DNA of 64,000 nucleotides from the NCBI GenBank assembly GCA_013076295.1, contig RQOL01000699.1, positions 3,720,001-3,784,000 on the forward strand. Direction: 5' to 3'. Made by a program: the position numbers and the translations under genes. The notes under the pieces were generated by a model, which made no database searches, was not told the DNA's origin, and saw nothing but the letters and a program-made list of their open reading frames with translations. The DNA is from Sanderia malayensis. Its lineage: Eukaryota > Cnidaria > Scyphozoa > Semaeostomeae > Pelagiidae. The stretch's first letter is position 1; each line of letters opens with the position of its first letter. Positions 1 to 64,000 of this stretch are shown piece by piece.

Positions 1-2744
1 GATAAGCAGTTGATTCCTGCATCGTGCGCCGGATAGAGGCTACAATTAAATAGATGATAAGGAGGCTATAAATCAAAAGTCATAAGACATAAGGTCACAG
101 TTGCAAAAGGTCATATTAGTGCACGTTGCTTGCGTTTTAATGTTGTACAATAAGCGTTTCGGTCTGCAGTACAATAGCGACATACGAAACAGTTTGATGG
201 ATCAGACTCTATATTGCCGATAACAAGTTTCTTCTTTCGAGGATCATTACGTCATTGCATATTTCACTCACATTGTAACTGGTTTCAGTCCTCTTTTGCC
301 GGGATATGAGTAGGAATCATAGATCACCATTCTGCGATCATAACTACAATGAAACAAAGAAAAACAGAGTACAATAGAATGTCAAATCTACGTCAACTAC
401 ATGGGGGATAAAAATATTCTTGTGCACAAACCCAGCAGAATAGACTCGGGTTTCATGACAGACGATGTTTCGTACAATGTCTGTATGTTCCTTTGTTGTG
501 AAACCTGAAGGAAACAGAAGCAGTGTTTATTATTGTCACAATGTACATGGACAAATGACGATGAAATGATATATATAATTCATCAAAGTGAAATGATGCA
601 TTTCAGAATTACGTGGTACGATGAATTAAATAGACCAGCTTGTTTTGTTATGAGTGAAAATTTGCACAGGTATTATTGTTGACAAGGATGGAATCTCATG
701 AAAGGTGGTACCTTAAATGTCCACAAAAGAAAACTTAGTTTATAAGCTACACGTTTGTCGTATATGTGACTTCACTAGTAATTAATATATAATACATTTT
801 AACTTATGTATATTATTTATTTGTCTGAATATATTTTGTATATACTCCATTTCAAATTTTGATATTACGCAGACTGAATTTTATCCAGGTGAAGATAAAT
901 TTTTCTGTCATAATGATGTATTTTCAAATGGAAAGCCACGTGTACCTTTATCCTCGATGAAATGTCCTTGATCTCTAGCTGAAAAACAAAACAAAAAATT
1001 TGGCTAGGAATTAAGAAAATGAGTTATGGCGAGTTGTCTTGCAATAACAGTAAAGAGAAAAGCTCAGGGCAACGCCTTTTTGCCGTGCTTACATGGGTCC
1101 TTTAAACGAAAGACTTTAATTGCTGAGTTCATTCCAAGAATGAGCTGCTCTCGTCTCAGGTTCCATGCCATTGAATAGATCGGTGTCCCAACCTAAGAGG
1201 ACGATAAACAGGTTTAATAGTTCGCAACATGAATTAACAACCATTGCTTCAATGTAAACGTACATTGGAACTTTGAAAAAATCAAAAGATATGTCATACA
1301 GAGAGCTCATCAAACCAAGGGTATGAATGAAGGTCAGTAACTAACCAATGTTATGGTTGAACACCTTGAACTGCTATCAGTAACGCAGGGACTTAGACAT
1401 TTAGTTCAAGTTCATCATAACAGAAAACTAGTGCTACGTTATGATTTCCATACATATATGCGTGTAAAGAGAACCGTAAAGTATGGATGTTTAGACTGCG
1501 TCACCTTGACTCTATCGTGTGGTTGAACACCAGATCCCCAAGCAAGAATTGTTCCGTCGTTTGAGGCTGAGAGCATTAACTTTGCATCATTCCTAGAGCA
1601 ATAAGACACGGATATACACAGAGTGCATTGAAGGCACGCGAGCTTTGAAGAAGCCAAACCATGGCTCTGTTCCTTCAAGCTTCTTCAATACAACAGTAGA
1701 GTCGTAAAACCAATGCCACCGATTTTTTTGTGTGAAGCAGCTCGGGGTAAGAGATTTTGTGGCAAGAAGACAACGCATTTACAATAGGAGACAACAGTCC
1801 TGGGACATCTAGGACTTTTGCAAGGTTGACATGCATAATTCATCCCCCCCCCCAAACAGTGTTGTCTCTAGAGGTCGTTGTATTCAATATCGCCGAAATT
1901 CTTTTGGCATGGCAACAAAAAAGACTGGTGCACAAGACAATATTGTTCGAGGGGAATGAGGGCTCGCATTCTGCTCACAGGGAATGAACGAAAACATAGC
2001 ATTTTCATCCGAATTTTTTTAGGTGCCCTAAAAAAATTCCACCGTGCGCGAAATGGAATCATCAGGTGAAACATAAGACATACATAAGACATTTAATAAG
2101 ATAAAACCTAATGAATGCTTAATGTATAGCATACCAGAAGAGAAAGCTGGTCACCCATCCAGAATGCTCGTGAGATATCCGCACGAGTTTTCCTGGTTCA
2201 CCTGTTGAGTAGTCCCAAACTTTTATCACACCATCTAAAATAAAAGACAGAAGCATAAAGATACGTCACTCACAGACGTCAGTCTTTCTCAATGAAAGTA
2301 GTTAAAAAAGCCAAAGCTTCACCGCTAAAAAGTAAAACTTAAGATTCTGGAAAAGGCTTGAAAAAGTTCATATTTATTGCCGTTTATCTTACTTTACTTC
2401 CATTATACTTTGTAACAATTTTTGAAGGCACTCTTTCGCAGATTTCGTTCATTAATATATTATTATAAAACAATACGATGTAGTTTGAATCATGCTTTCA
2501 CTTGAAAATTCATAAATAAATAAATAATTCGTCATTGAAACCCGTTTGATGGTTATTTTGTCATGCAAATTTTCTCGCTATGGCCTTTGGGTCGCTTCTA
2601 AACGCCATTCTGAATCAGATGATGCAAGTGTTTACAATTACCTTCAAAGCCTGCAAGAAGCTCGTGTCTAGCAGGATTGTAAGAAATAGCTGTAATCGAC
2701 TTCGCATGACAGTCCGTGATCATAGGCAGCTTTTCCATCGCCAT
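1..2744 (-). CDS. WD40-repeat protein, 5' (N-terminal) part, runs off the left edge
   Basis: Eight exons can be joined in phase on the minus strand: 2744-2642, 2234-2135, about 1594-1500, 1192-1093, about 979-946, about 502-440, about 331-275, and about 41-1 (incomplete). The start is an ATG at 2744-2742 in an A-rich context. The translation shows repeated beta-propeller signatures: a strand ending in IKVWDYSTGE, then LMLSASNDGTILAW, then an H-T-D-I-V...RVYSAGYDRRMVIYD repeat, then AHDAGINCL at the window edge. WD40 propellers are scaffolds for protein complexes, so no enzymatic role is expected. I do not recognise the exact family; similarity to the WDR49/WDR64 type is possible but unproven. 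It is transcribed divergently from the kinase-like gene at 3243, about 500 bp away. Its first intron contains a fragment related to the foldback element at 34283-35391. Confidence 0.8.
2385..2640. repeat. Single-arm fragment of the foldback-type element
   Basis: This stretch of WD40 intron 1 resembles, with many substitutions and small gaps, the inner arm of the foldback element at about 34890-35150. Shared landmarks in the same order are TTCGCAG, then TTTGAA, then GAAACCCGTTTG, AAATTTTCT, and CTTCTA(A/G)ACGCCATT. Only one arm is present and the minisatellite end is missing, so this looks like an old truncated copy. Confidence 0.6.
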
Positions 2745-3242
2745 TTTTAAAAGCAATGCTCCGGTTCGTCTTATACAACAATCGTTTATAGCATAGGCCT
2801 AAGTTGCAAAGACAAGGAAGTAAACTTTATCTCACTCTTAAACTTCAGCCATCGTAAAAATAAGAAAGATTTAAGCAATATATAGCAATAAATTACAGAA
2901 TACATAGTATGTCTGCGCGTTTTCTTAATCTGCTAAGAATTTCAGACAAACTTAAGTGGCTTGGTTACCTGAAATTATCTTTGCTGATCACTTGCTCATT
3001 TGGCCGCCATTTTGAAATTATTGTTGCTCCGTTTCTTGGAAACTGCAACGGCATCGCAGCGGCATGCGGCTTCGCCGTGTTAAAACCGCACGTCATATTA
3101 ATACCTTTGACGTCAAATAAAGAAAGAATGAATTTAAGAATATCAAAAATCAACAAGAACATCAAACAGACACTTTCAGACAAACAGACATTTCAAATAG
3201 AGGTACCAATTTTCCGGGTTCATTTTAAAACCAAAATTCAAA
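2745..3242. promoter_or_regulatory. Intergenic region between divergent WD40 and kinase-like genes
   Basis: The two start codons face away from each other across about 500 bp, so this interval must hold both promoters and both 5' untranslated regions. It has a GC-richer core near 3050-3100. No clear TATA box was identified. A minor open frame at 2909-3250 has no recognisable content. Confidence 0.45.
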
Positions 3243-4265
3243 ATGAGTGAAGGATTTGACGTTCACAAACTTGACGCCGGAACGGCATCCTCACCCGGAA
3301 CGCTGCAAGATCAGACCCGCGCGGCTGTTTTGGCAAAAACCGGAATCGAGAAACTCGAAGATCTGAGGGACAAATTGGACCTGCCAAAAGTACTCGTCGA
3401 TTACCTGACCAAATCATTCGGCACAAAAGATTTCCACATCAATAAAACCGATGTATCAGCAGAAGATATTGCAACAGGGACATACAAAGCCACATGTTTA
3501 TTTGACAATGAAGCTGTTATCTTGAAGTGCGTGCCAAACAGCTTGTTGAATGAAGAAAACAAAGCTAAAATAGCAACATGGAAATGTAAATCTCTTTCTG
3601 ACATCCAGAAATGCATCGTGTCCTTTCAAGAAGGCCACAAGGAGATTTTCGTCCTTCAAGATGCGACAACTGACTTGAATAAAATAATCGATAATTTCAA
3701 GTCAAAAGACACACTACCCAACGAAGATTCATTATGGTTGTTCCTGAAACAATTCAGTGAAATCATGATGAAAATGAAAGAAAAAGATCTGAAATACGAC
3801 GAATTGAAGCTCGAGAAGATATTCTTGGGTAAAGACGGAAAAGTATGCTTGAAGAATCCTATCTGCTACATGAAAAAAGATGATGATGATAACAATGGCA
3901 TTGCGATGTCTGGCAGTGGCACAGCGCCTATTTACAGTGCACCAGAGATTATCATGGGGGATGAACACACAGACAAGACTACAGTATGGATTATTGGTGC
4001 GATACTCTACGAGATCACTATGTTGAAGCCAGCTTACACGATGAATAGTGATCAGGATTTCTTCACTGCGGTCAATGTAATTGTTGAGGGGAATAAGCCA
4101 GAGAAACTCAACGATGCATTCTCAGCTGATCTCCAGTCTTTGATTTGGTCTTGCTTGGATGTCGAGGCATCTGAACGACCATCGTTTGAGAAACTTATTC
4201 AGATTGCCGGTGGAAAAGTCAATGATAAGCCATCCCTTGATCTCAAGGCTTGGTTATCTGCTTGA
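3243..4265 (+). CDS. Intronless protein-kinase-like protein, predicted pseudokinase (340 aa)
   Basis: A single uninterrupted frame of 340 residues has the layout of a Ser/Thr or Tyr kinase domain from about residue 75 to 330. The C-lobe is recognisable: SAPEI (APE motif) near residue 235, a helix F region reading WIIGAILYEI, and a late ERPSFEKLI motif typical of kinase subdomain XI. The VAIK-type lysine appears kept (K95 in AVILK). The catalytic motifs are not: the HRD position reads Y185-D186-E187, the following Asn is Lys192, and the DFG position reads K204-N205-P206. No glycine loop is visible. It should therefore be catalytically dead or strongly altered and may act as a scaffold or binding domain. 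The first ~60 residues are not recognisable. AATAAA lies at 4399-4404. The absence of introns suggests retroposition. Confidence 0.85.
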   Translation: MSEGFDVHKLDAGTASSPGTLQDQTRAAVLAKTGIEKLEDLRDKLDLPKVLVDYLTKSFGTKDFHINKTDVSAEDIATGTYKATCLFDNEAVILKCVPNSLLNEENKAKIATWKCKSLSDIQKCIVSFQEGHKEIFVLQDATTDLNKIIDNFKSKDTLPNEDSLWLFLKQFSEIMMKMKEKDLKYDELKLEKIFLGKDGKVCLKNPICYMKKDDDDNNGIAMSGSGTAPIYSAPEIIMGDEHTDKTTVWIIGAILYEITMLKPAYTMNSDQDFFTAVNVIVEGNKPEKLNDAFSADLQSLIWSCLDVEASERPSFEKLIQIAGGKVNDKPSLDLKAWLSA

Positions 4266-5280
4266 ACTATACTTAATATAAACAGATTGATGAATAATTA
4301 CTGGATTGTGATGTGAACAATGGCATTTTAAAGTGATTTTAAACAATATGTTTTTATCATAGAAGCGTATATTCATAATGATGAAATGATTTTGCATAAA
4401 TAAAAACACACTAGCACAGATTGTAAAAGATAGAATATGAAATATGAAGTTTGAAACGAAACTGGTTTTTGTTTGAATTCAAGACTGACTCCGTAATGAG
4501 CAAGAAAAAGAGATAGCTAAGATCAACTTTTTCAATAGGGGACAAAAATCACTTGTAAAATAACAAAAAGGCTACCAACCTACAAATGCCTTATTTGCGG
4601 GCTTTATACAGCCCCCATCCCCTAAGTGTTGTTCTCTCAGAATTTTGTCGATATTACATTAAACTGTCTTTCGAGACAATGGGGGGGAGGGAGACAGAGG
4701 ATGGGTCCAAAACTGTACAATTAGTACATTTGTGCCAGGATTTTAGCCAGGATTAATTCAGAGAGGCTGGTTTAAAAGACTTGTTGCGTCAGCAGAGAAG
4801 ATTTCAGAACATTCATTGCTCAATAATAGAAAAGAAAAAATCGATTAAATCTGTTTTTCCCGGGAAGGAAAAATTATTCAAAAGCATTTAATTAATCACG
4901 CACCGTTTCTAAAGATGCTTAGCGTTTAAAAATTAATACATTTCTTCGTTTAGAAATAGAAGCCCTGCAGGTGGAAGCCCTGCTGCTAATTAATTGATTT
5001 TGCTTATATATTGGCCATTTCGTGATCTTTTTTCAAATCATCTTAAAATATCATTGCGAAAATGCCTGATTGCTTTTGTTCACCTTTAAGAGAAAGAATG
5101 GAATGAATACATAATACGATACCGTCGTTTGCATGGGAAATTCTAGCGCAATCAATGAAAATTGTGATTTTAGTCAAATCAATAAAATTCACCTGTCCAA
5201 ACATGAATGTTTCTCCATAAGAAAATCTATTGAGTAGTACTGCTTTACAAAATCCCTAACAATGCATCCCGACACTCTGG
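4266..5280. other. Intergenic, one dispersed repeat
   Basis: No gene is seen. The segment near 4595-4700 (CCCCCATCCCC ... GTCTTTCGAGACAAT ... GGGGGGAGGG) resembles 6222-6366 inside the next gene, where GTCTCTAGAGACAA and a similar C-rich start recur. The two are probably copies of one short dispersed element. Confidence 0.5.
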
Positions 5281-5281
5281 C

Positions 5282-5294
5282 ATATATATATATA
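5282..5294 (+). promoter_or_regulatory. Possible TATA box of the secreted repeat gene
   Basis: A TATATATATATA run lies about 110 bp before the end of the proposed non-coding first exon (ending 5406). Position and spacing are compatible with a promoter, but simple TA repeats are common here, so this is only suggestive. Confidence 0.3.
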
Positions 5295-5404
5295 GGTATA
5301 CGGTGCTAAATATTGTGGAGACAGTCATTCGTTTGCACGAACGCAAGCAGATAAGAAGGCAAGAGGGAAAGGCAGTTTGGATAATCACTGAAGAGCTGAT
5401 AAAG

Positions 5405-8400
5405 ATGTAAGCTTTGAATTTTAGATCTTAGTCATATGCTACACTGCACTGCACTACACTGTGATACACTATATATTATGCTTTATTATCATGCTTTAGC
5501 TACTTGCTATGCATACTATACATTACTATGTTATTAAATATCTTTAATTCTTCCCAGTAGGAAAGTGAGAAACTTGATCGTTTTAAGTGAGTGTTCGAGT
5601 CTAGTAGACGTGAGTTCGAGTTATTGATAGTTTAAGTCGTGGAGGGCCAAACACGTGGCATGCTAAAGCCAAAATAAAAAGAAGCTTCGTATCTATCTAT
5701 TCGTATCTATTTATGTTCGACACGCTAGAAATTAATCTTAAATAGCATAATTGACTTAAGGTTGAAAAACTGTTTTTGCGTCATGTTGTGGATTGTTCCA
5801 GGGCGTTACTCAAGGCTGCCGCAACGTTGATTCTTATGTCATGTATAGTCGCCGAAATTCTTGCATTCAGAGCATGTAAGTATAGCCACAGCTTTACGTT
5901 CAAATGACATTTTAAACTGATCATTGGACTACATGCCACAACAAAATATTAGCTGAACAAGCAAAATAACGTCTTGTTTATTGCAGTGGATAATTGCCCT
6001 GTCAAAGTGGAACCAGTAGGCTGCTACAAGGACCAGTATGCTAACAGAGCTCTGAAAACAGAGGTATGCTGGCTGTCTCGAAACTCAGATTAATTGGGTT
6101 CACATCTTTTTAATACAAACGTTGGTTGATTTAGATCTTAAATGTTTTATCATATACAATAATGGATAAAGGACCTTGGGACACTGGTGAAATATGAAAA
6201 GAATATTATTAGCCCGGAAATTTCAATTGTAGGCTTTATTCAACCCCTCCCCTCCACTTCCCCTAAAATTGCTTCTCAATCAGGCTTCTATGTGATCAAC
6301 CTACAAAACGATTTCTGTCAATATTGTATAAGACTGTCTCTAGAGACAACAATATTTGAGGGGGTGAGCCTACGTGCAAAAATTGCGAAAGTCGTTTAAA
6401 TGCTCATTTCTAACTACAGCTAAGATGGTATATGATGGCTTTTTGTGTATAATTTTCGCTAGATCCTCAATGCAAGACAAAAAGACCGTACGATATTTGC
6501 TGGATATTACATTGATTGGGACAACTGGAGTAGCTATCTCAACAAGTTCATTTGCGAGTGAGTCGAACAGCATACCGTATTTCCTCTAATTAGCGCCCAC
6601 CCTCTTTTAACCGCCCCCTCCAATAAACGCCCACCCTAAAATTAAAAAGTGTGAATTAATTCTTAGCTACATTTTCACCTGTTTTGTTCAAATAATTTTG
6701 CAAAATATTTTTCTAACTTTGCAACTTATTTAATAAGCGCCCGGGCGCTTATTAGAGGAATTACGGAACGTACGAATCACTCAATAACACAGGACCATCC
6801 TAAGCTCTTTATGCATGTACACTGTACGCATACTGCATGTAAGAGAGTAAATGTAGCTAAGAGAGTTCCGATGTAACTTCGTGTTACAACAAATTCAAAT
6901 TTGATCCCTTTTGAGCTCCAAGTGCCAAGTACACTTAGGGTTTTACAAATTCATGAAAAGCCACGCAGATTTTGGTTCTATCCAAAATTCATTACTCTGA
7001 TATCTAATTTCCTTATAGCTGTGCAAAGCTGGCTTTCGCCAAAGGCTACAGAGTTATTGGAATCCAATTCTACGGTGAGCCACCCTAAATTGAGACAATT
7101 GTATGTATGTATATAATTATTTAACCTGGATAACACTATACAATTAATATGATTGGTATAAATTTTGGTCCAGGTCCATTTTCATAATGTAATGCTGTGT
7201 CTTGCCTTGTAATTAACATGAAACGAATCTCGGATTTTTTGAAGCACATGCATTGCTTTTAAAGCTTAAGGTGTGGTGTATCTGGTTCGTCTGCAGGTGA
7301 ATGCTGGGCGGCCATGAATGGGCATTTGACATACAAGAAGCACGGGGAATCGCAAACATGCGTACACGGTGAAAACAAGTATTGGGGACGATGCAAGGAT
7401 GGTGATGTGGCTTGCACAGGAGAAGCAATCACAAATTACGTGTACAGGATCGCACCAACAGGTAGTGAAGACAGGGGTATCCAATACACATTCATAAATA
7501 ATAGGGAACTAAAAAAGCAATAGTCACTCGTGAGAGAGCTGGTAATTCAAATGAAATACAGTAAACACCCGCATATAAGAACCAGCGAATTAAGAACCTT
7601 CCAGGCTAAAAACCCTGCTCAAAACAATAGAAAGACAATAGGTTATTGTACTTAAACAATAGGCTGAATGCAGAATTCACAGGTCCTTATACGCAGGTGT
7701 TTACTGTATCAATGAGTTATAGAGAAAGTAAAGTTTTATCGCGTTACATTAAGCATTCACATGGAGCCAATGGATAAAGAACTTCTTTATTCCTCAAAAT
7801 TATTACGAAATTTGTAGTTAGAGAGCATTTCACATTATTTCAGTGTGCGACACGTATTATGAGCCAGTAGGCTGTTACAATGATAAAGGCAACCTGCCAC
7901 GCCCTCTCCCTGATTACGTCATGAATGAAAGAGATTATACAATTTCAAATTGGAATGGTAAGCTCATTGATTGGTTCAAATGGGACAGCTATTCTCCAGA
8001 AATGATTTGTCGCTGTGCAAAAAAAGCCAAAGATCTTGGAAGGAAGACTTTTTCATTACAGTTTTACGGTCAGTATGATAAGTTCCTCAAGCAAAAATAT
8101 TTGTGAGGGAATATGATAAATTATGATAAAGTATGATAAAACTATGAATTGATAAATTTTGTTATATTATGATAAAATCATGAAATTATAGAACAAAATT
8201 ATAAAACCATGATAAATTATGATAAAACTATGAATTGATAAATTTTGTTATATTATTATAAAACCATGAAATTATGGCAAAAAATAATAAAATTATGATT
8301 ATAAAATTATAACAAAAAAATTATGATAAATTATGAGTAGGTTGTATTTATTTTGTTCTGTTTTACAGGAGAATGTTGGACAGGAAAAGAAACAGCAATA

Positions 8401-8779
8401 AACTATAAAAGAGATGGCGCAAGTAACGATAAATGCATTGCTGAGGAATTCAAAAAATGTAAATACAACTCTTACAATTGTGTTGGCAAGGACCACGCAA
8501 ATCAGGTTTACCGAGTGAAAGAAAGTAAGTAAAAATACCTTTAATGTCGTCTGTCTTGAATTAAATCGCATTAGCATAAATCTTCTTCAAATTAGATGAT
8601 AAAACATCTTCCATTCGTTAAAGTTTGCTGATACCTGACGAAATATTATTTGTTTAGTCCCAGCAAAAGCACGTCCATGGAAAAATCCCATTAGTGGAAT
8701 GCCTTTGATTCTTGCACAAGATGAAGCAAAGAGAGTTTACAATTTGCAACAAGATGAAAAACTCAGCAATGACTATTAG
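5405..8779 (+). CDS. Secreted cysteine-rich protein with two GCY-type repeats (323 aa)
   Basis: Coding exons are 5405-5406, 5802-5875, 5987-6063, 6463-6557, 7019-7074, 7297-7461, 7844-8068, 8369-8524 and 8658-8779; they sum to 972 nt and stay in phase. The start codon is split: AT ends the first exon and G opens the second. The first ~20 residues form a signal peptide (ALLKAAATLILMSCIVAEILA). Two homologous repeats follow. Each begins EPVGCY, contains an IDW...W..Y segment, a C(R)CAK motif and QFYGECW, and ends with a cysteine-rich piece closing in VYR. Such modules occur in secreted cnidarian proteins whose function I do not know; a WSC-like carbohydrate-binding role is a guess. Repeat 1 is cut by introns that repeat 2 lacks. 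The C-terminal tail (about 40 aa) is hydrophilic. AATAAA is at 8874-8879. Confidence 0.8.
6569..6770. repeat. MITE-like inverted-repeat element
   Basis: The ends pair: CCGTATTTCCTCTAATTAGC near 6571 against GCGCTTATTAGAGGAATTACGG near 6769. The right part also contains a perfect 24 bp palindrome at 6731-6754 centred on CCCGGG. It sits in an intron of the secreted repeat gene. Related C-rich 'AATAAGCGCCC' elements are seen at 23160-23420 and 45428-45530. Confidence 0.6.
7558..7707. repeat. MITE-like element, TACAGTA...CCCGCATATAAGAACC family
   Basis: Terminal inverted repeats start TACAGTAAACACCCGCATAT and end with the complementary ATACGCAGGTGTTTACTGTA. The interior holds AACAATAG / CTATTGTT-type palindromes. 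The terminal TA may be a duplicated target. It lies in an intron. Related copies are annotated at 11579, 18543, 19584, 29345 and 43628. Confidence 0.75.
8105..8335 (+). repeat. AT-rich tandem repeat in intron
   Basis: Degenerate copies of ATTATGATAAAATTATGA-like units fill the intron between the last two repeat-coding exons. It is low complexity with no coding content. Confidence 0.7.
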
Positions 8780-10883
8780 ATTATAATACGTCTGAGATTC
8801 ATATCATAGCCTAGAAATTATTTATCTATCTATTCATTAATTAAAAAGACCTATTTAAGTCCGTAATTAGGTTAATAAAAATTGCAGATATTTGAGCACT
8901 ATATTAAGTTAATTTGAGAAGAACTTTAAGAATATAATCAATAAAAATCTTAAGAAATATGTACCTCTGCTTTTTCTTTTGTAGATACTAAAACGGCTTC
9001 ACATTTTCAGAGAAAACAATAAACTCTGCACGCTAAACTAAATTATTGCTAGCTAGAATATTATTGCTAGCTAGAATACTTTGACAATAACAAATAAAAA
9101 GGATGAACATACAATAGTAAAAAGCCCAACGTACCATTCCTTGTGAATATATTAGTCAAGTCAGGTCTTAAAATACAGACTTGGTTCCAATAAATTTTCT
9201 CTCAACTCTTCATGACGACTTTCCAACACAGCTGTCATGTCTGATTCCGCCCGAAGAGACGATTCCTTAGATGAAAATTCATAACGGTTGCAAGGACATG
9301 GACATTCCTCGGCCTGTGATGATTAAATATGAATTATAAGTCCACCTCTAAGCGATAGCACCATAACATTTCTTTGTCGTATGAAAACTATTATACCAAA
9401 TCTTCTGTTCGGGGGCCTAAAATTACAGCAGTGTTTTTATGAGTTTGATTGAAGTCGCGAAGAAGTGTCCTAAGTCACGCGGTCAACAGTGACTTAAATT
9501 TTCACGCTTCTGTCCTTATATGGTAATAGTTAATGCAGGCCTTTTACTCAATATAAAAATCGCCTTCGTGCATCTTTGTTAAAAGTTGTAATTCAATCTT
9601 TTGAAAAAGTTTTATGTTTGGTGTCAATTTATTGAACAAAAGCTTTAACAGGGGCCAAATTGTTGAGAGAATAGACAAAAACTATACAATTAAACACAAA
9701 ACAAACCATTAGAAATTCCTTAAAAACATTTTAAGGTGCAACAAGCATTAGTTTAACTGGGAATATCCCTATCGTTAGTTAGCTTAGTTATAATTAAACT
9801 ATTTTAAAACTGCAAAGTAGAGTGTGACAAAATTATTTTACACCGATTTCATCAAATTACGTATCTGTTCAGAACGTTTGTGGTTCGAAAGGCACTTAGG
9901 CCCAGAGCAATCACATACCCACAAAAGTAGGAAAAACGTTTTCACTCTATAGGTATCCCACGGAAGCGAATTGTTATTTACTAACAGGCTAAAGCACAAT
10001 TATCATTTAATATTTCAATTTATTATGGCCCATGATAAAGCTAGAAAATATTACAAATAGTCACATCCATAACCTTGTCAATTATAGTTATTGGGATAAA
10101 AACCCTGAAGAACTATCACTTTAGTTTTTACATATGTACTTTTAGTCTCATTAATTAATTTTGAGTTGTTATTTTAAGCTTTCATGGCCTGGTTATCAGA
10201 GTGCAAGGCCTTGGATGGCTCAAATTTAATCAACTTCACGTCATCTGATTCAAATTGGCTGCCAGCTCTGTTGCTTCGTATCGACTCAATTTCAATATTC
10301 AATTTACTGCCCAGATTTGAAACTTTATTTGAGCCAGCAGAATGTCGTTTGTCTTTTTCTTCTCCCTTTGAAAATAGATTTATATTTTCTCGATCAATTG
10401 TTTTTAGCACAGCAAAGTGAAGCACAAATCAACAAAAAATCTTCACTTAGAGCTCTTAATTCTTGTTCTAGCTTAATTTTTAAAATTTATATTCATGTTA
10501 GCTATATTTAATACTTGATATTTAATTTTCTAGTATTATATAACGCAATTTTAATGTTCATTTTCACTGTCTATATTTTATTTAGTGGGGAGTCTTTAAC
10601 GTCGCTGGCACCTCTGGATGTTTAAAGGGTTTCGTGTTTATCGTGCAGCCCTCGTGTATCTATTTACGGTTGTTTCGTGTGCGCGTTTGTTTACTCGTAT
10701 GTAGTAGCATAAACATTTTATCATGCAGATTTACCTGTGCACAGAACTGGACCACATTCAGACAGTAATCTGGTATAGCAAGTCGAAATTTGTCGTGCGC
10801 AAAATATCTTCAAACTAACACCACCCCCGTCTCTTGCATTGATAAACACGAGACAACCGGGGTTGAGATTAGAATAACAAAGA
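8780..10883. other. Intergenic region between convergent genes
   Basis: No confident gene is present. There is a short duplication of TTATTGCTAGCTAGAATA at about 9043-9078. An open frame on the minus strand at 10177-10425 codes a hydrophilic tail-like peptide rich in charged residues; it could be an alternative last exon of the flippase but no in-phase splice acceptor was found for it. TTTATT at 10577 could be a minus-strand polyadenylation signal for the flippase. Confidence 0.5.
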
Positions 10884-13800
10884 CTAAAACAAACTCACTT
10901 GTGCTTGTTGAATGCCAGTTGGTGCAAAATACCGCGCCAATGCCATGCCAACGATATCTGGTAACAATGCAACGAAAACGAGGACAAGCATACCGAGCCA
11001 GAACGAGGCTGCCGCCATTAACATGTAGATGACGTCATATAGATCAAGATCATAATCCATGTTGAATGTTTTTCGCAATCCAGGCCTACAATAAATAATT
11101 GATAATTATTCATAATGATTATTGATGATCATTATTAATGTTGCACACTTATTTTCAAAAGAATACAGTCAACAAACATAAACTTCACTTTATTCTCGAA
11201 TCACCTCAAATTTTAGAAAATTTGAGCTTCAATATTTGTATAAACTGCATTCTTATAAAAAGTAGGCACTTCAATTAGGTATTACACTACCTAAACTAAT
11301 ACTGGATGCTTAAGAATAGTATAGTATACCAATTAGTAATACTACCAGCAGAGATAGTTATCCCTTTAGCAGTGGTAGATATCTGTATAAAAGTCGGAGG
11401 GTGTGAATACGATACCTACCATGGCCACAGAAATCCACAAAGAACGAAGAGGAAGAGCAAATAGAAAATATTCGTCCCCCAAGTCACAAAATGTGTCATC
11501 CATGTCCAATAGTGAGTTATTAGGGAAAGCTGAAAATAGAAGAGACATGTTGGTCAAAAGCATTGAAAAATAACAAGCATAGTAAAAACCCGCACGTAAG
11601 AACCTGTAAATTTCCATCCAGCCTATTGTTCCAAGACAATAGGCTATTGTTTCTTCCATTGTTTTGAGCAGAAATATAACACTGGAGGTTTCTTGATCCA
11701 TTGGTTCTTTTCTTACATGCGGGTTTTTACTGTATTGAAAACATTTTTCAAAAGCATTGAAAAATGTTTCTTCAAGTAAAAAATAATGTTTATAAGAATA
11801 CTAAGGTTCAAAATTGCCAAAAACAATGAAAATTGAAGAATAACAATGGAAAAGATCGAGGCTCAGTAAAAGTTAAGATATTCTTATTAAAAATGTTTAG
11901 CTACATTTGTATAATGAGCTAATGGGTATCCCAGGTTCATATTTTTTTACCTTGGCATTCGTGACGAACACGACAATCGTAAAGACGAAGACGCCAAAAG
12001 AAAATATACCATATTGCTAAAAAGAAAAAGAGCTTTCAATAAAATGTGTTCCTCGAGATTGGAACAGGCATGATGACCCATTAAATGAGTCATCACTACC
12101 AGTATACTATGTTGGTGTATAATCGAACAAGCATTTAAATTGTAAGACTCTGCAGCTATTGGCGAAGGCTGTTCATTACACGACTTTAACCCCGGGTTCT
12201 ATGAATAATTTGGCAAAATACATTAGTATATTCGTACGCTACCCGCTCTTAAAAAAATACAGAATAGATAGAAAACAGAGTTATTATATTTTCGAATGAA
12301 TTGAAAACTCAGGGTGTGTGTTGAACATACCAAAAAGTCCTTGTGGATTGAGCCAATGTTAAACAGCATCTGGGAGCCGTAGAAAACAACCAGCGAATGC
12401 CATAAGCCTGAATGCAGTAGAGAAACGATATTAGCCACAAGTTACACCCGTGTCAATCGACTATTAGCATTGCATTCAAGCAATAAATGATCAATAAACG
12501 GGGGGGGGGTTGAAATGTGTCTTACCTGACAAGGACCACAAGATAAACTGCTTCCAAGACATCATGCTGTTATTTGCTATTTCCCTGCAAGAAAAATAAA
12601 ATGTTTGATAAGAATTACGTTTTCCCATCCAAATTTGATAAGGCCACAATTTGTCAACAATTACTGGATCAGTACAGTAGAATCCCGATAACTCGAACCT
12701 TCATGGGACCGATGAAAATGGTTCGAATTAACGAATGTTCGAGTTATCGAGGGCCAAAAAGTACCAGCCAAGAAAAGCTTTTAAGGGGAATACGAAATGG
12801 TTCGAGATATCCAAGGTTCGAGTTACCGGGGGTTCGAGTTATCGTGATTCTACTGTACCCCTATTTCGTTAACGTTGGGGTAATATAGAGAGGTGCAACA
12901 CCAAGCGTCTTTAAATTTCAAAATAGTGACAATAATAAAGATAAAGATGTTTAAAGCGAGAGCTCCAAATGTTATCGTTTGCAAAAGCAAAGCTTGCACT
13001 CCCGAATGCATCTTTAATTAGAGGTGTACTGCGGAGAGAGGCAAGCCAATGGCGTAAAAATTCAGTGTAAAAATAGAGACGATACAGGACATGCAGCATG
13101 TGCTTACCTGTACAATGCAGGGTTGCTAAGCAAGCTGACTGGTTTCAATGCCTGTTCAAATGCTCCGTACAGCAGAATTGGAAGTGATGTGAAGAATATG
13201 TTGAAACATGTGAGAAATACACCGGAATAAATGGGCTAAAAGGAAATAAACACATTTCAGTTAGCTATATAGATTATATACATTACAGCCTGTATGACTT
13301 ATGCTAAAGTAATATTGACTGGTTACATGAGATATTTGGGACATGTTAGGGACACTTACCATTGCAGAGAATCCACAATAGAATTGGAAATAAAACTGCG
13401 GTGTAATAAATGCAACGTTCTGAAAAGAATAAATTATAAATTACAAATTATAAACTACAAATTCATTACTTTACATAGCACAAGTTTAAAATGCATCTCA
13501 TGGCTTTACTAACCTTAAAAAATCTCCGAAAAATAAAAAATGCTTTGCATTATTGGGAATCAATCATGGTGATAAATATAAACCTGGCATTATTATGAGT
13601 ATCATTATAATTTTTATCAAGCAATCAGCGGTGGGTTCTCTTCACCGATACAGCCCCTACCTCAAATAATTTCCAACTCGAACTTAACTACTCGGTTGCT
13701 CGTGTATTGCAATGAAATAAGTTTCATTTCCAGCCCCCCCCCAAAAAACCTTCTCTCTCCCCCACCCTTTCCGCCTCCTCCTTCAAAACGAAACGAGAGT

Positions 13801-16800
13801 CCAACGTGATATACAAAGACATCACCAACCAACTTACCTTGTAGAAAAAGTAGAGAACCACAGTGCTGAGGCGAGTGTAATAATTATGTCCGTGAACCAG
13901 AAGGACCTTCTTCAAATATCTGAATCTGTGAAATGCATAATCGCTTGTTCGCACAGCCTGTCTGCCTTCCTTTCCCATAATGCCACACCCGACGTGAGCT
14001 TCTTGGATCATGCTGCAATCGTTTGCACCGTCACCGATTGCCAGAGTAATTGGCTTGATGGAAGAATGCTTGACTAATTTTACAACCTGTGTATGAAGAA
14101 CATATATAATAAATAATAATCATGGTAAAAATAATGATAATAATTTTGGTAAACACCGTTCGATAGTGCTCAATAAACATATGTGTAAAGCAGTATATAG
14201 AATTTAGTGATGTTCAATAAAAACACATAATTCGCTGCAACTCTGAGTTTCGTGCTTACACACTCATCAGGCAGATTAATTCTAATAATCAAATTAGAAT
14301 TATTAGGATAATGACCATGAATCATGGGACATGAGCTATATGAAACATGAACCAAGAGCCATGCACTATGACTCAAGAGTCATTAGCAATGGCTCATGAA
14401 TCATAAGCCAGTGGTCATGTATCGTGACTCAAAAGCCATGCGCCATAAACAACAGCTCATGAAATGAATCGACACTGACCTGAGCTTTCTGTAGAGGTGA
14501 CATTCGACAACAGAGTACTGCTACACAACGTTGTCCAATGTTGACAAATAATTCTGAAAAGTAACGGGAATCGAGGTTAACGAATGCAAACACAGATCGA
14601 CATCAATGCATGATAATTGCGAGGGAATTGTAACGAAAAAAGAGCACAAGTAAACCTGCAAAGAATTCCATGATCAGTAATAGCGTTGATCCATCAACAA
14701 CCAAGGCGAATTCAACTTCTTTGCAGTCGTGGCTGTTGACCCTGTATTGTGCGTGGAAAGGAGCAGATACAAATATATGAAATGGGACCAATAAGAAATA
14801 CGACAAGAAATGAAAAAATGGAGAAATTAAGAAATGAAAGAAATGAAAAATAGAAGAAATTAAGAAATGAAAGAAATGAAAAATAGAAGAAACTAAAAAT
14901 GAAAGAAATGAAAGATAGAAGAAATTAAGAGATGAAAGAAATGAAAGATAGAAGAAATTAAGAAGTGAAAGAAATGGAAAATAGAAGAAAGTGGGACAAG
15001 ACAAGATAAAAGAAAGAAAAGACAGGAGAAAACAAAACAAAAGGAGAAAATACGAGATAAGGGAAAAGACAATGCAAGATAAAAAAATATCACCTTTTAT
15101 GAAACTCTTCGAGAACAGCTTGCACCTCTATCACAGTCTTCTTTTGCACCACATACAATAATTCCATGCCAGTTTGAATATGGCCACACGAATGGCTGAT
15201 GTTAACCGCTGTTTCCTGCTTATCACCAGTCAAAACCCACACCTTAATAGCAAAAAAACACAATGGTTAGTCTATATAACATAGAGCATCACAGCAAGAC
15301 ATCCAATAGTAGATGCATGAGGTATCAGTAAAGGTAATACAGCTACATGCCTTTATGCCAGCTATTCGTAAGGATTCTATGGTATCCTTGACACCGTCTT
15401 GCAATCTGTGAACAGAAATCAGTTGTCAGTACAGAAAATCAATCAATTGTCAGTACAGAAAAATTCGCAATCTAGATTATCAATTGCAATGAAGCTATGG
15501 CTTCATGGTTGAAAGTAAAGTCATGTTGGGAGAAGAAGAGAGAGGAAAGAAGGTTCGCATCAATATATCTCACCTATCTTCCACTGCAGTGGCACCTAAT
15601 AGATCAAGATCATTCTCAACTTCACCAAAAACTTTGGCCAACTGTAATGGATAGATAGAACGATAGCATTAGCACTTGCCTTCATATACAAAGATTCGCA
15701 ATGCTATATTCACATGTCTAAAATAAATACACGATTAAAAAGAATACAGGAGTCTCGTTCAACGTTTACCTGTTCCTCTCTGTCTGTAATAGCCTGTTGG
15801 GCGTTTACGAGCTGAAACAGAAAAACAAATTCATTAAGCTCGCTTCTAAGTGAACCATAAACCAGCAAATAACCGCCAGGGGGCCAAATTGCAAGATATA
15901 AATAAGGGCCCGGAGCGGCTATTCGGTTCGGTCATACCGATAGCATATCTCATAAAAAACTTCCAAAGAATTACATTGTATACTGTACATTGTTACAAAG
16001 GAAAACAAAACGAACTCGTTCTGACCTTTGTATTCATTTCTGTGTATTCCTCTTTACTGATCTTCTTAGAAGCAATAGTTAATGTTCGCAAACCAAGCTA
16101 AAACATATTTAAAACAATTAGAGCTATGACATAAATTACAGACCAGCAATATGTAAAGTAAATCGTGAAAACGTCAATAGCACTATACCTCGGCGTATTC
16201 GTCAATGTGTTTCTGCGTATCTTCTACTGGTCCAGATTTTATCCTATCCAGAACGTGTGATTCAGCACCCTTGCAAAACATTTGGATTTCACCATCTGGA
16301 CCTTCCACAATGTTACTCATTCTCTTCCTTGAGGAGTCAAATTCCAACACGTGCAATAACTTATAACTGCAAAGATAAATAATAGTGTAAAGACGATTGC
16401 TCATAAATTGCTCACAAAACAATAACTTGGTGGAAATTTCACCCATAAGAAGTAAAATTTCGAAATTTACGAGCTTGGCTATTCCACAGATGTCTTAGTA
16501 GGACGTATAATAGAGAAGTGGAGATATGTTCTCGAGAAACTATGTTGACAAAGTTAGGAAAACAACGCGGTTCAGGTTAAAATGACTTACGATTGATCCT
16601 TTCCATTCACTTCGAGCTCCATGTATTCTCCTTTTTTGCCCTTGAAAATTACACCATGTCTAAAACGAAAAACAAGAATGTAAGAAAAATATAAGATTGT
16701 GACTCCTAGACATAGACGGGCAAGGAAAGAAACGAACTATGAGGCTTAGAAATGGCTCAAGAAAAAGTGGAAGTATGTAGAAGATGGAAAATCAGCAAAA

Positions 16801-19800
16801 GAAAATGAGGAATAGAAAGCATGGAAAGGGAAGATATGGAAAAGTAGGAAAAGTTAAGGAAAGAATAAATGGAAAGCGAAGCAGAATAATAAGAGCAAGA
16901 AAGAATAATGAATGGAAAAGTAAACAAAAAAGTAGGACTAAGTCAAGAAGTTGAAGAAGAAGAGCTGAAATTTTTTTAATAGTTTCAGCTACCTGGCAGC
17001 TGCTTCTACTAAAGCCTTTTCATCTGGAGATGAGGCTTGGTAGTTGTATTGTTGAGAGTCCCCTCTCTCTTCTTTTGGAATCTCATCGGCTTCTACTGTA
17101 TGACACAAAGCCAATGTTATGAGGAATTTTCTCACATCATCCTGTAATGCGAATGGATACAAAGTAGAATGAAAAATTCATGAAATTCATTCTTGTCCAG
17201 TTATAAGTCCGCGGGAGTAAGCTATATTATTAACAAATATCAGGGAAGAAATGATAGTGTAGTTTGCGTTGGTTTGTAATGGTTTAGTTTACGTTGGTTT
17301 GCATTTACGTACATCAAGATGACTTTTATCTCTACTCGTTTCAGAGGAAAGTGGGCATAAAGCATCGTTTTCTTCCTAAAAAAGAGTATCAAATGATAAA
17401 TGAATTTCCTCCTAAATAATAGCTAAGATAGATGACCAACTAAAAATAGTTAAGAAGAATAGTCAAAAAGAGAAGAACAAGAAACCAGAGGAAAGAAGGA
17501 ATTAGAAAAGGTAAAGATGGAAAACGATTTAGCGCAATCCTGGAGCTATAAATGCTTAATAAGGACAAGATAAGAAAAACGATGGTGCGAATGAAAATGT
17601 AAGCAAGAAAGAGGACAAAGAAAAACGAGAATAAACAGGGGATCTTTTAAGAAATTTTTACTGGTGGGGAATTTACGCAAAAGGGCACTTTCCTTAATGT
17701 AACGCAACTGACGGCAAAAACAAAAGTAAAGGACTTTTCCCGCGGATTTCATTGCCTTGCCTTGGTGTAGTGCAAGAACGTCAAACAGAGATTGATTGAC
17801 AGCAATAAGACCAAAGAAATAACGAATAATTTGACACATATAACCCGACAACGACACAACGAACAGTAATTGGAGATAAGTCAAATTGGTGTTTAAAACA
17901 ATTTTCAACAAAAGGGCACTTGCTAGTGGGGAATCATGGGCCAACTAGTGGGGAAATTTATGGGCCTGGTGGGGATTTTCCCCACTAGTTTGTATGTTAA
18001 AAGATCCCCTGGAATAAGAGCAAAAAGAAAAAGAAAAAGAAAAAGGAGGAAGGCACTTACAACAAATTTAACGCCTTTCACTGAGCATTGTCGAAACTGC
18101 ATGTCATTTTCAGTTAGCGTTCCTGTTTTATCGCTGAATACATATTGAATCTGGAGAAAACAAATGATGAAATACACAAATTCAAATTGGCTATGAAAGT
18201 CACAGATTACTCAGCTGGAAATTGACAGATTTAATGATGAAACTGCTTACCTGGCCGAGCTCTTCGTTCAAATCTGATGTGTTAGCTTTGGCTGGCTCGT
18301 CAGTGGACTAAGCAGAACGAAAGGAGATGGATTAATTAAGATAGGAATACGTTAAGGATGCTTAAGGATGCAGGTCTCAGAAGAAAGTAAAAAATTGACA
18401 AATACCTCATGGTACATGTCCAAATCCCAATTGAAAAACAATGCACCGCAAAACTTTTGCAATTCTAAAAAGAAAAGTTGGATTAGCAAAACAGCTTGCT
18501 GAAAATATTAATTATAGAGTAGTACGACAAGCAAATTAATAGAGTAAAAACCCGCATATATAAATCTGCATTGCATCTAGCCTATTGTTAAAAACAATAG
18601 GCTATTGTTTCCTCTATTGTTCAAACACAATAGGCTATTGTTTCCTCTATTGTTCAAACACAATAGGATATCGTTTCTTCTATTGTCTGAGCAGAAATAT
18701 CAGCCTCGAGGCTCATCTACTAATTCACTTATGCGGGATTTTACTACACCAAGATAACATACATTTGACAAATAAAATATACTTACCAACAGTGACATAA
18801 AGAGATATGGGTATGACGTAATTGAAGAGTATGAGAAATGCCAGGAAATCAATGAACACATTCAAGCCAGTCTTTGAAAATAAAAAACAAAATAGATAAT
18901 AATCAATTAAATGAAAAACGTAGCAGTGTTTCAAAAAGTCAACAAATGTTGTGAACATAAAATATCGATCCTACCTTTTCTGCAAACGGAGGTATGTACC
19001 AGGCATTCGAGGCGTAAGTCTTTGACTGCCATGCGTACTTCAGGCCGGTACAAATTGCCGTCTCGAGTAGCAAGAGAGCAAGGAAGACAATGAGATATGT
19101 GTTCATTGTTCTGGAGACAGATTGAAAAAGAACGTATTTACATAACATGTAATGACTGTGAAAACTGGTAAGAATAGCTCTTTTCGACTTTACAACATGA
19201 GCCTTTATCTCTAATATTATATATAGTGTAATATATAAGAAGGTAGAGCGCTGTGGATTTTAATAGCGAAGCAGTATACCTTTCGATTGTTGAAAACTTC
19301 GATGCTTTATCTTGTTGATTGAGTGCCATCTGAAAATGAGGCAAAAATATAATGTATCAATTTCAGAAGTATCACTGACTGGTTGTATGGACATAGTGCG
19401 TCTTTCTTCTCAGGTAGTTAGGGAAGAGATGTAATAAAAACAAACAAGAAATTCATAAAAATATAAACAATTAAGGCAGCGAAACAAATATCGAATCAAT
19501 TTCATACCTTTGTTTCACGTCCAGTATAAACAGCCAAACCTAATAGATTACAAAAAAATTTATTTAATATATAAAACATATAAGATAGTGTGTATAAAAA
19601 CCGATGAATTAAAAACCTTCCAGGATGATAGTTCTGCAGAAAACAATAGATAAACAATACGCTATTGTTTGAAAACAATATGTTGGATGCAAAATTCCAG
19701 GTTCTTATACATGGGTGTCTACAGTACGGTATTAAGAAATACATACCATAAACATAGGGAACGTTCTTCAACCTTGCACCTCTCAGCAACATATTTTGTG

Positions 19801-22800
19801 GACCAAGTGCGCTGGAAAACAAAAAGAACTCTCGTAAATAGGAAAAACTGGAATGCTATGTTTTAAGCATGGCATAGAAAAGAAGTATGCATGATTTGGC
19901 CACAGGGGGTATGATCTAGAATAACTCAACAAGCCTTACTGGACTGTTTCGTCTCCGTAGTCACTGTATATTGTCATTCTTCCATTGAATCTAAAAGAAA
20001 AGCGAATATTACTGTCTTGTATAGGATGAATGCATATGTACATAATCTTAATTGAACATTTCAGGCAAAACAGTAACAGATGTCTGGACCTTTGCTGACT
20101 AATCCCGCAATAGCTGCTCTGATACTAGGAGAAATGACAGTTTCAGTATTGTTAAAGGACTGACAAAGAGACCCACTTGTACATGTCATATTCTGGATGG
20201 TCGCATTCGATTTTCGCTGTGAGCTTCGAGAGTTTTTCGACATCGTCCAGCTCTGCAGTTTCTGCTAATGCCTTTCGAATCTGCAAGAGAAAAACATGCA
20301 CGCAATGAAGGCGAATGTAATTAAAAATGCACACCACTTGAAAATAGTCACAGCATCAATACGAAACAAAGAATTGCAGTTGTATCGTATAAGAATATCG
20401 TAGATCGATTTAAGAAGATTCTCTTCGTGAAGAACCAAGCACCTGATTCGTATTATAATTCACCCTCAATTTATCAAACTCCCAATAAAATGAAATGGTT
20501 CTAACTCCTATAAAGGTTCAGTATAGCAGAGCTCTATTCTATAAGCAAACAGACTTCCTGATACAAAATCAAATGCAGTGCATTGTAAACAGGTTTCAAA
20601 GCAGGGAGCATAACCCTTCGGGTTCCCTGTTTCAAAGAATACAGACTCATGCGGAAGTTATACAAGGAAAAAAGAAAGATTGATAATATTCAAAACACAC
20701 CTTGAGATTCGTTTCACCATCTAAATTTGCAGTTGTAATATGACACTGTCCCTCCTCGTGTGGAGAGCTCAAGACAACAAGGTCACAAGGAAACTCCTCA
20801 TTGCATTCGACTTTTACAACATCTCCAACCTATACGAAAAACAATCATTTAATCAAATGCTGTTGAATTGCATGCCTTTGAGACGTCATAGAATGATCAG
20901 AGCAGATGACAATCCAATTAAATTTTGATGAAGGAAATATATGAAGCCAAGTTTACTTGCCTTGATGTCCTTTGAATAAACGTCTTCCAATTTTCCATGT
21001 CTAATAACAAATGTATCTCTATTGTTCACTTCTTTATCAGCTTGGTGTCTTCTCCAGTCTTCATAGCCCTATAAAATCAACAGAAATTGACTTGCTGAAC
21101 AACACATAGCCCTATAAAATCAACAAAAATTGACTTGCTGAACAACACATAGCCCTATAAAATCAAAAGAAATTGACTTGCTAAGCAAGACTTGCTGAAC
21201 AACACATAGCAAAATCTATAGCCTAAATTCAAAGAGTGATTAAATTAAAGTATAGAATCATCGATGGAATAAAATAAGGTATAGAATCGTTATTTGAACT
21301 AATCAAGAGCTTAAACAAGACTCCTACTTTCATTATACAAATAACTTTCCTTTGTAAGTAGAAGACAATAAACAGCATGACTTTAAAATACTAGGATTAC
21401 AGTACTGGGGCAACATTCTGCATTTAGACATTGCTACGGAGTATAACCTCTTTGCGTGGAGTACATTCAGTTGGATAGTAGAGTCGATGCGAGATCAGGT
21501 ATCTACTGTAATGTCTAATACACTAGTTGGCTAGTACGAACGATTGTAGAGAAATGGCAGATCAGATATAGAAGAAAGAGTGAAGTAGAGCAACAGTGGA
21601 GAAATATCCATGCATTAAGATGCTAGACAGATACATAAAAAAAGGTAATACCTGTTTCAAAGCCGTGACGGAAATTACAAAAACCAATGGTAGAAGACTT
21701 GTTGTTGGGCTGACCGGAGTTTTATCAAGAATAGAAAACTAAAAAAAAATATTCAGTGGTCAAATTTATTGACGAAACCCCACTGTCATATAATTTAACC
21801 CATTGAAGAACAGCATTAAGTGAAATTCTCCCAAGGGTTGTCTGCAAATTTTTTTACACTGTTTCCCCACCGTAGCAGGCGGGGGCGGGAGGGGGGATTT
21901 ATAAATATAGGGAGGGTTACCTGAACTAGAACAATGCAGAGAAAATAAAAATTGGCCACTCTTCTGAACTGCTCGAATAAATTTTTCGGTATAAAGTTCC
22001 ATATTTTGTACTAAGAAACAAAGTAGAGATATAAAGTAGAACTATCAAAAAATGAAACTCGTGAAGATCTGGGTTTTCTTTGATAATAATTGGGTAACTG
22101 GGTCATCTGAGAAGCGGTGGGGGGACATTGGTACGGGGTCGCATCGCATATTGACATAGGCACCAATGATAACTAACAACCCCTGGCAGTTCCCAAGAGT
22201 TGATACCTAGCTGTTAAATTCTCATCCTAAGATTATACGGCAAGTGGTGTCCCAAACCGCTTTAACTTGAATTCATGGAAAAAAATGTCTTGTAGAACCG
22301 CCATGTTCTCAAGCCGCAGGCCCACATCAGCTGTATAGCTGCCCGAACCCTCAGCCTGCGTTAACAAATAAATATTGCTTGCTTGCTTGCTCGATATCAA
22401 TGACAACGCCCAGCCTCGCTTACCTTCGATGTAATTACGACGTTATCTGCAAAGTGTTGGTGCGGGCTTTCGACAATATGCACCCCGGGTTCGCCCGCGG
22501 GGTGCGGATGCTTCTCGAAGGCGTAAACCGTTCGGAATTCTCCAAGTTCAACATGCTTCTTGCATAGGAGAAAATCCTGCAAAAAGAGAAATTAAAATTT
22601 TAAATCTTTCAAATGGGATACAATCGGTGTACTCCGGCATTAATTATGTTACGAAAGACTAATTATGCTACGAATAACTAATTATCTTACAAACACTGCC
22701 ACCACGAAAGAGGTTTGTGATGTTTAGGGAGAAGAAATTTGCTTGATGAATGACAAAAGAATTAAACATGAAAAATAAAGGTTCCGAAAATCATCTCCAA

Positions 22801-25800
22801 TCAATTCGGCAATAAACTAATTCAGGACAAACTAAATTAAAATGATCTAAATCAACTCCAATTTATCCCGCAATCAATATTTGGTCAATTCATTAGTTGT
22901 TGGCTTCAGATGTCAACATGGTGAATAAAGAAGATAATATATTAAATTATATGTTACAATTATGTGAAATTAAGCAACTATATGAGAAGACATGCCGAAA
23001 ACTCATCAGAAAAAATTAAAAACCGCCGATTTAAAAATTGAAATCTGCAATCAATTATTTATTGAACATGTTTCCCTAAATTGATTATGTTGGTGATTAT
23101 CTAAGCAGTAGGTGAAATGAATTAATAAAGGATTGGGTAACCGATAAAAAACACATTCAAAGGTACCGTAAATTCTCTTTCAAGCCCCCCTCTAAATTAA
23201 GCCCCGCCTTCAGAGTGTTTGATGTAAATAAGCCCCCCTCCATGGGGGGATTGAATGTAATTGCGAAATGTGTGGGGGGAGATGGAAGAAATAACAAAAC
23301 ACCGTTTGTTGTTTCTTGCCCTTGGATTCTATTGGGTGAACACTGTAAATCCTCGAATAAGCCCCCACTTTCGAATAAGCCCTCCCCTCGAATAAGCCCC
23401 ATCCTGATAATCATTTGCAAGGATATTGAAGCCAAGTTTCCAAACATTGAAGTTGTTTAGTGAATGTATTGCAAATAACAGCAAGTTTAAACCAATAACT
23501 TTATTGATTGGCTGCATCTTATAGCTTTTATTTTGCTTACTATTGAACAATAATCCGGCTAAAATTTCGTTTTTGCACGGGGGTGGTGTATTAATCTCAG
23601 TTAAGTAATCATCAGTTGAGCAAAAAAGTTAAGAAAACCGAAGCAGTGATTTCAAGGTTAATCAACGCAAATATCGCAGTTCTTAATGAACCGACAAATT
23701 TCAATAACAATACATCTAAAGTTTTTCTTCTCAATCAGACTTGAATTATTCATGATGGTCAATCAGGATAAATTCATTTGGTAATGTTATGTAATACAAT
23801 CAGTACCTGCGAATAAGAAACTACTTTTTCAAATTGAGGTCTCAGAAAGTTTCCTACTCAAAGAGAGATTTCATAACCAGGGTTAAAGTTTCTTATACAT
23901 AGTTCATTGTCATTCTCTCCTGAGGAGCCTGAATTTCATTATTTTATGGAAATATTTGTTGTCATTCGCGAACAAAATATGACAGACTTAACAATAGGAT
24001 GCATCCCAATTTCATACTTGAACATGGTTGTTATAAAATAAACGCTTTCTGAATGAGACCTGCTTCTTATAAAAAGGGGGTTTCTTAGTTCCCGGTACTT
24101 CATTTACAGTACAAGCAAAACTCTATGACATGACGCAAGAGTCTATGACACCATAATTAACTAAACAACAACTAAACAGCATATTAGCATTTCCCACTGC
24201 TACCTGCAATATCAATAAGCAGAGTGCATTGCTTGTAAAGGATAACCGAAACTATATTCTAGAGCGCTCAATTGTGCGCTACCAGGGGTAACAAAGAAAG
24301 CGAAAACGAGGCAGCACGTGATAGAGGCTAAGATAATGCGTTGCCATATACAATAATTAATGTTACATATTTTTTCATGTAAAAAACCTGGATCAAGACC
24401 TGGTGGACAAAGTTCCTTAATTCTTTACCACACAAGTTTGTTAACGGTTTCTTAATTTAATAAAGGAAAATCGCAGTTAAATGATAAAAATAATGATCAT
24501 TATAAATCATGTTAATGTCGATAATTTCCGTTAATTCCATATAGTCTTCACTGTTGTTCTCAAAATAGATGCGTTACACGTTATACTTTAGAAAAAAATA
24601 CGGTTTCTAAAGTTTTCTGATTGCTTTTTATATAGCTCTAACAGTTTCATAAACATTGGTCTATCTTGAACTAGGTATTCCAGTCTCTTATAAAAAATTT
24701 AAGTGTATCAGAGAAAAATATAGACCTCCACTTTGAATACAAGTGAGACTTTCATACAAGCATGAAACAGCTTTCAACTATTCCCTGGTGCTTTTATTGA
24801 AAATAGAGGGTTTTCCAATTCTATTGCTTTGTCGATTGCATTGTACAATACATTCGAAGCATTCGAATTCATTGTACAATACATTCGAAACTTGGAAACT
24901 GTCCAGCAAGATATACCAAATAATTCAAGATAATATTTGACAAGGCCATAGGAAACTTTGAAGCAGCATAAAAGATGAATGCTAAATATTCAATTCTCAG
25001 CAGCTCATTTCTAAACAATTAACTAGCGATAAAAATATAAATTTATCATGTCATGAATTGGAGTATTTATGAGTGCGACGTATCGAGAGATACTTCTCTC
25101 GGCATCGGGCAAATGAGAAATGTGAATTAACATACGTGTACTCCCAGCTCAAGGAAGACAAAGAAAAACCAGAGTTGCTTTAGAGTCAATGCACGCTGTT
25201 TAGAGACATTTGCATTGAAAGAAAATAGAGATATCTCCAGTAAATCTGCATAGTTCCAACTCGTGTAGTTTGAACTCTATCTAATTCGAACGGGATTTTC
25301 CGGCGCTTCAAGGATCAACAAAGAACGAACTCATATAAAGCAGAACTCTATGATTCGAGCCTTCTAAGGGTTTCAGGCTTCCCCGTTCGGTTGTTGGGTG
25401 TTCGAATTAGACGGAGTGACTGTACTTAGGAAATAAACACACGTGACATAAGTTTCAAAATGCTTTTCCACCAGGCATAAAAGCTAAACGAGCATTTCCT
25501 AACAATAAAATAAGTGCATAAAAGGCAAAAATTGGTAATCAAATTTACATTTTTCAGACTTACTTTCAAGGTCATGATTATATTTTTCGCTGTGTCCAAC
25601 CAATTAAAGGAAAGCAAACAGAAAACAACACCTCAAAATCACACCATGTTATGGCTGCTTTCAAGCAAAATTGTCTTTAATTGCTTTGCGTGCACGCAGA
25701 AAATGTGTTGTTTAGCGAACATACGAATGACCCAATTCACATAATTCCACAACGTTGAACTTAATCAAACTCCAGAGTAGTCCAAATTGATTTACGTTCA

Positions 25801-27386
25801 GCTGCATGTAAGTGGGTTATTCTTTGAACTCTTCTTAACTTAACTCAAAGTTAAACATGCAGTGTGTCGTTCGCACAAAATTCAAACTTCACAAGCAGTA
25901 ATATCAGCAGCAACAAATCCGAAATGATTTCATCGATAAAAACTTAACAAGCGAATAATATTTCGTGATTTCAAAAACGTTTCCTCTCGTTGCTCTGTCA
26001 GATGTCGGAGATGAAAAATGATGAATTGATAATTCATCCGCCTCACCAACGGATTTGAAAACAATAAATATAACGAAACCACGAAAGCACTATTTCATAT
26101 GCTATTTGCTTCTTATTAAAAATTGATAACTCTTGATTTTTATGCAAACGCACTCTGTTCTAGATTATCAAAATTCAGCCAAAAACGATTGTGAGAAAAA
26201 TACACCACTTTATGAAAAGTTACTTATTGCAATGAATAAATAAGACTCCATAACAAATCAATCTTTCTCAGAAAGATATACACAAAATTGATGTGGAGTT
26301 TTAAGAGTTAATAACTTCTGGTTGTATATTGTTTTCAAAATTCATTTCAATATGCAAAACTTGGCCTCTATAAAAAATCTACTAATTAACTCTGAAACCA
26401 GGTGAACAGATGAAAGAAATGAACTAGCTATTATTCATAGACTTTCCTACTAACATGTGTTGTATATAAAACATGTTTTGATCCTCTAAAGCTCACTATA
26501 TTTCTAACCAGACATAACTTATTTCAAAGTTTCTACCCAAGCACCATAAACAATTATGAATAATCATGCTATAGCAAGAAATGGCAACTGGTTGAAGTCT
26601 ATTCCCAAACAAACTGAACAACAAGTCAATGTCACTGTCAATGTTAACACCAGTTACAACAGGCCATCCTCTCTGTGGTGTCCATAGAAACAAACCAATA
26701 TTTGTGAAAAACAGTAAATAATGTAGTTAATAGCAACCACCCTATTCACCTGAGTATAATAACAATAATTGGAAAAATCTAAAACTGACAATGAACTTGG
26801 GTTGAGAGTTAGAGAGCACAAATGTGCCTCCTTCTCCCAGCCTCCATTTAGCTAAAAATTTTGAGACAAAAGGGTTGCTATTGAAAACGCGTCTGACAAT
26901 AATTTTAAGAGCTATTGTTTTTACGGTGTTTAAGGACAAAAGCTATTGTTTTTATACAATGAGAGGAATCATAAAGAGCAACAAAATGCCTTATTTTGGA
27001 TTCAAGTTTGCATCTTGCAATTCCATTCTAAGAGGCGCTTTGTTATCAATTTGACTGTCTAATAATTTTCCCTCACAATTGCTGCAAAATCAACTCCGTT
27101 CCGCGTGTACATTCACCAATAAATAATTTTTTGTCATAAATGTTATTTTATTTACCACTGTTTTAAACAATCGTGTCTTTTGATCCCAACCCAAGATTCG
27201 GGCCCACGAAAAAGAACCTCAACTTCAACCTCACCTATGACATCCGCCCCCAAAAAGGGTTTTCGAGATATTTTCCGCCCCTTATCGTTCGTTTTATTTA
27301 CAGCAGAACAATATCTCCACAAATGTATTGAAAATATGAAAACCTCATACCTTAACACTTGATAAACATTCCAAACAATTATCCAT
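10884..27386 (-). CDS. ATP11: P4-type ATPase, class VI phospholipid flippase (ATP11A/B/C-like)
   Basis: Thirty-five exons were joined on the minus strand, from 27386-27351 ([12 protein letters not shown]), 22576-22424, 22010-21921, 21738-21652, 21068-20961, 20829-20701, 20280-20177, 19990-19940, 19811-19747, 19539-19508, 19329-19280, 19110-18975 and 18871-18787 through 18150-18061 (phosphorylation site), 17141-16993, 16366-16189, 15242-15094 and 14086-13838 to 11085-10884. All phases agree; the product is about 1095 aa, close to the ~1130 of human ATP11 proteins. Key motifs: DGET (~195), PISL in membrane helix 4 (~368), DKTGT with the phosphorylated Asp (~421), KGAE in the nucleotide domain, TGDK (~681), GDGAND (~797, followed by C instead of V), then the C-terminal membrane helices. 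It should move aminophospholipids to the cytosolic leaflet, normally with a CDC50 subunit. The first exon and the last few codons are the least certain. Two introns appear to use GC donors. Confidence 0.93.
11579..11735. repeat. MITE-like element, CCCGCATATAAGAACC family
   Basis: Left end AGTAAAAACCCGCACGTAAG and right end CTTACATGCGGGTTTTTACT are inverted copies. The interior carries the CAATAGGCTATTG palindrome seen in its relatives. It lies in the flippase intron beside the exon ending at 11529. Confidence 0.75.
12671..12857. repeat. MITE-like element with pogo/Tigger-type ends
   Basis: Ends read TACAGTAGAATCCCGATAAC and the inverse GTTATCGTGATTCTACTGTA. The motif TCGAACCTTC ... GGTTCGAG recurs inside. 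Ends of the type TACAGTARAAYCnCGATAA are known from pogo/Tigger-related mariner elements with TA targets, so this is probably a non-autonomous derivative. No transposase is present. Confidence 0.7.
14235..14274 (-). ncRNA. Hammerhead ribozyme motif, type I-like, short stem III
   Basis: Read on the minus strand from 14274 to 14235, the order is: CTGC (stem I 5' side), the invariant CTGATGA at 14270-14264, a short stem II (GTG / CAC closing TGTAAG), GAAA at 14251-14248, a tiny stem III (ACU/AGU around CAG), a GUU site with expected cleavage between 14239 and 14238, and GCAG pairing with the first CTGC. All core nucleotides needed for cleavage are present. Such minimal stem III hammerheads are known in Penelope-like elements and retrozymes of animals. 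It lies in a flippase intron. Activity is inferred, not shown. Confidence 0.75.
14305..14470. repeat. Degenerate tandem repeat in intron
   Basis: Short units built on 'CATGAnnCATnAGCCATG' recur about eight times in both orientations, giving many small palindromes. No coding content is seen. Confidence 0.5.
14790..15065. repeat. Purine-rich minisatellite in flippase intron
   Basis: Tandem copies of a ~22 bp unit of the form AAATGAAAGAAATGAAAAATAG (and variants with GAAATTAAG) run through the intron, followed by a looser A/G-rich tract. The open frames across it on the minus strand (Phe/Ser-rich) are artefacts of the repeat. Confidence 0.75.
17636..18012. repeat. MITE-like element with CAGGGGATCTTTTAA ends
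   Basis: The left end CAGGGGATCTTTTAA and the right end TTAAAAGATCCCCTG are perfect inverted copies, followed inward by ACTGGTGGGGAA and its inverse. A near-identical GAATAA flanks both sides and is a likely target duplication. The element is about 375 bp, in the intron before the phosphorylation-site exon, with no transposase. Confidence 0.75.
18543..18746. repeat. MITE-like element, CCCGCATATAAGAACC family, with internal triplication
   Basis: Left end AGTAAAAACCCGCATATA and right end TATGCGGGATTTTACT match inversely, allowing small changes. Between them the unit CAATAGGCTATTGTTTC is repeated about three times, more than in the other copies. Confidence 0.7.
19584..19730. repeat. Decayed MITE-like element of the same family
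   Basis: TGTATAAAAACCGATGAATT at the left and TTCTTATACATGGGTGTCTA near the right are diverged inverted ends; the interior keeps AACAATA and TATTGTTT palindromes. Confidence 0.5.
21064..21209. repeat. 43 bp tandem repeat that duplicates a splice acceptor
   Basis: About three copies of a 43 bp unit (beginning TAGCCCTATAAAATCAAC) start at 21064, 21107 and 21150. On the minus strand each copy carries TTGATTTTATAG followed by GGCTATG, which is the acceptor and first bases of flippase exon 5 (start 21068). Only the copy nearest the exon gives an open frame. Confidence 0.85.
22577..27350. other. Long first intron of the flippase gene
   Basis: No coding sequence is recognised. It contains a C-rich MITE-like stretch (23160-23420, repeated CGAATAAGCCCC-type units with a mirrored GGGGCTTAATTT-like end), a possible pogo-type inverted-repeat element (25262-25430, TCTAATTCGAACGG / GTTCGAATTAGACGG), and a segment near 24775-25175 that resembles 28275-28595 outside the gene. 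Confidence 0.6.
25262..25430. repeat. Possible pogo-type MITE
   Basis: TGAACTCTATCTAATTCGAA near the left end and TTCGAATTAGACGGAGTGAC near the right end are imperfect inverted copies, and ACTGTA follows at the right. The interior is not coding. Confidence 0.5.
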
Positions 27387-28595
27387 CGTTTTCTTCAGTG
27401 AAGCTTTGTTGAGGGCCTAAGTTCTGTCCGCTCGTCGTCTGTTTATAATACAACTTTCCTTCGCGTTTTCAATAGTCTTGTGTAGGTAGCACTGGTCCAA
27501 ATTTATGAAAAGCTTAGCCCGCCTTGCTTATCAAAACAAAACTGAATCCTGTAATTTAAAAGTGTTCTGTATATCAATTCATAATATAAACTACAACAAG
27601 TAGCCATGATGGCCTAAGCCTGATAATGCTGAATGGAACCTTTGGCCGGGTCGGGTGTGAAACGCTAAGACTGACTTTGTAAACTTGGGGATCTATTCTA
27701 AAGGGTTGCTTGGGGGCAGAAAGAAAATACACTAAACTCTTAACAATAGCTCTAGTATCCTCATTGATAATCAGCATGAAAAAATCAGTATGAAGAGAAG
27801 AAGTAATAGTAACAGTGCATTAAAGAATGGTCTAGATTACTGAAAAAACTCCGTATCAATTAGCAAGCTCACCCCTTTATTGTTTTCGCCAGCCCCCTTA
27901 TGCCTTCTCCAAACAGGCTCACATTAACTGCACAGCTGCAAAAAACCCCAGTTTTCGCCAACAAACAAAATTCATTCAACAACTGGCTTGCTTGCATTCA
28001 AAAACAACAAAGATTATTTTGAGTTAAGTTTATGAAGGCTCTGTAAAGAAACCAGGCTTCAGAACTTTTCATTGTTCTCGTCACTATGAAAATAAAGAAA
28101 CAGCTCGAGTAGGAAGCAAAACATGAAACGAAAGTGAAATAATCATCTGTGCATCCGCAATTCAAACAATCATAAATCAATTAGTATAAAATTGAAAATG
28201 TTATGGACAGCGAGACTTATTTCCAAAGCACAGACAAATCTAGTTAAATATGATAAGAATGAAATGAAGCATTCACCAGTTCCTTGGTAATTTATTAAAC
28301 AAAAAGAGCTTTCCAATTGCATTGCTTTGCTGGGTCATTGTCTTTGCAATGAAAGCAGGTACAAAAGAACTGAGAAACTGTCCAGCAAGATATACCGAAA
28401 AGGGGTTCAAGATAGAAATACGGTATTTTATCCTAGTGCAGTTCATAAGTGTAATAAAAATGCTTCGTGGCCCCTTAACCTCAAAATATATCGTTTAAAA
28501 ACATAGATATGGTGATAAGGACGGTCCACGTGTAAAAATATATACACCTGTACATGATATAGCCCGCATAGCTGAGAAAAACCAGAGCAATTTCC
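27387..28595. other. Intergenic, upstream of the flippase
   Basis: This 1.2 kb lies between the flippase start and the end of the EGF-like gene, both on the minus strand. It should contain the flippase promoter. No TATA box is evident. The segment 28275-28595 shares blocks with 24775-25175 (for example AACTGTCCAGCAAGATATAC). Confidence 0.5.
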
Positions 28596-31500
28596 TCAAA
28601 TTGATGAAGTTTTGCCGCCAGGATTGTCGATAGAAAACGACGTTTCAGCAGTGGCAATCTTCGGGTTCTTCTTTATGACGTATTTCAAGTGGTTGGGGTT
28701 GTGTTCCAGTACAGGCGTGTTCCACGCACTTCTTGGTGACGTCATCTCGACATCACTTTGGTAGATGAAATTCAAGTAGCTTTTGACGTCATCCCTATGA
28801 ATCAAACACAGAAAACTTTAGTTAAACCGTTAGACCAAGAGCATATTCGTTTCTATACAGCAGGCTAATAGGTAGATCCAAATCCAAGCCTATTATTCTC
28901 TACAATGGCGCATAAACAAAACCTTCTGCACTTACGGGTCAGATTCTTTGACTTCTCTCACAGCTCTGTTCCTGAACTTTAAAGACACAAATGCAAAAAT
29001 AACAACCAGTACAATAGCTCCAACTACTGACCCGGTTATTATTCCTGGAAGAGAAAAGAATAACCTCATCACTATGCTTTATCTCAAACAACAAACACAC
29101 ATCGCCATATCTTGATTCAATCGAACCATAAAACCACTGTGGCAACCTGGTAGTGAACTAAGTACCTTGCTTACTGTCCCAATTAACTACGGAGCATCAT
29201 GGATTTCGATAAAAAGTACCAAAACTGAGATTCAAGTGCACGAGAAACATTGACAACATTTTAATTAATGGCATTGATTAATGAAAACATTATTAACAAA
29301 TGTTTTGGGCTTGCTGGTTACACCTATCCTAGTATACGACATATACAGTATTACCCCGCCAATTAAAAACCTTAAACTGCATTGGTTCTTTGGGACCAGG
29401 GTACACTAGACTATTGGTTCTATCTATTGTTTTCAGAACAATTTTATTTAGGCTCGAGTTTCTTTTAACTCAGTTTCTCAGTGGCGGGGTAATACTGTAT
29501 ACTGATATGTCTTTCTGTTTACAAGCATACAATGATACACTGTTTTCTACATACCAATACGATGGCTTGGGGAATCGGTTGCAGCAGGACCAGGACCTTT
29601 GCCCCATGTGCTTTTGTCACAGAAGGCCGTGTTTGTATTGATGCCAACTATGTAGGTATGGTGATCTAGAAACGTCAATGAAAGCTAGAAATTACACACT
29701 CAATGACACTTACAAGGGATGTATTTAAGCACGTTATAAGTTGCAGACGGCTGCATAAATAGCAGAGATAATAACTCAAAGAATGCGCAATATCTTGAAG
29801 AAGTATGGCTCAATATAATACTTGTAAATAAGTCGATATATCGTAGAAATATAGTTGGATACGTAACAGAAAAATGACTGAATATATTGCAACTAAAGGT
29901 TGCAAAGGTATAGCTGATATATCTCAGAGGTTTGAGTAAATATATTGCAAAAGCATAACCAAATATATTAAAATATCCAGCTAAATATATCGTAGATATT
30001 TAGCCAGATATATTGCAAAGTATAACTAGATATATTGGAGATGTGTGGCTTGATGTTTTGCAAAAGTAAAGCTGAATATATTGCAGTCATTATAGCCAGA
30101 TACATTGAAAACATCTAGCTGAGCAAATTACAGAAATTTGGTTGGCATACCTGTTGTAGGCACATGACCTTTCTCTATTTTCGCGAGAAGAGAACAAAAA
30201 ATGAGCTCTTTTTCTTTGTCATCTTTCAGCTTGAGTTTCGTGACAAATTTTCCACTGACGTCATCACTGCATCGAACCAGAGATTCTTCTCCTTTGATAA
30301 CACCATTCCAGGGCAAGCAGTCGCATGCATCAGAAATAATGCTAAATATCGATCTCGCAAGAATTCCCAGAGCCTTTTTTCCCTGGTGATAAAATGGACA
30401 TGGTGATAATTAATTGCATGTTTGACTTGAACTTGCAAGAAGGTGAAGATCTTCTTCAGAATAGAGGAAATATATATTTATATTTATATTTCCAAGGTGC
30501 TAAGAAATTAGCTTCTTGATATGTGGAAGATCAATTCAAGATTTCGGAGGTTAATCATTGTTACTTTAATGTATACCTGTAATCTCGAACAGTTTTCCGT
30601 CAACAACTGCAGGTCTAAAGTTACTTCCAACCCTTGTGCTGGTATTTTTGTTGTAGCTATGTCATCTGTCTTCGGCATTTGAGTAGATGAAGGTTTTGAT
30701 GTACTTGTTGTCTTTGCTGTAACCACTGATAAAATGAATAAAAAATAAAAAAATAGTATTACCCTAATGAGTGGCATAGCTAGTTAGAATCACAGCACTA
30801 TTTAGAATCATGATGCCATATAAGCAACACAATGCTATGGCATTAAAGCAACAGTCGCACAGTATCGTAATACTATTTAAACAACATAATGTCATGGCAA
30901 TGAAACAAAAGAGCAACGGTAATCACCTTGGCAACGAGCTCCACTGACTCCCTTTGGACAGCGGCATTCAAACGCATTCAGTTGATCAATGCACTTGCCA
31001 GCATTGAGACACGGATTACCTGCGCATTCATCAACATTCACACCGCAGTTGATGCCAGCATAGCCGTGAATACAGCTGCACGTGACGTTATTGCCATGAT
31101 CGATGCATGCTAGAGAATTGTCTTCCAAGCAGAACAAAGTGTTTTGACACAGGTTTATTTTAATCTCGCACAAACTCCCCGTATAACCAATGCCACAGCT
31201 ACACTCGTATGTACTGCCTTTGTTGATGCATTTGCCATTAATGCAAGGACTGGTGCTGCATTGATCAGGTGATACTTCGCATCGGCTGCCTGTGTAGCCG
31301 GCATCGCAGTAGCAGCGGTGTGCATTGATGCCGTCAATGCATGTACCATTTTTGCATGGATTCGGCGTGCAATCATCGATGTTCACTTCGCACAAATTCC
31401 CTGCGATAATCAAGAGTCAAGTGTCATAAAAAGATAAAGCACAGTCTAAGACTTGATCAAATGCATTACACATAACAAGAATGAACTGAAGCTTGAGTAG

Positions 31501-33180
31501 CTTAAGCCGCGGAGCCTTTCAGCCGCGCGGATAAATGGTGTAATATAAATGCCTTTTATTATTTATTATTATCATTAGCTTAAACAATAGATGGATACAT
31601 GTTTTCTGCAGTGTATTGGATGAAAATTAAATAAGTTGAAGTTGGTCCTTTTTGAGATTGAAGTTGGTCCTTTCTCTCTCCATAGTGTATGGGGTGAAAA
31701 TGCTTGCCACATTAAGAAGCATGTCTTCAATGGTAATAAATTGATACAGCTTTGATTGGTGTTTAAAATGGCCAAACATATGAATGCATAGAATACCTTT
31801 GAATCCCTTTGCACATTTGCAAGTGAACGAGTTATCTCCATCTGTACAAGTTCCACCATTTTGACATGGGTTCGGGACACACTGGTTCTCATTGACTGCA
31901 CACGTAGTGCCACTGAATCCAGACGCGCAACTGCAACTGAAACCCATGTGACTGGAAGTGCAGATTCCGCCATTGGAGCAGGGAGAATTTTCACAATGAT
32001 CAATGGTCTGGTTGCAATTAAATCCCTTGAAACCACTGATGCATTGACAGCGGAAGCTTGTTTCGCCATTCAAATCAGTAATGACATTGCATTTGCCATT
32101 GTTTTTGCATGGCTTCATGAAACACGGATCTTCTGTCTGACAGTATTTACCAATATACCCATCACAGCAAGAGCATTGAAAACTACTCTGTGTAAAGTCT
32201 GTGTAACAACGTCCCTGTCCATGACAGAGCTTTCTACTGGGCATAGCAGGATCTGTACAAAGGCTGTCTTTTATGGTCACATTCAACCTGAGACCAAACT
32301 CACAGCGGTGCAATGCATTTACGTTGGCAATGAAATACTGAGTCCCTGTCTTCAAATAGGACGAGTTTACAACCAGCTCTCCACCTTTCACTGCACTCAT
32401 GTTTGCTATCTGAATAGCATGTGTCATATTGCATTGGGTAAAGGACTCAGACGACATCGCCTCAACAGGAATGACATGTGGAACAAACGTGTGATTATAC
32501 AGAGCGGCATCAATGTCAGTAAGAAAGACAAGCGTGTCATTTGGCTGTGCTTGCACCGGTTTGATCTGCACATCAACATACTCAACACTTGTGGTTGGCA
32601 TATCAAAACAACTCTGTTTACTGTTGCATAAAGAGTGCTCGTATCCCCATCCAACCTTTACTACTTCAGATCTTTTGTGCCAACATTTACCACCTTGTGT
32701 ACCAGCACTGATGTTTCTACAACTGTCTAAACATTTTGCCGTTTGCATTTCTTTCACCTGGCAGTTTTTGCCTTTGAACCCAGCGGGGCAGTTGCATTTG
32801 AATCCGTTTGCAGTGTCCACACACGTTCCCCCATTCTCGCAGCTCGTGTAGACGCAAGTGTTGAGTTTAATGTCACAGTTTACTCCACCGTAGTTTGCAT
32901 TGCATTCACATGTTGATGCCCCGTTCGGGTTAATCTTGCAGCGTCCGTTAATACAGCGTAGTGAGTCTGAAAATGTGCATTCCTCTGCTCGACGCTCGCA
33001 ATACACACCGATGTGTCCGTTTATGCAAGTGCAAATAAAACTATTTTGCAGAGATGTGCAAATACCCGAGTTCAGACATGGATTGCTTGAGCAAGCTCCA
33101 AGATCTACAGCTGATTCTATGAGAATCGGATATATAACCAGCAGCAGTAAACATATATTTGCCATTTTAACAGCCATCAT
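28596..33180 (-). CDS. EGF-repeat single-pass membrane protein (about 879 aa)
   Basis: Exons are 33180-31797, 31400-30927, 30725-30577, 30382-30151, 29647-29555, 29044-28936 and 28794-28596; phases close to 880 codons. Three ATGs lie at 33180, 33177 and 33165; the third has the best context. A signal peptide (NICLLLLVIYPILIESA) is followed by three EGF-like modules, a ~165-residue non-EGF region with its own cysteines (residues ~141-307), then eight more EGF modules (several with the NPCxNGGTC pattern). After a Thr/Ser-rich linker come an unrecognised ~120-residue cysteine-containing region, a membrane helix (GAIVLVVIFAFVSL) with a basic stop-transfer sequence, and a ~95-residue cytoplasmic tail. 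The shape fits a cell-surface adhesion or signalling receptor, but no DSL domain is seen, so it is not a Delta/Jagged ligand. Confidence 0.88.
29345..29502. repeat. MITE-like element, TACAGTATTACCCCGCC subfamily
   Basis: The ends TACAGTATTACCCCGCCAAT and GTGGCGGGGTAATACTGTA are inverted copies. The start TACAGTA and the AAAAACC stretch link it to the CCCGCATATAAGAACC elements. It sits in an intron of the EGF gene. A second copy lies at 43802-43946. Confidence 0.75.
29790..30130. repeat. Degenerate ~30 bp minisatellite in EGF-gene intron
   Basis: Units of the form 'AGCTGAATATATTGCAAAAGTATA' recur roughly ten times with variation across the intron. No function is evident. Confidence 0.65.
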
Positions 33181-33739
33181 ACAGTGGGTAACATCAGCAA
33201 CCTTCCTTCACAAGCAGTGTCTGTTTTCAAACAAATAGGCCAAAACTCCGTTCAATTGGCCTAAGCGTTGTAAATCGTCTATTTTCAATTTAATAAGACA
33301 AATCGCATGTAGCCAGATATATCATAGATACAATGGTACTTGCTGATCACCTTGAATCCAACAATGACTAATAATTTGTGGCTTTGAGTTGAATAATGAA
33401 GAAAGCTTGTTGAAAATAGAAAAAGTTAGCGTCCTTGTCAACTAAATCATTGTTGTTGTGTTGTTGCAAGGCAAACAATATTCAAATCGAAACATGAGTC
33501 ATGCCCAGACTCCATAAATATTTTAAGTTCAAATCAACATCTGAATTAATAAAGCAATGAGAAATTATAAGAAGTGTAAAACAACATAAAATTAAAAATA
33601 TCATTGTATATTGCAATAATTCACTGAAAATTTCACTTTATTATTTCTTCTTTATACTTTGTAAGAAATTATAATCATTTCAGCATAGTTACATCGTAAT
33701 ATCTTAGAAGAAATTGTAAGAAAATGACATGGCACAAGT
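33181..33739. other. Short intergenic region between EGF gene and ZPR1
   Basis: Both flanking genes are on the minus strand. TTTATT at 33637-33642 is a likely minus-strand polyadenylation signal (AATAAA) for ZPR1, about 100 nt past its stop. The rest must hold the EGF-gene promoter; nothing else is recognised. Confidence 0.5.
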
Positions 33740-36700
33740 TTATTTTTCTTCCCTGACAACATCGGTAGAGTTTTGAGTATTTATGTCATTTAATCCAAGC
33801 TGTTCGTTCTGATCAAATGTTCTCTCGTATTTCTCAATATTTAAATCAGGATCTTCGTCAGGAGAGTATGGATTCTAAAAAAAGAGACAGAAATATATAA
33901 AGAGGCAGACATTGTGCCGTGATAAATGTAATAATTTCAAAGAAAAATACTGGGATCCTTCGATCCTGAAACAAGTGAACAAGATCTCTGTCAAAACAAA
34001 CGGATCTCTCTGAGATTTCCTTGAAAACCGAGAGATTTTCTGAGAATCCAATGATGCAGAGGGATTTCCAAAGCTCAAAGAACAACAATATTTTCATTTC
34101 GGAAAGGTAGATTACAATTGACTTTTCCAACCTGAATATAGCTGTTTCCAACTGGATCATCCAGAACTAACGTTATAAACTCTTCTCCAGCAATAACCTA
34201 GTAGAAAGAAATGATTTGTGTGAAAAACAGTACAAGTAGATTGTTTAAAAATTAAGGAAATTTTAAGATTACGTCTGATTGATACGGTGGCCCACAAGTG
34301 TCAAGGCAAAACTTTCTTTCTCAAGGCAAAACTTTCTTTTTCAAGACAAAACTTTTTTTCTCAAGGCAAAAATTTCTTTCTCAAGGCAAAACTTTCTTTT
34401 TCAAGACAAAACTTTCTGTTATCAAGGTATTTACATGAAGTACTACACTAGGGTTCCTTCCATCCAAAAGTATTGCAACACCTGATGAAAAATGGCGTCT
34501 AGAAGTGGCTCGAGGCCTGAGCAAGAAAATTTACATAACGATGTGACTGCCAAACGGGTTTCAATAGCGAATTTCTTTAGCAGAAATATACTCAAAATTT
34601 CATATATTTTCAAATGAAAACATAATTTAAACTATATCATTTTGTTTTAACATAATATTAAAAGAAAACTGCGAAGAGGTCCCTTGAAAAATGTTCACAA
34701 AAATTTATCGAAGTGGAGTAATTAAAACAAAACATGTGCTTTTCAAGTTGTAAAGAAAGACTTAAACCTTGAATTCTAAAAGGTCAAGACAGTTTTATGA
34801 AAATTTTTTATATTTTTCAAAATTTTAAAACATTCTGCTTTAAATGAGAGAGAATTTGCGTGGCTTTGAGTGAAAGAAATTATAATTATTGGCGTTTTAA
34901 TTACTCCACTTCGATAAATTTTTGTGAACATTTTTCAAGGGACCTCTTCGCAGTTTTCTTTTAATATTATGTTAAAACAAAATGATATAGTTTAAATTAT
35001 GTTTTCATTTGAAAATGTATGAAATTTTGAGTATATTTCTGCTAAAGAAATTCGCTATTGAAACCCGTTTGGCAGTCACATCGTTATGTAAATTTTCTTG
35101 CTCAGGCCTCGAGCCACTTCTAGACGCCATTTTTCATCAGGTGTTGCAATACTTTTGGAACCCTAGTGTAGTACTTCATGTAAATACCTTGATAACAGAA
35201 AGTTTTGTCTTGAAAAAGAAAGTTTTGCCTTGAGAAAGAGAGTTTTGTCTTGAGAAAGAAAGTTTTGCCTTGAGAAAGAAAGTTTTGCCTTGAAACAGAA
35301 AGTTTTGCCTTGAGAAACAAAGTTTTGCTTTGAGAAAGAAATTTTTGCCTTGAGAAAGAAAGTTTTGCCTTGACACTTGTGGGCCACCGTAGATTGAAAC
35401 ATTTTTCAAAATCTTCATATTTTCCAAAAGAGCAGAGAATGAGAAAGTTTCGCAAAATCTCACGTCTAGAAATGTTGGGACAAAACCTTGAGGCCGATGT
35501 TTCTGTTTATTTTTAAAATACCGTAGAAAAATACAGAGAAGAAAATGAATGAAGCAGCATGTGTTACTTAAATAAAGCTATAATGCTTTATACAAAAAAG
35601 AATTACATAAATTGAATTAAAAATGTGAGCAGTATTATTCGTGACCAAAGTAAATGAAATATGATGGATTAGAAACAATTACCTTTAATAATAAAAAGCA
35701 AGTTAAAATCGTTGATATAAGAATAAAAAGATGTTCAATAACAAAAGTTTTTCTCAAACAGCGGTTTCCAGATAAGGACGACTATCACAATTTCTAAATT
35801 GGATGCCGATGTTTTCAATCGTCATGCTGTTTTGTCGAATCGGCTTACGAAGCCGCAAACGTGGGCGAAACCAGCGCCGCATTTCAATACGAAACGATTG
35901 GCGATACTTTCCAACGAAACAGAAATAAATGAAGGGATTAATTGCGCCGTACGCGTAACCAGCCACGCTCGTAGCCAAACTTGCGAGCGTAACGGCGTTG
36001 CTTTCGCGTAAATACAGCACGATCTCGTGCACGAAAGAAGGCAACCAGCAGATTTGGAATAATATAACCGACGTTACGAGCAGTTTTATCGTGTTCCATT
36101 TCCGTTTTCGGGCGCGCTCTTTTATCGACGGCGTCGCAATACCAGGACGCTTCATTTTGTAGACGAATTCGTAGATGATTCGCGAGTATAATCCGATCAT
36201 AGCGACCAGCGGCACGAAAACAAAAAGCGTGAATATCAAGATGAAATAAATGAAATGATTCGTTGACGGCTTGTCCGGGGTAAACACCCACAGATCCGAG
36301 CACTCGGGCTTGCCGCCATTAATGCCATGTTCGAGGTATCGTGATTGGAATATGACGAACGGGATAGCAATAGGCCACCCGACAGTCCACGCGAAAAGCA
36401 GTGCGAGCTTCGCGTTACGACGTTTCTGCTTGCGGAACGGTTTTACGACAGCGATATATTGCTCGCGGCACTGGATAACGAGTATAAGGTTGGACGTCGT
36501 GAGCACGGCGTATTCTATTACGACAATCGCGTTACACGTTACGCTGCCGAAAGGCCAGGTTTTCGACAGGGTTTCGACGATAAACAAACTCGTTGGCAAT
36601 GTGGATATGATGATGTTGCAAAAGGCCTTGTGAATGATGAACGTATTCACAGAGCCATTAACGCAGTGAAATTTCGCTGTCAGCGATATTACAAGAGAGT

Positions 36701-39700
36701 TTCCAGCGATGCTGACAATGATGATGATTGGAAAGACGATTAAAGCGACATAGCGATAAGCGACGGCTCCATATTCCCCATCGAGTGCTTCTGTTCTATT
36801 GGGTGTAGGCACAATTGTAGCATTGAGAAAGCTAAATTGCGAGATGTTAGTTGATACTGTAACAGAACTGCCTTCCATGCTGATATTTTGACTCTCTGGT
36901 TGTTCTCTAACGCTTGCAATAGCCCGTTTATTTAACAAGAGATAAAGTTTGGTGTGTGAAAATCCCGGTGTAAATTCTAGTGCTTTTTAATTCAGATGTA
37001 AGCACTTCTGATTTATAATTCAGATGTAGATCCTTCTTGCTTTATAATTCAGATGTAGATCCTTCTTGCTTCATAATTCAAATGTAAATTCTTCTTGCTT
37101 CATAATTCAAATGTAAATTCTTCTTGCTTTATAACTCAGATGTAAGTTCTTCTTGCTTTATAACTCAGATGTAAGTTCTTCTTGCTTTATAACTCAGATG
37201 TAAATTCTTCTTGCTTTATAATTGAATGTAAATTCTTCTGATTTATAACTCAGATGTAAACACGTTTGCTTATGATTAAACGTAAACTCAAGTGCTTTAC
37301 AATTCAAACAACTACGGTGCGCTATCAACACAGAGAATTAGTAACAAGCAACAGTAAATCTTGCTTTCTGATTATATAACACCGTTAAAATATTCATGCA
37401 GAAGCCATCTGCTGATAAAATTCCTTTCTAATCTTTGTACTGTATATATCACCCGCACCATGGCCTACCACCACTTTGACGATGACCATATTGGCTGCAT
37501 ATTGTCCTATTCAGATTATCCAAGTAAAATTACTAGTAGTTTCTTCACTAGTGTGTCTTTCATTGACTAGTTATATACAGTGCTATTGACGACTTTCTCA
37601 ACTTCTCTTGCAGACTGTGACTGACTACAAATCTGTAACGCATATAAATGGAAATGGCTTCATAGGTGTATCGATATGAAGAACAAAAAGCTATATGTTT
37701 CACATATTTCTTCCGTCTTCTATCACAATGCTGGCGTGATAAGGCCCGCTTATGGCTATTCTTTGGAGAGTACAACTTTCTTCTTAATTAACAATACACA
37801 ACGAGCGTGTAACAAAAGAAACCAAATGGTCATAATGATGGGAATGACTAACAATCTTTGTCTTGCCAAATGCTCTACCACAGGGCTTTGATAAAGATAG
37901 ATATTCATAATGACACCTTGGGGATTGCAGTCTTTATAAACATGTTTCACAAACAAGGTTATGGTAAAAAACTTAAGTACAACTTTATAATTTATTATAT
38001 CTAACAAAGGAAATAAATAAACTTAAAATAACTGCCTTTGGTAAATTAAGTGCGCTTTATAAGATTTATAGCAAGCTACAATAATGCTTGTGGTGACGTA
38101 ATATCTTGTGCAAAAAAATCTCTTTCAAAAGACTTCTCTTGCGAAGTAGGGCTTCTTTTCAGAGGGAAAAATCTCTCAAAAATAAGGACTGTCTTCAGCA
38201 GAAGTGAATCTCTTGTTAAGCAAGAAAATGCGAAATTCTCTAAATATCCGTTGAGAGGGTACCACGATGTGCAATACTCCGTAAAGGCTTCCTGATAGTT
38301 TTCCCCAAAGAATGCCAAAAGTCAACCAATGCTTTTCTGTACTTCTGATTAAAGATGAAGTAAATAACAGGAGTCAATACACAGTACAGGTAACCAATTA
38401 GGCCACATATTAGATTGACAACCTGAATCTTCAAATTATCCGTTTTCTTCTCCAAGCCGCCGGCCAAAAGGAACTCTTGAATGTACGATGGCAGCCAGCA
38501 GACTTGAAAAATGATAACTGTCGTGATGAGCATTTTAATTGTGCGCCATTTTTGCCGCCTTTGGTCGGCCTTGTTCTTGTCGGTCTGGTCACCAGGCCTC
38601 TTCATCTTGTTCAACACAACGTGTATGACACGGAAATAGCAGAAAGACATGATCAGCATGGGTGTGATGTAAAGTACGACGAACATCATGGAGTAATAAC
38701 CGAGCGCGGTTTTTGTCATCCCCACCGTCGTAACGGCCCACATGTTGTTGCATTCGGGTTGCGCGGCCGCATCGGGATGATCATCATCAACGTAACGCGG
38801 TTGCAGGATTACGAACGGTATAGCAAAGGGCCAGCCAATCAACCACGCGACCAGTAGCATCCATTTCGAGTGAGACGCGCTGACTTTCTTCTTGAACGGC
38901 TTGAGCAGCGCGGTGTACCGCTCCAACGCGATACAGACGAGCGTCATTTTCGCTGACGTCAAAGCGGCGTATTCAAAGACAACTAAACCGTCGCAGGCTT
39001 TACTGCCGAAATGCCAATCGCCAGTGGCCAATTCCACAATATACATGAGCGGAAAGAAACACAGAATGATATTGCAGATGGATAAGTTGATGACCAACAG
39101 TCTCATCGGGCCTTTGAGAAGACTGTACTTTCTTGACAGGTGTATGACCAGAGAGTTTCCAAACACTGCCAGGAATATTATGATGGGTATAACTGATAGT
39201 CCAATTTTCTTGATCAAAGGAGGGTAAGGTTTATCGCCTCCTCCTGCTGGCTTCGTCGCATTCGTCATCGTTTGAAACCCACGAGTTAGAGTATACAGCG
39301 TTGTGTTCGGAATTAAAGTTGTTGATATATTCATGATGGCAGTTCAGTTCTCCTCGAGATGGTACTCCAAATGAAGAGTAAAGGCAATTGCCACTCAAAT
39401 CTTTCAGCAGACGATGTACGCAATGTCAAGATCTCTTGATTAACACCTGCGTTGTTTATACGACTATAATCTTCGTTGCTGTTCCCACGAGAATGTCTTT
39501 GAATTTAACTATTTGTTGTTTACCATGAACCTCCCAGAATTTTCTTTACACTAAACTGTGATAAGCCTCCTTTCTTCTTCAGGACTTGCATCTCTTGAGT
39601 TTCTCAGAGTATCCTAAACTGTATGTAATCAGCTGTCGTGGCTTTATATGTGTGTTGTGTTGCAACTAATTAATTACTTAACGATATGGTAAACAAGCGA

Positions 39701-42700
39701 GGATCTAGAGTTACGTAACCCACAGCCTGGTTGGTTTCCCATAAAAACGACGTCATAAAATCATGTTATCACAAAAAGACACCCATAATCAGGGGGATAG
39801 GTGGGAGGGGGGGGGAGACATAAACAAAGAGCCGGGTACGTTGTTCATGAGGTTTAAATACTTCGGCACAGAATAAGGAGAATATACGGAATAGACATTG
39901 ATCATTATGAGAATTATTACGGAAAATCGTTACGAAATCGTGATGATCTTACCGTAAAATCACGCTTAACAAACAGGCCAGTGCTACATGATAACTCGAC
40001 ATGAAACAATTTCACAAAAAAGCAACCCCCCTGGGTCATTACAAGCATTAATTACAGATGTGAGTGGATGTAACAAAGAGCATACAGCATCTTTTTCAAA
40101 ACACGGGAAGGCAATCAATAGACGGCAAATTGATTGACGAAGCGTTACGGTGTAATTAGGAACCATGTCGGTGCTCAAGTCAGGATACCCCGCAACGAAA
40201 TTGAATGATTAGTGAATCATAACTGCGTGCGACGGAGGAGTATGCTCACTAATTGTGAGCCATATTGTTCTGTAGTTTTCGTCAGCGGTCCACGGATATT
40301 TGTTTTGTATATCGCTTTATTACCGCTGACCAAATGTATCCGAGATTCATAAAAACACGTGCTCACTTTTTAACGACTAAGATCCCAGCAAAAAAAGATA
40401 AGAAGCGGCCGTAAGATTACGTAATGAATGCTCCTGCGCAACATCCAGAAACTTTGTCCTATTGATCCGTATTGATCCTCAAAGGTCTGCCCACATTTGG
40501 GGATCAATACGTCATATCTTCATAACTTCTAAAGACTAGAACAAAATTAGTGTGACTGGATAGCCCAGTGGAAAGCATCGTTAATTATAGTTCGTCATTG
40601 TTAAAGCACGCTGCGGAGGAGACGAGTGGGTGGAGGTTGTTGACCACCATGGCGTGATTAACGTTGAAAGAGCGCGAGTAATACTCATGCATGCAGTGCA
40701 GTGGAAGAATGACTCAATGCCTTATTACCTTATGGCAAAACTACATTTTGATTAGCTTTTGTCTTAAGAGTTGATCAACTAAATTCTGATGAAATAATTA
40801 TTATTATTATCAAGGTGATGATGATGAAGTTAAAGTTGAAGCAGGTGCATCTCAACAAAATTTTTACACTTTCAGGCTAATTTTTCGTGCAACAGAAAGA
40901 CGGTATCTACAAACGGCACTTACCTTGTCCAGCTTGTCAATGAAGACTTTTAAACGCTTCTTGTTGTCCTCCGAAGAGCTGTCTCCAACTATAAATGGAT
41001 GCAACGTCTGTATCTATTGGTAGAATATTAGGACAATTCAATGATGGATATAACCAGCTGTACAGCCCGGCAAAATCCAACAGAGAAGGGTAATACAGTC
41101 AAACATCTGTTAACGGACACTTCTAAGCAAAGGACAAATAATAAAGGATGGTTGCTTGTTTGTACGACCGAATATATAGATTGCAGGAAAATATTAACAT
41201 CTTTTTTTCCTTATCAAAATGAAGCTTCTTGTTATACTATTCATTATTAAACTGGTTGCCCGAATCGATATTTTTAAAGGACAAATACATTTGACACAAA
41301 TTATTTTCAAATTGGTCACGTTTTTGTAAACGCAGCCTTAAACAACGGACACCTCTCCCAAACCGAGAAATGTCTCCATTATGTTAAAGTTCCACTGTAA
41401 AGAATAAATGAAGTTTGAAAAGAAAACAAGGTATATCTTACTTGATCTTTGAAGTCACAAAGTAATCCTTCAACAGTTGTAAATTTTCCACCAATCGTTC
41501 CTGATCGAATCTCTAGTTCCAGCTCAGGAATGGAGACATCACATGTTTCAGACTGAATAAAAAATAGACATACATTTGACAAATAAACCAAATCATTGAA
41601 ACCTAAATGCAAAACTGCATCAGCTCCACGACCCTTGGTATGCATTCTTTTATTCGATACCAGTGGTTGTCCTGGCAACTTCCATTCCCCGTTCAGTAAA
41701 ATCAATATTTGTCTGCCAATAATGGAGTGACCAAGTGGAGTGATCAGCACCGTATCCAAGGTGGATATTTACAAGTTCATGTTGATAGTTATCCAATGAG
41801 TATTCAATTAAAAATACCTTTAAAAGATCTCTGCTTAAATCAAGTATTTTTGTCATTTTCAGTGTAATTTTCAAACCAAGTGGTTCAACCCCACCTGTAT
41901 GATAAAGAATATATCTCAAATTCATTTAAAAACACCGAATGATAAGAAAGATGTAGAGAAAATGCCTCCTTAAATACCTACCACCGGATTTGACTTCGTT
42001 GGTTCGGTAACCACAGTAGTCACAATTTGTTGCCATTATAATTACTTCTTTGAAGTGCGGAATACCTGTGTATCAGAGTTAAGGACAACGGTCCATATGA
42101 AGCACGAAGATATATCGGCATAGAATGTTCTAGATTGGGCAACTTTAAGCAATATTTTAAGAAGAACTTAAAAGAGTCATCAAAAAGCTACGTAGAAACG
42201 TCAATCTAGAGAAACGAAAAAGTAACACTAAAGATTTGAAAATTTGAAAGGATTTATAGAGATTCGTAGGAGATTTCAAGAGATTTTTCAAAATCTTTCA
42301 AGATTTCTAGAGATTGTTTAAGACTTCTTGCAAATTTAATCACGGGATTAAATAGGTGGACACAGAATCTAAATATGTATAGTTGAGCCTCGATAAGTCG
42401 AGCTCCCAAGAGCAAAAAATATTTGTTCGACTTATCGAGGTTCACATATAAAGCATACAGAACGAAGGGAAATACAGAAATTATCGAGATCGGGAGAGTT
42501 CGACTTAAGCGGCAGTCGAAAAATATAAAGCATTGCAAAAATAAATCGTTCAACGAAAAAGATACGAACTAATTTCATGTTTGTAGTTGCAGGAGATTGG
42601 CAGCTCGAACAGTTGGTTGGAAACTGCAAAACCTGAAAGAAAACAGTTTGATATATATAAAGCCAGCAAATCTACCTCCTGAAAACTTTCCAATTAGAAT

Positions 42701-45700
42701 TAATAGTGAATGCAATCCAACAAGCTACACAGGTGTAGCGTCAATATAATAAGGGAAAATTCGGATGCAAAATAAAAATAGAAAAAAGCAAACCTCTTCA
42801 CTCAAGTCCAATTCCCCTGAATCTAAAGAAAGAAAATAAAAGACTCCTCAATAGTTAAGAGTCTCTTCAGATCAGCCAAGGAACTAAACTGAAATCTATC
42901 GATAAAAAGATTCAAATTTGCGACTTACTGTAAGGTAATTTTCTTTCTTCGTCAACTTGTTCTTCAGCCAAACCAAGTTTATTATTCTGTTCCCTGGTTC
43001 TCGTGAAATGTTCGATTTGCATGTTCAAATCTGGCCGGGGCGCATCGCGATTCTCAACGAAGCTATTGCCAGATATGTCCTCTATTATCAGCGTGAATGT
43101 CTTCTCGCCAGAGCAGTAGGTCTTCAGTGTGCTTACAAAGTCGTCGATTTTCTGAGCCACTTCTGGGTCGGTGATCTGACGCGCAAAACAAAGTAATTCT
43201 AAGTTCATACACAGCACTCCTACTTAGCCTTTAATCAGTAATAATACAAGACAACCAAAGAACCACGAATCTATTAAGTATTGTTGTAATGTTTCAGTGT
43301 TTAGGGCAAAAGCAGAGAGACTCCATTCCATCCTAAGTTAAACTATTTACATATCATAATAAAAAAACCTGGTACTTGGTTTAAACTTGGTACTTTAAAT
43401 TGCACGTGTCTTTGGGGTCTGGGACCGACCTAAGATGGATCTTTACAACAAGTATCTATTGGAAGAGAGGAGATGAAGAAATTCAACGCTCACCCTCCGT
43501 ACAGGCTGTTGCTGTTCAAGCCCGTCTATGGCATTCTGAAGCAGCCCCTCGACAGTTGTCAAAGCTAGAAAATAACATTCAATCAACATCATTATGCTAA
43601 ATTAATTAAATGCGTCTAGCATGTTAATACAGTAAAAGTCCGCATATAAAAGCCTGCAAATTTTCCATCCATCCTAAAATCTTTGCACAGTAGGGTGATT
43701 TTATAGCAAAATGATGGATCGAGCTATTGCTTCTTCTGTTTCTTCTTGTTATTTTGAGCAGAAATATACTGGAAGTTCTCAATCGATTGGTTTCCGTTTT
43801 TATACAGTATTACCACCACTGAGAAACCGATTTTTAATAAACCTGAGTGAGCCTGGCATTTTCTGAAGACAAGACAAAACAATAGTCTACTTTCTTTAAA
43901 GAATATCCTGGTCCCAATTTCTACATGGCGGGGTAATACTGCATCCTGGCTTCTACTGTACCACATTGCCGTTATACAGTCTCCTAGAAACTATCCCCGA
44001 GACTATCCTGACAGTCGACTATCCTAGCGGAAACTGTCCTAGAAACTAAAGTGTTTACCCTGAGACTACCGACAGTCTACGTCATGGGCAAAACAAATGT
44101 TTCTTAAGCTATTGGCAGGGAAGAAACTGTAGCAACAAACTTCACATTGGTCTCCAAGACGCGTTTCTATTATATCAGATGTTTTAAAAAAATTGTTTCT
44201 TTATTTTTGGTAGCATGTCGTAGTTCTGTATTACGAAGAACGTGTAATATACCAACCTCCTTTCTGTGTGAAAGCTTCCGATCCAAAATCTAGCTCTGGT
44301 ATTGAAAACGAGGCAGATGCCTGTTTGACAACCTTCCTGTTCAAATCCTGTGGACAATAAATAAAACTTTAAGTCGTCCACGAAACACAATAAAAAATTC
44401 CCTAACAGGTATAGCAACAAAACTTTATTTCTGGAACAATGAAGAGTGAAGGAAAAAAACAATCATTTATAAAAAATTTAATATACGAAATTTATTAGTA
44501 CTAATTAACAAAACATTAATAAATAACCTGGTTGCACACAAAACAAAGAAATACAATATAAAATTAAAAACTAACATAAAATACAGTTACACGCATTAGC
44601 AACTTCATTACCATATATTATTTAGGTAGAATGTTCAATAAAGTTGATTTGGGTTTGATGACGGCTTAATGTTAATAATCAAAGTCGGAATTTGAAAGAG
44701 CATCAAATGCATCATCTCCATCACTAACTGTGGACTGCTTTGTTCCTCCTACTTTTCCATCATCTTCAGTTTTACCGTTTTCTTGCGCATGCTCTTCGCC
44801 ATCATCTTTGCTGTCACCATTCCCAACATCCTCGTTCCCCAGATCCGACATTTTATCACCAGCTTTGCCATCTTCACCTGTCTCGCTTCCTAGGGTCCAC
44901 GGGTCCAACATTCCATAGTCAGGCATTTCACCATGATCTTCACCATCGCCATTCTCCATGGTTTGACCGTCCGAGTCCTCTCCAGCGCCAGCATTTCCGT
45001 CAATGTCTTCATCACTAAAGCCATCCGTAAAGCCATCCACAAATTCGTTTAAGCCTTGACCCTCTGTTGTGTTTGCCTCGTTTCCATGATTCTCTCCAGC
45101 ATCTACCAAATCATCAACAAACTCTTCGAGGACAGTTGAATTTTTGGAGCAGTTGCGCCCACTCTGGTTGACTTCGGGATGATCATCTTCATCGTGATCT
45201 TCGTGATCTTCGTCATCTTTGTCGTGATCTTCGTCATCTTTATCGTCATCCTTATCGTCGTCTTTATCGTGATCTTTATCGTCTTCATCATGGTCTTCAT
45301 CATCGTCTTCATCGCCGTCTTCATCATCGTCATCCATATCTTCAAAATCAATATCATAATCGATCAATGACGGGTGGGCTTCTAAAACATATAATCAACA
45401 AAACAAACTTGAATCATTACGCTGTCTCAAAGGGCATTTTCTGGGTTAAGCGCTGGGGGCTTCTATTAATTCCAGCATAGTCAAAGAGGGCGCTAATTCA
45501 AGGGTGGGCGCTTAACACGGTAAGCATTATGGAAAGGAGAAATTTCTCTATAAACATCAAAGGTAAACAGCAGAAACCCAGGGCGCAACTGTAAACATTA
45601 TTGCACTGTATCCCCGTGCAAGAAAATCACAGCAATTGAAAATACATGGAAATCAAGAAAATAGCCGGGTGTCAATGCATGAAGACACTTACCAGGATTA

Positions 45701-48700
45701 ACAAGAGACTCGATGATATGGTCGATCTCTTCAGCAGGCGGGCACGCTGTTGCGTTGACAAAATCGAGTTTGATTGCGACGAAATGATCTCTGGTTGGGT
45801 GGTTGTTGTTGATATTTCTGCACGTGACCGAGCTGTTCATCTCGGTTTCAAAACAGTCGAGTAGCTGGGCAACGCCGCAGGTTTCAAACGAGGGAGCCAC
45901 GGGTTCACGCGGGCTCAACTGTTTCACACAGCTCGTGTGAAGGTGCTCGATGCAGGCTGTGGGTGAGAGGGAGGAGAAATAAAAACATCACATCAAATTA
46001 AATAGGAAACAAACAACTAAAGAGGGAAGGATTAGTTAATCGGCAGGCTATTATATGGGGAGGGTTCAAAATGAGATGATAAATGTTCAAGTCGGAAAAT
46101 CAGGGGTTGGGATACGTTGGGAAAAGAGGGGGCAAGCCCAAGACACTTGAGGCAACAACTGGGTCTCGATTTCAAGTTTGTTTCTGTTTGAACACAAGCA
46201 CCACTGCTAAAAACGCAACATGTATTTATTAACTTAAGGCTTCTTTGTTAGTTTTTCAAAACCAGTCTACGCATAAATATATAAAGAAAGAATAGAAAGA
46301 GATGTGGACAGATTAAATAATGACTGAATGTTGAAACATAGAAACACGAAATAAAAACGACATACTAACCAGATGTAAAGTTCGTGGCGTCATCTTCATT
46401 TTCCTTCTCTCCCATCAAAGGCATTCCAGTTATAAATGGAATAATACAGAGCAAGAACAGCGTGTATTGCATTGTGCCAGTCAATTTCTTGATATTTGTA
46501 AATATGTTATCTTGCTATAATGTTGTGTTACCAACTTAAACAAAGTTTCTCCTTGTTATCGTTTTCTGCTCTTTATCTCTTACTCTTCGGCGTCAGGTGA
46601 ATGAATGTGAAATCACAAAATCATCTGCGCTATTTATCTGGCATAGTAGCTGCGACAATATACAAGTTTTACGCAATTGTCACCAGAATAGGAAGCTAAC
46701 TCTACATCAACACTACAATATTCATCACTTTGGTAATATCACAAGCGTGGCGTGATGATACTTGTGTGTGCGTAATATCACAACCAGTTCTTCGGTTATG
46801 CATGTGCCAGGCTGAACCATTGTTTGGATCTAAGTGCCAGTGAGTTCGATTGGATGAATCCAGCCTGTTATTCACGTTTCATATTCGTTTCATGTCAAGC
46901 TAATGCGGAAACAACTGCGCAAACGGTGACGAAGTTTTGTCAAGTGTTGATGATGTGTGTTTGTTTTTGTCAGTGATGACTTCATGTTTGCCAAAAAAAG
47001 CGATCAACCTTCGTCAAATTGCGTCAAATTGTCAATTTAAGTGAAGAGAAGGCGGATTTGCCATTCAACAAAGTGTTTGGGGTACGAAAACGACAATGAT
47101 CTTTGATGTGATTAAAGAAAGTATATCGAAGCAGTTGGTAGGAATTTCGGCTAAAACAAATTGATTTAGTGGGGATTTCGGTTTAAATAAAGGATTTTAC
47201 ATGATCTTAAGAAGATTCTCGCAGAGATTTCAATCATAATGAAGGGGTTGTCTTGGGTTTCCTGCCAAAAAGAGATTTCTATCTGGGCTTCTGCTCAAAA
47301 AAGGAAAATGCATTTGCTTTGCTTTGCATTTAAAAATTATGAATTATTTAGCCCGTCTTTACTAGACCATAATGAAACATCAATGATGTTACTGATGATT
47401 TACCACTGATGAATCACTACTGATGTCACACCAATAGCAAATTTGAGAAAAAACAACAGAAATGTTGGTAATTATGAAAATATTCCTTTAAAACAACAAT
47501 AATGAACATATTGAATGCTTGAAGGCATTAATTCAAGTTCATTCATTTTTGTTGAGCTCACCAAACTGTTTGTTTAATTAATTGGAAAGAGATCCTTGAT
47601 GATAATCAAAAGTGATTCATTCCTTGAAGTGGTTGGAATATAAGAAGTGAAAACAACACGTGACATAGCCGCAAAAACCAGAACAAATACTCTCAGACCC
47701 CAAAGACCCATTGAAGAGTCAAAGATGAAAACTTCAAACCAATCTCAGATCTCAAAAATATGTTCAAATGGTGTAAAAACATCCAGAAAGTTCTGGATCA
47801 GGCCCACACATCAACACCCTTCCAGGTAATTTTGAGTGCTTTGTCACATTTTCTTAACCAACTCCCTAAACTAAACTTTACTACTGTCATGCAATATGAT
47901 ATTATTTATACAAATACAAATGACCTACCTTGGAACTTTTTATTTTTGTTGTAATTTTTATTCCTTTATCTTGGACAGCTTCTGTTGGTTGAATATCATT
48001 GTTTTTATTTCCACAGTGTTCACATTCAAAAGAGCTGAGAACAACATCTTTGAAGAATGGAATTTTTGTCAGCAAAAGCCTTGTCATTCCCTGAAAATAT
48101 ATTCTTTCATAATAAACAAAATTCATCCATGATATAACGTTGTTTTCCAGGCCCATAACTATAGGGGCTAGGGGGTACCTGGGTCCCTTAATAACTTCAA
48201 AATTTTGAGTGCAGTTCTTGATAAATCTGAATTTTTTTAGAAATTAACGAGACAATCTACCCCTGTTTTCACTGGGTAGCAATTAACTCAATACAGTTAA
48301 TCAAATGTTGAAGGAAAGTACTTTCATGAGTATTTCACCTACAACCTCTTTCAGAATAAAAGGCGTGGCCGATATTTTCCGAGTATTAGGCGTGTGGCGT
48401 AGTCGGGAAAATTTTCCAGCCCCGCCCCCTAATAACTTCTACAATGCAACATCCCTATTTGCAAATCCATTCATGACTTATTTTCATATTTATATTCTAT
48501 TGCTATTGCTTTCATATTCATACCATTATATTTCAGTTCATCACGACTTCATATGTGCACGTGATGACACAACAATGGCCGTAGGCCTAAGAAAATATGA
48601 CCCTATATCCCTTACCGTGTTCTCACAGTCAACACAAAGACTTTCAACTTCAGTAACCTCTGGGTGACTATCATCAGCACTTAATTCTTTGAAAATAGGT

Positions 48701-48726
48701 TCTTTCTTTTCAGTACTTTGCTCCAT
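33740..48726 (-). CDS. ZPR1: ZPR1 zinc finger protein (444 aa), host of three nested genes
   Basis: Thirteen exons join in phase: 48726-48616, 48090-47929, 44347-44257, 43564-43494, 43175-42929, 42822-42794, 42632-42566, 42065-41982, 41894-41818, 41552-41442, 41007-40924, 34197-34132 and 33874-33740. The 444-residue product is close to human ZPR1 (459). It has the duplicated ZPR1 layout: zinc finger 1 (LCVDC ... CEHCGNK), then an alpha/beta domain ([13 protein letters not shown] ... [11 protein letters not shown]), then zinc finger 2 (CSSC ... [15 protein letters not shown]), then a second alpha/beta domain (FTTVEGLL ... [12 protein letters not shown]) ending in [13 protein letters not shown]. 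Family members bind eEF1A and shuttle between cytoplasm and nucleus. Introns 44348-47928 and 34198-40923 contain other genes on the same strand. The start lies about 190 bp from TOMM40 in divergent orientation. Confidence 0.96.
34283..35391. mobile_element. Foldback element with long inverted arms and minisatellite ends
   Basis: The two ends TACGGTGGCCCACAAGTG and CACTTGTGGGCCACCGTA are perfect inverted copies and are flanked by GATTGA on both sides, a probable target duplication. Next to each end lies a minisatellite of TCAAGGCAAAACTTTCTTTC units (about six on the left, about ten inverted on the right). Inside these, long arms (about 34440-34730 and 34890-35160) are inverted copies down to a short loop near 34750-34880. 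There is no transposase. It lies in the ZPR1 intron, downstream of the nested receptors. Confidence 0.85.
35754..36938 (-). CDS. Intronless rhodopsin-like GPCR 1, nested in ZPR1 intron (394 aa)
   Basis: One open frame gives a seven-helix class A receptor. The N-terminus carries about four N-glycosylation sites. Helix 1 has GNSLV (G79-N80), the helix 3 cysteine C135 is kept, helix 6 reads FQICWLP, and helix 7 ends NPFIYF. Two usual residues are missing: the helix 2 Asp (FCNIIIS instead of LxxAD) and the Arg of DRY, which here reads E159-Q160-Y161. A second ATG (residue 21) is an alternative start. The layout recalls cnidarian peptide receptors, but the ligand is unknown. It is a tandem relative of 38240-39334 and on the same strand as its host ZPR1. 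A 27 bp minisatellite lies just upstream. Confidence 0.9.
   Translation of the reverse strand: MLNKRAIASVREQPESQNISMEGSSVTVSTNISQFSFLNATIVPTPNRTEALDGEYGAVAYRYVALIVFPIIIIVSIAGNSLVISLTAKFHCVNGSVNTFIIHKAFCNIIISTLPTSLFIVETLSKTWPFGSVTCNAIVVIEYAVLTTSNLILVIQCREQYIAVVKPFRKQKRRNAKLALLFAWTVGWPIAIPFVIFQSRYLEHGINGGKPECSDLWVFTPDKPSTNHFIYFILIFTLFVFVPLVAMIGLYSRIIYEFVYKMKRPGIATPSIKERARKRKWNTIKLLVTSVILFQICWLPSFVHEIVLYLRESNAVTLASLATSVAGYAYGAINPFIYFCFVGKYRQSFRIEMRRWFRPRLRLRKPIRQNSMTIENIGIQFRNCDSRPYLETAV
36965..37310. repeat. ~27-28 bp minisatellite upstream of GPCR 1
   Basis: About eleven copies of a TTTATAACTCAGATGTAAAT / TCTTCTTGC unit run tandemly, starting within about 30 bp of the receptor start codon. 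It occupies the expected promoter or 5' untranslated region. Confidence 0.8.
38240..39334 (-). CDS. Intronless rhodopsin-like GPCR 2, nested in ZPR1 intron (364 aa)
   Basis: This single-exon class A receptor is similar throughout to the one at 35754-36938 (GNSLVI in helix 1, FQVCWLPS in helix 6, a shared PFAIPFV(I)LQ(P)RY block after helix 4). The ERY motif is intact (E138-R139-Y140) and the helix 3 cysteine C114 is present. The helix 2 Asp is absent (LSICNIIL), and helix 7 reads TPVIYF, with Thr in place of the NPxxY Asn. N-glycosylation sites lie at residues 2, 10 and 25. The ligand is unknown; a peptide is likely from the general type. It shares host intron and strand with GPCR 1, so the two probably arose by tandem duplication. 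Confidence 0.9.
   Translation of the reverse strand: MNISTTLIPNTTLYTLTRGFQTMTNATKPAGGGDKPYPPLIKKIGLSVIPIIIFLAVFGNSLVIHLSRKYSLLKGPMRLLVINLSICNIILCFFPLMYIVELATGDWHFGSKACDGLVVFEYAALTSAKMTLVCIALERYTALLKPFKKKVSASHSKWMLLVAWLIGWPFAIPFVILQPRYVDDDHPDAAAQPECNNMWAVTTVGMTKTALGYYSMMFVVLYITPMLIMSFCYFRVIHVVLNKMKRPGDQTDKNKADQRRQKWRTIKMLITTVIIFQVCWLPSYIQEFLLAGGLEKKTDNLKIQVVNLICGLIGYLYCVLTPVIYFIFNQKYRKALVDFWHSLGKTIRKPLRSIAHRGTLSTDI
39335..40923. other. ZPR1 intron part without recognised gene
   Basis: This stretch is upstream of GPCR 2 and should hold its promoter. A possible tRNA-derived element begins near 40558, with TAGCCCAGTGG resembling a pol III A box; a convincing B box was not found. No other feature is seen. 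Confidence 0.4.
41085..41402. repeat. Possible pogo-type MITE in ZPR1 intron
   Basis: Left end TACAGTCAAACATCTGTTAA with CGGACAC, and right part ACGGACAC ... AAAGTTCCACTGTA, form an imperfect inverted pair with TACAGT/ACTGTA tips. No coding sequence is inside. Confidence 0.4.
42376..42510. repeat. Decayed pogo-type inverted repeat
   Basis: GCCTCGATAAGTCGAGCTC and GTTCGACTTATCGAGGTTC face each other around a short loop, and GAGTTCGACTTAAG follows. The 'CTCGATAAGTCGA' core resembles pogo/Tigger ends. It lies in the ZPR1 intron between 42566 and 42065. Confidence 0.5.
43628..43946. repeat. Two MITE-like elements side by side
   Basis: 43628-43808 has ends TACAGTAAAAGTCCGCATAT and a diverged GTTTTTATACAGTA, matching the CCCGCATATAAGAACC family. 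It abuts 43802-43946, which runs from TACAGTATTACCACCACTG to GGCGGGGTAATACTGCA and matches the 29345 subfamily. They share the TACAGTA junction, so one probably inserted at the end of the other. Confidence 0.6.
44672..46472 (-). CDS. Secreted Asp-rich acidic protein, nested in ZPR1 intron (358 aa)
   Basis: Exons 46472-46370, 45956-45693 and 45381-44672 join in phase to 358 residues. A signal peptide ([16 protein letters not shown]) is followed by a ~90-residue domain with six cysteines ([10 protein letters not shown] ... CGVAQLLDC ... VTCRN ... ATACPP) and then a strongly acidic C-terminal half. In it, a run of 45 residues is made only of Asp, Glu, His and Lys, followed by Gly/Asn/Asp/Glu-rich sequence to the end. 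Secreted Asp-rich proteins can bind calcium; in stony corals such proteins occur in the skeletal matrix (CARP/SAARP types). Membership of those families is not shown here. It lies on the host strand within ZPR1 intron 2. Confidence 0.85.
45428..45530. repeat. Short MITE-like element
   Basis: GGGTTAAGCGCTGGGGGCTTC near the left and GGGTGGGCGCTTAACACGG near the right are inverted around a short interior that contains GGGCGCTAATT. It is related to the element at 6569-6770 and lies in an intron of the acidic-protein gene. Confidence 0.5.
46473..47928. other. ZPR1 intron 2 upstream of the acidic-protein gene
   Basis: No exon is recognised. This part must contain the promoter of the nested acidic-protein gene; a TATA element was not identified with confidence. 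Confidence 0.4.
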
Positions 48727-48917
48727 TCCTCTTTGAAATTGAAATTGATAAAAATAAATTTACTTTACAACACAAAAAAATCCACAAACACGTTTTTCAG
48801 TTCAGCAGTCTCTATTTCACAATAAGACCTCGTTTTGAAAATCGTGGCTTTCAAACACGAGGTGACTTCGTGCTTTGCCCACTTTCTGTGTCCGAATTCC
48901 TTTTCACATTTTGCAAG
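48727..48917. promoter_or_regulatory. Probable bidirectional promoter of ZPR1 and TOMM40
   Basis: The ZPR1 ATG (48726, minus) and TOMM40 ATG (48918, plus) are about 190 bp apart in head-to-head orientation with no other gene between. Both encode housekeeping proteins, which commonly share such promoters. No TATA box is evident. Confidence 0.6.
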
Positions 48918-50746
48918 ATGGGGAACGTTGCTTCTGCAGCAGCCGGTGGGGTACCGCAGCCCCCAAGGGGTCCTCCTCCAGCATCAAGTGGAGTCACTTT
49001 GCCACCAGCTCCTCCGATGACTGCCCCAGCACCTGAAAGCGAGCAAAAGCCAGTAGCTGCGACAACCCCTGAGAAGTCCAATGGCAATCCTGGGAGCTAT
49101 GAGGAGTTGTACAAGAAATGTAAAGGTTTGTGATTCATGCTGACTTCTTAATTTATTGATTTAGATGTTACTCAGATTATTGATTTCTTGGGGCCTTTTG
49201 GCTTGGTATCTAACCATTGTGTTAAGAGTTTAAAGCTTCATTATTTGAGCTTTGCAATTTTGCAAGCAACTCTTCACTTTCGTTTTGTGTTTTATTTTGG
49301 GCTACATCATCCCCCAACCCTCCTAGCTTTCAAGACCAGCATCAATATTATGATATATATATTTTCTTTTCCATTTCAGATGTATTTCCAACTCCTTACG
49401 AAGGATTCAAGCTTGTAGTGAACAAAGGATTGAGTAATCATTTCCAGATCAGCCATACTCTGAATCTCAGTGCTTCGACTCCAAGTTCCTATCACTTCGG
49501 TGCTACATATGTTGGTGATGGCCAAGTCAGCCCTGCAGAAGTAATGACTTCAAGCAATGCTATTCAATTCCTGTGATAAATCCATGAACAACTGCTTCCT
49601 TCTTAAAACTATTTATTGAATAATCTTAATAGGGGATTTACTTAGTTTTGAAGATAGCCAGCATTGGGTGCTACACTTTTTATGTGTGGTTAGCTTTTTT
49701 TTCATGAGTGATCTGCAAGTGTGATATCTAGTGTGTCTCTCAGGGGTAAAGTCACTCCATAATCCATGATAGGCTCTCCACCTATAGTGCAGTAGCAGTT
49801 AGAATTATAGTTTTTACTGTAGTGACTGACATGCCATTGCTGTTTTAGGCATATCCTGTTATCCTTGGAGACATTGACAATGCTGGAAGCATGAGTGCCC
49901 AGATCATCCACCAGTTTTTTCCAAATTCAAAGAGCAAACTTGTCATTCAGGTATATATATCTTGCATCATCTACATTTATGGCCAAGTTCTACTGTGTTG
50001 ATATAAGAAGCTATCAAACTATGGTTATTAAAGATATTTAGATTGTAACAACTCTATTAAACCCCTGGTGATTTATTTTATTTGTGACATTCCAAAGGAG
50101 TTCTTTATGAAAACATGGGGGGTAAACAGAGAAGGGACTCGGGTTAAAGGGGGCTTTATAGAGGGGATCCTACTATGGTATCACTATTGCTTTTCAGACC
50201 CAAAAGACTCAGTTTAGCATGATTCAAGCTGACACAGAGTACAGGGGTAAAGATTTCACGGCAACTATGACATTAGGAAACATTGACGTCCTTAACGAAT
50301 CAGGCATTGTTGTGGCTCATTACCTGCAGAGACTACTGCCAAAGATAGATGTTGGTGCGGAACTGCTCTACCATTACGGTGCCGGCCAAGAAGCGGCTGC
50401 CTTGTCACTAGCAGCAAGGTATACCGGGGACAGATGGATCGCTGCTGGTACTGTTGGTCAGTCTGGCTGGCATGCTGCATATTATCACAGAGGCAATGAA
50501 AACATACAAGTCGGTGTGGAATACGAGTATAATTCAAGAGCTCAGGAAGGTTGTGTCAGTCTAGGTTATCAAGTGGACCTTCCAAAGGCTAATTTCACAT
50601 TTAGAGGTCTTGTTGATACAAATTGGACAGTGGCGGGTTTCTTGGAGAAGAAGCTTCCACCCTTGCCTTTCACATTCGTTCTTAGTGGTATGATTAATCA
50701 TCAAAAGAGCCAGAGTAGGTTTGGTTTCGGATTGTTAATTGGTTAA
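48918..50746 (+). CDS. TOMM40: TOMM40, mitochondrial import channel (339 aa)
   Basis: Exons 48918-49125, 49380-49540, 49849-49950 and 50198-50746 join in phase to 340 codons including the stop; human TOM40 is 361 residues. A Pro/Ala-rich N-terminal segment (about 50 residues) precedes the porin-type beta barrel, which begins NPGSYEELYKKCK-DVFPTPYEGFKL. Recognisable blocks include SAQIIHQFFPNSKSKL and TQKTQFSMIQ, with a C-terminal strand ending SRFGFGLLIG. TOM40 forms the outer-membrane pore through which nearly all nuclear-encoded mitochondrial proteins enter, together with TOM22 and small TOM subunits. It starts about 190 bp from ZPR1 on the other strand. Confidence 0.96.
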
Positions 50747-51716
50747 GAGAAGAATTTTGTCTATTTTATGCATTTAAAGAACTTGAACTGAAAGTGTATC
50801 GTTCATGCTTTGCATCTTTTGATGCTTCACATTTGATTACCATTAGTTCACCAGACAAAGCTTGAAACTAACTCTTCAACAACTGTTATTTAGTCAACAA
50901 TGGTTTTTAAATCGATTAGTCTTCAAATTTATTGTTTTATGTTTTGGAACTTAAAATAAGTCGAAGAACTATTTAACGTTAGCTGTGATTGAATGTGCGT
51001 ATGTTATATCCTATATTTCAGTAGAATATTAATAACAAAAAGGTGTTGTTTTGTCTTCTATCTGTTTGCACATGAATTGATTGATTGGCAAATATGCTTA
51101 CTATATTCGTAAGGTATTTGGTTATGTGCGAAGCACAAAGGGACCATTAAATAGCATAAGATTAATCCAAGAAGTTAATCCTGGTCCTTCCTCTTGATAT
51201 TACAATAGATCAAGATACCTTTTTGCCTCACCTGGAATTACAGAGAGTTGGTAAATGCTCTTATCACACTTTTTGTTTCAAACATGAATTGTGGCTTGCA
51301 CACCCAACCTTCTGACCAAGAGTAGAGTGACCTAATGAGTTGGCCATCCTTGGCTAACTACTTGTGCCAAAATGACCATGTCTCTAACTTCTGCAAAGAA
51401 AATAACTTACATGCAAAGTAGAGAATTGGGCAAGAAAAACTAAACATTAAAATGAGTGGGTTCTCCCAGGAATATATAATCTAATATAACTGAGGAATAT
51501 ATCCAACAATAAATAAGCTTTGTTAACTGTGAACTAAGATAAAATCAAATTATTAAAATTAAGTTATGTTATGAGGAAATATTTACATTAATCTCAAACC
51601 CTTGTCTTTGCTTTGTCAATAAAAATAAATGAAAATTTGATTACATACTTACTGCAGATGCGACCATATATATGATTATCTGAAATAAAAAATAATTTAG
51701 ATTTTCCAGTCCTTTA
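50747..51716. other. Intergenic between convergent TOMM40 and JHY-like genes
   Basis: About 1 kb contains the two 3' untranslated regions. No coding sequence or clear repeat is seen. Confidence 0.5.
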
Positions 51717-54360
51717 TCATGATTTACCATCCTTTATTATGGTTGCTAAGCCTTTTCTCATTTCATCAATAGCCTTCTTCTCAACTTCATGCCTTTGTTT
51801 CATTATTTCCAACGCACTAAGCTCTGTACCATTATCCGTGGAAGATCTCGGTTGGTCCACAGGAGGTTTTGAGGCTGATTTCTTGACAAAACTTTTCACA
51901 TTCTTGGCATATTCAAGAGCCTAAGAAAACCAGAGTAAAGCTGTACATTAAAAATATATTTACAAATCTACCAGACGCTCTCATATCTCCTTGGTATCAT
52001 TAATACTCTCTCTCAAAAAATTCATGGCAATTTTCAAGTGAGTTGCCAGTAAAATGGAAAGAAGTAGATAAAATTTAGAAGGGCAACATCTAAAATTTCT
52101 ACTTCTATTGATTTATTTGCATAAAGCTTTACAACTTAATTTCGCAAATCTAGGTTGAATCAAGGCTAAACCTAGGCGAAACCTGGATAAATTATGGGCT
52201 GACCAAGAAAATAAATATAAGAAAATAGATTTTAATATCTTTTCATATTTTCAACTTGCACACTGTGGAATGATAGCCCAAATGAAGTTATACATACAGC
52301 ATAAAACTATAGTTTTGAAAGGTGGCTGGATAAATTCTGGGCTGACCAAGAATTTAAGTTTGATTCAGCCTGGTTACCCATATCGAAGCATGAACAATCC
52401 AGACAAGGGTCATGGTATAAAGCCCTTTAAAATGAATCGCAAAGTTCCTATAAAGAGAACAAACATAGCATAACATTAATATAACATAACATAAGGAAGT
52501 TTGTTCTTACGGCAGCTCTTTTGGACTCCTTTGCTCTTTGTGCTTTTGTCAACAACGCAGGTGCTGATCTAGATTTTATTGAATGCTGTTGATTTTGTAC
52601 AGCAACTGCTGACGCGTACTCTTTCTTCTTCTCTGCTCTAGCCTTCTGAAAATGCAATTGTTGCAAAATGCTTGTTAATCACTGTGGTAATTGATGACAT
52701 AAACTTCCAAGAAGGAAAATTAATGATTATTATAAATCCTTGAATAAACTCCAAGGGACATAATTGCAAAAATAAATTTTAGGTGGATGCTTACTCAAGG
52801 GGGTGCGTATACAAGAAGGGGTACTTTTGGTCCTCTACATCCAAAGAAGGCCCCATAGGGGCTAATAAAAGGGGGCATATCCAAAGGTGAGGTTTATTCA
52901 AAGATTTGGGTACTTTAACTCCCACTAAGCAGATGATTTCTGATTTGCTTTATTGTCTTACCACAAAACATCAGTATTTTTTTAGATATTTGAGCACTAA
53001 CCTTTTCAAGGTATTCTTGCGATGCCAGATCAGGACCGAGAGACTTTTGCAGTTTGATATCTTTGCTGAGTGCCCGGTATTCTCTAAGGCTATACTTTTT
53101 ATAACTATGTGGTGATTTCTTATCTAGATGTTGAGCTGCATAGCTTGATGCACCATCATCTATTTCAACAGGGATCTTATCTGGCAGCACAGAATGCAAC
53201 TCAGCGTAACTAGTCCTTTTGTTCGGATCAGATTTCCTAGAGCTTTCCGACAAGGGATAATAAACAAATACTCCTTGTTCCTGCGGGAAAATGTTCAAGT
53301 GTTTACCATCAAGATGAAAATGTTGATCATCCTTGGAATAAGGGGAAGGAAAATATCCAAAATACTGAACATCTGCTTCCTGTTGCGGTAAATTAAATGC
53401 GGTGCTTTTTAAATCATTCTCCTCTCTTCTTATCATTTCATCAAGTCTTGACAATTCTGGATCAACCACAATCTGCTTTGTTGCATTGCTAAAATTCAAG
53501 TCAGTCAGAGGTATCATGGTTGAATTTACATTGCTCTGTCCATGAAAAGGTGTATTACTCTCTTCCAACAACTGAATTTCTGGTCTTGGATGATCGTCCG
53601 TATTTGATGTTTTGCTTTGCTTCTTAGCTTTGTTCTCTCCTTGAGTTTTCCGAAGTGCATTTACTTTACCATTTTGCAGGAACTTTTGAGCATATGATGA
53701 TTGCCTTCCTTTTGCTGCACTTAACTTGTTTTTCTCTATGAACCTTGGCTTTGGCTCTTTATATCTGAATTTCGGCACAGGACAACTTTCTTTTCGTTTT
53801 GACGAGGGCTTCGTGCCACGAAATAACCCCTCATCAACAATTCCATTATCATTATCCACAGTTGAATGGTTAAGAAATTCTATATCTTCTTGATGCATTG
53901 GTGTTTCATTCTTAAAGTTTCTCTCTTCAAGCGAGTCGTTGAGAGTCATTTTTGTATAATATTCTTCATAATCATTCTCAAGTTCATTATAATCGTCTTT
54001 CAATTTATCCTCGTCGTCATTTTGTCTAATAATTAAATCGGATGTTTGAAAACTATTTGAAAAAATCTCTTTTTGCTTTAAATGTTCATCATCTAGTCGA
54101 GGGGAATCACTTGTGCTTCGGGAATCATTGTACTCATTTGCATCATCACCTCTTTTGATTTGTAAAATCTCGAAATTATCAGTGCGGCGTTCATCATCAC
54201 CTTCAAAATCATTAATGTTTTCCCAGCTATAAGACAGAGACTGTTGCTCACTTCTTTCAAAGTCGCTATTCTCGTAATGCATCTGCTCGTTCATGTTTAA
54301 ATCCGACAATAAATCCTCTAAATGTCTACTCGAATGTATTGACACAAATTCTTGGCTCAT
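51717..54360 (-). CDS. JHY: JHY-like (C11orf63-type) protein (565 aa)
   Basis: Three exons, 54360-53002, 52645-52511 and 51920-51717, join in phase to 566 codons. Most of the large first exon codes a hydrophilic, probably disordered sequence rich in Asp, Glu, Ser and Asn. A conserved-looking block near its end (KKYSLREYRALSKDIKL, then LGPDL) runs into a basic helical region (QEYLEKKARAEKKKEYA, then KEYASAVAVQNQ) and a coiled-coil-like end (MKQRHEVEKKAIDEMRKGL). This arrangement recalls vertebrate JHY, a protein needed for motile cilia in the brain ependyma; human JHY is longer (about 780 aa). The assignment rests on remembered motif similarity and should be treated as probable, not certain. 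It contains no catalytic domain. Confidence 0.65.
52785..52905. repeat. Possible C/G-rich MITE fragment in intron
   Basis: GGTGGATGCTTACTCAAGGGG, repeated GGGGCTAATAAAAGGGGGC-like blocks and GGTTTATTCAAAG recall the elements at 6569 and 23160. Inverted ends are not clear. Confidence 0.3.
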
Positions 54361-54884
54361 TTACAACAGCGTTTCAAAGATAATCGCGAATTTGAAAAAT
54401 ATAAACAAGTTAGGCCCGCTTTGACAATTTGCATTCCATCCCTTGACAGATCAATTCATCAATGAAAACTGAAACTAAACAAGAAAATCTTCAGAATATA
54501 CCTGAACACATCCACTTTGTACAATAATTATCTTGGTGTGATAAACAGCATATAATCCGTTACCAAATAAAACTCAGCGCAATCAGTAAACATCCTTTCG
54601 ACATATTATGCTTTTAAACACACAGCTGAAATGCGAGTTAAAATTAGCGTGACGTCCTGCTGACATTAACTTAATTTTTTCAAGCATGTTATTTACAGAG
54701 AATAGCGCCTTGGCGACTGCGGTCCACCGAGCCAAACTTCTATACAAGTTCAGTAATAACACGATTAAACGCCACTCGAAAAGCGAGTTTTCAATAAAGC
54801 ACAGAACTTTGATTATTGCTGCGCACACTCACACCGCAATCTCTGCATAAGTTTCAAGAACGAAAAGCAGCCTGTCTTCCGCAT

Positions 54885-55440
54885 AACGTGGCCCTAACCC
54901 TAGCCCTAACCCTAACCGATACACCATACACTGTCAGTAGCATTACGTCATGTATACTCCTGCGCAGTAACCTATATATGGCACTGCGCATACACACCAC
55001 CTTTACGGCCTCTAACCCTAACCCTAACCCTAACCCTAACCCTAACCCTAACCCTAACCCTAACCGATACACCATACACTGTCAGTAGCATTACGTCATG
55101 GATACTCCTGCGCAGTAGCTTATATATGACACTGCGCATACACGCCCACCTTTACGGCCTCTAACCCTAGCCCTAACCCTAATCCTAAGCCTATCCCTAA
55201 CCGATACACCATAAACTGCCAGTAGTGTTACGTCATGTATACTCCTGCGCAGTAGCCTATACATGGGACTGCGCATACACGCCCACCTTTAGGGCACTCA
55301 AACCCTAACCCTAACCCAATGCCCTAACCCTAACTGAACCATCAGACACTGCCAGTAGTATTACGTCATGCATACTCCTGCATGACGTAATACATACTAT
55401 GCGCAGTAGCCTATATATGGCACTGCGCATACACGCCAAC
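54885..55440 (+). repeat. Interstitial satellite with CCCTAA (telomere-type) arrays
   Basis: Four units of about 125-160 bp alternate short arrays of CCCTAA with a unique part that includes GATACACCATACACTG, TTACGTCATG, TACTCCTGCGCAGTA and ACTGCGCATACACGCC. The longest pure array is about ten copies at 55013-55074. Arrays in the other units carry substitutions. The vertebrate-type TTAGGG repeat is the normal telomere of cnidarians. Confidence 0.9.
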
Positions 55441-56216
55441 CTCTAGAACATTTAAATTATAAATTGATCAAAACACAAATTAGATGTTCTAATCAGGTTT
55501 TGAACCAGGGTCTTGAGATTAGCGTGCAGGAAAGTTACCGGTAGTCCACAGGAGCCCTTCCAAGCAGAGGAAAAGAGGATAAGGTCAAAGGAATGAACGC
55601 ACCAGACATATAATCATCCTTCACCCGTTGATATTAGTCATCTACCGTTACGTTCTGCATAAACGCGTCATGCCACATTTGAAATTGGCCGGTACAGCAA
55701 ATCATTCGGTCATCGAAATAAAGTATGCGCTTGACATACGACAGAAGCAAGCAACATCCCCTTCAACTACTTCACTGCTCGGGGCAAGTTTAGTCACATT
55801 ATTAGTGCGACAGAAAATTTACTGACACTATCTGCGACCCCCCCCAAAAAAAAATTAGCCAGGTCCATCCAAATAGCAAACATAGAAAAAAGAAATTCAA
55901 GATTAGGCAAAGTGGTCTGATAACTAAATATCTGAGAATGTAAATTAAATTATTGGAACAAAAGTTAGAAAAAAGAATTGAAAAATGCAATTAGTGATTA
56001 TAGCCATTAGGGACAGTGTGCGTCATATATGCTCCTGAGCTAGTAAACTATTCTGGTGTGCAGATGCTGTGCCAACAGGAGCAAGAATAACGTTTAAAAA
56101 TAAGTTTCGGGTGAATAGTGCAAATGCAAATTTTAAAGTATTCCAAGAATAATTAAACTTGACAAACAATAAAACATAATGCGTTAAAAAAAGAAAAAAA
56201 GTTCAGCCTGAATGTT
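55441..56216. other. Intergenic between satellite and SR-protein gene
   Basis: No gene or clear repeat is recognised. The end near 56160-56216 is the 3' untranslated region of the SR protein. Confidence 0.4.
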
Positions 56217-58952
56217 TTAGTAATCATCTTGAATATTTTTTGTTGGGCTCGATGTTGGTGGTGAGCGAGATCTTGATCTTGGATATGTTCTTCTCTTCTG
56301 TACAGGTGATCTTGATCTTGATCTTGAGTAGGATCTTCTTGGCGATCTTGATCTTGAGAGTGATCTATCACGTTTGTCCATTGGGGAATCCTATTATAAA
56401 CAAAATCAAGAAGGCTTGTACTTGAAAGATATCAATTGCTGAATAAACAAAATCTTAATATGGAGCGTTTTTTAATACATACATCAATGAGATGAATCCT
56501 CTTGCCAAATAATTCAGAACCATCAAGTTTTCTCATTGCTGTTCGTACATCCCTTGAAGATGCAAACTCAACAACACTAAAATAAAATATTAATGACTTG
56601 AATATAATTGATAAATTAGTTGTCAATTAGTTGCTTCAGAGTTATGCAAATAACAAGAATAATAATATATCATATTATATATGATATGATAGCTAGAGTA
56701 GAAGCAAGAAAGTAGACTTAGTTCTCTGTTACTCTGAGTTTCATGCTTGCGCATTCATCAGACAAACTATACCAATGAAAAATATCCCATTTTATTATGG
56801 TATTATATATCATAGTTGTATATATCATTCTCATTGGTGTTTGTATATCTCTGAAAGATTCAAACTCAAGAACACTAAAATAAATATATATCATATATAA
56901 TCATCTAGCTATATCTATTCTAGCTATATCTATTCTACACCTAGCTATAAAATAAATATATATCATCATATATCAAGTGTGTCTGATGATTGCAAAAGCA
57001 TGAGAGAACCAGTCACCTTTCATGCTTCTTATCTATTTATCTATCATCTAGCTATATATCATAGTTGGCACAAAAACTAAGTTAGTTTCAGGCAGGTCAA
57101 TTCTGTTAAATGTATTTCTGCAGAGTTCTCACAAAATAGGTCAACTCACGTAAAAATCAATATAACATCATAACATGAACAAGGAACTACTGATTATGAA
57201 TATAGAATATACTTGAGTTCACCACGCAAAATGTCATGTGGTGCCTATTTGCATCAACCAATGAGAGAAGAGTAATTATCATATTCTTCAACAAATTTAC
57301 CCTTCGCCCTCTTTGTCTTTGTGACATTTTGTGAAAGCCACTTCTCCGACTTGTCTAAAATGATCCTTCAGATCCTAAAGAGTGACAAACGTTTGATTAA
57401 AAAATGATTTTTGTGGTCAATTGGGTGTATAGATGGCTGATAAGATATTAAACTTTGACATTAAATAATAACAGCAATAATAATGATGTTCGTCAAAATG
57501 AAGAATCATTGATAGTAAAAAGATATGTACTATGAATATATAATTTATTAGAGGACAATATATATAATATACTCCACCTTGATAAAAATTTAGCATTATT
57601 TGAAAAATACTTTTAACAAACGACCAGACTTACCATGAGAAAATAAAGGCCAAACAGAGCCAAAATCTATTGATTTCCCAATAAAATTTTTCAATGCCAA
57701 ATAGAAACAAGGGCGGTTTTGTACCACTGCCGAGGTAGCATAAAGAAACAGGCCAAAACTGGACCAAGAGACCAAATATCAAAGGCCAACAATTTAAAAG
57801 AGAATGAGCCAAAACCAAGATAATTTTAGCACCATAGCGAACAATTCCTTGGTATGAGACCAGAATGATTCTTAATGGGATCAAGACGAAACAAAAGTGA
57901 CCAGCAGAAAGTGCCACTCACTACCAAGCCAAAATATAACTTATCTATATGAAGTAGGAAAATCAATAAAATCAATATCTAAGATATGATATTTTTTCAG
58001 AAAAATACAAAAGTATTTCATGCAAATCTGCAAAGGCATAACAAGAAAAAAAAAATTAAGAAATAAGCCTGTGCTCACCTGCCAACCACATCTATTTGAT
58101 AGGTTCTCTACAATGATTCTGTTATCAGTGTTATATGGAGCACCAAATCGACTGCAAGAAGAAAACAATGTTTATTGGAATATTAAGTAGATTTAAACAA
58201 GTTAATGGCTGATTTCAAAATACTATGGAATCAATTAAATAAATTTACAGGAGAACCATGACTGTGGTATAAAAAAGTAGCAAATTGATGTCTTGTAGTC
58301 CTTGTATTACTTTATATCACAATTAATTTTTATATCAACCAACTTTGGATAAACAATGCACTCTTTGGATTCCCTTTTCCATTAATCATGATTTACATTA
58401 TATCCCCATCCGTAAGTATATGTAATTCTTTACCCAATAAATAAAAATAGTGTTGTTAGATGTACCTGCCGTATCTTGGTCTACTGTCTCTACCCCTGTC
58501 AAAATCTCTCCTTCCATAATCCCGGCCACCTCCATATCCACCCCTGCCTCTATCAGATCTGTTAGGTTTGGCATGGTCAACTATGATTTTGTATCCAAGA
58601 AGATCTTTGTTATTAAGCTCGTAAACCGCGTTATCAGCATCTCTGTAGTCATCAAACTCCTGTTCAACAAAAAAGAAAAACAAAACTATTTAGATTGTTC
58701 CATACAATAAATGCATTTCATAGCATTTCTAATAATTTCTGAAGTATTCGCGCAGAAAGTGATATATTTCTGTGATAAAAAAGTACTTACAATAAAAGCA
58801 AACCCCGTCTTCAAATTGATATCCCTGACAGTTTTCGAGAATCCATTGTCCTTCAAAAAATCGTCCAAATCCCGCATCCTTGCATCCCGAGGCAAACGGC
58901 CTATGAAGACTCTATAGCTTCCAGGACTTCCATTTCTTTGATCTCGACTCAT
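56217..58952 (-). CDS. SR splicing factor with two RRMs (SRSF4/5/6-like, 256 aa)
   Basis: Exons 58952-58791, 58659-58466, 58151-58079, 57374-57301, 56576-56483 and 56390-56217 join in phase to 257 codons. RRM1 carries RNP2 (VFIGRLP) and the usual RNP1 position at the exon junction (GFAFIEFDDYRDADNAV). A Gly/Arg/Asp-rich linker (RGRGGYGGGRDYGRR) follows. RRM2 is the shortened type (RIIVENLSNRCGWQDLKDHF ... VVEFASSRDVRTAMRKL), here with RCGWQ where family members usually read R(C/V)SWQDLKD. The C-terminus is an RS domain (SRSRSPRRSYSRSRSRSP). These proteins bind exonic enhancers and recruit the spliceosome in the nucleus. The length matches SRSF5 (272) best. Confidence 0.92.
56725..56766 (-). 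ncRNA. Hammerhead ribozyme motif with GCAA-capped stem II
   Basis: Read on the minus strand from 56766: TTTGT (stem I), CTGATGA at 56761-56755, a perfect 4 bp stem II (ATGC / GCAT) closed by a GCAA tetraloop, GAAA, a short stem III (ACU/AGU around CAG), a GUA site with expected cleavage between 56730 and 56729, then ACAGA pairing with TTTGT (five pairs including one G-U). Every core base is present, and the layout equals the motif at 14235-14274 although the stems differ in sequence. It lies in an SR-gene intron among AT-rich repeats. Confidence 0.8.
56983..57013 (+). ncRNA. Decayed hammerhead-like motif
   Basis: On the plus strand CTGATGA (56983-56989) is followed by a 3-4 bp hairpin (TGC AAAA GCA), but the expected GAAA reads GAGA, and the short stem III and cleavage triplet are not recognisable. 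It is probably an inactive relative of the nearby motif at 56725-56766, in opposite orientation. Confidence 0.35.
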
Positions 58953-60161
58953 ATTCTCAAAAATATCTCTTCTACTACCTGCTAAGATCAACTATTACTT
59001 CGATTTTCTCTACTCTATCAGGTAATTTCGCAGTCCCAAAGAGCCTGAAGTTGCCTGAAAAAACGGCAAGCGTGTTGTGTTGTCGTCACCAGTCACCACT
59101 CCCCTCGTCTCAAGTTGGCAAAAGATACTAGTCGTCAAAGCAATCTTTCCAAAAACGAATTATTCGGATCTCTTGACTGCAACGGCTAGAAAGCTGAATA
59201 ATATGGTCTAAATAATGTTTCGATTATTAGGAATCCTGATTTCATGGTGAGCTGTCCCCAGCGTTCGGTAAGGGTTTCAAGGAGGTTTCCTAAGGGTTTC
59301 TTCAAGGAGGTCGATAGAAGGACTAGGGAAGGAAGGAAGGACTATAACTTTTGAACCAGTTGTCCCAGAGAGCTGGGAATTGTTACAACGTGACGGGCAT
59401 GGTCGAAATAGTATGATTCGACTATTTGCAACTTAGATTTCATTGCGAACTAACCTCAACGCTCGGTAAGGGTTTCAAGGATGTTTTCTAAGGGTTTCAA
59501 GGAGGTCGATATCTGATGGATTTAGAGGGACAATAACTTTTGAACCAATTGAGCTAGAGAGCTGAATTTTGTTTCAGAGTGATCAGCAGGATCTAAATGA
59601 TATGTTTCGGCTATTAGCGATCCAGAATTCATGGTAAGCTGTCCCCAGCGCTCGGTAAGGGTTTCAAGGAGGTTTCCTAAGGGTTTCAAGGAGGTCGATA
59701 TCGCGAGCGTTTTACAAGTTTTGAACGTAGATCGCTATGATTTTGCGGCAGAATCAACAACAACTCCAGTGTTCAATCTGACCACGGATCGTCTTTCAAT
59801 TTTCGTTACTCGTATTTCGTTATTTCAGGTAATGCTCGTGAAGGTCGCGTCGGCCAATAGTAATCTTTGCCCACCAGCTGTGCCCGATTTCCTTTATCTC
59901 CCCCCTTTTTTACACACTCCCCAAGCCAGCTCCCTTGAAATCCTTTATGCATGAAATGTACTGAAATTCCAAGTTTTGCCCCTTTGGAAGAACCCCGCGG
60001 AAGTTGATTCCCTCCACAAGCCCAATATTATTTAAACCCCCAGGTGGGTAATTCGAGGACATGCGGCCTCCGGCCTCACGGTGTGCGATGCGATCTTTTT
60101 TTTCATACTAGAGGCTCAACAAACTCAAAGAAAATAAAAAAAGTTTACACAGCACTGGATT
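58953..60161. other. Intergenic between divergent SR-protein and COPS9 genes
   Basis: Contains a tandem repeat (59150-59720) and no recognised gene. An open frame at 59631-59954 starts inside the repeat and shows no family signature. Confidence 0.5.
59150..59720. repeat. ~195 bp tandem repeat, about three degenerate copies
   Basis: The block CATGGTGAGCTGTCCCCAGC / CTCGGTAAGGGTTTCAAGGA with a following GGAGGTCGATA recurs near 59245, 59445 and 59631, each preceded by AACTTTTGAACCAnTTG and GCTATTnGnnATCC-type sequence. Within each unit AAGGGTTTCAAGGAGG is itself doubled. Confidence 0.75.
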
Positions 60162-60871
60162 ATGAAGCCAACTATTGAACAAGATGAAATGTTTCCTGAA
60201 GGACTTAATCCACCAAGTTGGGATATTGAAGAGGTATTAAATGCCCACACTATTACAGCATGTTAATTTGGAATCTGGCCTAATCTCTGCCCATGCTCCC
60301 TCAACTTTACAACCATGAACCATTTCACTTAAAACATTACTCATACTCAATCAAGTTTAAACATCATCTCTTGATACAGTAGGTCGTAAAGACTAAAACA
60401 ATATTCCTTGTGAAGAAATAACTGTAATGATTATTAGTTTAATCAAATATACAATAAACAAATATACAAAATTTTTAATTGATAAATGAATTTTAAAATA
60501 ATTTCTTTCAAATCAAACATATAAAAAAATTGATAAATAAAAATATTTTAGTTGTTAAATATCAATTGAGGCCACCTCTGGCATTGTATTAAAGCTTCGT
60601 TCTGTGATATTGTTTCTGTTAAACTGAGACTTTTTTTATTAATATTTTAGCAGAATACTGCAAGCTTTGTAGAGATTGCAAGTGAAAGGACAGTTCATAG
60701 TGACTTTTTCAATGGTAAGTCTTAAAGTTAAATTCCAGTTTGCATTTCAACTCCTTCTACTTAACAAATTTTTAAAATCAGCTGTGTACTAGGAGGATGT
60801 TAACTAAGGCTTTATTTTTTGCAAACATTCTAGTCTTTGAAGATTTGTTTGACGACGATGATCTAGCATAA
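60162..60871 (+). CDS. COPS9: COPS9, COP9 signalosome subunit 9 (56 or 57 aa)
   Basis: Exons 60162-60233, 60654-60714 (or from 60651) and 60834-60871 give a very small acidic protein. The start MKPTIEQDEMFPEG and the end HSDFFNVFEDLFDDDDLA agree with the family (human COPS9 has 57 residues and ends in FEDLFDDDD plus two residues). COPS9 joins the COP9 signalosome, which removes NEDD8 from cullin ubiquitin ligases. The second exon has a TAGCAG double acceptor, so a Gln may be present or absent. AATAAA lies at 60967-60972, about 95 nt after the stop. The gene is easily missed because no exon exceeds 75 nt. Confidence 0.93.
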
Positions 60872-61271
60872 TGTTTGCGAAGTCAAAGAAACTGGACCAA
60901 AACAATCATCAAGTTTTATCTGCTATTTTCTTCCTCTAAAATACAACTGTTATCTTTAACAATTCTAATAAAAATACCCTAAAAATACACGAGTAGACAA
61001 TTTTCTTATTGATATAAAAGTCATAATAAATTCACACAATAATTTACACGATGCTATAAAAGTATTTGCTATTTATAAATATAAATTACCAAGTTAGATA
61101 TTTGTTCATTTTATACTGTGCTTCAAACTTTATGGTTTACAATTTACATATATCTTTTTTTTAGACTTTCAGGTTTATTTATAAAAATATAATATCTAAA
61201 ATCACCCATTGCTGCTAATATCCCTAACTATTCAAAACCTCAATATATTCAAGTATTATAAATATTTTCTA
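60872..61271. other. 3' flank between convergent COPS9 and unknown gene
   Basis: Holds the COPS9 polyadenylation signal and AT-rich sequence. No gene is seen. Confidence 0.5.
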
Positions 61272-61949
61272 TTATGTCTGTGATACAGAAATTTCCAAAT
61301 TTTCTGTATTTTGGGGGAATTTTGGGAATTTTCCTCTTTCATCTTTTTTTCCATCGAGTGAACTCGTGATTTCTTCTTTGACGTCAGCATGCTCGAAACC
61401 CGGCCCGCTTTTTCCCACCCTCTGCGAATCTGAGTCACGTTGATCGCACGTGACTGATTGTTTGAAAACCAGTGGTCCCCTATCGTCGCAAATGGAACGA
61501 ACTTTCTCCGTAGTGGCCATTTCACAGACCCTGCGGAGGCTGCTACTACTCATTCCACCAATTTGTTGCTGCATAAGTATTTTTCCAATGCTGGTTATAT
61601 CCGGCAAATTAATCGCTTCAAGGGTATCTTCTAGTGCTTTCTGCTGGTTCATGATAACGCTGTTTTTGTATTCCATCCTCTGTCCGTGCTCTGGGCTTTT
61701 CAAGCGCTTCATATTCAAGCAATTCACTGCTGCACAACTCACTGCTCGTGTATCACGAGTGTCTTGCACTACCGATACTGCCTTAATTTGGCTCATCGCT
61801 GTTAATGGCACTGAAGGTAACAGCGGTTGAATCGAGCCACTGCCAGTACGAGGCCTCTTCCCATCGCCATACCGAGGCTCGCACTCCTTGCAGTCTTTTC
61901 TTGCTTTTTGTTTTCGAGTTGGAGTTGCTTTCTTGGAAACATCAATGAC
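61272..61949 (-). CDS. Last exon of an unrecognised protein (about 226 codons)
   Basis: An open frame follows a good splice acceptor (pyrimidine tract then CAAG) at 61950 and ends at 61272. The first residues after the split codon are IDVSKKATPTRKQKARKD, a basic nuclear-localisation-like stretch with a CKEC pair. A central helical part follows (SVIMNQQKALEDTLEAINLPDITS then IGKILMQQQIGGMSSSSLRR), and the end is hydrophilic. The balance of residues looks like a real protein. I do not recognise the family and found no convincing first exon between 61950 and 64000. An internal Met (61811) would give 179 residues if the frame started here. Confidence 0.55.
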   Translation of the reverse strand, partial: VIDVSKKATPTRKQKARKDCKECEPRYGDGKRPRTGSGSIQPLLPSVPLTAMSQIKAVSVVQDTRDTRAVSCAAVNCLNMKRLKSPEHGQRMEYKNSVIMNQQKALEDTLEAINLPDITSIGKILMQQQIGGMSSSSLRRVCEMATTEKVRSICDDRGPLVFKQSVTCDQRDSDSQRVGKSGPGFEHADVKEEITSSLDGKKDERGKFPKFPQNTENLEISVSQT

Positions 61950-63178
61950 TTGAGAAATAAATAATAGAATTGCTTAATTTCATTGATAGCCATGAATATT
62001 TGTAAGATTTTAAACCACTTTATAAGATCCCTGCTACTAGAATTTGGGCTAAATTACAATAGTTTCTTAGTTCTATTGTTTTCCTTAACAAAAGAAAACA
62101 ATAGAACATTTAAGAAACTTTTACTGGTAGGGCTTGAACTAGGTTTCTTATAAAAAATGTGGCTTGTAATCTATAGGATTGTTTTTAGTTTAAATAATTT
62201 GCAGTTTGAACACTAAATTATGGCGAAGTATTCTTTGGGTTCAATTCAAACTGATATGGCGAAGTATTCTTTGGGTTCAATTCAAACTTTTCTTCAAGGC
62301 TTGTTCAATTTCAAACTCTGGGAATTGACGCCCCATAAAGAGCTCAGTCTATTTTTGTCCATTTTGGCATTTTTCCGCGCATTTGTTTTGTTGAATTATT
62401 TTAATCAGCTTAAGTTTCTTTCCGTACCTTTGAATCAGATTATTGCTTGACAAAGCAAACGAATTGGCACGAAAAAGGCATTGAGCTTAGCACGCATGGT
62501 ATGTTGGTTTGTTTTGCTGCGTGGGCCTTGGAGGAAAGTTTGGATAACAAATAATGGCGGTTGTTCGTGAATCAGTAAACAAAACTGCTTCTTGACGTAA
62601 AGCAAGCAGACTCGAAACAAGATATGACGACCTTTATATCACAAACAAATACGTCATATAGACTATGTGTATTGTGTAATGAAGCAATTCTCATCAAAGC
62701 AGTGCCGACGAATGCTCACGTGAGCTCACGCCCAAATAGATACACACACACCCATCGCCCAAATTTGGATGGCGAGCTTCATTGTATACGCCCCCAGGGG
62801 CGTGAGACTTTCCATGCTATTTATACTGTGTGTGCAAGACTGCTTTCGTCTCCATGAGAGGTGGGTGGTAGAAAGGCAATACATTTTGAAATGTTGTTGT
62901 TCAAATCTTGCATTGCATGTCAAATACTTTTTAGTTTCGTCAATAGCAGTTTTTGCATTCTCACGAATTTGTACGCATTGTACAATTTTTTCTGGTTTCG
63001 ATTCTATGCGTTTTGCGTGAAACCAAACCAAACCGCCCTTCATGATAAAACTGCGGCCTTCAATTTGATCAAAAATTAAATTTATCGAATTTTAACAACG
63101 AAATCTTAGTTTGAAGAGAATACAAACCGATGCTAAACTTTCAACCAGGACAACGCTTCGTTTATTCATAGCGCGAAT
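61950..63178. other. No supported gene
   Basis: Short open frames occur on both strands with no signatures. A direct duplication (ATGGCGAAGTATTCTTTGGG) lies at 62219-62278. An imperfect palindrome (CTATTGTTTTCCTTAAC / AAAGAAAACAATAG) lies at 62073-62106. The 5' exons of the gene ending at 61272 may lie here. Confidence 0.4.
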
Positions 63179-63556
63179 TTACCAAGACAAATCAACTAGA
63201 TCCCTACCTTTTCTTGTTTTAGTCACTGCGCTGACATTTCTTCTCAATTTCGCCTCTTTCTTGCTCGTGCTCTTATTTGCCGCTGTAGCGGTATGGTTGT
63301 TGTTTGACGCGCGGCAAAATCGATTGAAACAGACGTCTGCGATGAATTGGCTCGGTGTTGCAGAGAATTCATTATTGTTGTTGTTGTTGCTATCCAATTT
63401 CGAGCAAGGTTGTGCTGTGCGGTCAATGCAGTATTCGTATAGATCGTTCAATGTTGCAGTCTTGCAATCCTGCTCGTTCTCAGCGCTTGTAAATGTCACT
63501 GCTTTGGCAAACAAATCCAGTCTCCAGCACAAGGCTTCTGGTTGCTCTACTGAGAC
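63179..63556 (-). CDS. Possible last exon of unknown protein
   Basis: A minus-strand frame opens at an acceptor-like TCGTCTCAG (63557-63565) and ends at 63179. It codes about 125 residues with an Asn run and a Lys/Arg-rich end (KKEAKLRRNVSAVTKTRKGR). The opposite strand is also open (63111-63575), there giving Leu-rich hydrophobic sequence that may be only a shadow. No family is recognised. Confidence 0.25.
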   Translation of the reverse strand, partial: VSVEQPEALCWRLDLFAKAVTFTSAENEQDCKTATLNDLYEYCIDRTAQPCSKLDSNNNNNNEFSATPSQFIADVCFNRFCRASNNNHTATAANKSTSKKEAKLRRNVSAVTKTRKGRDLVDLSW

Positions 63557-63734
63557 GAAAAATTCTCAATTGTAGCACCCTATGTGGTATGTGCATTCAC
63601 TTTTACCTTAATTTTTGCCCAGGTCGAACACTAGCCGGGTTATATCTCCGTGTGCTAGATAGAGCAGCGAAATCTGACAAAAATGGTTTATTTTGACGCA
63701 AAGTTAAAGAAACTTATTCGACCTAAAAACTGGA

Positions 63735-63965
63735 ATGTTAGGCCCCGTTTACACGAGGCCGGATCCATTTGAATCCGAAACAAAATTGATACGGATACGC
63801 CTCCCGTTTACACGAGACCAAGCAATCCGCATCAAAATAGATACGGATAGCCAGATCAATTCTGATCCTTCTAGCAAGACGTTTTTAAAGTGATCCGGTC
63901 TCGTGTAAACAGCGAATCCGGCTTACTTTTGATCCGTTTTCAGGTTTACATGCGCTGTCGCGCTG
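63735..63965. repeat. MITE-like element with CCCGTTTACACGAG repeats
   Basis: GGCCCCGTTTACACGAGGCC begins the element and CCCGTTTACACGAGACC recurs about 50 bp later. The inverse GGTCTCGTGTAAAC lies at 63897-63910, and ATCCG / CGGAT boxes are scattered between. The right end (GGTTTACATGCG) is imperfect. Similar 'GTTTACACGAG' elements are widespread in animal genomes. Confidence 0.6.
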
Positions 63966-64000
63966 TGCGCATATTCTTGTTTGGATTCTCAGCCTCACTT

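Follow-up and report, generated by a model that had tools for sequence, protein, structure and literature searches.

Hammerhead ribozyme sequences of Penelope-like elements in the Sanderia malayensis genome: a truncated intronic copy and the paired ends of its relatives

The DNA analysed here, referred to as the window, is a 64,000-nucleotide stretch of the Sanderia malayensis genome. Three RRM exons and one RS-rich exon on its minus strand belong to a gene for an SR splicing factor (Table 1). Only the frame at 56432-56626 scored above the Pfam RRM cut-off (21.3 against 20.7 bits), and the other two scored 16. A host intron of this gene, spanning about 57300 to 56577, holds a hammerhead motif. 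The preliminary description had claimed this motif at 56725-56766; it is present there and extends slightly further, to 56769-56722, and its strand had to be corrected to minus. Because the exons of the SR gene lie on the same minus strand, with RRM and RS-type exons on either side, the motif sits in the intron in sense orientation, as had been stated. A second, inverted hammerhead piece was also found. Between both pieces, 56831-56885 is a decayed duplicate of the end of an SR-gene exon (~56534-56590), with 85% identity over 62 bases.

Table 1. Positions of the features discussed, in window coordinates (PLE, Penelope-like element).
Feature	Position	Strand	Evidence and remarks
RRM exon	58991-58686	-	
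RRM exon	58689-58456	-	
RRM exon	about 56577-56480	-	
RS-rich exon	56390-56217	-	
Probable PLE pseudo-LTR piece with hammerhead, no ORF	56694-56804	-	93.7% to L002 over 111 bp, 90.1% to L003, and others; 3' end at 56694 is of end type A (no tail)
Candidate target-site duplication, left copy	56673-56686	+	Identical to 56801-56814 at 13 of 14 bases; 7 additional bases separate it from 56694; by eye, AT-rich, not secure
Candidate target-site duplication, right copy	56801-56814	+	By eye, AT-rich, not secure
Hammerhead motif, type I layout (stems I, II, III and core)	56722-56769	-	Model R1, 66.6 bits; copy is among the 20 training sequences of R1
Catalytic core CUGAUGA (DNA CTGATGA)	56755-56761	-	
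Stem II AUGC/GCAU with GCAA loop	56743-56754 (arms 56754-56751 and 56746-56743)	-	Sequence, covariation
GAA	56742-56740	-	
Stem III ACTCAGAGT, palindrome ACUC-A-GAGU	56731-56739	-	
Predicted cleavage position H17 = A (GUA)	56730; cut between 56730 and 56729	-	Analogy with known hammerheads
Second, inverted hammerhead piece, stem III and cleavage site missing	56976-57036	+	R1 19.2 bits, E 0.0027, outside the training set; matches L020/L021
Sister motif	14231-14278	-	Named in the preliminary description; R1 67.4 bits, training sequence; PLE tail hairpin 3' of the motif (end type B)

Read on the minus strand from 56769 to 56722, the motif is UAGUUUGU-CUGAUGA-AUGC-GCAA-GCAU-GAA-ACUCAGAGU-A-ACAGAGAA. 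It carries the CUGANGA...GAA core, A15.1-U16.1, H17 and three helices in type I order. Stem I (TTTGT/ACAGA) has 5 bp, one of them a wobble, and the perfect 4-bp stem II, GNRA loop (GCAA) and GUA site described earlier were all found. A relaxed descriptor (the core, with at least 3 bp in stem II, 3 bp in stem III and 4 bp in stem I) matched twice in the window, both times on the minus strand, and not once in 300 first-order Markov windows. Against Rfam release 15, nothing in the window reached the gathering score, 56600-57150 gave no hammerhead family at E <=10, and seven related loci gave no hammerhead at E <=1. Rfam hammerhead models expect a fuller stem III, so this silence lowers the standing of the motif little. 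A search of phage records found nothing, as expected. The motif at 56769-56722 is a real hammerhead sequence, carried by a truncated copy of a Penelope-like element (PLE). Over the whole genome, Rfam Hammerhead_1 gave a single sub-threshold place, which belongs to a different, tandem family (L009). Two canonical-looking type I hammerheads lie there head to tail on the minus strand, 224 bp apart (L009:1539 and L009:1763), with a different palindromic stem III (ACACTGTGT).

From the sister motif at 14231-14278(-) to the one at 56769-56722, both partners of two pairs have changed, the first of stem I from U-A to C-G, the first of stem II from A-U to G-C, which agrees with the joint change of paired positions noted in the preliminary description. 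The sister motif also sits in an intron, and the neighbouring exon reads by eye like a P4-ATPase, which we presume from its GDGAND motif. Covariation was evaluated in a curated alignment of 20 motifs selected to be diverse, among them the two from the window and one from another family, the tandem L009 motif. Double changes were present at 10 of the 13 pairs, and 92.3% of the cells were paired. The covariation score was 0.477 as against 0.172 for shuffled alignments, none of 500 shuffles reached any of five measures, and slid structures scored far lower than the hammerhead pairing. The fold proposed in the preliminary description to be maintained in both window motifs is thereby borne out, with compensatory change in the stems of these 20 motifs. 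A larger set of 76 distinct motifs includes chance matches (e.g., L016, L033, L048:42, L057:79 and L072:25), and the statistics are taken from the curated 20. H17 was A, C or T in all 20 and never G, the single G among the 76 being the chance match L016. A GNRA loop is common without being fixed, with GCAA, GTAA, GAAA and GAGA found alongside ATAA and ACAA. The first stem II pair, usually G-C in hammerheads, is U-U in 29 of the 76 distinct motifs, some of which are chance matches, and this position is unpaired in 10 of the 20.

Folding of a single RNA does not favor the hammerhead, with a lowest-energy fold of -12.3 kcal/mol as against -2.9 for the hammerhead pairing and a z-score of only -1.28. 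The preferred monomer fold buries the core, the CUGA pairing with the UCAG of stem III. Two RNA copies, in a folding computation, co-fold via the stem III palindrome. The fourth pair of stem III encloses one base and was C-G in 13, G-C in 2, U-A in 2 and a wobble in 3 of the 20 motifs, never broken; the two G-C rows (L064 and L069) come from a single family, and in one of the wobble rows, L067, stem III is 10 nt long. Because a 1-nt loop cannot close in one strand, changes at this fourth pair make sense if two copies pair via stem III. This covariation suggests a dimeric helix III and cleavage as a dimer. From the palindrome and its 1-nt centre we infer that cleavage would take place in a dimer or be helped by protein. 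Lunse, Weinberg and Breaker reportedly proposed in 2017 that PLE hammerheads act as dimers. Since a palindromic stem III is better suited to a dimer, a lone intronic copy would be predicted to cleave inefficiently if at all, and the copy at 56769-56722 is probably idle, a passive relic. With one intact copy and a second, inverted piece that has no stem III, little or no cleavage would be expected in the SR intron, and the copy is probably of no consequence for the SR gene. For the anole PLE, the sections of PMC11167929 drawn on here describe a hammerhead that cut only with protein present.

To place the motif in its genomic context, the genome of the window itself (184 Mb, 918 contigs) was searched. 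The query 56725-56800 gave at least 42 matches (best 40 of 153 candidates scored) and a related 144-base query at least 52 (best 40 of 355 candidates scored); these copy numbers are lower bounds, and another search scored the best 40 of 202 candidates. Open frames were found beside some copies, in longer flanks. One frame of 361 aa (L036:5004-6086, minus) had 1570 homologues and at least 124 matches in the genome (113 of 273 candidates scored). Among the 20 best PLE loci, several of which are not independent (L052 and L053 share flanks), a same-strand hammerhead lay beyond the ORF in 16 with the strict descriptor. Allowing up to four substitutions, 19 of these 20 had one, located 97-225 nt past the point where the protein match ends, and only L056 showed no hammerhead. 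Twelve PLE loci are more divergent, at 43-54% aa identity. Seven of them (L058, L060, L062, L064, L067, L068 and L069) have an apparently intact hammerhead whose stems differ, three (L059, L061 and L065) have a damaged one, and none was seen in L063 and L066. In L002, L003, L005, L008 and L010 the hammerhead is embedded in a longer repeat family that has no long ORF; identity among them is 85-98% across several hundred bases to either side of it, and one copy, L031, adjoins a NACHT-domain gene. L022 and L023, on contigs C616 and C614, share 99.9% identity across 1200 bases or more, reflecting either recent duplication or an assembled second haplotype.

The frames of 737 aa (L041) and 698 aa (L042) carry FYPSI and YRDD motifs. 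A fold search with the L041 model (mean pLDDT 66) returned a retron reverse transcriptase (RT, E 1.2e-7) and telomerase TERT (E 4.4e-6), both with low TM-scores; sequence matches to retron RT and group II RT, in 1 of 27 members each, were weak and agree with the fold match. The ORF of the PLE loci is thus predicted from its model to fold as a reverse transcriptase. A YIGLTEG motif is present, and a region of two strands, two helices and a strand was modelled confidently; we take these to fit a C-terminal GIY-YIG endonuclease. No GIY-YIG endonuclease was matched in Pfam, PDB sequence or fold searches of the ORF, and Pfam, NCBIfam and PDB sequence searches gave it no name. Weak matches to a Dam methylase (7 of 30 members, best E 5.1e-4) and a Peptidase_M16 match below the cut-off were not counted as evidence. 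Between the RT and the protein end, a W-F/Y-NPPY motif is nearly invariant (L041:1471-3684(-), alignment A4). Very probably, then, the window motif is the hammerhead ribozyme of a PLE, and the short pseudo-LTR piece at 56804-56694(-) was inserted in sense in the intron of the SR splicing-factor gene.

Short copies of the family were examined for their ends. From 53 loci, 49 were retained after dropping L025 (other subfamily), L104 (the same place as L026), L071 (three pieces) and L095 (two same-strand pieces). The sample was chosen by best match to a hammerhead query, which favors full-length copies and B ends, and L103 and L070, whose flanks are similar, may be one duplicated insertion. With L014 (146 bases) as the ruler, 32 copies consist of one piece and 17 of two pieces placed head to head with their 3' ends outward. 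One-piece copies start within the first 8 ruler bases in 31 of 32 cases, exactly at ATTAG in 14. Their 3' ends are of two kinds, end A at base 83 (CTACTCTA) and end B at base 146 (CATCTATA). Long copies have their 5' limit at TC|ATTAG, with TAAATAAATA about 34 bases upstream, a combination that looks like an initiator with a TATA-like box. Flanking duplications scored >=10 in 19 of the 49 copies compared with 1.5% of 959 swapped flank pairs, and >=8 in 33 compared with 9.2%. A hairpin occupies the interval from A to B; its GCUC/GAGC stem does not vary, and all four pairs of its inner stem are doubly changed. Its covariation score was reached by none of 500 shuffles, while two of the five measures were not unusual (25/500 and 249/500).

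Insertions with two outward ends revealed a regularity. In the short two-piece copies, one outer end was A and the other B in 12 of 17; the remaining five fell outside the end classes (bases 78, 141, 44, 88 and 131), and one of these, L099, looks B + B by eye. Ten outward ORF pairs were picked by eye, leaving out two inward pairs (C390 and C850); C303b and C866 were not resolvable, and all eight resolvable pairs had one end with a tail and one without. Six further inverted insertions (L040, L041, L046, L055, L006 and L011) likewise had one tailed and one tailless end. In total, 14 of the 14 resolvable larger insertions, from several families, combine one A end with one B end, as rechecked by script (p = 6e-5 if ends are independent and equally common); autonomous loci with one end seen numbered about 5 A and 6 B. 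Because the flanks share a duplication scoring >=10 in 12 of the 14 (L046 and L006 fail), as against 11 of 182 swapped pairs, we regard these larger inverted structures as single insertions. In four of the 17 short two-piece copies (L026, L028, L029 and L109), the B-started piece runs only as far as base 78 or 79, adjoining the start of the A-started piece, as if both had been copied from one RNA.

An alternative that concerns the inverted insertions alone is self-priming on an antisense template, proposed in 2013 for a rotifer Penelope, in place of two start sites on the sense RNA. Head-to-head structures with palindromic junctions were explained in this way in the portions of PMC3846280 used here, but self-priming gives no reason why the outward ends should differ as A and B in every resolvable larger insertion, and the adjoining pieces in the four short copies also stand against it. 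We therefore consider it unlikely. The rule of one A and one B was not found stated in our literature search, the scope of which lay outside most subscription papers and the primary Penelope and PLE-hammerhead papers. The present analysis adds the count of different sites at both ends of one insertion over several families, together with the compact hammerhead-only elements, and the count sharpens a known PLE feature.

These observations suggest a sequence of events for PLE insertion. Transcription probably starts just upstream of the hammerhead, judging from the sharp 5' ends of short copies, the initiator-like TC|ATTAG and the TAAATAAATA box. The transcript would contain the hammerhead, then 3' limit A, about 35-40 nt past the cleavage site in the family examined, and then B beyond the hairpin tail, and these limits would fit the two internal reverse-transcription start sites of the anole PLE. 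The element protein may cut an AT-rich target with an 8-18-bp stagger, and the RNA would be copied from one or both cut strands. Evenly balanced in our judgment is the fuller proposal that, per integration, two protein subunits prime the two cut strands at sites A and B flanking the tail hairpin, probably on one RNA, and that the compact 83-146-nt elements are SINE-like parasites keeping the transcription start, the ribozyme and both start sites. Fold conservation, ORF association, target duplications and the two end types with their pairing are observations made in this genome, those on the ORF and the target duplications in relatives of the window copy.

Outside the PLE reading, three other origins were weighed. 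A retrozyme of the coral or mussel type, in which non-autonomous units of 170-400 bp are repeated in tandem and hammerhead cleavage yields circular RNA, would bring the same ribozyme class as the window motif. Retrozymes are described as co-occurring with PLEs in the parts of PMC7761336 consulted, and the same genome holds the retrozyme-like hammerhead pair 224 bp apart in L009. The family copies, however, are dispersed, single or inverted, and bounded by target duplications, and their relatives sit 3' of a reverse-transcriptase ORF. No head-to-tail array of the window family was found among the fetched loci, except that L095, alone of the 53, has two same-strand pieces. A retrozyme is accordingly very improbable: of the two links suggested in the preliminary description, retrozyme or Penelope-like, the latter holds through the RT ORF and the former falls, as copies end at the element ends and not at the cleavage site. 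Still less credible is a domesticated intronic ribozyme regulating the SR gene. Its sense position in an intron with all stems intact would suit such a role, which has been suggested for conserved intronic type I hammerheads of amniote genes (in the text of PMC6155905 available to us), but the window copy has many dispersed counterparts, among them a relative of 93.7% identity, and its palindromic stem III needs a partner. The least plausible origin, a DNA transposon or MITE with a hammerhead by chance inside its terminal inverted repeats, would match the inverted outward-pointing pairs and target duplications, but duplication length varies, 32 of the 49 short copies consist of a single piece, paired ends are unlike in kind (one tailed, one tailless) and the associated ORF is a reverse transcriptase.

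Herein, the copies of one genome record PLE insertion in unusual detail. The role of the minimal PLE hammerheads is called unknown in the passages of PMC7761336 cited here. Because its PLE families are intact and diverse and its compact hammerhead copies numerous, this genome offers natural experiments on how PLEs insert and why a hammerhead is retained. The covarying palindromic stem III supports selection for cleavage as a dimer, and the rule of one A and one B end provides a simple prediction for the existing in vitro system of the anole element. The PLE hammerhead itself is ordinary in kind, and the end pairing is a useful mechanistic regularity.

Minimal type I hammerheads of PLEs were reportedly described by Cervera and de la Pena in 2014 and by Lunse, Weinberg and Breaker in 2017. 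The motifs studied here resemble these known minimal PLE hammerheads in their type I layout, very weak stem III, pseudo-LTR location, dispersed non-coding copies and inferred dimer action. They differ in that stem III is present as a 9-10-nt palindrome and covaries between families of one genome. Animal retrozymes (PMC7229834) are likewise small non-coding elements with type I hammerheads, but they are tandem, make circular RNA and have canonical tertiary contacts, unlike the window family (but see L009). With the Penelope elements of Adineta vaga and Drosophila virilis, as covered in the available text of PMC3846280, the relatives share direct or inverted pseudo-LTRs, a tail on one inverted pseudo-LTR, target duplications (8-10 bp there) and TATA and initiator-like motifs in the pseudo-LTR. 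The word 'hammerhead' is absent from the main text of that source as available, and the pairing of tailed and tailless ends is counted here over several families. The closest comparison is with the Poseidon PLE of Anolis carolinensis, as reported in the sections of PMC11167929 drawn on here. In vitro, its reverse transcription starts at two adjacent internal sites, the tail being the stretch between them, and both strands are cut and extended. Common to both systems are a hammerhead followed by a stem loop with two adjacent RT starts, an optional tail, target-primed reverse transcription (TPRT) on both strands and AT-rich targets. The hammerhead overlaps the ORF start in Poseidon, whereas it lies 3' of the ORF match here, and the start sites showed no strand difference in vitro in Poseidon, whereas the two ends of one insertion use different sites here.
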